Of a stretch of 48,353 nucleotides of DNA, positions 1 to 48,353 are shown in pieces. Source of the DNA: an uncultured Porphyromonadaceae bacterium (GTDB lineage Bacteria; Bacteroidota; Bacteroidia; Bacteroidales; Muribaculaceae); the NCBI GenBank assembly GCA_947175215.1, contig CAMWLR010000011.1, positions 1 through 48,353 on the forward strand, written 5' to 3'. The position numbers were made by a program, and so were the translations under genes. Every line of letters begins with the position of its first letter. The first letter of the stretch is position 1. Under the pieces are notes generated by a model that saw nothing but the letters and a program-made list of their open reading frames with translations, had not been told where the DNA came from and searched no databases.

Positions 1-2267
1 AGATTCTGATTGTCGTATGCGGCGTATACGGCATAAGAGTCAACCACGGGACGCTCATGTTTACCCTTGATAGCCTGACATACGTCGCGGGCTACACCCT
101 GGGCGATCATGTCAGAGGCCGACCAGTTAGACAGCGCGTTAGAGGCTTTAGCACCTGAGTGGCTGATGTTGATGGTCTTGTTTGTACCGAGCTGACCGTT
201 GGGGTTGGTCTTGTAATAGTTGGTTTCGAGCGAGGGGTAGTCACCTGTCGGGCCCGGTGTGGGATCAGGGTTAGGATCGGGGTTGGGGTTAGGATTGGGG
301 TTATCACCGTTGTAAAGCCCCTCATCGGTCACAGCACCCTTGCTGCCGCCGGCACCTTTATAAAGATGACCGTTGACGGGTGCGCCGGTATAGTCGGCAG
401 TCTGATTCTGATCGCCCGAGCCTGAGCCGTCACAGAAGAGGAATCCGGCAAGTGTGGTCGGAGCGGTGGTGAAGGTATACTTCCAGATATTGCCGGTCAC
501 TTTGGTCATTGCGACACCGGGCCAAGTGCTCTGGGGTGTTGACCAGTAGTGGATGTTTACATTACCCCATGATGTGTTGGTATTGTCATAATAGATAGTG
601 AACGAGTTGGGATCGGGCGTGGGACCGTCTGATACGTTACCGTTGCAATCATAAACCTTACCGTTCTGGAATACGAGGTCACCGCCGCCGGCCTTGGTGT
701 CACCGTTGTTGGTGCTGAAGATGATACCGGTGGGTGTACCGTTGGTAGCACGCCAGATATAATAGCCGTTGCTCATCTCAGTCAGCTTCTCACCGGGCCA
801 GGATGTTGCGGCTGAGCACTGGTTGTTGTTGCTATCCCATGCCCATACATATACGCTGCTCCAGTTCTGTGTGTTGTTAAAGTAGCAGTATGTACCCTCA
901 GGGGTAGGATCGGGGTTGGGGTTGGGATCAGGATTAGGATTGGGGTTGGGATCAGGGGTTGTACCGTTATAGATAACTGCGATACCGGTCGAACCTACAT
1001 TACCCTTGATGGTAGATGATGTAACGGTGAAGGTATTACCTGAGATCTTGTCGGTATAGGTACCGGCAGGGCAGTAACCGCCACCATTGACAACAGACAC
1101 GTTGCCGCTACCTTTCATCACGATGACAGCACCACCGTTTTTGCGGGTGACTGTAAAGGTGTTGCCGGCAGCCTCACACCAGTCCTCTTTGCCCACCATG
1201 GCGTTTCTGAACTTGTTGACCTCGGTGATAGCCTTGCTCTTGAATGCGGTCGAGCCCTTACCAACCTTGATGTTGCCGAATCCCTTGGCACCGGGACGCG
1301 AGAGATAGAGGGCGGTCGCACCGTTACGGCAAGCGAATGAAGCGTATGCACGGTCAATAACGCTCTGGTCAACATTCTGTGACCACTCGTCATTTGAGTA
1401 TGTGTCATGAGACTCACCCCAGTAGACCATCTTGGTATCGGGGCAGCCATAGTCTACGACATGGGCACCCCCATAACCATATGGTATACCGCCATTCTCA
1501 CGGGCAGCGCCATTACTGTATTTGTTGTCAGTCACTGACATATAGTTGGTATACTCCTTGATAATCGAGGCGTTGGGGCCGGGTGCGTCGAGGATCTCGC
1601 CATAGTGATACATCCCGGGGACAGAGGTCACGCTTGTCCAGAAGTTACAACCCTCTGAGGGGAGACCGATATGCTTGGCTGCATCCCAGCGGATACCTTT
1701 GACGCCGAGATCGTGAAGTTTCTGCACGTATGCTTTGGCTCTCGCGCACACCTCGGCAGACTCTGAGTTGATGTCGCCGTAGTCGCCGAGCTGGCCGTGA
1801 GTGATAGAGTAACGGTCGCCGTAGTTGATACCGCCGTTCCAGCGTACTCGGCCGTTTGAATCCCACCAGGGATCATGATAACCTGCGGTTTTGTCGACAT
1901 GGTTGGCCACCACGTCAACGATAATCTTGATGCCATACTTGGCAGCCTCATCACAAAGGCTCTTGAGGTCGGCCTCGCTACCTAAGCCGCTCGACTTAAA
2001 CGCGAGGTCATAGGGGCGATAGAGGTCATGCCATGACGAACCGGTGCGGATATCGGCACGCTGCAGGGGTGAAAGCTGAACCGAACCGAATCCGGCAGCT
2101 GCAATGCTGGGCAGCTCGGCTTTGACATCGGCCATAGTCCAGTCAAAACAATGCAGGATGTTACCCTCCTGAATGCCTGAAGGGAGACCGTAGTTGTCAG
2201 CCCACATCACCCCGGACGCACTCATCGCAATCGCCAGGGCAATCAAACTTTTAGTAATAAATTTCAT
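1..2267 (-). CDS. Secreted modular GH13 alpha-amylase (3' end cut off by window)
   Basis: Endo-acting alpha-1,4-glucan hydrolase, predicted to be exported and to break down starch outside the cytoplasm. The start at 2267 opens on a signal peptide (MKFITKSLIALAIAMSASG...). The GH13 signature regions are all visible: DVVANH (region I), GIRWDAAKH with the nucleophile Asp (II), YHYGEI with the acid/base Glu (III) and WGESHD (IV). After about residue 435 comes an Asp-Pro-Asn linker, then two beta-sandwich modules (about residues 456-540 and 556-650) with the Trp/Tyr pattern of CBM26 starch-binding domains (WSSVYVWAW; WGNVNIHYW). A second such linker leads into a third module (YYKTNPNGQ, YAVYAAYDNQNL) that resembles a CBM9/DOMON-like carbohydrate-binding sandwich; that assignment is inference. 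The frame is still open at base 1. No sus-type partners are visible on this side. Confidence 0.93.
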   Translation of the reverse strand, partial: MKFITKSLIALAIAMSASGVMWADNYGLPSGIQEGNILHCFDWTMADVKAELPSIAAAGFGSVQLSPLQRADIRTGSSWHDLYRPYDLAFKSSGLGSEADLKSLCDEAAKYGIKIIVDVVANHVDKTAGYHDPWWDSNGRVRWNGGINYGDRYSITHGQLGDYGDINSESAEVCARAKAYVQKLHDLGVKGIRWDAAKHIGLPSEGCNFWTSVTSVPGMYHYGEILDAPGPNASIIKEYTNYMSVTDNKYSNGAARENGGIPYGYGGAHVVDYGCPDTKMVYWGESHDTYSNDEWSQNVDQSVIDRAYASFACRNGATALYLSRPGAKGFGNIKVGKGSTAFKSKAITEVNKFRNAMVGKEDWCEAAGNTFTVTRKNGGAVIVMKGSGNVSVVNGGGYCPAGTYTDKISGNTFTVTSSTIKGNVGSTGIAVIYNGTTPDPNPNPNPDPNPNPDPTPEGTYCYFNNTQNWSSVYVWAWDSNNNQCSAATSWPGEKLTEMSNGYYIWRATNGTPTGIIFSTNNGDTKAGGGDLVFQNGKVYDCNGNVSDGPTPDPNSFTIYYDNTNTSWGNVNIHYWSTPQSTWPGVAMTKVTGNIWKYTFTTAPTTLAGFLFCDGSGSGDQNQTADYTGAPVNGHLYKGAGGSKGAVTDEGLYNGDNPNPNPNPDPNPDPTPGPTGDYPSLETNYYKTNPNGQLGTNKTINISHSGAKASNALSNWSASDMIAQGVARDVCQAIKGKHERPVVDSYAVYAAYDNQN
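253..305 (-). repeat. Asp/Pro/Asn linker minisatellite, copy 2
   Basis: Short G/T-rich tandem units on the + strand (GGGTTAGGATCGGGGTTGGG and variants) encode an Asp-Pro/Asn-Pro linker between the second CBM26-like module and the third C-terminal module of the amylase. It is coding DNA, probably length-variable by slippage. Confidence 0.7.
901..962 (-). repeat. Asp/Pro/Asn linker minisatellite, copy 1
   Basis: The same kind of 6-12 bp tandem units as at 253-305, here encoding the Pro-Asn-Pro-Asp linker between the catalytic region and the first CBM26-like module. The two linkers are near-identical in sequence although 600 bp apart. Confidence 0.7.
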
Positions 2268-2481
2268 GCTTGAAGATTATAAGTAAGATAAAACAGATAA
2301 TTCATGGTAAAAACCTACCGGTCGCATACAAGGCATAATCACTTATGGTGACCGGTGTCCTTAACTGCTTTTTCATAGATATATTAAGGAGCCGTAAAAG
2401 TACTAATAATTATCTAATTACGAAAACTTTATTCACCTTTTTTGACAACCACATACGATAATTGCCAAATATCGGCAAAAT

Positions 2482-2511
2482 AAAGTGCGCCGACATCAGC
2501 CGGCGCACTTT
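2482..2511 (-). terminator. Intrinsic terminator of the M16 peptidase gene
   Basis: An 11-bp perfect stem (AAAGTGCGCCG / CGGCGCACTTT, 8-nt loop), followed on the minus strand by TTATTTT. It lies 69 bp past the M16 stop and upstream of the amylase start, so it separates the two transcripts. No TAnnTTTG box was found for the amylase between here and 2267. Confidence 0.8.
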
Positions 2512-2579
2512 CACTTAAGTATGATTAACTGTCTATTATCAGTCTCTGTGCGAGTCGATAAGAAATCTATGCAAGTTGA

Positions 2580-5414
2580 TTACTCGGCGGGGGCAGCCTC
2601 GGGATCGAGGATGATGACGCGATAATTGCCGGCGGCATTTACGCGCTTCATGAAGTCCTGAACATCGGCGGGGGTAATGGTCTGAAGCAACTCTACGTTG
2701 CCGTTGAAGATGTCGACGCCGTTAAGAGCGGTGGCAGCCATAGCCGAGAGCCAAGAGCTGTTTTTCTCCTTACCCTCGATAGCGTCCTTAACCTCAAACT
2801 CGATAGCCTTGGCAACCTCCTCGACAGTCACGTCTGACTCCATATTCTTAAACTCGGTGGCGATCACCTCGAGCACCTCATCCTTCATCTCGGGCTTGAG
2901 GGGGAAGACTGACTGCACGAGAGTGTTGGGCACTGACTGACGGCTCATGACACCGCTTGCCCAGATCGAGTAAACGGCACCCATATCCTCGCGCACTTTC
3001 TTGAGGAGACGCTCGGTCATCACCTGACCGGCGATGTCTGACAGGATGCGGTCTTTGGCGGTATAGGGGAGCTCGGCAAACTCAATAACAGCGGCAAATG
3101 TCTGGGGGGTCTGCATCGGAGCGGTGAAGGTAGTGATTTTCTCTCCGGCCTTGATGCCGAGTGAATCGTCGATTACCGGCGCGGCTGTAGCTGTAGCGGC
3201 ATCACCGGGGAGTGTGGCGATATACTGCTCGCAGAGAGTCTTGAGCTCATCAAGATCAAAGTTACCGACGAAGTAGAATGTATAATCGGCCGCATTAGCG
3301 GTCATATCCTTGACGATCTTATTGATCTGGTCGAGTTGAGCGCCCTCAATAGCCTCGACCGAAACGACCTCCTTGCGGGGTGTCTGATAGAGTGACTTGC
3401 GGAGCTGGCGAGAGAAGATGTACTGAGGATTGGTCTCCTGATTATGGATAAAGCCGGTCATCATGTTCTGGGTTGCCTTAAACTCGTCAGCAGACATATT
3501 GAACTGGGTGAAGTGGCTGTAAAGCAGCTCCATCATTGTCTTGAGATCCTTGGGAGTGGTCGAGCCCGAGATGTCGCGGCAATAGTCGTCAAAGCTGAAT
3601 GATACCTGGCACTGCTTACCCTGGAGATATTTCTGCACATCTTTATAAGAGTATGTGCCGAGACCATACTGGGCAAGACCCTGAGGGAGGAAGATAAGGG
3701 TGTTGGCATACTCGTCGGGGTAAACCGATGTGCCGCCGAGAGCCTGGGCGTCGAGCAGAATCTCGTCAGCCTTGAAGTCGGTCTTCTTGGCAACGACCTT
3801 GGCACCGTTAGAGAGGGTCCACTCTACCGCGCCCCACTGGGGAAGTTCCTGAGTGGCAACCACACTGCCGGGAGCGGGGAGCTCGGCGATGAGGGGTTCA
3901 TCCTTTACCTCATCGACAAATGCCTCGATAGTCTCGCCGTCAACTGCGGCCATAACCTCAAGTACCTCCTCTTTGGTAGGGATCTTGATGTTATCTTTCT
4001 GGGGGAGCATGATAGAAACGACACGGTTGTTGTCGGCGATCATCTCCTTGAGGGCCTGATTGATCATATCGACCGGAATCTGAGGAGCTATCATGCTCAT
4101 CATCTGATATTCGGCCTCGATGCCGGTGGCAGGTGTACCGTCGATAAAGTTGCGGACATAGGTGTTGACGTATGTCTCATTCTCGGCTTTCTCGCGGTTA
4201 TTAAAATCCTTCTCGAGACGCGAGAGATATTCGCTGCGGGCACGATCATACTCTGACATGGTGAAACCGCCGCGATATGCGCGGAGCAGCTCGCGATAGA
4301 TAGATGCGAGCGAGGGGAGGATATCGTCACCCTTGCCGAGGGCTACCATTGTCATGGCATCTTTGGTTGTCGACAGGAAGTAATTTCCATAATAAGCGCC
4401 GGCACCTGCAAAGGGTGAGTCAGGGGTTGAGCTGATCTCTTCAAGACGATGGTTAAGCATCGATGAGATCATGTCAGTGGCATAATCCTGCATCCAATAA
4501 GCCATCGTGTTGCGCATCTCACGGGGAAGGACATCATTCTTAAAGAAGATTGATACGCGCGAGTTAGACATCTCGGGGTCAGCGCCGATAGCGACAATCG
4601 TACCATCGGTGTCAGGCACAGGCTCGTAAGCACGCTCGGGAGCATCGGCCGGCATCTGGATGGGCGAGAAGATCTCCTTGATCTTATTCTCGATGTAGTC
4701 TACGTCGACATCACCGACAACAACGACACCCTGCTGATCAGGACGATACCATGCCTCATAGTAGTCACGCAAAGCCTGCGGGGGGAAATTGTCGACCACC
4801 TCCATCGTACCGATGGGGAGACGATAGCCGTATTTTGAGCCGGGATACATCTCGGGGGCGAGTTGCTCGACAATACGCGACTGGCCGACGTTACGCGAGC
4901 GCCACTCCTGATGTATCACACCACGCTCCTTGTCGATCTCCTCGGGGAGCAGCAGCAGACCGTCTGCCCAGTCATGCAGGATGAGCAGACATGAGTCCTG
5001 CACGGCAACCGAGGCGGTGGGGACATTAGAGATATTGTAGACTGTCTCGTCAATCGAGGTGTAGGCGTTGAGGTTCTGACCGAACTTCACACCCTTGGTC
5101 TCAAGCCAGGTGATGAGCTCGTTGCCGGGGAAATTCTCTGTACCGTTAAAACACATATGCTCGAGGAAGTGAGCAAGACCTCGCTGCTCGTCATTCTCGA
5201 GAATAGACCCTACCTTTTGGGCGATATAGAAATCAGCCTGACCTTTGGGGGTCTCATTGTGACGGATGTAATAAGTCAATCCGTTGGGGAGGACTCCCAT
5301 TCTCACCTGAGGATCAAGCGGGAGGGGATCCATGGGCATCTGGGCGCGTACCTGCGTCGAGAATGCGATGACTCCTAACAATACGAACAGGAGTCTTGAG
5401 AAGATTTTTTTCAT
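2580..5414 (-). CDS. Secreted M16 family zinc peptidase (pitrilysin-like)
   Basis: Predicted periplasmic or surface zinc metallopeptidase of the two-domain M16 type (944 aa, full length for the long form). A signal peptide (MKKIFSRLLFVLLGVIAFSTQVRA) precedes the domain. The inverted zinc motif HxxEH is present as HFLEH at residues 82-86, and the distal Glu ligand is probably in the EEIDKERG stretch about 75 residues on. The second M16 half (from about residue 530) lacks HxxEH, as is normal for these fused enzymes. The gene lies 142 bp after radA on the same strand and has its own terminator at 2482-2511. I see no consensus promoter in the gap, so expression may come partly from the trmH-radA transcript. 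Substrates cannot be predicted. Confidence 0.93.
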   Translation of the reverse strand: MKKIFSRLLFVLLGVIAFSTQVRAQMPMDPLPLDPQVRMGVLPNGLTYYIRHNETPKGQADFYIAQKVGSILENDEQRGLAHFLEHMCFNGTENFPGNELITWLETKGVKFGQNLNAYTSIDETVYNISNVPTASVAVQDSCLLILHDWADGLLLLPEEIDKERGVIHQEWRSRNVGQSRIVEQLAPEMYPGSKYGYRLPIGTMEVVDNFPPQALRDYYEAWYRPDQQGVVVVGDVDVDYIENKIKEIFSPIQMPADAPERAYEPVPDTDGTIVAIGADPEMSNSRVSIFFKNDVLPREMRNTMAYWMQDYATDMISSMLNHRLEEISSTPDSPFAGAGAYYGNYFLSTTKDAMTMVALGKGDDILPSLASIYRELLRAYRGGFTMSEYDRARSEYLSRLEKDFNNREKAENETYVNTYVRNFIDGTPATGIEAEYQMMSMIAPQIPVDMINQALKEMIADNNRVVSIMLPQKDNIKIPTKEEVLEVMAAVDGETIEAFVDEVKDEPLIAELPAPGSVVATQELPQWGAVEWTLSNGAKVVAKKTDFKADEILLDAQALGGTSVYPDEYANTLIFLPQGLAQYGLGTYSYKDVQKYLQGKQCQVSFSFDDYCRDISGSTTPKDLKTMMELLYSHFTQFNMSADEFKATQNMMTGFIHNQETNPQYIFSRQLRKSLYQTPRKEVVSVEAIEGAQLDQINKIVKDMTANAADYTFYFVGNFDLDELKTLCEQYIATLPGDAATATAAPVIDDSLGIKAGEKITTFTAPMQTPQTFAAVIEFAELPYTAKDRILSDIAGQVMTERLLKKVREDMGAVYSIWASGVMSRQSVPNTLVQSVFPLKPEMKDEVLEVIATEFKNMESDVTVEEVAKAIEFEVKDAIEGKEKNSSWLSAMAATALNGVDIFNGNVELLQTITPADVQDFMKRVNAAGNYRVIILDPEAAPAE

Positions 5415-5556
5415 TGTAAGAAATCTGTATGTATGAGTAGTAAGAATTCTGTATGAAAGAGTGTATGACTATTTGACTGAGCAGACGGCAAAATAGTTGC
5501 ATTGCCTGACTGTTTTTTTAGGATTATCGTGTAAAAGAGGTAGCGCGAAGATTATT

Positions 5557-6933
5557 TCATCCGAAAAGATGTCTGAATGCCTCCTCGACTTTTGATACCT
5601 CGACAACATTGATTGCAAGTTTTGAGGTATCGACACCTTTGAGCGAACCGCGCGGTATGAGGATGGTTTTCATACCTAACTTCTCGGCCTCACGGACACG
5701 TTGCTCCATGCGCGTTACAGGCCGTATTTCGCCGCTCAGGCCGACCTCGCCGCTGAGACACACACCATCTGATATGGCCATATCGACATTTGACGACAAT
5801 ATGGCGGCTATCACCGCAAGGTCGAGAGCCGGATCTGCGACTTTGAGACCACCGGCGATGTTGAGAAAAACATCTTTCTGGGCGAGCTTAAACCCTACCC
5901 TCTTCTCGAGCACGGCCAGCAACATATTCATGCGTTTTGAGTCAAAACCCGTGACCGATCGCTGGGGTGTGCCGTATGCCGCCGTGCTGACAAGGGCCTG
6001 CGCCTCGATCAGGAACGGGCGGATACCCTCGACAGTGACACCGATGGCGCAGCCCGACAGCTGCCCCTCGTCGTGACGTGAAAACAGCATCTCTGACGGA
6101 TTGGTCACTTCGCGCAGACCGCGCTGGCACATCTCATATATTCCTAACTCAGAGGTATTGCCAAATCGGTTTTTGACCGCGCGCAATATGCGGTACATAT
6201 ACTGGCGGTCACCCTCAAACTGCAATACCGCATCAACGATATGCTCCAGTACTTTAGGGCCGGCCAGCGATCCCTCTTTATTAATATGCCCGATCAGCAG
6301 CACAGGCACACCAGACTGCTTGGCATACCTGAGCAACTGTGACGCGCACTCTCTGACCTGACTCACACTGCCGGCCGACGAGTCGAGTTCGTCAGACGCG
6401 ATAGTCTGTATCGAGTCTACAATCAATATCTGAGGCTTTATCTGTTCGATATGGGCAAATATGCTCTCAAGCGATGTCTCGGTGACCACATAACAGTTGT
6501 CACTCATGCGGCCGATACGGTCGGCGCGCAACCTTATCTGTGTCGCGCTCTCCTCACCCGATACATACAGCATACGTCTCGACTTGATCGACAAGATATT
6601 CTGCAATACGAGCGTAGACTTGCCGATACCCGGTTCACCGCCGATGAGCACCATCGAGCCCGGTACGAGCCCCCCGCCCAACACGCGGTTAAGCTCCTCG
6701 CTGGGCATGTGTATGCGCGGCTCATCTGCGGTCTCTATCTCCGAGACCTTGGTGGGTTTTGATCTGGGGGTAACACCCAAGGGAGACTTGAGACTACCCT
6801 TTGATGTTGTCTTTACCTTCTCCTCGACCAAAGTACCCCATGCACCGCATGAGGGGCATCTCCCCTCCCATTTCGGGATGTCATTGCCGCACTCAGTGCA
6901 ATACCATAATGTCTTTTCTTTAAGTTTAGCCAT
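5557..6933 (-). CDS. radA: DNA repair protein RadA (Sms)
   Basis: RecA-like ATPase that promotes branch migration of recombination intermediates, cytoplasmic. In order: an N-terminal C4 zinc finger (Cys12, 15, 26, 29), Walker A GGEPGIGKST, the RadA-specific KNRFG motif (AVKNRFGNTSELG), and a C-terminal Lon-protease-like domain without protease function. I chose the ATG at 6933 (MAKLKEKTLWYC), which gives 458 aa, the usual family length. An in-frame upstream ATG at 6975 would add 14 residues unlike any RadA N-terminus. It begins 48 bp after the SpoU methyltransferase stop, so the two are probably cotranscribed. Confidence 0.97.
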   Translation of the reverse strand: MAKLKEKTLWYCTECGNDIPKWEGRCPSCGAWGTLVEEKVKTTSKGSLKSPLGVTPRSKPTKVSEIETADEPRIHMPSEELNRVLGGGLVPGSMVLIGGEPGIGKSTLVLQNILSIKSRRMLYVSGEESATQIRLRADRIGRMSDNCYVVTETSLESIFAHIEQIKPQILIVDSIQTIASDELDSSAGSVSQVRECASQLLRYAKQSGVPVLLIGHINKEGSLAGPKVLEHIVDAVLQFEGDRQYMYRILRAVKNRFGNTSELGIYEMCQRGLREVTNPSEMLFSRHDEGQLSGCAIGVTVEGIRPFLIEAQALVSTAAYGTPQRSVTGFDSKRMNMLLAVLEKRVGFKLAQKDVFLNIAGGLKVADPALDLAVIAAILSSNVDMAISDGVCLSGEVGLSGEIRPVTRMEQRVREAEKLGMKTILIPRGSLKGVDTSKLAINVVEVSKVEEAFRHLFG

Positions 6934-6981
6934 AAAGGAGCTATAAATATGTCTCGTCAGAGAGGTTATCAACAATCAGTG

Positions 6982-7776
6982 TTACGGCATTCGCGCGTAA
7001 GATAGCACCACCGCAGCGGCCGTACCGACATTAAGCGATTCGACCGTGGTCGCATCGGCGGGATATGAAGGGATCGTGATGCGACGTGTCACAGCAGCCG
7101 CGGTCTCGGGTGAGATGCCGTTACCTTCGTTACCCATTACCACTACCCCGCTTTTAAGCCCCGAGGTGTAAAGATTCTCACCCCCGAGAAACGTCCCCCA
7201 CACAGCCACACCCTTGACAGCAAGCCGTGTAAGCATCTGAGGGAGATTACAATAGCAGACCTTGACGCGGGCGAGCGCTCCCATTGTCGATTGCAACACC
7301 TTGGGGTTGAACACATCGGCGGTCTCCTCAGAGGCCAGGATAGTGCTGACGCCAAACCAATCAGCCGCACGTATGATCGTACCGAGATTTCCGGGGTCTT
7401 GGATACGGTCGAGGGCGATAACGAGCTGATCGGGTGAAACATCGGGGATATCATCTTCACACTCTGGCAGCTCAAACACACCGATTACACCCTGAGGAGT
7501 CGTCATGGTGGAAATGCGGGTCATCTCGTCATTGCGGGCGATCAACAGACGGTCATCATCGCGGGCTGCAGCATCCGCCATGCCTGCAATCTCGCCGATC
7601 TCCCTCTCGTGCGACTCAGCCCATGCCGGGGTCACGACCAAATGTCGCAGTGTGAATACCGGCAGCAATTCGCTCACGCAACGCCACCCCTGGGCAAGAA
7701 ACAGCCCGGCTGCGCGGCGATGTCGCCCTGAGTCGAGTGATGCAAACAATTTACGTTGTGCGGTGGTAAGTTTCAT
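6982..7776 (-). CDS. TrmH/SpoU family RNA 2'-O-methyltransferase (RlmB-like)
   Basis: SAM-dependent 2'-O-ribose methyltransferase with a SPOUT knot, most likely acting on 23S rRNA; the exact target nucleotide cannot be read from the sequence. The three SpoU motifs are in order: DPGNLGTIIRAADWFG (motif 1), VVMGNEGNGIS (motif 2) and ESLNVGTAAAVVLSY (motif 3). The N-terminal 100 residues (RRAAGLFLAQGWR...) form the substrate-binding extension typical of RlmB-type enzymes. 264 aa is a normal length. It is first in a transcription unit with radA and diverges from rnpB, whose promoter is about 150 bp upstream. Confidence 0.92.
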   Translation of the reverse strand: MKLTTAQRKLFASLDSGRHRRAAGLFLAQGWRCVSELLPVFTLRHLVVTPAWAESHEREIGEIAGMADAAARDDDRLLIARNDEMTRISTMTTPQGVIGVFELPECEDDIPDVSPDQLVIALDRIQDPGNLGTIIRAADWFGVSTILASEETADVFNPKVLQSTMGALARVKVCYCNLPQMLTRLAVKGVAVWGTFLGGENLYTSGLKSGVVVMGNEGNGISPETAAAVTRRITIPSYPADATTVESLNVGTAAAVVLSYARMP

Positions 7777-7831
7777 GAGATTAACGCCGGTCTGAATGAC
7801 TGAGAGAAACGATTAAATAACGCTGAGAAAA

Positions 7832-7839
7832 CAAACATA
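7832..7839 (-). promoter_or_regulatory. Candidate -7 box for the SpoU methyltransferase-radA unit
   Basis: Reads TATGTTTG on the minus strand (TAnnTTTG), 55 bp upstream of the start at 7776. No TTTG at -33. A second match (TATTTTTG, minus strand) sits at 7882-7889, so the choice between them is open. Confidence 0.4.
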
Positions 7840-7931
7840 TAACGTTGAAAAAAAGCATTTGCAGGCTCAACGCCGATTCTGCAAAAATACGAAAATTTAA
7901 TGACAATCGGTGTAGTTTCGGCATTTTTTCG

Positions 7932-7939
7932 TAATTTTG
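7932..7939 (+). promoter_or_regulatory. -7 box of rnpB
   Basis: TAATTTTG ends 9 bp before the first base of the RNase P RNA P1 helix, where a transcription start would be expected. No clear -33 TTTG is seen. Confidence 0.65.
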
Positions 7940-7948
7940 CGGAACATT

Positions 7949-8381
7949 GAGACAGCCGGACGGTCCGTCGCTGACGGGTTATTGACAACGCCGTCTGAGG
8001 AAAGTCCGGGCAACACAGAGCGCCATACTTCTTAACGGGAAGCCGCGGGTGACCGTGGAGTAACGTGACAGAAAACAACCGCCCGGCGGCACGTCCGTCA
8101 GGTAAGGGTGAAAAGGCGGGGTAAGAGCCCACCGGGCATCACCGCAAGATGATGTGCCGCACGTCTTATGGGTTGCAAGGTCAAGTAAACCGGCATTTAA
8201 GGGTGGCTCGCCCGTTGCCGGAGGGTAGACTGCTACGGGAGAAGGTAAAGCCATCTCCGATTAGCCGCGATGGTGACATCGGGCATAGATAAATGACGGA
8301 CCGGACGCGGCAGGTCGGTCAGCCTCAGGGTTGGCCGAAACCCACGCTCCGACAGAACCCGGCTTACAGTCCGGCTGCCTC
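7949..8381 (+). ncRNA. rnpB: RNase P RNA (bacterial class A)
   Basis: Catalytic RNA that matures the 5' ends of tRNAs with RnpA. Ends were set by helix P1: GAGaCAGCCGGAC at 7949-7961 pairs with GTCCGGCTGcCTC at 8369-8381. Conserved blocks are present: GAGGAAAGTCCGGGC (CR-I, 5' strand of P4), ACAGAAAACAACCGCC, GGTAAGGGTGAAAAGG...GTAAGAGCCCACCG (J11/12 region), AGATAAATGACGGA and ACAGAACCCGGCTTA (CR-V, 3' strand of P4). About 433 nt is a normal size for Bacteroidetes. Confidence 0.97.
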
Positions 8382-8391
8382 ATCCATACAA

Positions 8392-8438
8392 CAGGGAGGA
8401 CACCCTGACGCCATCGCGGCCGTCACGTGCCCTCCCTG
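8392..8438. terminator. Probable bidirectional terminator between rnpB and mscS
   Basis: A 12-bp stem with one mismatch (CAGGGAGGaCAC / GTGcCCTCCCTG), starting 10 bp after rnpB and followed on the + strand by ATTGTTTATTATTT. The mscS gene converges on it from the other side (stop at 8447). Confidence 0.7.
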
Positions 8439-8446
8439 ATTGTTTA

Positions 8447-9547
8447 TTATTTGTCGAGATGGACATCCATTTGAGGGAAGGGGAAGTTGATGCCGTGAGA
8501 TGGGAGCTCGTTGTAGAAACGCTCGTTGTAGTGATAGAAGACGTTCCAGTATTCCGAGGTGCGCGTCCATGCCCTGACTTGCAGATTGACACTTGAGTCG
8601 GCCAACTCGCTCACTAATACTTTGGGGGTGTGGTCGGGCTTGGGGATCAGACGGCTCAACGCCTCGGCCTGACGACGCTCGCGGGCCTCGATGGCGGCTT
8701 TGGCTGCACGGTGACGATGCAGTATGCGGTCAAACAATGATCGCTTGACGGGTGTGGCCTCCTCTTGCTCATCAGCGTTATCCTCCTCTGACTGCTCTGG
8801 CTCGGCATTATGCTGTGTGTATGCATCCTCGATACGGTCATCTTCGGTAAACATCCCAAGGATGGCATTACGTGCGATCTCGACATCGTCGCCGTAGCTG
8901 ATTGCAACGGTCCAGGTGACGCGGCGGAATGACTCGCGCGACCAGTTGTTGACGCTGCCGGTTGAGAGTCCGCCGTTAGGTATCGATATAGATTTATTGT
9001 CGGGGGTGGTGAGGATAGTATGGAAAATCTGTATCTCCCTGACCGTACCTGCATATCCCTGAGCCTCGATATAGTCGCCGATCTTATAAGGTTTGAGCAG
9101 TAGGATCAGCACACCGCCGGCAAAATTCTGCAACGTGCCGCTCAATGCCATACCCACTGCGACACCGGCCGATGCAAAGATGGCGAGGAACGATGTGGTC
9201 TCTATGCCGAGTATGCCGATGACCGTCACTACCAATATAAAATAGAGGACGATGTTGATCAGTGACAGTATAAAGGTGGCCAGTGATTTATCTATCTTAC
9301 GACGTATGAAGATCGTCGATACAATGCGGTAAATCTTGCGGATGATGAAACGGCCGATATAAAAGACCAGTATCGCAATAGTCAGATTGATGGCGAAATC
9401 GACAGCCGATTGCGCCAGACGCTCCATCAGGTCGTTAAACGACAATGATTTGAGTTCGGCTATATCGTTAGATGCCTTCACGAGTGTCGTGTCTGCCGGC
9501 ATATCGGTGGTCAATCCGGGGAAAATATCTGTCTGCAATTTAATCAT
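8447..9547 (-). CDS. MscS-family small-conductance mechanosensitive channel
   Basis: Inner-membrane channel that releases solutes on hypo-osmotic shock. The 366-aa protein has an N-terminal segment, two to three membrane helices (about residues 45-145), the pore-lining Ala/Gly-rich TM3 (IFASAGVAVGMALSGTLQNFAGG) and a cytoplasmic beta domain (YIEAQGYAGTVREIQIFHT, SIPNGGL). Unusually, the C-terminal cytoplasmic part is interrupted by an acidic then basic stretch (AEPEQSEEDNADEQEEATP, then RSLFDRILHRHRAAKAAIEA) before the final alpha/beta segment. It lies 8 bp after the C11 peptidase gene and is probably the last gene of the alaS-gmd-fcl unit. Confidence 0.92.
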   Translation of the reverse strand: MIKLQTDIFPGLTTDMPADTTLVKASNDIAELKSLSFNDLMERLAQSAVDFAINLTIAILVFYIGRFIIRKIYRIVSTIFIRRKIDKSLATFILSLINIVLYFILVVTVIGILGIETTSFLAIFASAGVAVGMALSGTLQNFAGGVLILLLKPYKIGDYIEAQGYAGTVREIQIFHTILTTPDNKSISIPNGGLSTGSVNNWSRESFRRVTWTVAISYGDDVEIARNAILGMFTEDDRIEDAYTQHNAEPEQSEEDNADEQEEATPVKRSLFDRILHRHRAAKAAIEARERRQAEALSRLIPKPDHTPKVLVSELADSSVNLQVRAWTRTSEYWNVFYHYNERFYNELPSHGINFPFPQMDVHLDK

Positions 9548-9555
9548 GAGCGTAT

Positions 9556-10818
9556 TTATTCTGCGGGAGTGTTATCGGTCTGTACATCCTCAGCATACAA
9601 AGCCGAAGCGACATCTCTCCACCATACCAGCTGTTTGTAACCTTTGGTATCAGCATCTGACTCACGGCGCAGGATATAGGTAGACAAGCCGCAATGCGCA
9701 CTGATCCTTATCGTATTAAAGATATAAGGTGTAGCAGCCTGATACTCAACGCACTCATCGAGAGCAATCAACCACTCGGCATAAGCCCGGCGAAAGTTAC
9801 TGTCTGATGCGTCAGAGCTATACAAAGCCCCGATATAGTCGGCAAAATCAAACATATAGCACGGCTCGCCCCCCGCTTTAGCTCTCTCAAAGGACTGCCC
9901 GGCATATGACGCGGAGAGTTTGGGGTGAAGCGCGTAGAGCTTGCGGGTCGCATCAGCCAGACCGTCAAGAGCCGACGCATTTATAACACTCATAGTTGAT
10001 GTACGCGCCGAACCGGTGAGGTTGTCATATTTGTTGAAAGTCGCACGTGCCGCAGCAATCAGATCGGCATCCTCGGCCATCAGATAAGGGAGCGTTTCGT
10101 AATATGGCATACCCTCGGCCGGCAGTTCGGTACAGCTCCCGACAAAAGTATCGGCCACCCCTCTCAGCTCATAAAGAGACTCAACCGAGGACATGTGGCA
10201 GCAATCAAAATAGATGTAGTCAAACCCTTTACCGTCAAGCACACGCGCCAAAGTGGTGACATTCATATAATCATTCTTGTCCTGACCGATCCACGCCGGC
10301 GTGACGTTCTGATAACTGTCGGGGATACCCGTCTGTAACCACCCTGTGGCATGACTCCATAAGATCAGGCCATAATTCTCAGCCGGAGCTATGGCCTTGA
10401 AATCGGCGATAACCTGCGCCATACGGCTGCCGCTCACCGACGACTCGGTATCGTCATATTCCTTGATGATACGCAACCCCATGGGGGTCACCTCTTTAAG
10501 CGCGGGATGGTCGGCGTTGCGGTCATCGTGATAGATGATCAGGCGGTTACCACCGGTGCGTCCGTCGCGCACTGCCGCTATCATGTCGGCCAGATTCTGA
10601 CGGTCATAACCGTCACGCCCCAGGCTATTGTCGGCAAGCATATAGACCAGCACCGACCGTTGTACAGGGGTGTCGTCATCAGGTTGATCCAAATATTTAA
10701 TCTCGGGTGTGGTGCTGTCACATGACGCGAGAGTCATGACCATTAAACCCACGGCCACAATTGTCAGAGTATGTATAAACCTGAATTTCAGTTTTGGTAT
10801 ATATCTTGTAAGTTTCAT
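9556..10818 (-). CDS. Clostripain-like (C11) cysteine peptidase, lipoprotein
   Basis: A 420-aa member of the C11 (clostripain) caspase-fold family, predicted to be lipid-anchored. The N-terminus is a signal with lipobox LASC (Cys33). The catalytic His lies in LILWSHATGW (His156) and the catalytic Cys in YIYFDCCHMSSVE (Cys206 or 207). The opening beta-strand VLVYMLADNSLGRDG is also family-typical. C11 enzymes usually cut after basic residues; that is family knowledge, not visible here. It starts 25 bp after fcl, the gap being occupied by a 19-bp tandem repeat. Why a protease sits between GDP-fucose synthesis and an MscS channel is unclear. Confidence 0.9.
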   Translation of the reverse strand: MKLTRYIPKLKFRFIHTLTIVAVGLMVMTLASCDSTTPEIKYLDQPDDDTPVQRSVLVYMLADNSLGRDGYDRQNLADMIAAVRDGRTGGNRLIIYHDDRNADHPALKEVTPMGLRIIKEYDDTESSVSGSRMAQVIADFKAIAPAENYGLILWSHATGWLQTGIPDSYQNVTPAWIGQDKNDYMNVTTLARVLDGKGFDYIYFDCCHMSSVESLYELRGVADTFVGSCTELPAEGMPYYETLPYLMAEDADLIAAARATFNKYDNLTGSARTSTMSVINASALDGLADATRKLYALHPKLSASYAGQSFERAKAGGEPCYMFDFADYIGALYSSDASDSNFRRAYAEWLIALDECVEYQAATPYIFNTIRISAHCGLSTYILRRESDADTKGYKQLVWWRDVASALYAEDVQTDNTPAE

Positions 10819-10855
10819 ATATCTTTATCTCTCGGCTATATCTTTATCTCTCGGC
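10818..10855. repeat. Perfect 2 x 19 bp tandem repeat spanning the fcl stop codon
   Basis: TATATCTTTATCTCTCGGC occurs at 10818-10836 and again, identically, at 10837-10855. The proximal copy holds the last fcl codons and its TAA stop. The second copy supplies a TAA displaced by 19 nt, in another frame, and runs to the start codon of the C11 gene. Confidence 0.95.
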
Positions 10856-11788
10856 CCTGACCGGGTTATTCAGGAAGTCCTGATAAGACAGTCTCAGGCC
10901 ATCCTCAAGCTCGGTGGTGTACCGCCAACCGAGCTGACGGCTCTTTGAAACATCGAGTAATTTACGCGGCGTGCCGTTGGGGCGCGATGTGTCCCACAGT
11001 ATCTTGCCCTCATATCCGACAACCTTTGCGACCAACCCTGTCAGCTCCTTTATCGTCAGCTCCTTACCGGTGCCGGCATTGACGGTCTCGTTACCCGAAT
11101 AGTTATTCATCAGGAATACGCAGAGGTTAGCCAGGTCGTCGACGTAAAGAAACTCTCGCAAGGGGCTGCCGTCACCCCAGCAGGTAACCTCTGGGAGATT
11201 CTGCTCTTTTGCCTCATGAAACCGGCGTATAAGAGCCGGCACGACATGAGAATGCTCGGGATGGTAGTTGTCATTAGGGCCATAAAGGTTTGTGGGCATC
11301 ACCGAGATAAAATCGGTGCCATACTGGCGGTTGAGATACTCACAATATTTAAGTCCCGAAATCTTGGCCAAAGCGTAAGCCTCGTTGGTCTGCTCAAGTT
11401 CTGATGTCAACAGACAACTCTCCTTCATAGGCTGTGGAGCGAGACGGGGATAGATACATGATGATCCGAGGAACTCGAGTTTCTTGCACCCGTTTTTCCA
11501 CGCTGAATGTATAACGTTCATCTCAAGGATAATATTGTCATACATAAAGTCTGCCAATGCCGAAGCGTTGGCGACGATCCCCCCTACCTTGGCAGCCGCG
11601 AGGAAGACATACTCGGGTTTTTCCTCGGCAAAGAATCGCTCGACTGCATCCTGACGACACAGGTCAAGCTCGCTGTGGGTGCGGGTCACGATGTTATCAT
11701 AACCCTGACGACGCAGCTCTCGCACGATGGCCGACCCGACCATACCGCGGTGGCCGGCCACATATATTTTGGCGGATTTCTCCATCAT
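10844..11788 (-). CDS. fcl: GDP-L-fucose synthase
   Basis: NADPH-dependent epimerase/reductase converting GDP-4-keto-6-deoxymannose to GDP-L-fucose, the second step after Gmd. Extended SDR fold: [14 protein letters not shown] nucleotide-binding loop, catalytic Tyr-x-x-x-Lys in [15 protein letters not shown], and the family block [16 protein letters not shown]. 314 aa, full length. The start ATG at 11788 overlaps the gmd stop as ATGA; a second in-frame ATG follows at 11785. Its last codons lie in a 19-bp tandem duplication. GDP-fucose would feed capsule, O-antigen or protein fucosylation; no fucosyltransferase is in this window. Confidence 0.96.
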
Positions 11789-12876
11789 TTGACTATTCCT
11801 TTCTCGAGATATTCGGCAAGGTTCATGCGCACTCGTTCACCGGCATCCTCGACGGCGACTTTAGCCATATCGGCATCTGTCATGATCTTGACCAGTTGCT
11901 CAAAGGTGGTTTTAGAGGGATTCCAACCCAACAGGGCCTTGGCCTTGGTGGGGTCTCCCCAGAGATTCACCACATCGGTGGGTCGATAAAAATCGGGAGA
12001 CACCTCGATAAGCACGCGCCCCGTGGCGATGTCGATACCTTTTTCATCGATACCCTCACCCTCCCAACGCAGGTTGATACCCACATTGCGGAACGCGAGT
12101 GTCGCAAAATCGCGTACAGAATGCTGCTCACCGGTGGCGATAACAAAGTCATCAGGCTTACTGTTCTGCAAGATCAGCCACATACATTCGACATAATCCT
12201 TGGCATACCCCCAGTCGCGCAACGACGAGAGGTTACCCAGGTAGAGCTTATCTTGTTTTCCCTGAGCGATGCGGGCTGCCGCGAGGGTTATCTTACGGGT
12301 GACAAATGTCTCGCCGCGACGCTCTGACTCATGGTTGAAAAGTATACCCGAGCAGCAGAACATCCCGTATGCCTCGCGGTACTCCTTGACGATCCAGAAT
12401 CCGTAGAGTTTGGCAACGGCATATGGGCTGTAAGGATGGAATGGAGTATTCTCATTCTGAGGCACCTCCTCGACCTTGCCGTAAAGTTCTGACGTAGACG
12501 CCTGATAGATACGGCAGGTCTTGTCGAGTCCGCACAGTCTGACAGCCTCGAGAATACGGAGCACACCGATAGCGTCGACCTCGGCGGTAAATTCGGGAGC
12601 ATTAAACGAGACCTGCACATGGCTCTGTGCGGCCAAGTTGTAGATCTCGGTAGGCTGCACGGTCTTGATCACCTGCACGATACTCATCGAGTCTGTAAGG
12701 TCGGCATAATGCAGGTGAAATCTCTCATGCCCCTCGAGATGGGCGATGCGCTCGCGGTAGTCGACCGATGAGCGGCGGATAACGCCATGCACATCATAAC
12801 CCTTTTCGAGTAGAAATTCTGACAGATAAGAACCGTCCTGGCCTGTCACTCCGGTTATCAAGGCTACATTCTTCAT
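11785..12876 (-). CDS. gmd: GDP-mannose 4,6-dehydratase
   Basis: Converts GDP-mannose to GDP-4-keto-6-deoxymannose. Short-chain dehydrogenase fold with [20 protein letters not shown] at the N-terminus (NADP binding), STSELYGK, and catalytic YSPYAVAK. The ATG at 12876 (MKNVALITG) gives 363 aa; a TTG nine bases upstream is in frame but unneeded. It is translationally coupled to fcl by a 4-bp overlap and starts 21 bp after alaS. Confidence 0.96.
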
Positions 12877-12897
12877 TGCAGACAAAGAGTATGGTTA

Positions 12898-15531
12898 TCA
12901 GAAGTTTGCTGTAAGTGACTCAAGTGCTGCGTCAATACCTTGGGCATCCTTTCCGCCGGCCTGGGCGAAACCGGGCTGACCGCCACCGCCACCCTTGATG
13001 GCCTTGGCAGCCTCGCGCACCATTGTCGAGGCGTTCTTACCCTCGGCCACCAGATCATTGGTTAGCATGACAGTCAGCAGAGGTTTGCCGCTGACATCAA
13101 CAGTGGCAGCGATAAATACAGTCTTCTCGGGGCTGAGAGTCCTGATCTTGAAGGCTACATTCTTAACAACATCCGGGATGCGTGTACCGCTCATCTTGAC
13201 GAGTTTGATATCTGTCGAAGTAACTTCGGCGCTCTCAAGCATCTGGCGGCCCATCATCTCGATACGCTCTTGCATATACTCCTCAGCCTGACGGCGCAGA
13301 TCGGCGTTCTCCTCGATCGACTTGCGCAGAGCGGCCACTACATCAGGGGCATTGTGCAGCAACATGCCGATCTCGCGCAGGGTGTCCTGCACGTGGTCGA
13401 TAGCATCCTCGACATTCTTGCCGGTGATGGCTTCGATACGGCGGATACCTGAGGCGATGCTGCTCTCTGATATTATCTTTATCATACCGATATTGCCGGT
13501 ATTATCGACGTGCGTACCGCCGCAGAGCTCGACAGAGTCACCATAACGGATCACACGCACCTCATCGCCATACTTCTCGCCGAAGAGGGCCATCGCACCC
13601 ATTTCACGGGCCTCGGCGATAGGCACATTGCGGTGCTCATCGCGCGGGATCGCCTTGCGCACATAGCTGTTGGCCAGACGCTCTACCTTGCGGAGCTCCT
13701 CAGGTGTAACTTTCTGGAAGTGAGAGAAGTCAAATCTGAGCACCTCGGGCGACACAAACGAGCCTTTCTGCTCGACGTGAGTGCCGAGTACCTCGCGGAG
13801 CGCCTTGTGCAGAAGGTGGGTAGCCGAGTGATTGGCCGATGTGGCCTGACGGGCATCGAGGTCAATGCGTGCCTCAAAAACTGACTCAAGATCAGCCGGT
13901 AGACGGGTGGCGAGATGCACACCTATACCGTTTTCGCGCTTGGTATCATATATCTCTATGACATCGTCACCGTTGCTGAGCGTACCGCGGTCACCGACCT
14001 GGCCACCCATCTCGGCGTAGAAGGGGGTGCGGTCGAGGATTATCTGATAATATTCTTTATTTTTCTGCTTGACCTTGCGGTAACGCAGGATATGGGCGGG
14101 CACTGAGGTCTCGTCATAACCGACAAACTCCTGCTCGCCGTCGCGGAGCACTACCCAGTCTGAGGTCTCGACGGCGGCGGCATTGCGGGCACGCTCTTTC
14201 TGCATGGCCATCTCGGCATCAAAGCCGGCCTGGTCGAGAGTCATGTTGTTCTCTTTAAGGATGAGCTGGGTGAGGTCGAGGGGGAATCCGTAAGTATCAT
14301 ACAGCACAAACGCCTCTTTGCCCGAAATTTCGGTCTTATCCTCCTTACGTGCGGTGGCTATAGCTTTCTCAAGCATATTGATACCGTTGTCGAGGGTGCG
14401 CAGGAATGAATCCTCCTCCTCTTTGGTCACCCTGATTATCAGTTCGCGCTGACTTGCGAGCTCGGGATAGGCCGCCCCCATTGATGCGATGAGGGTATCG
14501 ATGAGTTTATAGAGGAATGCCTCTTTCTGATCAAGGAATGTGTAGGCATAACGCACGGCGCGACGCAGAATACGGCGGATGACATACCCGGCCTTGGCGT
14601 TTGACGGCAGCTGGCTGTCGGCTATAGAGAACGCTATGGTGCGGATATGGTCGGCGATCACTCGCATGGCGATATCGACCTTGTGGTCTTCGCCATATTT
14701 CTTACCCGACAGTTGCGCGATCTTGTCGATCATCGGTGTGAAGACATCGGTGTCATAGTTTGACTTCTTTCCCTGCAGGGCCATGCAGAGGCGCTCAAAT
14801 CCCATACCGGTATCAATAACCTTAGCGGGGAGAGGTTCGAGCGTATGATCGGCTTTGCGGTTAAACTGCATGAACACGAGATTCCAGATCTCGATTACCT
14901 GGGGATGATCTTTGTTGACCAGCGACGCCCCGTCGACGGCGGCTCGCTCCTCATCGCTGCGCAAGTCGATATGAATCTCCGAACAGGGGCCGCAAGGGCC
15001 GGTATCACCCATCTCCCAGAAATTGTCATGCTTGTTGCCGTTGATGATATGTGACGCGGGGAGATGTTTTTCCCAGTATGAAGCAGCCTCGTCGTCACGA
15101 TCCAGTCCCTCGGCCTCAGACCCCTCGAACACGGTAGCATAGAGGCGCTCGGGATTGAGACCGAGCACATCTACCAGAAACTCCCAAGCCCAGTCGATAG
15201 CTTCTTTCTTGAAATAGTCGCCAAACGACCAGTTGCCGAGCATCTCAAACATGGTGTGGTGATAGGTGTCGAGGCCGACCTCCTCGAGGTCATTGTGTTT
15301 ACCGCTCACGCGCAGACACTTCTGGCTGTCGGTGACCCTGGTCCATTTGGGCGCTTTGTTGCCCAGTATGATATCCTTAAACTGATTCATACCTGCGTTG
15401 GTAAACATCAACGTGGGGTCATCTTTAATAACCATCGGGGCTGATGCAACGATCTGATGCCCTTTGCTCTGGAAGAACTGCTTGAAAGATTCACGTATCT
15501 CGTTAGCGGTCTTAACGTTATGATTCATCAC
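12898..15531 (-). CDS. alaS: Alanyl-tRNA synthetase
   Basis: Class II synthetase charging tRNA-Ala, with an editing domain. 877 aa. N-terminal catalytic core ([30 protein letters not shown] region), editing-site [11 protein letters not shown], zinc-site [10 protein letters not shown], and a C-terminal Gly-rich C-Ala domain ([14 protein letters not shown]). Starts with ATG-ATG; either could be used. Upstream is the best-defined promoter of this half of the window. As gmd follows by 21 bp without a terminator, alaS is probably the promoter-proximal gene of a five-gene unit down to mscS. Confidence 0.97.
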
Positions 15532-15587
15532 TATATTGTGGTTTTATTTTTTATCGTAAGGTGTTGTTTATCGGGTAAACCGAAGTG

Positions 15588-15619
15588 CAAAATTACGAAT
15601 TTTTTACTATTTTTGCAAA
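15588..15619 (-). promoter_or_regulatory. alaS promoter (-33 TTTG, 20 bp, -7 TAATTTTG)
   Basis: On the minus strand TTTG (15619-15616) is separated by 20 bp from TAATTTTG (15595-15588), matching the Bacteroidetes primary sigma consensus. Expected transcription start is near 15581, giving a leader of about 50 nt. Confidence 0.85.
15608..15615 (+). promoter_or_regulatory. -7 box of the merR-like gene, overlapping the alaS promoter
   Basis: TATTTTTG on the + strand, 85 bp before the GTG start. It falls inside the -33/-7 spacer of the divergent alaS promoter, so polymerases on the two strands would compete. No -33 match. Confidence 0.5.
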
Positions 15620-15699
15620 CCGAATCTCCTCTCTCCCATCCCCTGCGGCTGTCACATTAATGTGCTGACTTACCGCGGGATGTAAATAATGCCGTCGAC

Positions 15700-16035
15700 G
15701 TGGATAAATTTGAGAAAAAATATTACAAGATTTCTGAAGTAGCCGATATGATCGGGCTGCCCGCATCGACCCTGCGCTTTTGGGAGAGCCAGTTTACTAT
15801 CATATCACCCCGGCGCAGCCGCACCGGCATCAGGTTCTACACCCCGGCTGACGTCGACAAGATACGCATGGTAGCTTATCTCGTCAAAGAGAAAGGGCTT
15901 AAGATCGAAGCCGCCCAAGAGGCTATCCGCAACAATCATACCGGAGTCTCACGCAAGTCGCAGGCAATCGAACGCCTCCACAACATCCGCGACCGTCTGC
16001 AATTGATGCTCGACTCACTCAACTCATTGCGCTGA
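15700..16035 (+). CDS. MerR-family transcriptional regulator (short form)
   Basis: A 111-aa cytoplasmic DNA-binding protein. The MerR winged helix is clear: YYKISEVADMIGLPASTLRFWESQF followed by RRSRTGIRFYTPADVDKIRMV. The C-terminal 45 residues form the dimerisation coiled coil (AIERLHNIRDRLQLMLDSLNSL); there is no effector domain and no Cys cluster, so no ligand can be suggested. Short MerR proteins of this type are common next to alaS-like housekeeping genes in Bacteroidales, but I know of no assigned role. The start is GTG at 15700: no ATG is in frame between it and the upstream stop at 15658. The stop lies in a 23-bp tandem repeat. Confidence 0.88.
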   Translation: MDKFEKKYYKISEVADMIGLPASTLRFWESQFTIISPRRSRTGIRFYTPADVDKIRMVAYLVKEKGLKIEAAQEAIRNNHTGVSRKSQAIERLHNIRDRLQLMLDSLNSLR

Positions 16036-16070
16036 CATGATAAAACCCATTGCGCTGACATAATAAAGGC
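16025..16070. repeat. 2 x 23 bp imperfect tandem repeat spanning the merR stop codon
   Basis: CATTGCGCTGACAT(G/A)ATAAA at 16025-16047 and 16048-16070, 20 of 23 positions identical. The first copy contains the last codons and TGA of the MerR gene; the second carries a TGA 23 nt further on, in another frame. Confidence 0.9.
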
Positions 16071-16091
16071 CCCGACATCGCTGCCGGGGTC
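16068..16091. terminator. Hairpin between merR and the 19-aa ORF
   Basis: GGCCCCG / CGGGGTC (7 bp with one G-U). On the minus strand it is followed by TTTATTAT, so it fits as the terminator of the minus-strand transcript carrying the 19-aa ORF. It may also end the merR transcript. Confidence 0.6.
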
Positions 16092-16112
16092 ACGTGTGTA
16101 TGATGGGCTGAT

Positions 16113-16172
16113 TCAGATTAACGACATACATCCTAATATCAGGGTAGGGAAAATCATCAAGAGTTCACTCAT
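16113..16172 (-). CDS. Putative 19-aa hydrophobic peptide
   Basis: Reads MSELLMIFPTLILGCMSLI and stop. It is a single hydrophobic stretch long enough to sit in a membrane, with one Cys in a lipobox-like LILGC. I do not recognise it. Three features support expression: a -7-like box at 16243-16250, a palindrome 21 bp beyond it, and a hairpin with a T-rich tail 22-45 bp after the stop, making a self-contained unit of about 170 nt. It could equally be a small RNA in which this ORF is incidental. It lies directly downstream of, and in the same direction as, the Crp/Fnr-like gene. Confidence 0.4.
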   Translation of the reverse strand: MSELLMIFPTLILGCMSLI

Positions 16173-16242
16173 AATTTAAGTTGTTAGTGTTTCTAACAGG
16201 CATCATGTGTAGGCGTGCCACACATTGCTACCGTCATCGTTG

Positions 16243-16287
16243 CAAAGTTCGTTATTCCCGGCGACATTTTTCTCAACAAATGTTGAG
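16243..16287 (-). promoter_or_regulatory. Promoter with class-II-like palindromic operator upstream of the 19-aa ORF
   Basis: A -7-like box GAACTTTG (minus strand, 16250-16243; one change from TAnnTTTG), then 21 bp, then the palindrome CTCAACAAATGTTGAG at 16272-16287 (7-bp arms). The palindrome centre is 36.5 bp from the last base of the box, i.e. near -41 relative to an expected start. The same arrangement recurs at 27487-27531. Confidence 0.6.
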
Positions 16288-16300
16288 AGGTAATAAAAAA

Positions 16301-16864
16301 TCAAGATTTTCGCAATCTGCTCAAATGTGTTGGGGTGATATTGAGATATGACGCTATATCCTTGAGTGAGAACAGCGTGAAAATATCCTCATTTTTCTCG
16401 ATAAGCTCGTCATAACGTTCTTGCGCCGATTTGGTGTGCAGGTTAAGATAACGGTTATAGATCGTGTCAAACAGAGCGAGCGTACTCTCGGCCACTGTTT
16501 TATACAACTCAAGGTCAGCCTCTAACCTCTTACCCAACTCACGTGTAGATACACAATAAATATCACAAGAGGTCACCGCTATGATCGACACACGCGACCG
16601 TCGACCGTAGAGCGAGAAAGGGAAATCGGCGACAAACTCTCCGGCAAACTCCAGCCCGACTACACTCTCAGAACCGTCGGGTGTGTAAGCCACATATTTC
16701 AGCGTGCCTGACTTTATATACCCCAGATAGCGGGCCGTCTCACCTTGCATGGCAAAGAATTCCCCCTTGTCATAATGACGCAACACACCCTGCTCGACAC
16801 ACAACTTCCGCCAAAAATCTCGGTCGATGTTCTCATAATAAGTATTGAAGTTACCGGTGTCCAC
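16301..16864 (-). CDS. Crp/Fnr-family transcriptional regulator
   Basis: A 187-aa regulator with an N-terminal cyclic-nucleotide-binding-like barrel (about residues 15-130: GEFFAMQGETARYLGYIKSG, GLEFAGEFVADFPFSL), a dimerisation helix, and a short C-terminal helix-turn-helix (FSLKDIASYLNITPTHLSRLRK). The Cys residues do not form an Fnr-type iron-sulfur motif, and the Arg/Ser phosphate pocket of true cAMP receptors is not evident, so the effector is unknown. The start is GTG at 16864. The reading frame is open upstream but offers no ATG with a better N-terminus. A -7 box at 17135-17142 would give a leader of about 260 nt containing the repeat element at 16925-17063. Confidence 0.88.
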   Translation of the reverse strand: MDTGNFNTYYENIDRDFWRKLCVEQGVLRHYDKGEFFAMQGETARYLGYIKSGTLKYVAYTPDGSESVVGLEFAGEFVADFPFSLYGRRSRVSIIAVTSCDIYCVSTRELGKRLEADLELYKTVAESTLALFDTIYNRYLNLHTKSAQERYDELIEKNEDIFTLFSLKDIASYLNITPTHLSRLRKS

Positions 16865-16924
16865 GATGTTGACTGTATCAATGTTTACCTGTCGGCCCTG
16901 CAGGTTATTATAATTAAAATGAAA

Positions 16925-17063
16925 CGTGAGCCAACTATGCTACGTCTTAATAGGAGGCCCTGAGAAAACCTTTTGCGCAGATGTAACAATAGTAGCCCAC
17001 GCTATAAGCGTGAGATCAACTATGCTATCCTTGCGCATGAAAAATTTCTCAGGTTTTCCTATT
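16925..17063. repeat. Inverted/direct repeat element upstream of the Crp/Fnr-like gene
   Basis: Imperfect inverted repeats of about 31 bp (16949-16979 and 17032-17063; shared blocks AATAGGA, CCTGAGAAA, TGCGCA) enclose a small hairpin CACGC-TATAA-GCGTG (16998-17012). A direct repeat CGTGAG(AT)(C)CAACTATGCTA occurs at 16925-16942 and 17009-17027. It could be a structured leader RNA on the minus strand or a MITE-like remnant. No ORF of note lies within. Confidence 0.7.
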
Positions 17064-17106
17064 ACAAGATAAGCATACCGCTTCTTTATATCCAGAAAAA
17101 AATGTC

Positions 17107-17142
17107 ACGGAGGGGTTAAACCCCATTCCGTCCGCAAAGTTA
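17107..17142 (-). promoter_or_regulatory. -7 box plus terminator-like hairpin at the 5' end of the Crp/Fnr leader
   Basis: TAACTTTG on the minus strand (17142-17135) is followed almost at once by the stem ACGGA-(AT)-GGGGTT / AACCCC-TCCGT (17131-17107), then GACA and seven Ts. The expected start falls at or inside the outer arm of the stem. It may be a very early attenuator of the Crp/Fnr-like gene or simply a terminator for transcripts arriving from 17477. I cannot decide which. Confidence 0.45.
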
Positions 17143-17170
17143 ACAAATTCATGAGAATAATAAAACTAAA

Positions 17171-17204
17171 AAGAGCGGTATAGATTCAAATCTACGCCGC
17201 TCTT
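17171..17204 (-). terminator. Intrinsic terminator after the DUF3108 pair
   Basis: Stem AAGAGCGG-TAGATT / AATCTA-CCGCTCTT with a 2-nt internal mismatch, followed on the minus strand by TTTTTAGTTTTATT. It lies 272 bp after the DUF3108 stop; the stretch 17205-17476 is AT-rich and holds no ORF or promoter that I can support. Confidence 0.7.
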
Positions 17205-17476
17205 CACGTTTCAACTATTTATTTATGAGAGCCTCAGTATCTGGTATCACTACCCGATAAAAAGGACGAGGGATGTTTAATTGTTGTTTCTATCACTTTA
17301 TATCTTTTCTTATTTCTGTCTATATAACAATCTCAATCGTCGTTTTGATAATTATTCATAGCTAAAAGAGCTTAAAATTTGTTTAATAACGATGCTCAAA
17401 ACTTCTGATTAACATTGTTAACTTAATATTGACTATCTTTTAACACCTAACATCCATCATATCGCCCGGGCATCCC

Positions 17477-18304
17477 TTATAAGCCGGCAAGCGAGCCTGA
17501 ATAGAGGCATCGAATTTTCCCGACTGGTAGCTTCCCCTCAAGTAACAGGGGAATTTTACGGCCATCGGTAGACAGCCATGCATCCATATTGTCAGAGGTT
17601 TTCTTGCCTGACCCCGAGGTGAAAGTAAAGGTGATATGATATGACGGAAGACTCTTCTTACCGATCTTCACATTTTCGACACCCTCATAGTGTATTGTGA
17701 GGATCTCTTGCTGAGTCCCCGAGAACACATTTAACTTTACGGTATGCCCCGGGGGCATCGAGGCATAGTCGAGATGGCGCATATAATAGAATGAGCTTAG
17801 CATATCGAGTGTGGTACCCGACGCCTGCATCTCCTTGCGTGTGACAGACACCTCGGTATCTTTCTTACGCTTGCGCCGATGTATCACCGAGGCCCGGGTG
17901 GTGTTGCCCGAGCGGGTAAACTGCAACTCGTCATGGTTAAAGTCACCCCCTTCGTATGTCACTTTCTCATATTGATACGGCACGAATGTGGCGGCATCTA
18001 TCGTTCCGCGCAGAGTATCACGGACGAGATAGAACTTGTCAGCCCACGGGGCGGTCGCGCCGGTGAGCCGGGCCTTGAATCGGTCACCTGACGGTATGGC
18101 CGAAGTAGTGATCGATACGCTCCCGGCCTTTTTGTTAATCATCCCCCACTTATACATTATATCATAAGTGAGGGTCTCATCGGGCACTCTCCATGTGGTG
18201 TCCGCCGAGGCTATCATAGCCGTCAATACCATGATAAATGTCGTAGCTGTCGCCAATATATGGCGACAGCTACGCATAGTCTTCTCAATATTCAGTTGTT
18301 TCAT
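17477..18304 (-). CDS. DUF3108 domain secreted protein (copy 1)
   Basis: A protein of about 275 aa exported by a signal peptide (ATATTFIMVLTAMIASA) and made of one DUF3108 domain (WRVPDETLTYDIMYKWGMIN onward). These domains form periplasmic beta-rich folds of unknown biochemical role. It is a paralog of the next gene: both open on W(R/N)VPDETL-YD---KWG-I and share STQNLPG-like and YYIR-DY-MPG blocks. Start is uncertain: ATG at 18304 (used here), 18331 or 18277. The ATG at 18277 gives the neatest signal peptide but is directly followed by a strong RNA hairpin. It starts 38-65 bp after the other copy, so they are one operon. Confidence 0.82.
   Translation of the reverse strand: MKQLNIEKTMRSCRHILATATTFIMVLTAMIASADTTWRVPDETLTYDIMYKWGMINKKAGSVSITTSAIPSGDRFKARLTGATAPWADKFYLVRDTLRGTIDAATFVPYQYEKVTYEGGDFNHDELQFTRSGNTTRASVIHRRKRKKDTEVSVTRKEMQASGTTLDMLSSFYYMRHLDYASMPPGHTVKLNVFSGTQQEILTIHYEGVENVKIGKKSLPSYHITFTFTSGSGKKTSDNMDAWLSTDGRKIPLLLEGKLPVGKIRCLYSGSLAGL
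18242..18274. repeat. Perfect 14-bp inverted repeat in the DUF3108 signal-peptide codons
   Basis: CGTAGCTGTCGCCA (18242-18255), 5-nt loop ATATA, TGGCGACAGCTACG (18261-18274). On the coding strand the stem begins with the codon after the ATG at 18277. No T-run follows, so it is not a terminator. Confidence 0.95.
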
Positions 18305-18369
18305 ATCAATGAGACGCACAGAATATATCATGGTTTAACGCCGGCTATACAACAGAGGTATATCCGAGA

Positions 18370-19140
18370 TCAATCTGCCTGAGAGCCGATATAGCGGCAT
18401 ACAAGGTGACCGACTTTCAGACTGCCGTTGATATACAGCGGGATGCGGGCATCTCCGGTCGAGATAGACACGTTCATGTTATCTGAGTTTGTCTGGCCGC
18501 CGTTCTCTGCCGAGAATGTCAGCGAGATCTGATAAACCTGCTGAGGACCGTTATCTGTGTCGATGCTCGACTGTCCGTTATAGGTCACGACAAGAGTTTC
18601 GGGGTTGCTGCCTGAGAATATATTCACTTTGACCTGCTGCCCGGGGGTCATTGCAGGATAATCAATCTGACGGATGTAATAGAACACCGCAAGAAGGTCG
18701 AGCGTAAGGCCACCGCCATAATGGCTGACACGCGAGCGTAGCACCTTACCGTCAGGCAGTTGCTTAACGATATTACCCTCAGACGACGGGCCTGATGTAT
18801 CATAAGAGATAGTCTCGATAGAGAATTCACCCGACTCCTGAGACAGATACTGTGTGTAGACAGGCTGCATAGTGTCAGACATAATCGTGCCTACCATAGT
18901 ATCACCTACCGAGTAATAATGACCGAGCAGATCGACCGAGCGCCCGGTGAGAGTAGCGCGGAACTGGTTTGTGCCGGGGAGATTCTGTGTCGAGAGGGTT
19001 GCTACACCGGCGTTGGCGCTGATAAAACCCCACTTGAAGTGCACATCATACTGAAGTGTCTCGTCAGGCACATTCCACGCACTGACAGTCATTGACATTC
19101 CTAAGGCGACAGAGGCCAGCAAAGTAAAAAATTTTTTCAT
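18370..19140 (-). CDS. DUF3108 domain secreted protein (copy 2)
   Basis: A 256-aa protein: signal peptide MKKFFTLLASVALGMSMTVSA followed by a single DUF3108 domain (WNVPDETLQYDVHFKWGFIS...). The function of the family is unknown. It is a tandem paralog of the downstream gene, sharing domain order, spacing of the Tyr-Tyr-Ile-Arg segment (AVFYYIRQIDYPAMTPGQ) and an NIFSG motif. No TAnnTTTG box is found in the 68 bp between it and the 19209 gene, so it may be read from the gene upstream. Confidence 0.88.
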   Translation of the reverse strand: MKKFFTLLASVALGMSMTVSAWNVPDETLQYDVHFKWGFISANAGVATLSTQNLPGTNQFRATLTGRSVDLLGHYYSVGDTMVGTIMSDTMQPVYTQYLSQESGEFSIETISYDTSGPSSEGNIVKQLPDGKVLRSRVSHYGGGLTLDLLAVFYYIRQIDYPAMTPGQQVKVNIFSGSNPETLVVTYNGQSSIDTDNGPQQVYQISLTFSAENGGQTNSDNMNVSISTGDARIPLYINGSLKVGHLVCRYIGSQAD

Positions 19141-19208
19141 CTCTTTACTTGTTTATAGTTGAATACGCAATTAATTTTTATTTAGCAGTTGGCCGATACT
19201 TACTGTGT

Positions 19209-19712
19209 TCAGCGATATATCGGATCGTCGACCGGGATTACCACACCGTCATGACGCTGCCCGTAAATCAGACGGCTCACCAGCTCAGTCAGGTTAATCA
19301 ACGGCATGGGACGATTCTCGAGCGCAGTGCCGGCAGTCTTCTGTGCTATCATCCCTCTGAGTGCGCCGATTGCAACGCTCAACATCAGAGACATCACCGA
19401 TGGCGGCAGATCGACCTTGTCGCGGGTTTGATTAAAAGTCACATACTCGGCAAGCGACGGTATCTCAAAGACAGCCTCGACCGTATGGCTCAGCAACGGA
19501 CGCTTGACCATACCGCGCATATATGTATAAAGAGCCTCAAGGCGCAGTGTAAGCATGTCAGAGGCGTGATCGGCCTCGACTCGCGCATTGAGGTCTATGG
19601 CGATATCCTCGGCACGGTTGCCGTATCTTAGGATCTCCCACCGGTTAAGATGACAGTGATCAGCGACCTCCGCCACCTTGACAAGCCGTATGTCTAATTC
19701 TGACTTTTTCAC
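19209..19712 (-). CDS. Conserved-looking protein of unknown function
   Basis: About 167 aa, no signal peptide, predicted cytoplasmic. Visible features: an N-terminal strand-rich part (VKKSELDIRLVKVAEVADH, RWEILRYGNRAED) and a more helical C-terminal half with two Met/Leu-rich segments (MSLMLSVAIGALRGMIAQ) and a closing VSRLIYGQRH. I do not recognise the family. The start is GTG at 19712, the first start codon after the rho terminator and only 24 bp from its stem; upstream in-frame ATGs would have to be translated through that hairpin. Expression may depend on read-through from rho. Confidence 0.7.
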   Translation of the reverse strand: MKKSELDIRLVKVAEVADHCHLNRWEILRYGNRAEDIAIDLNARVEADHASDMLTLRLEALYTYMRGMVKRPLLSHTVEAVFEIPSLAEYVTFNQTRDKVDLPPSVMSLMLSVAIGALRGMIAQKTAGTALENRPMPLINLTELVSRLIYGQRHDGVVIPVDDPIYR

Positions 19713-19735
19713 AGTTTCTGAATTTATATAAAATA

Positions 19736-19770
19736 AAACACTCTGAACCCATCGGGGGTTCAGAGTGTTT
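19736..19770 (-). terminator. rho intrinsic terminator
   Basis: A 15-bp perfect stem (AAACACTCTGAACCC / GGGTTCAGAGTGTTT, 5-nt loop), followed on the minus strand by TATTTTAT. It lies 46 bp after the rho stop and is the strongest terminator in the window. Confidence 0.9.
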
Positions 19771-19815
19771 GTCGGTCTGTTAATTTTTCTTGTCTGAGAC
19801 GCGATGCAGGGGGGG

Positions 19816-21834
19816 TCAGTCACCCATGGTGCGGAGCAGTTCGTCATTATCAGCAGACCGCTCCATACGGTCTTTGATAAACTCCATAGCCTCGATCGAG
19901 TTACGGTCTGAGAGGAAACGGCGCAGAATCCACATGCGGTTGAGTGTCTCTTCGCGCAACAGCAGATCGTCGCGACGGGTCGAAGATGCCATAATGTCGA
20001 CGGCGGGGAAGATACGCTTGTTTGAGAGCTTGCGGTCGAGCTGCAGCTCCATATTACCCGTACCCTTGAATTCCTCGAAGATCACCTCGTCCATCTTTGA
20101 CGAAGTCTCGGTCAGGGCTGTCGCGATGATCGTGAGCGACCCTCCACCCTCTATATTGCGGGCCGCGCCAAAGAATCTCTTGGGCTTTTGCAGGGCGTTG
20201 GCGTCGACACCACCCGAGAGGATCTTACCCGAAGCGGGCTGGGCGGTATTGTATGCACGGGCCAGTCGGGTGATAGAGTCGAGCAGTATGACAACGTCAT
20301 GACCGCACTCGACCATGCGCTTGGCCTTCTCGAGCACGATACCGGCAATCTTGACATGCCGATCGGCAGGCTCGTCAAATGTCGAGGCGATAACCTCGGC
20401 GTTGACCGACCGGCTCATGTCGGTAACCTCCTCGGGGCGCTCATCTATCAGCAGTATCATGATATACACCTCAGGATGATTCTCGGCGATCGCGTTAGCG
20501 ATATCCTTAAGCAGTATTGTCTTACCGGTCTTGGGAGGTGCGACAATCAGCGCGCGCTGCCCCTTACCGATGGGTGAGAACATATCGACCACGCGCGTAG
20601 ATATATTATTGGTACGCGCACCGCCGGTGAGGTTAAATTTCTCGTCGGGGAAGAGAGGCGTGAGATGTTCAAACGGTACGCGGTCACGGATAAACTCGGG
20701 AGTACGACCGTTGATAAGGATGACTCGTGTCATCGGGAAGTATTTGTCACCCTCCTTGGGTGCAGCGATCTCACACTCAACCACATCACCGTTTTTGAGT
20801 CCGTACTGTTTGATCTGCTGATGAGTCACCAGTACATCGTCAGGCGAAGGCATATAATTGAAGTCGGCGGAACGGAGGAAACCGAATCCCTCGGGGGCTA
20901 TTTCGAGCACCCCTGTCGTCTGCAAAAAACCGTCAAACTCATAAGCAGGTTGCATCGGCACAGGCTGCTTAACGTTCATCTTACCCTTTTTCCCCTTTTT
21001 ATTCTTGAAATCCTGGGGTTGCTGCATCTGGGGCTCACGTATGATTATAGGGGCTGAGGCGGCAGCTGCAGCGGCCTCCTCCCGTTCTTTCTGTGAGCGA
21101 GGGGTAAAACTCTTGCCACCCATGCGGGGGAAGAATGAGCCAAACGACTCATCAACGTTGCGACCGAATACTCCCGGAGGATTCTTGCGCGGTTGCTGGC
21201 CGTTATCCTGGTCATTGTTATGGCGGTTATCTCCCTGCTGTCTGATCGGCTGACGTGGATTAAACCGGCGCGGTGTCTCCTCTGGAACTGTCTCTGTAAC
21301 GGCGCCCTCGACATTCTCACTGTTTTCTGCGGAGGTGACAGAAGGCTGGACCGGTGTATCTTCGGTGGTAGCCGCCGGCAAAGCGAGGGTCTCCTCAGAC
21401 TGAGGTTGCGCGACAGCGGGTTTGCGTCCGCGCTTACGCGGTGTCGCCTCGGCAGGTGCAGCCGTAGCAGTGTCGCCTGAGCCGGCATCCTCTGCCGGCA
21501 CGGTTTCAGTCTTAGCCTCAGTGACCGGCTGAGTCTCAGCGTCCTGAGCCTTTTTACGTCCTCTCTTTCTGGGAGCAGCCTCTGCCGGCATATTCTCGTC
21601 AGCTTTAACCTCGACAGTCTTCTCTACCTCGGGCTGCTGCGCCTTGGGCTTACGTCCCCGCTTCTTTTCGGGGGCTGTCGGGGCATTGGCCGACAGGTCG
21701 ATAGCCTGCTGATCGAGTATTCGGTAAATAAGTGATTCTTTGTCGGAGCCGGAGGTCTTCTTCAGACCCATCTTCTCCGCGATGGCCTGCAACTGGTCAT
21801 CGGCCATCTCTTCAAGATCGGAGATATTATACAT
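19816..21834 (-). CDS. rho: Transcription termination factor Rho with long disordered insert
   Basis: Hexameric RNA-dependent ATPase/helicase that ends transcription. 672 aa against about 420 in E. coli. Order: Rho N-terminal domain (residues 1-45, [20 protein letters not shown]), a low-complexity insert (about 48-300), cold-shock-like RNA-binding domain (about 302-375, [14 protein letters not shown]), then the RecA-type ATPase with Walker A PPKTGKT at 433-439 and [11 protein letters not shown]. The insert has three AT-hook-like basic motifs ([22 protein letters not shown]) spaced 30-45 residues apart in acidic Ala/Glu/Pro sequence, then an Asn/Gln/Arg-rich part and a Lys-rich KNKKGKKGK. Bacteroidetes Rho inserts of this kind have been linked to condensate formation in B. 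thetaiotaomicron. Confidence 0.97.
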
Positions 21835-22039
21835 ATATCTTCAATATATCTTACTGTAAAAATTTTTATGGGGAACGGTCGCCACGCACACAAGGCATAT
21901 CAAGCCCGGTTGACATCATAGAGACCTCAATGTAACGACGGAGAAAAAACAATAATGCGGACAGCAGTGAAATATACAGCAACTGAGCAAATCCGCTTAT
22001 CTCAACATCCCTGAGAATTTTAGGGTGATTAATTCACCG

Positions 22040-22071
22040 CAAAGTTACTAACTAATTATTGAATCCGCAAA
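22040..22071 (-). promoter_or_regulatory. rho promoter
   Basis: Minus strand TTTG (22071-22068), 20-bp spacer, TAACTTTG (22047-22040). The start is expected near 22033, which gives rho a leader of about 200 nt; I found no convincing structure in that leader. Confidence 0.85.
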
Positions 22072-22121
22072 ATTTTTATCTTACTTTTATCCCGATTTTA
22101 TTGGAAAAACAGTATAAAAAC

Positions 22122-22145
22122 AGCCCGGAAGGGTATCGACGGGCT
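22122..22145 (-). terminator. Terminator after the 22165 membrane-protein gene
   Basis: AGCCCG / CGGGCT with a 12-nt loop, followed on the minus strand by GTTTTTAT. It lies between that gene's stop and the rho promoter. Confidence 0.7.
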
Positions 22146-22164
22146 TTTAATAGGACTGAGAAGG

Positions 22165-22779
22165 TCAGAATGGCGAAGATTCACCACCGTGAGCTGATTC
22201 AAGGCGCGTTATGAATGCGGTGACGTCGGCCGGGTCTTTGAATGCTGCCAGCGGGATAATCAGTTCGTGGCGGTTGCCATAACTCACCACCACATTACGT
22301 CCCCATTGCTGACAATCGCTGATCTCTGCACGCGGTATAACGAGATCGGCGGGGGAAACGGTATCGCTGTCAGGTCTGGCAAAGTAATCGACCGTCACCT
22401 CTGAGTCGGGGTGTAGTGTCACCTGCTGCGGGAAAAGCGACGCGATGGCCCATGGTCGGGTAAGAAGCCCGTACCATGCAAAAAGTATAAGTGTGGGAAA
22501 GAAGATGAATAGTCCGAATGCGGCTATAAACAGCAGTCTGGTATCATAGATCAGCCCCGCGATCACGAGCGCGACAAACGGCAGAGCGACGGCCATCCAC
22601 GATTTGGCGGCGCGACGCATGATGGATACCCGGGCATGGACACTCGGTCCGAGCGAAAACCGCGAGGTAGAGATAGCACCCGGCAATAGATGATCACCGG
22701 CTGACGGCGTGGTTTTCACCTCACCGCCAGCCGCGATCGTCTGTTGACTGTTTTTCTTATTAAGAGTGTCGTCTGCCAT
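22165..22779 (-). CDS. Membrane protein of unknown function (two TM helices, PH-like C-terminus)
   Basis: 204 aa from the ATG at 22779; a longer frame reaches back into the previous gene and is not needed. Polar N-terminus (about 60 residues), two adjacent membrane helices (SWMAVALPFVALVIAGLIYD and LLFIAAFGLFIFFPTLILFA), then a soluble strand-rich region ending in RHELIIPLAAFKDPADVTAFITRL. That ending resembles YcxB/PH-like membrane domains; this is inference from pattern only. It lies 31 bp downstream of the choloylglycine hydrolase gene and is followed by a terminator. Confidence 0.75.
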   Translation of the reverse strand: MADDTLNKKNSQQTIAAGGEVKTTPSAGDHLLPGAISTSRFSLGPSVHARVSIMRRAAKSWMAVALPFVALVIAGLIYDTRLLFIAAFGLFIFFPTLILFAWYGLLTRPWAIASLFPQQVTLHPDSEVTVDYFARPDSDTVSPADLVIPRAEISDCQQWGRNVVVSYGNRHELIIPLAAFKDPADVTAFITRLESAHGGESSPF

Positions 22780-22810
22780 ATGATGATTCAGGCGAACAGA
22801 TATTTTTTTA

Positions 22811-23890
22811 TCAGGTAAAGGCCTTGATAATCTCCTCGGTGAGTTCATACATCGGGGTGAAACCTTTTGAGCGTTTCATATCCTTGATGACATTGCCGAC
22901 GAGGGTTTTCTTTGAGTTGGCGATATCGAGCTTCATGATCGGGGCACCGGGATACAGGTCAAAATCCTTTAGGTCAACCCAGACGATGGCAGGGGTCTCT
23001 GTCAGTTTGAAGTAATAGACCTTCTCGAGCTGGTCGCTCACCGAGCGCCACTGGGTAGTCGAGATCTCGGGCTGATCGGGTACTGAGATACCGGTGGGGA
23101 CGGCGCAGTTGCCGATAATGCCGAACACGCCGGCGAGCGCTGTCTTATGGCTTGCATCCTTAGGCAGAACGCTTACATAGAATGATGCGCGGGTAAAACG
23201 ATCCTGACTGCGGTTTGTGCCGGGGAGCATATTCATACCGCCGACAGTCTTCCAGTAATTATAGATGTCGAGCTGTTGCTGATATGGGGGCGCGTTGGTC
23301 AGCACCTGATACTCATGACCCTCATGTATCTCGAGCTTGCCGTCGATATACTCTACTATCGCACTGTTACCGGTGGCATCAGAGATAGCCATGTGCAGCG
23401 TCGTGGGTGAACCGCCGGGCATTGCGGGTGCATTAATCTGGAACTGATCGAGCTTGAGTTGCTCGACAGCCTCTGATGTCGTCGCAAAGTTATCGAGGAC
23501 GTATGCAGCCCAGAGTGATGTCGACATATAGGGACGGGGGTCACCCTCCTTGGCGTAGAACGTACCGGGGAGATAGAGCAGGTTGCAGACAAGCCCTTTC
23601 TCGTTCATACCCTCGTTGACACCTACATCATAGCCGACAGAGACAACGCTGCCGTACTTAGATATCCAGGTTATCGACTGGTCTGTGTCGTAAGATTTCT
23701 TTTCGACACCGCGGGGATATACATAGAGATTCGTGGGGATGGGTGTACGCCAGTCAAGCGTGCGGCCGGTTATCACGGCACTGTCACCGACATAAGTCAC
23801 ACGTGTGCAGGCGTCGGCCGTATTTACAGATGCAAGCATCATGACAGCGCATCCCGCCGCGGCCAATGTAGAGTTTTTAAGGAGTCTCAT
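22811..23890 (-). CDS. Choloylglycine hydrolase family protein (bile salt hydrolase / penicillin V acylase type)
   Basis: Ntn-fold linear amide hydrolase of 359 aa. The signal peptide ends at ...NTADA, so cleavage would leave Cys28 as the N-terminal nucleophile (CTRVTYVG). Other active-site positions of the family are visible: Arg and Asp in TGRTLDW, Asn in EGMNEKGLVCN, Asn in VLTNAPP, and Arg in RFTRASFYV. The N-terminal segment (VITGRTLDWRTPIPTNLYVYPRG) is the form seen in gut Bacteroidales bile salt hydrolases. Even so, bile-acid versus penicillin V or acyl-homoserine-lactone preference cannot be decided here. It is exported, so it would act in the periplasm. Confidence 0.9.
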   Translation of the reverse strand: MRLLKNSTLAAAGCAVMMLASVNTADACTRVTYVGDSAVITGRTLDWRTPIPTNLYVYPRGVEKKSYDTDQSITWISKYGSVVSVGYDVGVNEGMNEKGLVCNLLYLPGTFYAKEGDPRPYMSTSLWAAYVLDNFATTSEAVEQLKLDQFQINAPAMPGGSPTTLHMAISDATGNSAIVEYIDGKLEIHEGHEYQVLTNAPPYQQQLDIYNYWKTVGGMNMLPGTNRSQDRFTRASFYVSVLPKDASHKTALAGVFGIIGNCAVPTGISVPDQPEISTTQWRSVSDQLEKVYYFKLTETPAIVWVDLKDFDLYPGAPIMKLDIANSKKTLVGNVIKDMKRSKGFTPMYELTEEIIKAFT

Positions 23891-23963
23891 AGTTGAAATA
23901 GTTTACTTTTTCACTATAACAACCAAAGCCGCGGGGGAGTTCACCGCCGTCAATATGTACATT

Positions 23964-24034
23964 TATTGTGAGCCGAGATCTATTGTGAGCCGGGCTCATT
24001 ATCAGTCGAGAGTATGTATCAGTCGAGCGCATGT
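23964..24034. repeat. Two abutting pairs of 17-bp tandem repeats at the DUF1015 stop codon
   Basis: TATTGTGAGCCG(A/G)G(A/C)TC at 23964-23980 and 23981-23997; three bases later ATCAGTCGAG(A/C)G(T/C)ATGT at 24001-24017 and 24018-24034. Each pair has two mismatches. The 24018-24034 unit carries the DUF1015 TGA; the neighbour repeats a TGA 17 nt on, in another frame. Confidence 0.9.
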
Positions 24035-25263
24035 ATCACAAGCCCCGAGCGCAATTTGGGCTCAAACCAAGTTGTCTTGGGGGGCATGATGTTGCCGCTG
24101 TCGGCAATATCCATCAGTTGCTTCATCGACACGGGATAGAGGGCTAATGCCATGGCCATCTCACCCGAGTCGACTCGCTGCTTGAGCTCGCCGAGGCCAC
24201 GTATACCGCCGACAAAGTCAATACGTTTGTCGCTGCGCAGATCGGTGATACCCAGCAGATCACGCAGTATCAGGTCTGACGAGATGGTCACATCGAGCAC
24301 GCCGATCGGATCGTTGTCGTCATAACGTCCCTCGCAGGCAGTGAGTGAGTACCATTTGCCGTCGAGATAGAGCGAGAAATTATGCAGGGCTGCCGGTGTA
24401 TAGATCTCCTCACCCTTCTCCTCGACGATAAAGTCCTTATCGAGACGGGCCAGGAACTCGGCCGGAGTAAGGCCGTTAAGATCACGCACGACACGGTTAT
24501 AGTCGATTATACGCAGATGTGACGCGGGGAAAGCTACGGCCATAAAATAGTTGTATTCCTCATTGCCGGTGTGTGCGCTATCCGAGGCAGCCTTCTCAAG
24601 ACCGACACGGGCAGCAGCAGCCGACCGATGGTGACCGTCAGCGATATAGAGATGAGGCATTTTGGCAAATTCCTCAGTGATTGTTTGCTCAAGGACGGGA
24701 TCATCTACTATCCAGAAATGATGTCCGAATCCGTCAGGAGCGACAAAGTCATATTCTGCGGGAGCGGCGGTCACCTTGTCGATAACCTCCTGCAACACCT
24801 TATTATCAGGGAAAGCGAGGAACACCGGCTCGATGTTGGCATTGTTGACCTTGACATGGCGCATGCGGTCATCTTCCTTGTCGCGGCGCGTGAGCTCATG
24901 TTTCTTAATCACGCCGTTGACATAGTCATGAACATTGGCCGCCACAACAATACCATATTGTGTGCGACCGTCCATCGTCTGGGCATATATATAATAGTGC
25001 TCCTTATCATCAGTCTTGAGCCACCCGTTCTTTTTGAACAGGGAGAAGTTCTCGACAGCCTTGTCATAGACCTCGTCGGCGTGTTCATCGATGCCGACGG
25101 GGAAGTCTATCTCGGGCTTGATGATGCGATAGAGCGACATCTCGTTACCCTCGGCCTCCTTGCGAGCCTCTTCGGAGTTGAGAACGTCATAGGGACGCGA
25201 AGCTACTTTCTCGATCAATTCTTTCGGAGGGCGGATACCCTTAAACGGTTTTACTTTGGCCAT
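24019..25263 (-). CDS. DUF1015 family protein
   Basis: A 414-aa cytoplasmic protein matching DUF1015 from end to end: opening FKGIRPPKELIEKVASRPYDVL, central IADGHHRSAAAARVG (a ParB/sulfiredoxin-like nucleotide-binding loop), and C-terminal FVGGIRGLGELKQRVDSGEMAMALALYPV. The biochemical role of the family is not firmly known; in several lineages it accompanies serine/phosphoserine metabolism, and the GxHR loop resembles serine kinases of the SbnI/SerK type. The start is ATG at 25263 (MAKVKPF); the upstream in-frame extension lies inside the transcript leader. A well-formed promoter precedes it. Confidence 0.9.
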   Translation of the reverse strand: MAKVKPFKGIRPPKELIEKVASRPYDVLNSEEARKEAEGNEMSLYRIIKPEIDFPVGIDEHADEVYDKAVENFSLFKKNGWLKTDDKEHYYIYAQTMDGRTQYGIVVAANVHDYVNGVIKKHELTRRDKEDDRMRHVKVNNANIEPVFLAFPDNKVLQEVIDKVTAAPAEYDFVAPDGFGHHFWIVDDPVLEQTITEEFAKMPHLYIADGHHRSAAAARVGLEKAASDSAHTGNEEYNYFMAVAFPASHLRIIDYNRVVRDLNGLTPAEFLARLDKDFIVEEKGEEIYTPAALHNFSLYLDGKWYSLTACEGRYDDNDPIGVLDVTISSDLILRDLLGITDLRSDKRIDFVGGIRGLGELKQRVDSGEMAMALALYPVSMKQLMDIADSGNIMPPKTTWFEPKLRSGLVIHALD

Positions 25264-25298
25264 TTTGATTAAGGTTAATGTTTTTCGTGGAATGTTCA

Positions 25299-25329
25299 CA
25301 AAGATATATCAAAAACTTCGATTCACAAA
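25299..25329 (-). promoter_or_regulatory. DUF1015 gene promoter
   Basis: Minus strand TTTG (25329-25326), 19-bp spacer, TATCTTTG (25306-25299); leader about 30 nt. Confidence 0.85.
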
Positions 25330-25341
25330 CACTCCACGGAT

Positions 25342-25367
25342 ATTTTTTCACCCTCTTTTTTCACCCG
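25342..25367. repeat. 2 x 13 bp tandem repeat just after the OM barrel stop
   Basis: ATTTTTTCACCCT then CTTTTTTCACCCG (11 of 13 identical), beginning 4 nt past the stop at 25371. Each unit carries a TGA on the minus strand. Confidence 0.6.
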
Positions 25368-25370
25368 CGA

Positions 25371-27461
25371 TTATTTCAGAATTGCCGAGTTAGATGTACC
25401 CGACCCCGAGATCTCATTACCTTGCTGTACTTTCTTGCCGTAGCCGAGAGTATAAGTCACAGAGACGGAGTATCGGGCATGCTGGCGGGTCCCGAATGTC
25501 TTGCGGTCAAAACTGTAATATTCACCGGTGAGATATTCTTTACTCTCCTCCCATGAGGTGTTGCAGAAGTTATAAGCCGAGGCGTTGATTTTCCACGGGC
25601 CTCTACCCCACCCTATCTGCAACTGGTATTGCGAGGGGGTGTGGCTGATGATGCCGCTGTGGGTCTCTTGATATTTGCTCGGGGTCATATACCATCCCCA
25701 GATATAGAAGTCGCCGAAATAATAGGTCAGCTGAGCCGTGCACGTCAGTTCGTTGCTGTTCCAGGCGTAGTCTCCCGAGGTTTTTCTGAGCCAGTATTGC
25801 GGACGCAGCTTGGCCACGAGTTTCGCGCCGAAAAACTTGGCTGTGGCAGAGATGCCCAGGAATCCCGCCGAATAGTCACCACCGTTGAAATATTGGCGGA
25901 GCATCGTTCCCCGCGGCCCGGTGGGTGAATAGAGCGTGACACACCTGTCTTTAGTCAATGCGTAATAACCGTCGGCCGACAATTGCCACTTGTTATCGGG
26001 CAACCATGTATAGGTGACACCGAAATTTGTGTATGTATAATCTTCAAGACCGGGGTTGCCGCGATACCACATCAGTTCATCCTGTTGCAACATATTCGCA
26101 CTTTTTTGCGACGAATCGGGGACATCTTTTCCGTAATTGCCAAATATATAGAGCTGATTTTTCTCGTCAGGCGACCAGGTCGCACTGAGATATGCCTGCG
26201 GGAAGTCGTTACTCATCTTGTTGCCCGAGATATCATTAGTTTCCCATATCCATGCAAGCTGTGCATCAATCACAAGCTTGTCAAAGATGTGGTTATATGA
26301 TCCGCCGACATAATATGCGCCCAGATCATATGTCTGACGTGAGGGGGAGTTGCCGTAATAATTTATGAGGTTGCGGTAATATATCGCTCCACCCGAAAAG
26401 AAAAACCTGTTTGACTGATTGGGATTCCAGTTAAACCTCGGAGAGACCTCAAACCTGTGAGCTCCCTCCACAGCATCGTTCTGAATCAGCAAAGTGCGGG
26501 GGATATCGTATGTCGAATTTGATTTATTATGCCAGTAGGAATACCCTATATTGGCATTCAGCGCGGCCTTATCTGACATTGTGTAATAATATTCCCCCAC
26601 GTATGACAACGACCAATTATGCTGTGACGCTGTGGTCGATGAGTTGGTGACGGTGATTATCTCAGGTGTATACGCCAGGGTTCGCGTCGCGTCATTATGG
26701 GGTATATTGGTCAGGCTGTAAGACAGGCGGTTTGAGAATTGGGTCTTATCTGTGCTATATAGCGCACGGAAACTGAAGTCATTGCTATTGTTGCGATATC
26801 GCGATGACGTCGTGGCGACATCTCTGTTGATCGTCTGCGGCCCCATATCATAAAAGTCGGTAAACTTAAATGTCTCATGGGTGCTTTGGCCCATGTGGCT
26901 GTTAGTGAGATATATCTCATCGGCATAAAGGTCAAACGTCATGCGCTTATAAACCATCTTAGAGTAAACCGACCCCTCGGTGCGGTTTACACCAAACCAT
27001 CTGTTTGCATTGATCTTGGTGTATCCGCCCCACACATATTTGTGCATGACGAAGTTGATGACATACTTCTCGCCCCTGAAACGCGGATCAGTCGGGTGAA
27101 GATAGTACTCGACCTTCTTTACATCCTGAGGGTTCATCCCCTGCAGATCCTGTGCCGTAGCGGGGAGAAAGTCGATAAACACGGCAACATTTTGCCCCTG
27201 AGCTGTCTTGACAGCCTGACTCACGGGGTCGACCTCGATCTGCGGTATCGACATCTGAGACAAGAGGGCGATGGCGTTCTGTGCCGAATTTTTCTGACGC
27301 GCGACCGGGATGTATGTCGACACGTCACCGTTTATCCTTTGATTAGAAGCCTCAACCACGACCTCATCGAGCACCTGCTCGGATATCGAATCAGCCGGTT
27401 CATCGGCATAGGCGCTAATGGACACACAGGCCATTGCCACTGACAGCAGTTTCCTTAACAT
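25371..27461 (-). CDS. Outer-membrane beta-barrel protein (TonB-receptor-like, OMP_b-brl_3 type)
   Basis: 696 aa. Signal peptide MLRKLLSVAMACVSISAYA, then a short plug-like region (EQVLDEVVVEASNQRINGDVSTYIPV ... GMNPQDVKKVEYYLHPTDPRFRG) similar to TonB-dependent receptor plugs, then about 550 residues of alternating aromatic strands ending in a Tyr-rich closing strand. There is no N-terminal carboxypeptidase-like domain and no SusD partner nearby, so it is not a standard SusC. The substrate is unknown. The promoter has a -7 box and a palindrome shared with the 19-aa ORF promoter but no -33 TTTG, which suggests activator-dependent expression. Confidence 0.85.
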   Translation of the reverse strand: MLRKLLSVAMACVSISAYADEPADSISEQVLDEVVVEASNQRINGDVSTYIPVARQKNSAQNAIALLSQMSIPQIEVDPVSQAVKTAQGQNVAVFIDFLPATAQDLQGMNPQDVKKVEYYLHPTDPRFRGEKYVINFVMHKYVWGGYTKINANRWFGVNRTEGSVYSKMVYKRMTFDLYADEIYLTNSHMGQSTHETFKFTDFYDMGPQTINRDVATTSSRYRNNSNDFSFRALYSTDKTQFSNRLSYSLTNIPHNDATRTLAYTPEIITVTNSSTTASQHNWSLSYVGEYYYTMSDKAALNANIGYSYWHNKSNSTYDIPRTLLIQNDAVEGAHRFEVSPRFNWNPNQSNRFFFSGGAIYYRNLINYYGNSPSRQTYDLGAYYVGGSYNHIFDKLVIDAQLAWIWETNDISGNKMSNDFPQAYLSATWSPDEKNQLYIFGNYGKDVPDSSQKSANMLQQDELMWYRGNPGLEDYTYTNFGVTYTWLPDNKWQLSADGYYALTKDRCVTLYSPTGPRGTMLRQYFNGGDYSAGFLGISATAKFFGAKLVAKLRPQYWLRKTSGDYAWNSNELTCTAQLTYYFGDFYIWGWYMTPSKYQETHSGIISHTPSQYQLQIGWGRGPWKINASAYNFCNTSWEESKEYLTGEYYSFDRKTFGTRQHARYSVSVTYTLGYGKKVQQGNEISGSGTSNSAILK

Positions 27462-27486
27462 ATTCTTTTTTCGATATTTTTCGGCA

Positions 27487-27531
27487 CAAAGTTAAGTCAA
27501 TTGTGACAATTTTTTCTCAACATTTGTTGAT
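27487..27531 (-). promoter_or_regulatory. Promoter with palindromic operator for the OM barrel gene
   Basis: TAACTTTG on the minus strand (27494-27487), 21 bp, then palindrome CTCAACATTTGTTGAT (27516-27531; arms TCAACA / TGTTGA). It sits where the -33 element should be, which is missing. Spacing and flanking T-tract match 16243-16287. Confidence 0.7.
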
Positions 27532-27566
27532 ATTGCGAAAAAAGCATGATATGAGGGTACAAAAAA

Positions 27567-27606
27567 CAGGCCACGCCATAATCATTACCGATTGTGGCGT
27601 AGCCTG
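27567..27606 (-). terminator. Glutaminase terminator
   Basis: A long stem (CAGGC-ACGCCA-AATC / GATT-TGGCGT-GCCTG with one mismatch and one wobble, 6-nt loop), followed on the minus strand by TTTTTTG. Confidence 0.88.
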
Positions 27607-27629
27607 CTTAATATGTTTTACTTACATTA

Positions 27630-28559
27630 TCAGTCCTTGACAAAGTTGACTTTGGCCGAGGCAAAGATCGAGATATCGAGTTTGTTCATGACATCAATAA
27701 TTGCGTGAGCAGCCTTGACGCTTACGCCTGCGGGGTTAAGCTCGGGCGAGTAAGCGGCAATTGCCATCACGCCCGGTATGATACCGAGGATTGTACCGCC
27801 GAATGATGACTTGGCGGGTACACCGGCTGCAACGAGCCAGGGAGTGCGCATCTTGTGAGGGCCTTTAGCTGCCATGAGGGCAACGACATTTTGGGTGATC
27901 GAGCCGTCAAAGACGATGTTTCCGGTCACGGGATTGACACCGTCTGCGGCGATGGTAGCGCCCATGGTTGCCAGTTGCTCGGTTGATGCGGTCATAGAGA
28001 GCGACTTGAGATAAAGGTTGGTTGCCAGGGTAGCATCGTCATAGAGATAATAACCGTCGGCTGCCAGAGTGTCGACAAACTTGGTGTCTGTGGCCTCTTT
28101 CTCAAGAGTCTTGAGGACGGTGTCGTTAAGCTCGGGAGCCGAGCCCATCAGGTCAATCATGCGGTTGACATAGATGTTCCACTTAGACTCAGCGTCGCCG
28201 ACAGGCTCAAGAGCAGAGAATGCTCTCACGCCGTGAGCGCTGAAACTGAGATTCTTGGGCTTGGATGCGACCTTGTGGCAAGGGCACTGCCCCGACTTCT
28301 TGATAAGTTCTTTTGGGGTATTCTGTGTAAACAACACTGTTGACAGGGGGACTTTGGCAATCGACCCCATAGGAGACTTCACATTGGTGTCACCCTTGTT
28401 GATCAGAGTGCCGTCGGGCAGCATCACCGAGATACCGAAACTCTTGGTGTCGGCACCTGCGTTGCGTGCATCCACTTCACCTTCTTTGATTGATTTGTTG
28501 GCTTCGTATGCCTCGTCTACAGCCTTGCGGAGGTCTGCTAAAGAAATTTTGCGTTCCAT
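27630..28559 (-). CDS. glsA: Divergent glutaminase (serine beta-lactamase-like fold)
   Basis: Hydrolyses glutamine to glutamate and ammonia, by family. 309 aa from the ATG at 28559 (MERKISLADLR), the usual size. The catalytic Ser-x-x-Lys is SIAK (Ser66, Lys69). Family blocks include LATMGATIAADGVNPVTG, GVPAKSSFGGTILGIIPG and IAAYSPELNPAGVSVK. Divergent points: SPMGSIAKV replaces the common QSISKVF, and residues 91-97 (QCPCHKV) bring in a Cys-Pro-Cys not usual for the family. No TAnnTTTG box was found upstream. Because of the divergence, activity on glutamine is likely but not certain. Confidence 0.85.
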   Translation of the reverse strand: MERKISLADLRKAVDEAYEANKSIKEGEVDARNAGADTKSFGISVMLPDGTLINKGDTNVKSPMGSIAKVPLSTVLFTQNTPKELIKKSGQCPCHKVASKPKNLSFSAHGVRAFSALEPVGDAESKWNIYVNRMIDLMGSAPELNDTVLKTLEKEATDTKFVDTLAADGYYLYDDATLATNLYLKSLSMTASTEQLATMGATIAADGVNPVTGNIVFDGSITQNVVALMAAKGPHKMRTPWLVAAGVPAKSSFGGTILGIIPGVMAIAAYSPELNPAGVSVKAAHAIIDVMNKLDISIFASAKVNFVKD

Positions 28560-28712
28560 ATATAGTTGAATTTTTAGGTTTTGTCTGTAAAACATATTAC
28601 GGGGCGCTTTGGTTTGCACATGAGGCAGACATTAACATCGCACGATGGTTTAATAAAGGTTAAAGAGACGACAAATCAGAGAGCCGACCGAGGTAAATTG
28701 CAGCTGATTTAT

Positions 28713-28720
28713 TAATTTTG
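28713..28720 (+). promoter_or_regulatory. Candidate -7 box for the UmuD gene
   Basis: TAATTTTG, 82 bp before the start at 28803. No -33 match, and I see no obvious SOS-box palindrome around it. Confidence 0.5.
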
Positions 28721-28802
28721 CATTAATGCTTCAGGGCAAGTTGAGCAGGATATGCAAGATTTGCCGATCCCTTGTAACCTTAATTTTCAAAACCAGTAAA
28801 GT

Positions 28803-29243
28803 ATGGCACTCGAAATAGATATATACAGCGCAGATCTGTCGACCGAGCTACCTTTACCCTTTGCCGACGGTGGGATTCAGGCCGGATTTCCCTCACCTGC
28901 CGAGGATATCATAACCGAGAATCTTGACCTCAACCGCCTGTTGATACGCCATCCGGCAGCGACTTTTTATGGCCGCGTGTGGGGCGACTCGATGATCGAC
29001 GAGGGTATCCACCCCGGTGACATTATTGTCATCGACCGCTCGATCGAACCGACCAACGGATGTCTGGCACTATGTTGCGTCGACCACGAATTCACATTAA
29101 AACGCATCAGATTTGAGAAGAATCTTGTATGGCTCATCCCGGCCAACGAGATGTTTGATCCGATACTTGTCACCCCCGACCAGGAGTTTGAGGTCTGGGG
29201 AGTCATAACCTATTCGATCATAAATCACCAACGCCGCCGCTGA
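28803..29243 (+). CDS. umuD: UmuD-like S24 autoprotease
   Basis: A 146-aa self-cleaving protein related to LexA and UmuD; by family it is processed during the SOS response to form part of translesion polymerase V. The cleavage site is A27-G28 (IQAGFPSPAED). The catalytic dyad is Ser63 (GDSMIDEG) and Lys100 (FTLKRI), 37 residues apart as in E. coli UmuD. There is no N-terminal DNA-binding domain, so it is not LexA. No umuC follows; the next gene is glmS, behind its own promoter. Confidence 0.92.
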   Translation: MALEIDIYSADLSTELPLPFADGGIQAGFPSPAEDIITENLDLNRLLIRHPAATFYGRVWGDSMIDEGIHPGDIIVIDRSIEPTNGCLALCCVDHEFTLKRIRFEKNLVWLIPANEMFDPILVTPDQEFEVWGVITYSIINHQRRR

Positions 29244-29245
29244 CA

Positions 29246-29277
29246 TTTGGATATGTCATTAATTTTGAGTAATTTTG
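29246..29277 (+). promoter_or_regulatory. glmS promoter
   Basis: TTTG (29246-29249), 20-bp spacer, TAATTTTG (29270-29277). A second identical -7 box lies 10 bp upstream (29260-29267) without a spaced -33. Leader about 100 nt; no glmS ribozyme core is visible. Confidence 0.85.
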
Positions 29278-29381
29278 TACCTGATTATCGCGAGGCTTTT
29301 GCTTCTATAATACACCAATTGTGTCAACTTTACACACAATAACCCACTTTCATTAATAAAGACAAACAGCAATATTAAAAT

Positions 29382-31226
29382 ATGTGTGGAATTGTAGGAT
29401 ATATCGGACATCGTCCGGCTTATGAAATATTGATCAAAGGCTTACATCGCCTTGAATATCGCGGATATGACAGCGCCGGTGTCGCCATGGTAGGTGATAA
29501 AGGTGATCTGAATATATACAAGACACGCGGCAAAGTGGAGGATCTCGAGAGATTTTGCCACGCCAAGGATCTCGACGGCAATATCGGTATAGCCCACACC
29601 CGCTGGGCCACCCATGGCGAACCTAATGATGTCAACGCCCATCCCCATCTTAGCCACTCGGGTAAACTCGCGCTGGTGCATAACGGCACGATCGAGAACT
29701 ATAACATCCTCAAAGAGGCTCTCGAGCAGCAGGGCTGCAAGTTTAAGAGCGACACTGACACCGAGGTGCTGGTGCAGCTGATTGAGTATATCAAGACCAC
29801 TAACAACTGTACGCTCATCGAGGCTGTGCGCGAAGCCCTGAAAGAGGTGATCGGCGCGTATGCAATCGCGGTCATAGACACCAACGAACCTGACACCGTC
29901 ATTGCCGCCCGCAAGAGTTCCCCTCTGGTGATCGGTATCGGCGAAGATGAGACATTCCTCGCCTCTGATGCCACACCCATCGTCGATTATACCGACAAGG
30001 TGGTCTATCTCAACGATGACGAGATCGCCATCATACGGCGTGGCGAACCACTCAAAATCATCACCACCGATAACGAATCGGCAGAAATAGACATCCAGAC
30101 CCTCAAGCTAAGCGTGTCTCAGCTCGAGAAAGGCGGATTCCCACACTTCATGCTCAAAGAGATCTATGAGCAGCCCCGTACTATACGCGACTGTGTCCGC
30201 GGCCGCATCGGCAACTCGGGGGGTAAGGTCACCCTGTCGGGTGTCATCGAGCACAGCGACAAGTTTCTCAACGCCAAACGTATCATCATCGTGGCTTGCG
30301 GCACATCGTGGCATGCAGGCCTGATCGGCAAACGTCTGATTGAGGAGGCCACCCGCATCCCGGTCGAGGTGGCATACGCCAGCGAGTTCCGTTACAGCAA
30401 CCCCATCGTCACCCCCGACGACATCGTCATAGCCATCTCTCAGTCAGGCGAGACAGCCGACACACTGGCAGCCATCCAGCTCGCCAAAGAGAAAGGGGCA
30501 TTTGTCTACGGCGTCTGCAACGTTGTCGGCTCATCAATCGCACGTGCCACTGACTCAGGCACATATATCCACGTCGGCCCCGAGATCGGTGTAGCGTCCA
30601 CCAAGGCTTTCACCGGCCAGGTGACCGTGCTCATCATGTTGGCCATGGCCATCGCCCAGATACGCAAGACCATGCCTAAAGAAGAGATCACCAAAGTCGC
30701 CGGCTATCTGCGTCGCCTGCCAGATCTTATCAAACAGACACTCAAACTCAATGACAAGATCGAGCATCTGTCGAGCATCTATACATACGTCCACAACTTC
30801 CTCTACCTCGGCCGCGGATACAACTATCCGTCAGCACTCGAGGGCGCTCTCAAGCTCAAGGAAATCAGCTACATCCATGCCGAGGGTTATCCGGCAGCCG
30901 AGATGAAGCACGGCCCCATAGCGCTGATTGACCGTGAGCTCCCCACGGTGGTAATCGCTCCTACCGATGAACTGCACGAAAAGATCATCTCTAACATCCA
31001 GCAGATCAAGGCACGCGGCGGCTCGGTTATCGCCGTGGTGACCAAGGGAGACACCAGCATCGCCGAGATTGCCGACCACACGATCGAGATACCCGACGTA
31101 CCTGAGTGCGTATCGCCCGTCATCGTGTCGATACCGCTCCAACTGCTCGCTTATCATATCGCTGTCAAGAAAGGTTGCAACGTAGATATGCCCCGCAATC
31201 TCGCCAAATCGGTCACTGTCGAATAA
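29382..31226 (+). CDS. glmS: Glutamine--fructose-6-phosphate aminotransferase (isomerising)
   Basis: Makes glucosamine-6-phosphate from fructose-6-phosphate and glutamine, the entry step to UDP-GlcNAc, peptidoglycan and lipid A. 614 aa: N-terminal class II amidotransferase with Cys2 (MCGIVGYIG) and HTRWATHG, HNGTIENY; then two SIS sugar-isomerase domains (ACGTSWHAGLIGKRLIE, SQSGETADTLAAI, and CNVDMPRNLAKSVTVE at the C-terminus). Followed after 44 bp by a sugar aminotransferase gene on the same strand. Confidence 0.97.
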   Translation: MCGIVGYIGHRPAYEILIKGLHRLEYRGYDSAGVAMVGDKGDLNIYKTRGKVEDLERFCHAKDLDGNIGIAHTRWATHGEPNDVNAHPHLSHSGKLALVHNGTIENYNILKEALEQQGCKFKSDTDTEVLVQLIEYIKTTNNCTLIEAVREALKEVIGAYAIAVIDTNEPDTVIAARKSSPLVIGIGEDETFLASDATPIVDYTDKVVYLNDDEIAIIRRGEPLKIITTDNESAEIDIQTLKLSVSQLEKGGFPHFMLKEIYEQPRTIRDCVRGRIGNSGGKVTLSGVIEHSDKFLNAKRIIIVACGTSWHAGLIGKRLIEEATRIPVEVAYASEFRYSNPIVTPDDIVIAISQSGETADTLAAIQLAKEKGAFVYGVCNVVGSSIARATDSGTYIHVGPEIGVASTKAFTGQVTVLIMLAMAIAQIRKTMPKEEITKVAGYLRRLPDLIKQTLKLNDKIEHLSSIYTYVHNFLYLGRGYNYPSALEGALKLKEISYIHAEGYPAAEMKHGPIALIDRELPTVVIAPTDELHEKIISNIQQIKARGGSVIAVVTKGDTSIAEIADHTIEIPDVPECVSPVIVSIPLQLLAYHIAVKKGCNVDMPRNLAKSVTVE

Positions 31227-31270
31227 TCATCATGGACTGTTGATCATCAAGCATTCTCTCTAACAACAAT

Positions 31271-32407
31271 ATGTCAGTCCCGTCCTCTCCTCGATTCCCT
31301 TTCCTGAATCTGTCGACCGTAAACGCCCCGTTTATAGATGAGATACATAAACGCGTGGCTAAGGTCATCGACTCCGGCAGGTATGTCGGCGGCGAGGAGG
31401 TGAAGCTGCTCGAGGAGTCACTCTGCCGGCTCACAGGCTATGACTATGCCATCGGCGTCAGCAACGGGCTCGATGCCCTGAGGCTGATCCTCAGAGGATA
31501 TATCGAGTTAGGGCTAATGTCGCCCGGCGATGAGATTATCGTGCCGGCCAATACTTATGTGGCCTCGATACTCGCTATCTCTGATAGCGGCTTGATTCCG
31601 ATTACTGTCGAACCGTCGGCCGTCACCTCTAACCTCGACACCTCATTGCTGTCTCAGGCACTGTCACCAAAGACCAAGGGGATAATGACCGTTCATCTAT
31701 ACGGTCGTGTCGCGTGGGATGATGAGCTCAGTCGGTTTGCCCGCGAGAATAACCTCAGGATCTTCGAGGATAACGCTCAGGCAATAGGGGCGGCAATCGT
31801 CACTGCCGACGGCAATCACCGGCGCACGGGCGGATTGGGAGACGCTGCGGCGTTCAGCTTTTATCCTACCAAAAATATCGGCGCGATGGGCGATGCCGGC
31901 GCTGTCACAACTAACGATGGCCAACTGGCAGAAGTGGTGAGAGCGCTCTCTAATTACGGTTCTGACCGCCGCTATCACAATCTCTATAAGGGCCTCAACT
32001 GTCGGCTCGACCCGATACAGGCAGCTGTCATCAATGTCAAGCTGCCCTATCTCGACAGCGAGAACGCACTGCGCCGAGAGGTAGCCGAGATCTATCTCAG
32101 CGAGATAGATAATGACAAGATCACCCTCCCCTCGCGACCCGCCGATCCCCTCGAGATGGTATGGCATCAGTTTGTAGTACATACCCCCGACCGTGCCCGA
32201 TTTATAAACCATCTCCGTGACAACTCGGTCGGTTATGACATCCACTATGCCACGCCGCCTCACCGCCAGCCATGCTATCAGGGTATACTCGAGGCCGACC
32301 GACCGATCACAGACAACCTGGCTGAGACCTGCGTGAGCCTGCCTGTCACACGCTGCACCTCACCCGATGATGCCCGTGAGATTGCAGCGATTATCAACCG
32401 ATACTGA
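31271..32407 (+). CDS. DegT/DnrJ/EryC1/StrS sugar aminotransferase
   Basis: PLP-dependent aminotransferase that typically transfers an amino group to a nucleotide-linked keto-sugar. 378 aa. Internal aldimine Lys201 (FSFYPTKNIGAMGDAG) and the Asp of EDNAQAIGA (about residue 167) are the family landmarks; the N-terminal GRYVGGEEV and GVSNGLDALRL bind the cofactor phosphate. The sugar substrate is not predictable: no adjacent dehydratase, epimerase or acetyltransferase defines a pathway. It lies 44 bp after glmS and 54 bp before the CotH gene, and is probably cotranscribed. Confidence 0.92.
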   Translation: MSVPSSPRFPFLNLSTVNAPFIDEIHKRVAKVIDSGRYVGGEEVKLLEESLCRLTGYDYAIGVSNGLDALRLILRGYIELGLMSPGDEIIVPANTYVASILAISDSGLIPITVEPSAVTSNLDTSLLSQALSPKTKGIMTVHLYGRVAWDDELSRFARENNLRIFEDNAQAIGAAIVTADGNHRRTGGLGDAAAFSFYPTKNIGAMGDAGAVTTNDGQLAEVVRALSNYGSDRRYHNLYKGLNCRLDPIQAAVINVKLPYLDSENALRREVAEIYLSEIDNDKITLPSRPADPLEMVWHQFVVHTPDRARFINHLRDNSVGYDIHYATPPHRQPCYQGILEADRPITDNLAETCVSLPVTRCTSPDDAREIAAIINRY

Positions 32408-32461
32408 TTAAACTATCAATATTTGTGATTCTTAAACCACTCAAAATCTGAGTAACAAACC

Positions 32462-34336
32462 ATGAGAAAAATTTTTACAACTGTTTTACTGTCAGTCGTC
32501 GCCATTTTATCGGCATCGGCAGAGCTACCCGAACTCTTTCTACGCGGTGAGATTTCGGGGTGGGACTGTAAGAATGAATTTAAGTTTCAGTATGCCGACG
32601 GCGCATACTCGCTGCATCTTGACCAGCTCTACGGCCAGTTTAAGATCGCCGACCGCACCTGGGATGACAATACGACATTCGGCGCCGCCACCGGCGGTAA
32701 CGGTGCAGTCGCTGTGTCGGCCGGGCAAGCTTATCAGATTCTCAGACCGGGATTTAATTTCGGATGCAATGGCACACTCACCGATGTGACCCTCAAGTTT
32801 GAATATGCTGAGGGACAGAGCAACTTTATCCTGCAAGTCCTCGGCGAGGGTGGCGAGATCATTGACAACCGTCTCTCGGGCACACTCCCTGTTCTGTATA
32901 TAAATGTATACACCGACGAGAGCCATCAGGCCTTTAACAACGAGATCATAAGCCGCAATCTCAACCACAAAAATTACTTCTCATACGCCGAATACTGGCT
33001 CGACCTAAACGGCTGTGAGTGGATGGCTCAGGAGGGTGCAAAATCTGTCGGCTCTCAGGCCGAACCGCTCCCCCTCGAGATCAAGGCCCGCGGAAACTGG
33101 ACTCGCATCGGTTTCTCTAAAAAGCCCTTCAAGCTCAAACTCGGCAGCAAGGAGAAACTGCTCGGCATGACCAAGAGCAAGCACTTCGCCCTGTTGGCCC
33201 ATGCCGATGACCAGCTCGGTTATCTCAAGAACTTTGTCGGATTTAACCTCGGCAAACGTATCGGTCTCCCCTGGACACCGGCTCAGCAGCCCGTCGAGGT
33301 GGTCATCAACGGTGACTACCGCGGCCTCTACTTCCTCACCGAGTCTATCCGCATAGATAAAGACCGCGTGAATATCACCGAACTCGATGACAACTGCTCT
33401 GATCCCGCTCTCGCCTCGGGCGGTTATCTTGTCGAACTCGACAATTATGACGAAGATAATCAGATCAGACTCGAGGAGAAAACCTGTGTCGACAATCAGC
33501 GCCTCGACATGGTACGCGTCACCTGGGATACCCCCGAGGAATACTCAGAGTTGCAGAAGCGATTCGTCACCGATCAGTTCACCGCTATCAACAATGCTGT
33601 CGGTGCAAACTCTGACGACCTGTGGCGCTATCTTGACCTCGACGATGCCGCCCGCTATTATCTGGTCGAGGAGATCATCTCTCATACCGAGTCTTACCAC
33701 GGCTCCACATACCTCTTCCGTGACAGAGGATCTGACGAGAAATGGCACTTCTCTCCCCTATGGGACTGCGGTAACGCATTCAGCGGGCCTGAGAACGACT
33801 TCTTCTACAACCACGATGCTTTCGGTAACACCTGGATCCCCTCGATCCGCACAAACAACAAATTCAACGACAAAGTCAAGGCTACCTGGCTCTGGTTTAT
33901 GAACAATGGCTATAACGGCATTTATGACGACATCAATACCTATGTCGGTCATATCGCAACCGCCGCCAATTATGACTATCAGCGCTGGCACGCCGAACCC
34001 GCACCCGACGGTGGTCAACCCGTCGCCGATAACCGTGATATGAACAGCCGTAAGTCAAGCGTTATAAACAAACTCATCGGCAAGACCAACTGGCTCAAAG
34101 GTATATTCGGCGACTACGCTGCCAACCCCGGCGCGACCGAACCGGCCCGTGACACCACCCCGGCCGCTCCCCTGCCCGATTACCTCAGCGGCATCGAGAA
34201 TGTCGAGGCAAGACATGACTCAACCCTCTACCCCACCGAATACTATGATCTGACCGGACGCCGCGTACTCAATCCCGCAGCCGGCTCTATCGTGATAGAG
34301 CGCCACGGCCCCTCAGCCCGCAAGATCCGCTTCTAA
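32462..34336 (+). CDS. Secreted CotH-kinase-family protein
   Basis: 624 aa. Signal peptide (MRKIFTTVLLSVVAILSASA), an N-terminal beta-sandwich-like region (about 22-125, LFLRGEISGWDCKNEFKFQY, reminiscent of SusE/F or CBM-type folds; inference), then a CotH domain (about 150-525) with RGNWTRIGFSKKPFKLKLG, LLAHADDQLGYLKNFVG, GLYFLTESIRIDKDRVNI and GGYLVELDNYDEDN. CotH proteins are atypical kinases known from spore coats; the role in Bacteroidetes is unknown. The last 45 residues (YYDLTGRRVLNPAAG...) look like the C-terminal sorting-type tails of Bacteroidales secreted proteins. Confidence 0.88.
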   Translation: MRKIFTTVLLSVVAILSASAELPELFLRGEISGWDCKNEFKFQYADGAYSLHLDQLYGQFKIADRTWDDNTTFGAATGGNGAVAVSAGQAYQILRPGFNFGCNGTLTDVTLKFEYAEGQSNFILQVLGEGGEIIDNRLSGTLPVLYINVYTDESHQAFNNEIISRNLNHKNYFSYAEYWLDLNGCEWMAQEGAKSVGSQAEPLPLEIKARGNWTRIGFSKKPFKLKLGSKEKLLGMTKSKHFALLAHADDQLGYLKNFVGFNLGKRIGLPWTPAQQPVEVVINGDYRGLYFLTESIRIDKDRVNITELDDNCSDPALASGGYLVELDNYDEDNQIRLEEKTCVDNQRLDMVRVTWDTPEEYSELQKRFVTDQFTAINNAVGANSDDLWRYLDLDDAARYYLVEEIISHTESYHGSTYLFRDRGSDEKWHFSPLWDCGNAFSGPENDFFYNHDAFGNTWIPSIRTNNKFNDKVKATWLWFMNNGYNGIYDDINTYVGHIATAANYDYQRWHAEPAPDGGQPVADNRDMNSRKSSVINKLIGKTNWLKGIFGDYAANPGATEPARDTTPAAPLPDYLSGIENVEARHDSTLYPTEYYDLTGRRVLNPAAGSIVIERHGPSARKIRF

Positions 34337-34358
34337 ACAGCTACACCCCTTTGTTATA

Positions 34359-34395
34359 AGCAAGTGCCCCGGATGATTCTTCCGGAGCACTTGCT
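34359..34395. terminator. Shared terminator between the CotH and MBL genes
   Basis: Stem AGCAAGTGC-CCGGA / TCCGG-GCACTTGCT with one mismatch, followed on the + strand by CGTTTTATT. It sits between convergent stops, so it may serve both directions. Confidence 0.75.
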
Positions 34396-34399
34396 CGTT

Positions 34400-35035
34400 T
34401 TATTGGGGCTCACCAAACAGTAGTCGCCACTCATCGGCAACCGTTATCGACGAGGAGTGACCCGACAGCAGTACGGTATCGCCAGGCAGAGTCAGGATCT
34501 TGTCGATGATCGAGCGTTCGAGTTCTGGGCGGTCTCCACCGGGGAAGTTTGTCAGACCGGGGCCATGCTCATACAGGGTGTCACCGACAAACGCCACTTT
34601 CTCTTTCGCGGAATAAAACGTCACCGATCCGGGGGTGTGGCCCGGTGTATGGATAACTTTGAGAGCAAATCCCGCATTCTCCTTGAGCCTGATGATTTCG
34701 CCGTCATACAGTTCCTCGTAATGGGGGACTGTGATTGGGTGACCGGTGTTGCCGCTGAGGTTGAGATACGGGTCAGTCAGATACCGGGCATCAGAGGGAT
34801 AGATATAGATCGGTGCGACCAGTTTCTCACGCAAGATCTCGGCCGCGCCGAGGTGATCAAAGTGACCATGGGTGAGCAGTATCTTCTCGATTTTCCAACC
34901 GTTGCGCTTCACGATGTCATATATCTCGCCGGCCTGAGCGCCCGGGTCGATGATAAAGCCAGCGCGGGTCACGTCATCTATGTAAAAATAGCAGTTCTCG
35001 GCATAAACGCCATAGACGGTCAATTCTTTAACCAT
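34400..35035 (-). CDS. MBL-fold metallo-hydrolase (glyoxalase II-like)
   Basis: A 211-aa cytoplasmic zinc hydrolase of the metallo-beta-lactamase fold, small single-domain type. Metal motif THGHFDH (His56, His58, Asp60, His61), then HTPGHTPGS, FVGDTLYEHGPG and a C-terminal LLSGHSSSI. It lacks the C-terminal substrate domain of true GloB, so the thioester substrate is not assured. Third gene of a marR-frnE-MBL unit (20-bp gap), which suggests a link to thiol or electrophile stress. Confidence 0.88.
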   Translation of the reverse strand: MVKELTVYGVYAENCYFYIDDVTRAGFIIDPGAQAGEIYDIVKRNGWKIEKILLTHGHFDHLGAAEILREKLVAPIYIYPSDARYLTDPYLNLSGNTGHPITVPHYEELYDGEIIRLKENAGFALKVIHTPGHTPGSVTFYSAKEKVAFVGDTLYEHGPGLTNFPGGDRPELERSIIDKILTLPGDTVLLSGHSSSITVADEWRLLFGEPQ

Positions 35036-35055
35036 GAATCTAACCTCCCGTCCAT

Positions 35056-35778
35056 TTATAACAACTGACAGCCGTCAGGGCCGCAGACATGCGGACGTTC
35101 GCCCCCTTGGGCTGACACTGCCGATTGATCGGCGGTCGCCTTAAGTTCACGTTCGAGTGCCGACTTGAAGCCGTCGATCGACATGGCACCGGGGATGGCA
35201 AACACACCGTTAATGATGATATACGGCACACCGTGGATGCCGCGCATCGCAGCCTCACGTTCATCAAGACGCACCTCATCGACATACTCCTCAGAGTCAA
35301 GTACCCGCTTGACCTCGCCCTCATTCATGCCGACCGACAACGCCTTATCAAGCAGTACCTTATGGTCAGACAGCACAAGATTCTCAGTGAAATATGCCGC
35401 AAACAGGGCCTTGTTGAGACGGTCGACGGTCTCTCGGTCATACTTCGCCTCGGCCAATTTCATCAGCCTGTGGGCGTCGCGCGTGTTAGAGTACTGTGTG
35501 GTGGCGTATCTGAAGTCGATACCCAACTCCTTGCCGAGATTTGAGATCTCCTCGATCTGACGTTTAGCGCCGTCGAGTGACAGACGATACTTCATCGCAA
35601 AACGCTCAGGCGTTGTGGTCGTCACCTCCTTAGGGGCGGTCGGGTCAAGTTCAAAAGCGCGGTAATCGATCTGCACATCATCCTTGATGCCAAGCTCCTC
35701 GATGGCACGTTCAAGACGGGTTTCGCCGATATAGCAATAAGGGCAAGCAAAGTCGCTCCAAACAGTAAGATTAATCAT
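35056..35778 (-). CDS. DsbA-family oxidoreductase (FrnE-like)
   Basis: A 240-aa thioredoxin-fold protein with a helical insert. Active-site Cys12-Pro-Tyr-Cys15 (SDFACPYCYIGE) and cis-Pro loop GVPYIIINGVFAIPGA. There is no signal peptide, so it acts in the cytoplasm, as FrnE-type proteins do, and is not a periplasmic DsbA. The C-terminus ends in CGPDGCQLL, adding a second Cys pair (CxxxxC) as in FrnE relatives. It follows the MarR gene by 29 bp. Confidence 0.9.
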   Translation of the reverse strand: MINLTVWSDFACPYCYIGETRLERAIEELGIKDDVQIDYRAFELDPTAPKEVTTTTPERFAMKYRLSLDGAKRQIEEISNLGKELGIDFRYATTQYSNTRDAHRLMKLAEAKYDRETVDRLNKALFAAYFTENLVLSDHKVLLDKALSVGMNEGEVKRVLDSEEYVDEVRLDEREAAMRGIHGVPYIIINGVFAIPGAMSIDGFKSALERELKATADQSAVSAQGGERPHVCGPDGCQLL

Positions 35779-35807
35779 AATCGTTTCCTTTCTCTTTCAA
35801 TATATAC

Positions 35808-36242
35808 TTAAATTATTGATTTAATTCGGTTTAGTATCGTGACAAACATCGTCATTTCCTCAGGTGTCAGCAACTCTTTGAGCGCCTCATGACGCATACG
35901 GGCCACCTTCATCACCGTCGGACGCAACCTCTTGGCCTCATCCGTGAGATAAACCTTTAGACATTTATGGCTGACCGGCTCAGTCCTGAGCAACCCTTTT
36001 GCCACCATACCCTTAATGCAACGACACACCGCAGCGTTATCCTTGCCAAGCAACCCGGCAATCTCGCATTGCTGTGCGCCCTCACGGTCATATACCGCCC
36101 TCAGCACAAGGTATTCGGCAGTCGCGATCTCAAGACCGCAAGCCTTAAGAGCCTGTGCCAACTCAGCGAGCAGCCCTTGGTAAACACTCCCAAGCAAACA
36201 GCCCAGATTAGGCCTCCCGTATATAACCTGTTTATCACTCAT
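35808..36242 (-). CDS. MarR-family transcriptional regulator
   Basis: A 144-aa winged-helix repressor: GLEIATAEYLVLRAVYDREG, CEIAGLLGKDNAAVCRCIKGMVAKGLL (recognition helix) and wing EPVSHKCLKVYLTDEAKRL. Several Cys residues (around 25, 41, 71, 78, 97) leave thiol-based sensing possible but unproven. I chose the ATG at 36242 (MSDKQVIYG); the longer frame from 36320 would run through the operator. It heads the operon with the DsbA-like and MBL genes and probably controls it. Confidence 0.9.
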   Translation of the reverse strand: MSDKQVIYGRPNLGCLLGSVYQGLLAELAQALKACGLEIATAEYLVLRAVYDREGAQQCEIAGLLGKDNAAVCRCIKGMVAKGLLRTEPVSHKCLKVYLTDEAKRLRPTVMKVARMRHEALKELLTPEEMTMFVTILNRIKSII

Positions 36243-36274
36243 AGTACCAATTAAACACCTCATCCCCCCAAATA

Positions 36275-36288
36275 GTTGACTCGTCAAC
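36275..36288. promoter_or_regulatory. MarR-type operator palindrome
   Basis: GTTGAC-TC-GTCAAC, perfect 6-bp arms, within TAGTTGACTCGTCAACCA, 33 bp upstream of the marR start. Position and symmetry fit an autorepressor site. Confidence 0.7.
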
Positions 36289-36358
36289 CATTTATCCCCT
36301 CTCCCTTCTTTAGCCACCAAGGATAACGACTTAATCTCAAACCACCATGAAAAAGCGA

Positions 36359-36386
36359 CTCCCGCCGGGCCGGAGGCTGGCGGGAG
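36359..36386 (-). terminator. rplS terminator
   Basis: CTCCCGCC / GGCGGGAG with a 12-nt loop, followed on the minus strand by TCGCTTTTTC; 58 bp after the rplS stop. Confidence 0.8.
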
Positions 36387-36443
36387 CTGGTTTGCTTTGT
36401 TGATTGGCGGCCCGAGGGGGCTGCCGCAGACTGATCGGGGGGA

Positions 36444-36803
36444 TTAGTCTTTCTTCACTACGCGACGCTCTTTGATACGGGCTTTCTTGCCGGTGAGGGC
36501 GCGGAGATAGTAAAGTTTTGCGCGACGTACTTTACCGTACTTGTTAACCACGATTGAGTCGATAAATGGTGACTCCATCGGGAAGATACGCTCAACACCG
36601 ATGTTGTCGCTCATCTTGCGTACAGTGAAACGTTTCTTGTCGCCCTGGCCGGTGATCTTGATGACCACGCCACGATACTGCTGGATACGTTCCTTGTTAC
36701 CCTCTTTGATGCGATATGCAACGGTGATGGTGTCGCCGGGGCCGAAATCGGGGTGTTTTTTGCCGGTAGCAAAAGCCTCTTCGGCTACTTTAATAAGATC
36801 CAT
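36444..36803 (-). CDS. rplS: 50S ribosomal protein L19
   Basis: 119-aa ribosomal protein at the 30S-50S interface. Family blocks: [52 protein letters not shown] and [22 protein letters not shown]. It stands alone here, without rpsP, rimM or trmD, and has its own promoter and terminator. Confidence 0.98.
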
Positions 36804-36833
36804 TTTTTTGAAAATTAAAAATGTTCAACAATG

Positions 36834-36875
36834 TCGCAATATTCGCGGGCAGCCGTGTCCCGCCAGAGATTGCGA
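36834..36875 (-). promoter_or_regulatory. Hairpin in the rplS 5' leader
   Basis: Outer stem TCGCAAT / ATTGCGA and inner stem GCGGG / CCCGC, right at the expected 5' end of the rplS mRNA. It could be an autoregulatory L19 leader; this is inference from position and pairing. Confidence 0.5.
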
Positions 36876-36885
36876 ATTTCGACCG

Positions 36886-36917
36886 CAAAGTTACAACTTT
36901 CTTACGGTCTGTGCAAG
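36886..36917 (-). promoter_or_regulatory. rplS promoter
   Basis: Minus strand CTTG (36917-36914), 20-bp spacer, TAACTTTG (36893-36886). Confidence 0.8.
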
Positions 36918-37076
36918 TGTCGGGCGGTGACATTTCTCTGTTAAGAGAAGTTAAAAACAATTCCTAAAATCCTGAGATGAGCGCCTGATATCGGTGAAAT
37001 CTATGTAAAACGGGGCGTTGGGCAATTTAATCACGGTATTTATCTAATCGGTTTAACTTTTAACTGTATATTTGCG

Positions 37077-37084
37077 TTATATAA
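37077..37084 (+). promoter_or_regulatory. -7 box of the efflux operon
   Basis: TATATTTG, 58 bp before the chosen tolC start, with TTTA 21 bp upstream as a weak -33. Confidence 0.6.
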
Positions 37085-37141
37085 TCAAAGAGTGATAGTC
37101 GGTGCTGTATGCCCTGCTGTCTGCTAATAACCATCACATCT

Positions 37142-38449
37142 ATGCTTAGACATTCGCTGCTAATATTGTGCCTGACCGTTGCCTCGGCCCTCTATGCCGA
37201 GATCCCCGACAACGGCGTATGGAGCTATCTCGACTGCATCGAGTATGCCCGCGAGCACAACATATCGCTTAAACAGTCTATACTTGCCGAGGAGAAAGCC
37301 GAGTATGACCTCGATGCCGCCAAGGGTCAATGGCAGCCGACACTCGACTTTGCCACCTCTCACGCCTATACCAACGCCATCTGGGGGGTAAGCCCTCATA
37401 ATACATTCGGAGGTAACTTTAACCTCAATGCCGGGTGGACGGTGTATAACGGCGGAATCAGACGCAATACCATCAAGCGTGAGACTGACAAGACCGAGAT
37501 CGCCAGACTGGCCTCAGAAGATCTGTTTCGCTCTATCGAGACCGATATACTAAAGGTGTATCTCAATTTGCTGTACGCTCAGGAATCTATCGAGATTTAT
37601 GAAGAGGCGGTCGAGTTGTCGCAAGCTCAGGTCAACCGCGCCCGTCAGCTGATGTCGGCCGGCACGCTGTCGCGTGTAGATTTCGCACAGCTCAACGCCC
37701 AGCTCGAGCAAGACCGCTATGCCCTCACCAACGCCCGCAGCCAGTATGCCACCCGGCGTATGGAACTCAAGAAGATATTGCAGCTCGGTATCAACGACAC
37801 CATCTCGCCGATGATGCTTGACTGGGATGAGAAGATGATAATGGCCGACTTGCCGCCGATGCAAGAGAGCTATATGATGGCCATCGACACCGACCTGCAG
37901 ATGCGGTCACTCGCGTTGCAGAAAAAGGTAGCCGACTATGACATCGCAATCGCCCGCGGGGCGCGTCTACCCAAGATCAGCCTTAATGCAGGGGCGGGTA
38001 CGTCCTACGCCCTGCCGACAGATAATCTCGGCTTGCAGCTCAAAAATGCGCTGTCAGAGCAGATCGGCATATCGCTGTCGATACCTATCTTTGACCAACG
38101 CAAGACCAAAGTCGCTGTCGCTCAGGCCAAGGTGGCCCGAATGGGTGTCGAGCTTGACACCGACCAGCGTCTGCTCGACCTGTCTCAGGAGATCGAATCA
38201 TGGTATGTCAATGTCACCGAATCTCAGAGCCGTTATCTGGCGGCCATACAGCAAGAGAAGTCGGCCGCCCTGAGTAATGATCTCGTCAACGAACAGTTTA
38301 ACCTCGGACTCGTCAATACGGTCGAACTGCTCACGGCCCATAACAACCTGCTCGAGGCACGCCACACGCTGCTACAGGCCAAGTTCATGACCGTCATCGG
38401 GCGCAAGATGATCGACTATTACCGCACAGCGGTCGTTTCCCTCCCCTGA
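37142..38449 (+). CDS. TolC-family outer-membrane efflux protein
   Basis: Outer-membrane channel of a tripartite exporter. 435 aa from the ATG at 37142, which opens directly on the signal peptide (MLRHSLLILCLTVASALYA). The upstream ATG at 37109 would add 11 residues and weaken it. Two OEP repeats with long coiled-coil segments (QAQVNRARQLMSAGTLSRVDFAQL, NEQFNLGLVNTVELLTAHNNLL). First gene of a four-gene operon with the adaptor, ATPase and permease. Confidence 0.92.
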   Translation: MLRHSLLILCLTVASALYAEIPDNGVWSYLDCIEYAREHNISLKQSILAEEKAEYDLDAAKGQWQPTLDFATSHAYTNAIWGVSPHNTFGGNFNLNAGWTVYNGGIRRNTIKRETDKTEIARLASEDLFRSIETDILKVYLNLLYAQESIEIYEEAVELSQAQVNRARQLMSAGTLSRVDFAQLNAQLEQDRYALTNARSQYATRRMELKKILQLGINDTISPMMLDWDEKMIMADLPPMQESYMMAIDTDLQMRSLALQKKVADYDIAIARGARLPKISLNAGAGTSYALPTDNLGLQLKNALSEQIGISLSIPIFDQRKTKVAVAQAKVARMGVELDTDQRLLDLSQEIESWYVNVTESQSRYLAAIQQEKSAALSNDLVNEQFNLGLVNTVELLTAHNNLLEARHTLLQAKFMTVIGRKMIDYYRTAVVSLP

Positions 38450-38510
38450 CGCCGACCTCTCCCCCTCTCTATATCTCCCTCACCACACATTCATGCAAAT
38501 TATCCGTAAG

Positions 38511-39677
38511 ATGAAATCAACATACTATCTGTCTCTGCTTGCATTGCTTATCGCAGCCACCGGCTGCAAGAAGACACCGAAGATCATGCTGCAGACCACA
38601 ACCGTCACCTCGGGAAATGTAAGCGAGACGGTCACCGCCACCGGCACGCTCGAATCAGTCACTCAGGTTGATGTCGGTACTCAGGTCACCGGTATCATCT
38701 CAAAACTCAATGCCGACTTTAACTCGGTCGTGACTAAAGGTGAACTGATCGCCGAGATTGACAAGACAATACTCGAGGCTGACCTCGAATCGGCCAACGC
38801 CACTCTTGAGTCGGCGCGACTGACGTATGAGTACACCAAGACAAACTTTAAACGCGACCAGACTCTGTATGAAAAGGAGCTGATAAGCGAATATGCCTTC
38901 GAGACATCGCTCAAGGATTATAAGGTGGCCGAGCAGGCTTATCACAAGGCGCAGGCCGACCGCGTCCGCGCCGCCAAGAACCTCAACTATGCCGAGATCT
39001 ATTCACCGATCGACGGTATCGTCATCTCGCGAGATGTCGAGGTGGGCCAGACAGTGGTATCCAACATGAGTGTCGCCAATCTGTTTACGATCGCCGACCT
39101 TGACCACATGCAGGTTGTCGGTGATGTAGACGAGGCCGATATAGGTCAGGTCAAAGTGGGGCAGCGCGTGGTGTTCACCGTTGACGCCTATCCCGATGAC
39201 ACATTTACCGGGAATGTCACCCAGGTGCGCCTGTCAGCGACCACCGAGAGCAACGTCGTCACCTATGAGGTGATCGTCTCGGCCGATAATGCAGACCATA
39301 AACTGATACCCGGCCTGACGGCCAACCTCACCATCTACGTCCTTGAGGAAGATAACGTGACTACTATCCCTGTGGCCGCAACCAAGTTCACTCCGCGAGA
39401 CTATCCCGGCGTCAAAGGTCTCCCCCTGCCTGCTTCATCAAGCCAAGCTCCGGCTGACGACAAATCTTCATACGTCTATCTGCTGCGCAACGACAGCCTC
39501 TACCGCACCCCTGTTATCCTCGGGGCTGCCAACGGTGTTAACGTGGCCGTTCTCTCGGGTCTTAAGGACGGAGACGTAGTGGCCACCGGCTATGAGTCGT
39601 CAGAAGCTGCCGCCGCCGAGGAGAAAGCCCAAGGTCAGACCAGCCCGTTTGCCCCCAAACCGCCACGCCGTAAGTAA
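38511..39677 (+). CDS. MacA-like periplasmic adaptor lipoprotein
   Basis: Membrane-fusion protein linking the inner-membrane permease to the TolC channel. 388 aa from the ATG at 38511; lipobox LIAATGC places the lipidated Cys near residue 19. Order: beta-barrel strand (VTATGTLESVTQVDVGTQVTG), a long helical hairpin (about 80-165), lipoyl half (YSPIDGIVISRDVEVGQTV), and membrane-proximal domain. The C-terminal tail is Ala/Glu/Pro-rich and ends PKPPRRK. Export substrates are unknown. Confidence 0.92.
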   Translation: MKSTYYLSLLALLIAATGCKKTPKIMLQTTTVTSGNVSETVTATGTLESVTQVDVGTQVTGIISKLNADFNSVVTKGELIAEIDKTILEADLESANATLESARLTYEYTKTNFKRDQTLYEKELISEYAFETSLKDYKVAEQAYHKAQADRVRAAKNLNYAEIYSPIDGIVISRDVEVGQTVVSNMSVANLFTIADLDHMQVVGDVDEADIGQVKVGQRVVFTVDAYPDDTFTGNVTQVRLSATTESNVVTYEVIVSADNADHKLIPGLTANLTIYVLEEDNVTTIPVAATKFTPRDYPGVKGLPLPASSSQAPADDKSSYVYLLRNDSLYRTPVILGAANGVNVAVLSGLKDGDVVATGYESSEAAAAEEKAQGQTSPFAPKPPRRK

Positions 39678-39716
39678 TAACCGGCCTGTCATTGCGTCAT
39701 CAAAATCCGTAACTTT

Positions 39717-40463
39717 ATGTCAGAACGCGATATAATCGTCATAGACCGTATACGCCGTAACTTTGTCGTCGGCGATGAGACGGTCAAGGCTCTCAGAGGT
39801 GTCTCATTCAGGATAAAAGAGGGAGAGTTTGTGACCATTATGGGCACATCCGGGTCAGGTAAATCGACCCTGCTCAATATTCTGGGGTGTCTCGACACCC
39901 CCACCTCAGGCGAGTATCTGCTTGACGGCATCTCGGTGCAGAAGATGAGCAAGAATCAACGGGCGATAGTCAGAAACCGTAAAATCGGATTCGTATTCCA
40001 GAACTATAATCTGCTCCCCAAGACAACCTCGCTTGACAACGTCGAGTTGCCGTTGCTCTATAACTCGGCCTTTAACGCCAAGGAGCGGCGCGAACGTGCC
40101 ATCAAGGCTCTTGATGCCGTCGGCCTGCACGAACGTCTCTATCACAAGAGTAACCAGATGTCGGGCGGCCAGCAGCAACGTGTGGCAATCGCACGCGCCC
40201 TTGTCAATGACCCGGTGATAATACTGGCCGATGAGGCGACGGGAAACCTCGATACGCGCACCTCTTTCAGTATTCTCACACTTTTCCAGGAACTTCACGC
40301 ACGCGGGCGCACCATTATTTTTGTCACCCACAACCCCGAACTGGCCGATTACTCATCGCGCAACATCGTCCTGCGTGACGGTAAGATCGTGTCTGACACC
40401 ATCAACGAGCACCCCGCCTCAGCCAAGACCGCCTATGACGCCCTCCCCAAAGAGAATGACTGA
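39717..40463 (+). CDS. MacB/LolD-type ABC transporter ATP-binding protein
   Basis: 248-aa ATPase. Walker [11 protein letters not shown]-loop FQNYNLLP, signature MSGGQQQR, Walker [15 protein letters not shown]-loop VTHNPE. In MacB of Proteobacteria this domain is fused to the permease; here it is a separate gene 23 bp upstream of it. Confidence 0.95.
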
Positions 40464-40486
40464 GCCGCCAATCTAAACATCACCAC

Positions 40487-41707
40487 ATGAGATTTGTCAA
40501 CCTCCTCAAAATAGCCCTGAGGGCTCTCAACAACAATAAGCTGCGCTGTTTCCTGACCATGCTCGGCATCATCATCGGTGTGGCGTCGGTCATCACCATG
40601 CTCGCTATCGGCCAGGGATCTAAAAACAGTATCAAGGCCCAGATCTCAGAGATGGGATCAAATATGCTGATGATATTTCCGGGTAGCGGACAACGCGGCG
40701 GTGTGCGCCAGAGTGCCGATGACATGCAGACCCTCAAGGTCGAGGATTATGAGGTGATACGCGACAACGCCAAATTTGTCTCGGCCATTTCACCTCAGGT
40801 GAGCAGCGCCGGTCAGTTTGTCAACGGCAACAACAACTACCCCTCGCAGCTGAGCGGCATCACCCCCGACTATCTCAACATACGCAAACTCAATGTCGAT
40901 GAGGGTGAGATGTTTTCTGACCACGACATCGCCACCGCGGCCAAAGTGTGCGTGGTGGGCCGGACGGTGGTAAACGAACTCTTCCCCAACGGTGAGAATC
41001 CGCTCGGCAAGGTAATCCGCTTCAACAAGATACCGCTGACAATTGTAGGCGTACTTGAGGAGAAAGGAACAAACTCGATGGGACAGGATCAGGATGATGT
41101 CGTACTTGCCCCCTACACCACCGTGATGAAACGTGTGCTGGCCATCGACTACATCCAAGGACTTTTTGCAAGCGCGCTCAACGAGAATCTCAGCGATGAA
41201 GCATCTGACGAAATCACCCAACTGTTGCGCGCCAACCACAAGCTCAAAGACGAGGCCGAGGATGACTTCCAGATAAGGTCACAGCAGGAGTTGAGCGAAA
41301 TGATGAGTTCGACATCAGATATGATGACAGTGCTGTTGGCCTGCATCGCAGGTATCTCACTGTTAGTGGGCGGCATCGGCATCATGAATATCATGTATGT
41401 ATCGGTGACCGAGCGCACCCGTGAGATCGGCCTGCGCATGGCTATCGGAGCCCGTGGTATCGACATCCTCTCGCAATTCCTGATCGAGGCCATCATCATC
41501 AGCGTCACAGGCGGTATCATCGGTATACTCGTCGGGGTTTTAGCCTCGTGGCTCGTAAACGTGATAATGCAGTGGCCGGTCTACATTCAGGCCTACTCGG
41601 TATTGCTGTCATTTGTGGTCTGCACGGTCACCGGCGTATTTTTCGGCTGGTATCCTGCCCGCAAGGCGGCAAATCTCGACCCTATCGAGGCTATAAGATA
41701 TGAGTGA
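40487..41707 (+). CDS. MacB-type ABC transporter permease
   Basis: A 406-aa four-helix permease: TM1 near residues 20-42 (CFLTMLGIIIGVASVITMLAI), a large periplasmic MacB_PCD domain (about 45-270), and three C-terminal helices with the FtsX-type motif GIGIMNIMYVSVTERTREIG. It would couple ATP hydrolysis outside the membrane to mechanotransmission of periplasmic substrates. Its stop is 19 bp from the convergent DHHW gene stop, and no terminator fits in that gap. Confidence 0.94.
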   Translation: MRFVNLLKIALRALNNNKLRCFLTMLGIIIGVASVITMLAIGQGSKNSIKAQISEMGSNMLMIFPGSGQRGGVRQSADDMQTLKVEDYEVIRDNAKFVSAISPQVSSAGQFVNGNNNYPSQLSGITPDYLNIRKLNVDEGEMFSDHDIATAAKVCVVGRTVVNELFPNGENPLGKVIRFNKIPLTIVGVLEEKGTNSMGQDQDDVVLAPYTTVMKRVLAIDYIQGLFASALNENLSDEASDEITQLLRANHKLKDEAEDDFQIRSQQELSEMMSSTSDMMTVLLACIAGISLLVGGIGIMNIMYVSVTERTREIGLRMAIGARGIDILSQFLIEAIIISVTGGIIGILVGVLASWLVNVIMQWPVYIQAYSVLLSFVVCTVTGVFFGWYPARKAANLDPIEAIRYE

Positions 41708-41726
41708 CCGACAGGCAGCCTGAGAG

Positions 41727-43283
41727 TCAATCGACATTTTTCACCTCTGCCGCAGGTTGAGGCTCGTCGGCGGAGGGTTCTTTTAGGGGATTCTCCTCAT
41801 GAACCGATGCCGGAGTCTCTATGGCCGGTGTTGCGCTCTCACTACTACCTTTCTCCTTAGTCGGTTTATCTGCTGTGTCTGTAGTTTTATCACCGGGCGC
41901 TGACGGCGCGGGTGCACCCTTATATGTCAACAGGCTTTTTGACTTGGTCGCCACACCTTTACTGCACGCGTTGAAAATATTATTGATAAAGAGAAAGTCA
42001 GTGATACCGTTGCTGCGGCAATAGTCAACGATGTTGTGGGGGAAGTAACGGAAATCAAGCACATGCACCTCCTCAAACGAGCCGAAAAGATAACCCGGTA
42101 CGGCATTACCGTAGCTGTCTTTGAGTATTGCCAGTTTGCGTCCGTTTTTCACACCGGTCTTTACCTTGACAATCAGGAAGTCGCTCCCCATAAATGTCAG
42201 ATAGGCATTGCCTGATCCGTCCTTAAATTTCTTAAAGAACTCGGTGTTGAACGGTTTACCTTCACCTGTGATTTTGAAGTTCTTGTCGACATTGACTATC
42301 GTGAAAGTCGTCTGATAGCTTTTATCCTTGGGGGTGTAATAGACAAAGTCCTCAGGCGCGTTTTTGACGGATATATCCTTGGAGTAACCGTACATCGTGC
42401 CCACAAAGCCGTGGATGACATTCTGATCAAACTCAGACATCTCCGGTTGGTGTACCCCGGCGACACGGGCAAATTCACGTGCTGCGTAATATGCACCCAG
42501 CGGGGCCCAGTGATGGTCAGTGCGCAGGTAAATATCTTCATGCACGTGATCCGACAGCGCTGTGTATGCGTTTACGGCTTTGATCCCCGGGTTAAGCGAG
42601 GAATAGATGTGGCGTATTGTGGGTAATTGTGACTTGTACAGCCCGGGGTGTTTGCGAGCCTCCTCGGGGCAATAAAACTCCATGGCGATCGGCACGACCA
42701 TCGAATATACCTTTACACCCGACCCAAGTGCCTCATGATATGCGTTGACCATTGAGACGTAGTGGTCGCCGGCAGCCGGGCCGGCACTGAAATTCATCAG
42801 CGCCCTGACTTTATCGCCACTCCCTACAATGAGAATACCCGACTTACTCATCTTTGATGTCTCACCGTCTGCTGCCGATATATCTCCGTCGGGGATGTCA
42901 CGATCAGTATCATCCTCATCAGATGCGTTTGTGCCATCCGTATCATCGTCAACACCACCGGGGATCAGATCTGCACCGACATCTCCGGTCTGGTGGAACA
43001 CAAATTGGTCTTCGCCAGAGCCGCGTTGTAACCTCATCCCCTTTTTGACCGTCATGCTCAGGTTCATGAAATCATCGCGAAAAGGCTGGCTGTCACTAAA
43101 CCAGGCAGAGAGATCTGACGTAAAGCTGCCGGCTCTGAGCCGATCAAAGCTGAACTCGGGGAAAGTCTTGAGTTCGCGCCGCTCGACAGCCGAGAATGTC
43201 GGGCGGGGGAAGAAGAGAAACACGATGGTGAATGACATAAAGAGGCCACCGATAAGTATGATGAAGATATTTGCGCGTTTCAA
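41727..43283 (-). CDS. DHHW/AlgX-like protein of a glycan O-acylation operon
   Basis: 518 aa with an N-terminal membrane anchor (IFIILIGGLFMSFTIVFLFF) and a periplasmic SGNH-like domain carrying the DHHW motif (LRTDHHWAPLGAYY, residues 256-259). AlgX/AlgJ-type proteins pass acyl groups onto exported polysaccharide. Two oddities: an acidic low-complexity stretch at about 106-145 (DDDTDGTNASDEDDTDRD) and a Pro/Ala/Glu/Lys-rich tail of about 60 residues. Last gene of the SGNH-MBOAT-DHHW operon, 36 bp after the MBOAT gene. Confidence 0.9.
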   Translation of the reverse strand: MKRANIFIILIGGLFMSFTIVFLFFPRPTFSAVERRELKTFPEFSFDRLRAGSFTSDLSAWFSDSQPFRDDFMNLSMTVKKGMRLQRGSGEDQFVFHQTGDVGADLIPGGVDDDTDGTNASDEDDTDRDIPDGDISAADGETSKMSKSGILIVGSGDKVRALMNFSAGPAAGDHYVSMVNAYHEALGSGVKVYSMVVPIAMEFYCPEEARKHPGLYKSQLPTIRHIYSSLNPGIKAVNAYTALSDHVHEDIYLRTDHHWAPLGAYYAAREFARVAGVHQPEMSEFDQNVIHGFVGTMYGYSKDISVKNAPEDFVYYTPKDKSYQTTFTIVNVDKNFKITGEGKPFNTEFFKKFKDGSGNAYLTFMGSDFLIVKVKTGVKNGRKLAILKDSYGNAVPGYLFGSFEEVHVLDFRYFPHNIVDYCRSNGITDFLFINNIFNACSKGVATKSKSLLTYKGAPAPSAPGDKTTDTADKPTKEKGSSESATPAIETPASVHEENPLKEPSADEPQPAAEVKNVD

Positions 43284-43319
43284 TGATTTGCAGTTTTAGT
43301 TATCTGTCAGGTTAAAAGG

Positions 43320-44765
43320 TCAGAATCGGGTGTAAAGGAATGCGTTGTTGGTCGCTCCGATCAGCAACGCCACACTGAGTATCAGTATGATGACACCGAC
43401 CGCGATACGCGACACAAGCGTAATGCTATCGCCAAAGCCCTGATGACTTGGCACAAGTTTATAGGGGATGGCCGACGCCCAGCGACGCACCGGCATACAG
43501 AACAGTATTGCCGTCATCCATAGCCAGAAGTTATCGAATATCGCACCCTCAACGGTGAAGTCGGTGGGATACTCCGAGCCACCGAAAGCGGCTTTGAAGA
43601 ATGTGGTGAGCGAGTCAAAATCCTCAAAGTAAAAGATACCCCACCCGAGCACGACAATCACCAGGGCATAAATATGCAGCAGCGGCCGCGGGATACGGCT
43701 TTGCCAGGGTATGATGGTGAACTTCTCGACCATTATTATCAGGCCGAAATAAAGGCCCCAGATTATAAAGTTCCAGCTCGCACCGTGCCACATCCCGGTC
43801 AGAAACCACACGATCAGGATGTTGAGCCACTGCCGGCGACGGTTGCCGCCAAGGGGAATATATACATAATCGCGGAAGAAACTCCCTAACGACATGTGCC
43901 AGCGCCGCCAAAAGTCGGTGATGGAGTTGCAGCAATAGGGATGATCAAAATTCTCTTTGAAATGAAAGCCGATGCAGCGGCCGATGCCGATAGCCATATC
44001 AGAGTATCCCGAGAAATCAAAATAGATCTGGAATGTAAAGGCGATTATCCCAACCCATGCGCCCCCTGTCGACAGCGAGCCGATGCCGTCGGCAAGAAAA
44101 CGGTCAGATATTTCAGAGAACTGGTTGGCGAGAATCACTTTCTTGCCCAGACCGATCAGAAAGCGGAAGACTCCGTCATATATGTCATCGGCTGTAGCTT
44201 TACGCGAATTAATCTCGCGGGCGATAGTGTCATACCTGACTATCGGCCCGGCAATCAACTGCGGGAACATCGAGATATAGAGCAGCAGGTCGGCATAGCG
44301 CCGCTGCGCGGGAGCGTCTGACCTGTACACATCCACAAGGTATGATACCGACTGGAAGATGTAGAAACTGATACCTATAGGCAACCCTATCTCGGGGACA
44401 GAGATATCAAACCCGACAGAATTAAGCGTGCGGGCAAAGAAGCCGAGATATTTGAATGAGCAGAGTATCAACAGATTGGCGACGATGCCCGTAATCAGTG
44501 CAATCTTGCGCGTCGACATACTCCTGACCATCCACAGGGCCGTCAGATAATTGAGCAACACAGTTACTATCATCAGAAGCACATAGACCGGCTCTCCCCA
44601 GGCGTAAAACAGCAACGAGAACACCACCAGCACCGAGTTGCGCCAGACATGCGAGGGGTTTAACCTGTCAAGCGAGCGGCGTATGTCTATCGAGCTTGCT
44701 ATCCTGTAAAGGATAATAAACGCAGGCAGAAAAACGAATAAGAAGAATAGGTCTGAGAATACCAT
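43320..44765 (-). CDS. MBOAT family O-acyltransferase (AlgI/DltB-like)
   Basis: A 481-aa polytopic inner-membrane enzyme moving an acyl (usually acetyl) group across the membrane. Conserved histidines: His290 (WRRWHMSLGSFFRDYVYIP) and His327 (TGMWHGASWNF), the AlgI/DltB positions. The N-terminal VFSDLFFLFVFLP and YAWGEP are also family-typical. It follows the SGNH gene by 11 bp and precedes the DHHW gene, the usual trio for O-acetylating a surface or secreted glycan. The glycan itself cannot be identified here. Confidence 0.95.
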   Translation of the reverse strand: MVFSDLFFLFVFLPAFIILYRIASSIDIRRSLDRLNPSHVWRNSVLVVFSLLFYAWGEPVYVLLMIVTVLLNYLTALWMVRSMSTRKIALITGIVANLLILCSFKYLGFFARTLNSVGFDISVPEIGLPIGISFYIFQSVSYLVDVYRSDAPAQRRYADLLLYISMFPQLIAGPIVRYDTIAREINSRKATADDIYDGVFRFLIGLGKKVILANQFSEISDRFLADGIGSLSTGGAWVGIIAFTFQIYFDFSGYSDMAIGIGRCIGFHFKENFDHPYCCNSITDFWRRWHMSLGSFFRDYVYIPLGGNRRRQWLNILIVWFLTGMWHGASWNFIIWGLYFGLIIMVEKFTIIPWQSRIPRPLLHIYALVIVVLGWGIFYFEDFDSLTTFFKAAFGGSEYPTDFTVEGAIFDNFWLWMTAILFCMPVRRWASAIPYKLVPSHQGFGDSITLVSRIAVGVIILILSVALLIGATNNAFLYTRF

Positions 44766-44776
44766 CGGTCTATATA

Positions 44777-45637
44777 TCAGAAGATATTCTGGCGGTCATC
44801 ACCCGATGATGATGCCGACTGAGTATCGAGTATCTGTTTCACACATTTAATAATCACGGCAGCATTCTTGCGTGCCCCCTCCTCAGAGGTATGGGTGCCG
44901 TCTGTCGTGAGCCTGCGCGTCACCATCTCTGCCGCACTGTTGACAGGGCAGAGCAGGTCTTGACGGATGACAGATGCGCCCGAGCGGGCCGCTACCTCAT
45001 CAATCATCGTGCTGACGTCGGCAAGCATCTTGTCAGAGATCTTGACCGACTGCATCGGAGTCATCACAATCAGTCGGGCATCGGGGAAACGTGCCGAAAG
45101 AATCAGCAGGTCATATCTCACGGCCTCGGGGAGTGATAATACTTTACCCGGCGGTAACGACAGCAGTTCACCGATATCTCTACCAAGAGCCTCTGATGCA
45201 GAGAGCGAGAACTCCTCAGGGCGGAATTGCGGGAACCATGCGTCATTAGTTCCCGCCGCTATCATTATCAGATCGGGCGATTGCTGACTCCTGCTGTCGA
45301 CGGCCTCAATCAGTCTTATAATCTGATTATAAATCACATTATCATCAGTTATTATCTCGCTATAATGAGCAGGGTTACGGGTAGTGGATGACGTGTGGCT
45401 CCAGGTAGCGCCACTGCGGGCATAACTCACGACATCTGATGAATCAAACTCACGGGCAAACCAGTAGTTCCACCCCCGTGGCGACGAACAATCGTCACCC
45501 CCGATCCAGGTATTCGAGTCACCCAACAGAACAATATGAGCAGGCATCCCCGGCGCGTCACCATCCGCGTCAGTACCAAGCATTGACATCGACACGCAAA
45601 GTGTCATCACCACGTATGCAAATAATCTTTTCAGCAC
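44777..45637 (-). CDS. SGNH/GDSL hydrolase
   Basis: 286 aa with a signal peptide (RLFAYVVMTLCVSMSMLG). Block I GDSNTW (nucleophile Ser41), block III AAGTND, block V DGTHTSEEG (Asp/His). In this context it is probably an O-acetyltransferase or esterase acting with the MBOAT partner. The GTG at 45637 was chosen as start: an in-frame TTG at 45658 would lie in the promoter -7 box (45656-45663), and the nearby ATG is out of frame. The leader would be only about 12 nt. Confidence 0.86.
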   Translation of the reverse strand: MLKRLFAYVVMTLCVSMSMLGTDADGDAPGMPAHIVLLGDSNTWIGGDDCSSPRGWNYWFAREFDSSDVVSYARSGATWSHTSSTTRNPAHYSEIITDDNVIYNQIIRLIEAVDSRSQQSPDLIMIAAGTNDAWFPQFRPEEFSLSASEALGRDIGELLSLPPGKVLSLPEAVRYDLLILSARFPDARLIVMTPMQSVKISDKMLADVSTMIDEVAARSGASVIRQDLLCPVNSAAEMVTRRLTTDGTHTSEEGARKNAAVIIKCVKQILDTQSASSSGDDRQNIF

Positions 45638-45655
45638 ATCATGTAATTTAGGCTG

Positions 45656-45663
45656 CAAAGTTA
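45656..45663 (-). promoter_or_regulatory. -7 box of the SGNH-MBOAT-DHHW operon
   Basis: TAACTTTG on the minus strand, 18 bp upstream of the GTG start. A CTTG lies only 17 bp upstream (45684-45681), so the -33 is weak. This box fixes the start choice of the first gene. Confidence 0.65.
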
Positions 45664-45829
45664 CCTAATTTCCAATAATCCAAGTAATTTTTCCCATATA
45701 ATATTCATTAATATTCCACATCATCTCGATTATATTCTTATCTCTATGTTCATCATGCCATAATTTGATCTGTGCCCCCTATAATTACTTTATAATCAGG
45801 TATGTGAGTCGATATGATAAGTTATGCAC

Positions 45830-45894
45830 AAAAAAAATTGATTGTCTCCCGACAACCAATCTTAGTTAACCTTAAATCTAATACCATGAAAAAC
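45830..45894 (-). ncRNA. Putative small RNA of about 65 nt
   Basis: Defined by signals, not homology. Promoter: ATTG (45931-45928), 19-bp spacer, TACCTTTG (45908-45901) on the minus strand, start expected near 45894. End: a 10-bp stem ATTGGTTGTC / GACAATCAAT with one G-U pair and a GGGA loop (45860-45837), running straight into eight Ts. The body is A/T-rich (GGTATTAGATTTAAGGTTAA). An ORF in it reads through the terminator, so it is not supported as coding. It could instead be an attenuated far-upstream leader of the SGNH operon. Confidence 0.55.
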
Positions 45895-45900
45895 ACGTTG

Positions 45901-45931
45901 CAAAGGTAGTGGTATTTCGTGATTCTGCAAT
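45901..45931 (-). promoter_or_regulatory. Promoter of the putative small RNA
   Basis: ATTG, 19-bp spacer, TACCTTTG on the minus strand; one mismatch at -33. Confidence 0.6.
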
Positions 45932-46104
45932 AGTTTTGATGCAGAAATTTACTTCGTTTTAACTTTATTTTACACAATTTGGTCAACTTATCGCCAAAAT
46001 TCAATCTTTTTGCTTGCATCTCAGACAACTCTCCGCCACTTTGCCACAGCAGAATCCAAATTAAAAAAGAGATCTCCCACTCCCTTATTAACATTTGTTA
46101 GGTT

Positions 46105-46135
46105 TTTGCCAACTCCGTTATTTTATGTAACTTTG
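46105..46135 (+). promoter_or_regulatory. Promoter upstream of the small HTH gene
   Basis: TTTG (46105-46108), 19-bp spacer, TAACTTTG (46128-46135). A short palindrome TAACA-TT-TGTTA (46089-46100) lies just upstream; it resembles the operators at 16272 and 27516 but with different spacing. Confidence 0.8.
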
Positions 46136-46141
46136 TTTCGG

Positions 46142-46458
46142 AATTCTACGGTTCTGCAAATTCAGAATCTAAGTTCCTGTCAAATAGTGTGGCTTGACCA
46201 CAAAGCGTATTCTTGCTCTATCCACGGTTGCAAAATCGCCAAATATTGTAGACACCGGATATAGCAGTCTTAGATACGCTCATGTTGTATCGTTTCCTGA
46301 CCCTATCGCGGGCCGGGCCGATATAGCGTGGGATCGGACTGCCTTATCGTGTCATGGCATTTGGCGATGCCCGCAACCGGATATGGCAGAAGCCTGTCCT
46401 GCGCTTTCTTTATAATCGCTTTTATCGACGCCGGGGACACGGGGTCAACTATATAATA
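46142..46458 (+). other. Long leader (about 317 nt) before the HTH gene, function unknown
   Basis: From the expected start of the 46105 promoter to the HTH start codon. I recognise no known RNA. A small hairpin TTCTG-CAAATT-CAGAA lies near its 5' end. Open frames in it (for example from 46194 and 46354) show no family features. Confidence 0.35.
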
Positions 46459-46701
46459 ATGAGTGACATCCATATCGGGCAGTTGATTCAGCAAGAACTC
46501 AAGCATCAGGAACGCACCCCCACATGGCTCGCCCGCAAAATAAACTGCGAGCGCTCAAACATATATTATATCTTCAGTCAGAGGAGTATCAACTCTGAGT
46601 TGTTGCTGCGGTTATCTAAAGCGCTTGGCGTAAACTTCTTTAAGTATTATGAGCAACAACTTGACGAGAACAGGTCATCCACCCAAAAAGATAATCATTG
46701 A
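46459..46701 (+). CDS. Small helix-turn-helix (XRE-like) protein
   Basis: 80 aa from the ATG at 46459: MSDIHIGQLIQQELKHQER then TWLARKINCERSNIYYIFSQRSI, a classic HTH, and LLLRLSKALGVNFFKYY. Compact XRE proteins of this form are widespread in Bacteroidales, usually without assigned targets. An in-frame ATG at 46354 would add 35 residues of arginine-rich sequence outside the domain and is unlikely. The C-terminus is polar (DENRSSTQKDNH). Confidence 0.85.
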   Translation: MSDIHIGQLIQQELKHQERTPTWLARKINCERSNIYYIFSQRSINSELLLRLSKALGVNFFKYYEQQLDENRSSTQKDNH

Positions 46702-46762
46702 AGTCTCAGAGTCCGGTATAATTATTTTACGCATCCGTCAAAACCTTTTACGCGCCAACCTA

Positions 46763-46791
46763 TTTGTCCTCAAGTAAATGCCATAACTTTG
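46763..46791 (+). promoter_or_regulatory. Promoter of the small secreted protein pair
   Basis: TTTG (46763-46766), a short 17-bp spacer, TAACTTTG (46784-46791), 53 bp before the first start codon. Confidence 0.65.
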
Positions 46792-46844
46792 CAGCCATCC
46801 GAAACTTTCACGGATTTTTATCTAACTAAAACAATTAAGCAATT

Positions 46845-47168
46845 ATGAAGAAAATCGTGCTTTTAGTGGCCATGCTTATCGGTTCTCAGGCATTAATTCA
46901 GATCAATGCAGGTGAATCAGGGACATGTACCGAGCTCTCGGCCCGAGCCTCTGCGGAAATCTACTCAGTGCAAGCTGTCCGCAACCCGTCTGCAGGCGTA
47001 AAAGTCAAAGCCACTCTACAGATTTCATGGGACGGATCAGAATGTTACGTTTACGGACGTGACGGCAATTATTTTGATCAGCCAATCAGAGCGTCACGTT
47101 CGACCACATACAGCGGTTATCCCTGGTGTGTAACCCTCGGTAACGCTACCTGGTACTTCACAACCTGA
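46845..47168 (+). CDS. Small secreted protein of unknown function (copy 1)
   Basis: 107 aa. Signal peptide MKKIVLLVAMLIGSQALIQINA, mature part of about 85 residues, strand-rich, with three Cys (TCTELS, SECYVYG, PWCVTL). The segment KVKATLQISWDGSECYVYG matches VRSTVRLYYQDECITLYSNG in the next gene in spacing and pattern, so the two are probably paralogs. Not recognised as a known family. Own promoter at 46763-46791. Confidence 0.75.
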   Translation: MKKIVLLVAMLIGSQALIQINAGESGTCTELSARASAEIYSVQAVRNPSAGVKVKATLQISWDGSECYVYGRDGNYFDQPIRASRSTTYSGYPWCVTLGNATWYFTT

Positions 47169-47175
47169 CAATTGT

Positions 47176-47529
47176 ATGAATCGTTATCTAATTCTGTTCT
47201 CCCTTATCTTTATATTTGCCGGCTCTGTTATACAGGCCTCGACAACATCGGTACAAGCACAAACCGAGCAGTCGGTTCTTGTCAGATCTACTGTCAGGCT
47301 ATACTATCAGGATGAGTGCATCACCTTGTATTCTAACGGTCGATGCCTGATGTCTATGGGAGACAGCCAGACCGTAGAGGCGACTTACTCAATAGAGGAT
47401 GAAGGCAACTGGATATATTTTTATATTGATGTCAATGGCCATACCGAACGTCTGTCTGCCCGTATAACAATGCGTGGCGGCACAATTATCAGCCTCTCAT
47501 TTAACGGTCACGTCTATCGTCAAAGGTAA
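47176..47529 (+). CDS. Small secreted protein of unknown function (copy 2)
   Basis: 117 aa. Signal peptide (YLILFSLIFIFAGSVIQA), then a short Gln/Thr/Ser stretch and a strand-rich domain with two Cys (DECITLYSNGRCLM) and alternating hydrophobic strands (WIYFYIDVNGH, ITMRGGTIISLSFNG). Seven bp after the first copy and followed by a strong terminator, so the pair is one transcript. Function unknown. Confidence 0.75.
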   Translation: MNRYLILFSLIFIFAGSVIQASTTSVQAQTEQSVLVRSTVRLYYQDECITLYSNGRCLMSMGDSQTVEATYSIEDEGNWIYFYIDVNGHTERLSARITMRGGTIISLSFNGHVYRQR

Positions 47530-47554
47530 TACATATCCTCTTAAATAATACAGT

Positions 47555-47590
47555 ATAACGGGAGTCCTTTTAGGCGAGGACTCCCGTTAT
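47555..47590 (+). terminator. Terminator after the secreted protein pair
   Basis: A 13-bp perfect stem (ATAACGGGAGTCC / GGACTCCCGTTAT, 10-nt loop), followed by TATTTGG. Being symmetrical, it may also serve the convergent gene at 47620. Confidence 0.82.
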
Positions 47591-47619
47591 TATTTGGGAA
47601 TTTATTGCTGCATCTTGAT

Positions 47620-47847
47620 TTATACGTTCTCGGGGAGATCTGTAACCAGAGGTGTGGCATCATGAGAGGACACGCTGTCTGTGTTTTCGGTGACGGCATC
47701 CCAACCCATTTTGAATCCCTCTCTGAAATCATCCACATCTTTTTTGCTTACACTTGATGAACTTGACGAAGCCAGTGCTGTCATAGCAAAACCAATCAGA
47801 CACAGGCCATAGATCAACGAACTGAATTTTGAGATTTTCTTTTCCAT
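47620..47847 (-). CDS. Small membrane-anchored or secreted protein
   Basis: 75 aa: one hydrophobic segment (SLIYGLCLIGFAMTALA) that may be a signal or anchor, a Ser run, then an amphipathic helix VDDFREGFKMGWDAV and a polar tail. It resembles small Bacteroidales proteins of unknown function. Its start overlaps the end of the upstream gene by 34 bp. Confidence 0.65.
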   Translation of the reverse strand: MEKKISKFSSLIYGLCLIGFAMTALASSSSSSVSKKDVDDFREGFKMGWDAVTENTDSVSSHDATPLVTDLPENV

Positions 47848-48206
47848 ATGTATAAGAATATTAGTATGATAGAAATATAGATAGTCAGGTCTATTATGTC
47901 AAATGTACCGGGCATAAAATGCCACGCCTGAGCAAGCTCCATCCCTAAAGGCATCAATATTGCTGCTATTCGCAATACACCTGAGAGTACTGATGCAAAG
48001 ATCATGAGTGATATGCACCACAACCCATCCGGGATATAGTAAAGCAGAATCTCTCTTGATAATGACGGCTGTAACTCAAAGAGTGGTGTCCGGCAGTTGC
48101 TCAATATCGACTGCGTGAAAATAACCGGCTCACGAAAGAGTATATAAATCAATGCCCCGGCTAACAGTGTACACACTGAAATTATAAGAGATGATGTGTT
48201 ACTCAT
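47814..48206 (-). CDS. VanZ-like polytopic membrane protein
   Basis: 130 aa with about four membrane helices (ISVCTLLAGALIYILF, WCISLMIFASVLSGVL, IAAILMPLGMELAQ, IIDLTIYISIILIFLYIW). The order acidic-Pro-Asp (YIPDGLW), MELAQAW and PGTFDIIDL matches the VanZ-like pattern. Despite the name, the role is usually unknown and resistance is not implied. It overlaps the 75-aa gene downstream by 34 bp. Confidence 0.7.
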   Translation of the reverse strand: MSNTSSLIISVCTLLAGALIYILFREPVIFTQSILSNCRTPLFELQPSLSREILLYYIPDGLWCISLMIFASVLSGVLRIAAILMPLGMELAQAWHFMPGTFDIIDLTIYISIILIFLYIWKRKSQNSVR

Positions 48207-48214
48207 TTCGCCAA

Positions 48215-48222
48215 CAAAATTA
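48215..48222 (-). promoter_or_regulatory. Candidate -7 box of the VanZ-like gene
   Basis: TAATTTTG on the minus strand, ending 9 bp before the ATG at 48206, which would make the mRNA nearly leaderless. No -33 match. Confidence 0.4.
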
Positions 48223-48285
48223 CATCAAGCGTATGGGTTGAGCGACCGCCACAGCGTTTAACATTTTGACGTATCAGTCAAATAT

Positions 48286-48353
48286 TCAGACAATGATACC
48301 GGCTAAAGCATCTGTAAACGTGATTATGGGAGCTATGATCTCCGGCCCGGCGG
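48286..48353 (-). CDS. Possible C-terminus of a gene entering from the right edge
   Basis: The minus-strand frame is open from the edge to TGA at 48286-48288 and reads AGPEIIAPIITFTDALAGIIV, a plausible hydrophobic C-terminus. The + strand is also open from an ATG at 48293 to the edge, so the call is weak. Confidence 0.25.
   Translation of the reverse strand, partial: AGPEIIAPIITFTDALAGIIV

Follow-up and report, generated by a model that had tools for sequence, protein, structure and literature searches.

A FopS-Family Small RNA Gene of an Uncultured Muribaculaceae Bacterium and Its Conserved Upstream Element

The window (the whole stretch of DNA analyzed here, 48,353 nt) comes from an uncultured member of the Muribaculaceae and carries on its minus strand what is, judged from the sequence, a real small-RNA gene belonging to the FopS family. 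This call was based on a full-length Rfam match, five copies in the host genome and order-wide conservation. The sRNA family itself has already been named; what appears to be new is its reach to all sampled Muribaculaceae and a conserved element upstream of its genes. It is highly probable that the RNA is a trans-acting sRNA, transcribed from a sigma-ABfr promoter, which most likely keeps mRNAs for outer-membrane transporters from being translated, probably in response to stress on the envelope or from bile.

FopS was described as 14 paralogous sRNAs in Bacteroides thetaiotaomicron, which are about 65–70 nt long, induced by bile salts and bound to the RRM protein RbpB (PMC11697453). The 5′ end of these RNAs pairs with the start region of susC mRNA and represses its translation, and RbpB counteracts this; the seed role of R1/R1′ was shown in the same species (PMC11697453). 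The paper reported the family from Bacteroidaceae, with 12–15 copies per genome in named species, and from one phage (PMC11697453).

The FopS Gene and Its Locus

A cmscan search against Rfam found a full-length match to RF04319 (BTncRNA_FopS; "FopS, family of paralogous sRNAs") at 45896..45828 on the minus strand, covering model positions 1–71. The score was 79.5 bits against a gathering cut-off of 56 bits, with an E-value of 3.6e-10 over the window. The following features were located:

45828–45896, minus strand: FopS-family small RNA of about 67 nt (cmscan, RF04319)
45866–45896, minus strand: 5′ part of the RNA, GUGUUUUUCAUGGUAUUAGAUUUAAGGUUAA, counterpart of the R1/R1′ seed (conservation and fold)
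45830–45863, minus strand: intrinsic terminator, a stem-loop at 45863–45834 (loop GGGA) and then eight T (terminator scan and fold)
45901–45908, minus strand: −7 box TACCTTTG of the sigma-ABfr type (read from the sequence)
45928–45931, minus strand: −33 box ATTG, with a 19-nt spacer to the −7 box (read from the sequence)
45959–45973, minus strand: tandem element GTAAAATAAAGTTAA, candidate regulator-binding site, 65 nt upstream of the −7 box
45656–45663, minus strand: −7 box TAACTTTG belonging to the SGNH operon downstream, distinct from that of the sRNA (read from the sequence)
44777–45634, minus strand: GDSL/SGNH hydrolase gene, first of the SGNH-MBOAT-DHHW operon (Pfam PF13472/PF00657)
46456–46701, plus strand: small helix-turn-helix protein, divergent neighbor of FopS (weak HigA-like match)

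The promoter of the window gene is the canonical sigma-ABfr form, ATTG-N19-TACCTTTG, rather than the PM2 type, and 107 of 116 FopS-seed instances, counting those on phage contigs, have a TAnnTTTG box. An earlier, sequence-only reading of this DNA had described a −33/−7 promoter and a stem closing on a GGGA loop, with a run of eight T. All of these were confirmed, and they lie on the minus strand; the reading itself had named no strand. It had also predicted an RNA of ~65 nt, and the modelled ends, with the 5′ end at 45896, give about 67 nt. The 5′ part was mostly unpaired in the predicted fold, which was only moderately better than those of shuffled sequences (z −2.5). The terminator scan found one such site where shuffles gave 1.3 by chance in a region of this size, and thus the hairpin by itself is not compelling.

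That reading was also about right on the gap without genes and on how far away the SGNH operon lies. The SGNH hydrolase gene, whose GTG start codon at 45634 was chosen by inference, is a neighbor and lies outside the sRNA. Identity with GibS (RF04182) was ruled out by a score of 37.2 bits against a cut-off of 115, and no support was seen for a small protein encoded by the sRNA stretch, two of the three sense frames containing stops and the third being open only across the U-tract. The RNase P RNA gene (RF00010) was found at window positions 7952–8382, as expected.

Copies, Conservation, and Distribution

The host genome contained five FopS copies, four of them above the RF04319 cut-off. The window copy had the highest score of the five, and its seed, promoter, terminator and upstream element were all intact. 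Among 31 aligned copies from several Bacteroidales families and phage contigs, the first 31 nt at the 5′ end were nearly invariant, and the hairpin varied with compensation: in 6 of 8 consensus pairs across the family, both sides had changed and the pair was kept. The sequence-only reading had made its small-RNA gene depend on conservation of the stretch between promoter and stem, and this stretch proved nearly invariant across the Bacteroidales copies. Together with the full-length RF04319 match, this order-wide conservation supports the stand-alone sRNA gene that had been proposed. The description of the gene as unannotated did not hold, the family being already named and studied as FopS (RF04319).

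When the first 41 nt were searched for exact matches, the window subtype, in which CTAAGATTGG follows the seed, turned up at 55 sites in other genomes. These were mostly Muribaculaceae and included Duncaniella muris, Heminiphilus faecis, Muribaculum caecicola and Paramuribaculum. FopS was found in all 149 sampled Muribaculaceae genomes, in 141 of them above the cut-off, and the covariance search in Bacteroidales that had been recommended detected it in 67 of 295 sampled genomes. In some genomes, two or three FopS-like copies stood in tandem within about 1.2 kb (L034, L009).

FopS-like genes with the same seed but other hairpins were present on eight viral contigs, and another was found on the induced Bacteroides phage BX-TP2. 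These phage-borne genes fit the published suggestion of a possible spread of the FopS family by phages (PMC11697453). The joining of the FopS seed to other terminators on phage contigs (L099–L106, L265) may represent phage-borne mimics of a host regulator. One viral-contig gene was located directly behind a tRNA-Arg gene (L099).

Two other explanations of the window copy were considered. One is that the RNA serves the SGNH-MBOAT-DHHW operon downstream as its attenuator, an alternative already offered by the sequence-only reading, or as its 5′ leader; the two do lie on the same strand, with the terminator about 170–200 nt upstream of the operon. However, four other genomes (L040–L043) keep SGNH (about 41–65% identity) and MBOAT genes together while their fetched flanks lack a FopS seed, and FopS loci fetched elsewhere had no SGNH match. 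The operon also has its own −7 box at 45663–45656, which suggests that it may be transcribed independently. Since this synteny comparison, which the earlier reading had called for, showed that the operon and FopS are each conserved without the other, we rejected the attenuator as highly improbable. It is also conceivable that the window copy is a functionless relic, kept by duplication or mobile elements, while the other four copies do the work. The presence of five copies in one genome fits such a history, and the genes on phage contigs and on BX-TP2 indicate that copies can move. However, the best-scoring and fully intact copy of the five is a poor candidate for a relic, as is a subtype that recurs exactly at so many places elsewhere, and we regard this explanation as quite unlikely.

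FopS and RbpB

RRM_1, the Pfam family that includes RbpB, was detected in 196 of the 295 sampled Bacteroidales genomes. Within the Muribaculaceae it was found in 2 of 149 genomes and in none of the 110 high-quality ones. No RRM_1 protein was detected in the host genome (92% complete) by the Pfam model search; as this search rests on one Pfam model, a strongly divergent RRM could be missed. A tally of the two tables showed that 27 of the 67 FopS-bearing genomes of the order sample had no RRM_1 match, and FopS and RRM_1 showed no positive association across that sample (odds ratio 0.68, p 0.19). The published coupling of FopS and RbpB rests on experiments in B. thetaiotaomicron. The universal occurrence of FopS in a family where RRM_1 is almost absent suggests that the RNA is independent of RbpB, and through the Muribaculaceae the RbpB dependence of FopS becomes directly testable.

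The Upstream Element and a Possible Regulon

Aligning the FopS upstream regions on the −7 box revealed a tandem element, GTNAAAT-N3-GTTAA. For 53 of 78 instances from the family, its best match stood 63–65 nt ahead of the −7 box (binomial p about 9e-67), and it stood at the same position for 22 of 28 instances from other families (p about 6e-31); both values are too small owing to sequence relatedness, above all the former. The element was observed upstream of one FopS gene each of Bacteroides finegoldii and Parabacteroides distasonis. In the window it showed 0 mismatches to GTNAAATNNNGTTAA, and 45959–45973 was the only composite site of this kind, against 0 in 100 shuffles. Some copies, shifted by about 10 nt, suggest that further half-sites may follow at a 10-bp period.

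A palindrome, ATGTT-N4-AACAT, covered the −33 box in 14 of the 78 family instances and 19 of the 28 others. It was present at two other host copies (L003 on C34, L004 on C15) and absent from the window copy. Its restriction to a subset of FopS promoters (also L006–L033) points to two promoter classes within one RNA family. In the text of the FopS paper, as far as it was accessible, there was no mention of a palindrome, inverted repeat or operator (PMC11697453). No description of the tandem element, the −33 palindrome or the reach of FopS without RRM_1 was found in the searchable literature, nor did a search for such an RNA together with Muribaculaceae return anything relevant.

The composite of tandem element, fixed spacing and −7 box occurred 52 times in 14 genomes of the host genus, compared with 0 for the reversed pattern and 6 for a spacing 20 nt longer. 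By our own reading of the downstream sequence, 15 of these composites belonged to FopS, 11 preceded a gene for an RND efflux periplasmic adaptor, 6 preceded a pdxJ-like gene (L179, L183, L200, L202, L203, L236) and the rest were scattered. The host genome had two strict composite sites, that of the window FopS and that of a complete RND operon (adaptor, permease and outer-membrane channel). In front of this operon (L131 6023–7207, C4), the tandem GTTAA element stands at the FopS spacing. The RND promoters (L131; L176–L198, L239, L248) also bear a palindrome of their own, of the ATATGATAAATATCATA type, over the −33 region. The helix-turn-helix protein next to the window FopS has homologues in two genomes besides its own (L197, L237), each downstream of a FopS-type composite promoter; 44% identity was measured to one protein so placed.

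Seven RND adaptor genes from Parabacteroides, Phocaeicola, Bacteroides and Prevotella, possibly of non-orthologous pumps, showed no such element in front of them, and support for its link with RND pumps is therefore confined to the host genus. RND pumps of B. thetaiotaomicron are bile-salt induced (PMC11078008). As bile salts induce FopS too, a shared regulator responding to bile or envelope stress is the natural hypothesis, and one such regulator may act on both FopS and the RND pump of the host. We tentatively propose, with the balance still somewhat against it, that FopS of Muribaculaceae works without RbpB or any RRM_1 protein and belongs to a stress regulon with the RND pump, whose regulator binds the tandem element ~64 nt upstream of the −7 box. 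In the host genus, RND efflux may be switched together with the repression of transporters. The upstream element offers a concrete handle on the regulator of bile induction that the original FopS study postulated.

Proposed Function and Targets

This analysis established that the gene belongs to the family, that it has a promoter, a terminator, a conserved seed and the upstream element, and that it is one of several copies. We infer that the window copy is expressed and works as FopS does in B. thetaiotaomicron, without an RbpB-type protein. Transcription would start from the sigma-ABfr promoter and end at the gene's own terminator, leaving the conserved 5′ seed exposed as a single strand. The seed would most likely base-pair over the start-codon region of mRNAs for outer-membrane transporters, SusC-like and similar, and the pairing would block their translation, probably when bile or damage to the envelope puts the cell under stress. 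Two results count against this reading: the outcome of the duplex prediction given next, and the failure to detect RbpB in the host genome.

Target prediction was carried out in the host genome with a simple duplex score, which has little power. The start regions of 11 SusC/TonB genes were not enriched as a class against 313 background genes. One of the 11 (L114, −17.9 kcal/mol) was among the best 5% of the background, which is about the chance level, and shuffled seeds did about as well as the real one; this SusC gene is a candidate target only. A near-perfect antisense site (≤3 mismatches to a 21-mer) was found in the host genome only within the five fopS genes themselves.

The lack of SusC enrichment could mean that the main targets of FopS in Muribaculaceae are other envelope genes and that SusC mRNAs are not the main ones. 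It is in keeping with this that only six host genes passed the SusC model cut-off, whereas B. thetaiotaomicron has dozens of PULs (PMC11697453). However, the absence of enrichment comes from the low-power duplex score, and conserved target types are what one would expect from a window seed that hardly differs from the B. thetaiotaomicron FopS consensus. A shift of the main targets away from SusC therefore seems rather unlikely to us, and outer-membrane transporter mRNAs, SusC-like and similar, remain the targets that we consider most likely.

Comparison with Known Systems

OmrA/OmrB, Qrr and LhrC likewise consist of several paralogous RNAs acting on shared targets, a comparison drawn in the FopS study (PMC11697453). 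They occur in other phyla than the window FopS. We know of no sequence relation between any of them and FopS. GibS (RF04182) has the 5′ R1 seed in common with the window RNA; however, it is longer, with a second seed R2 and a PM2 promoter, and the window RNA lacks that part (PMC7366714). The closest counterpart is FopS of B. thetaiotaomicron. The window gene differs from it in its Muribaculaceae host, in having 5 copies instead of 12–15, and in that no RRM_1 (RbpB-type) protein was found. It resembles it in the full-length model match, the 5′ seed, the size, the single-stranded 5′ part followed by a terminator, the sigma-ABfr promoter and the occurrence of several copies per genome.
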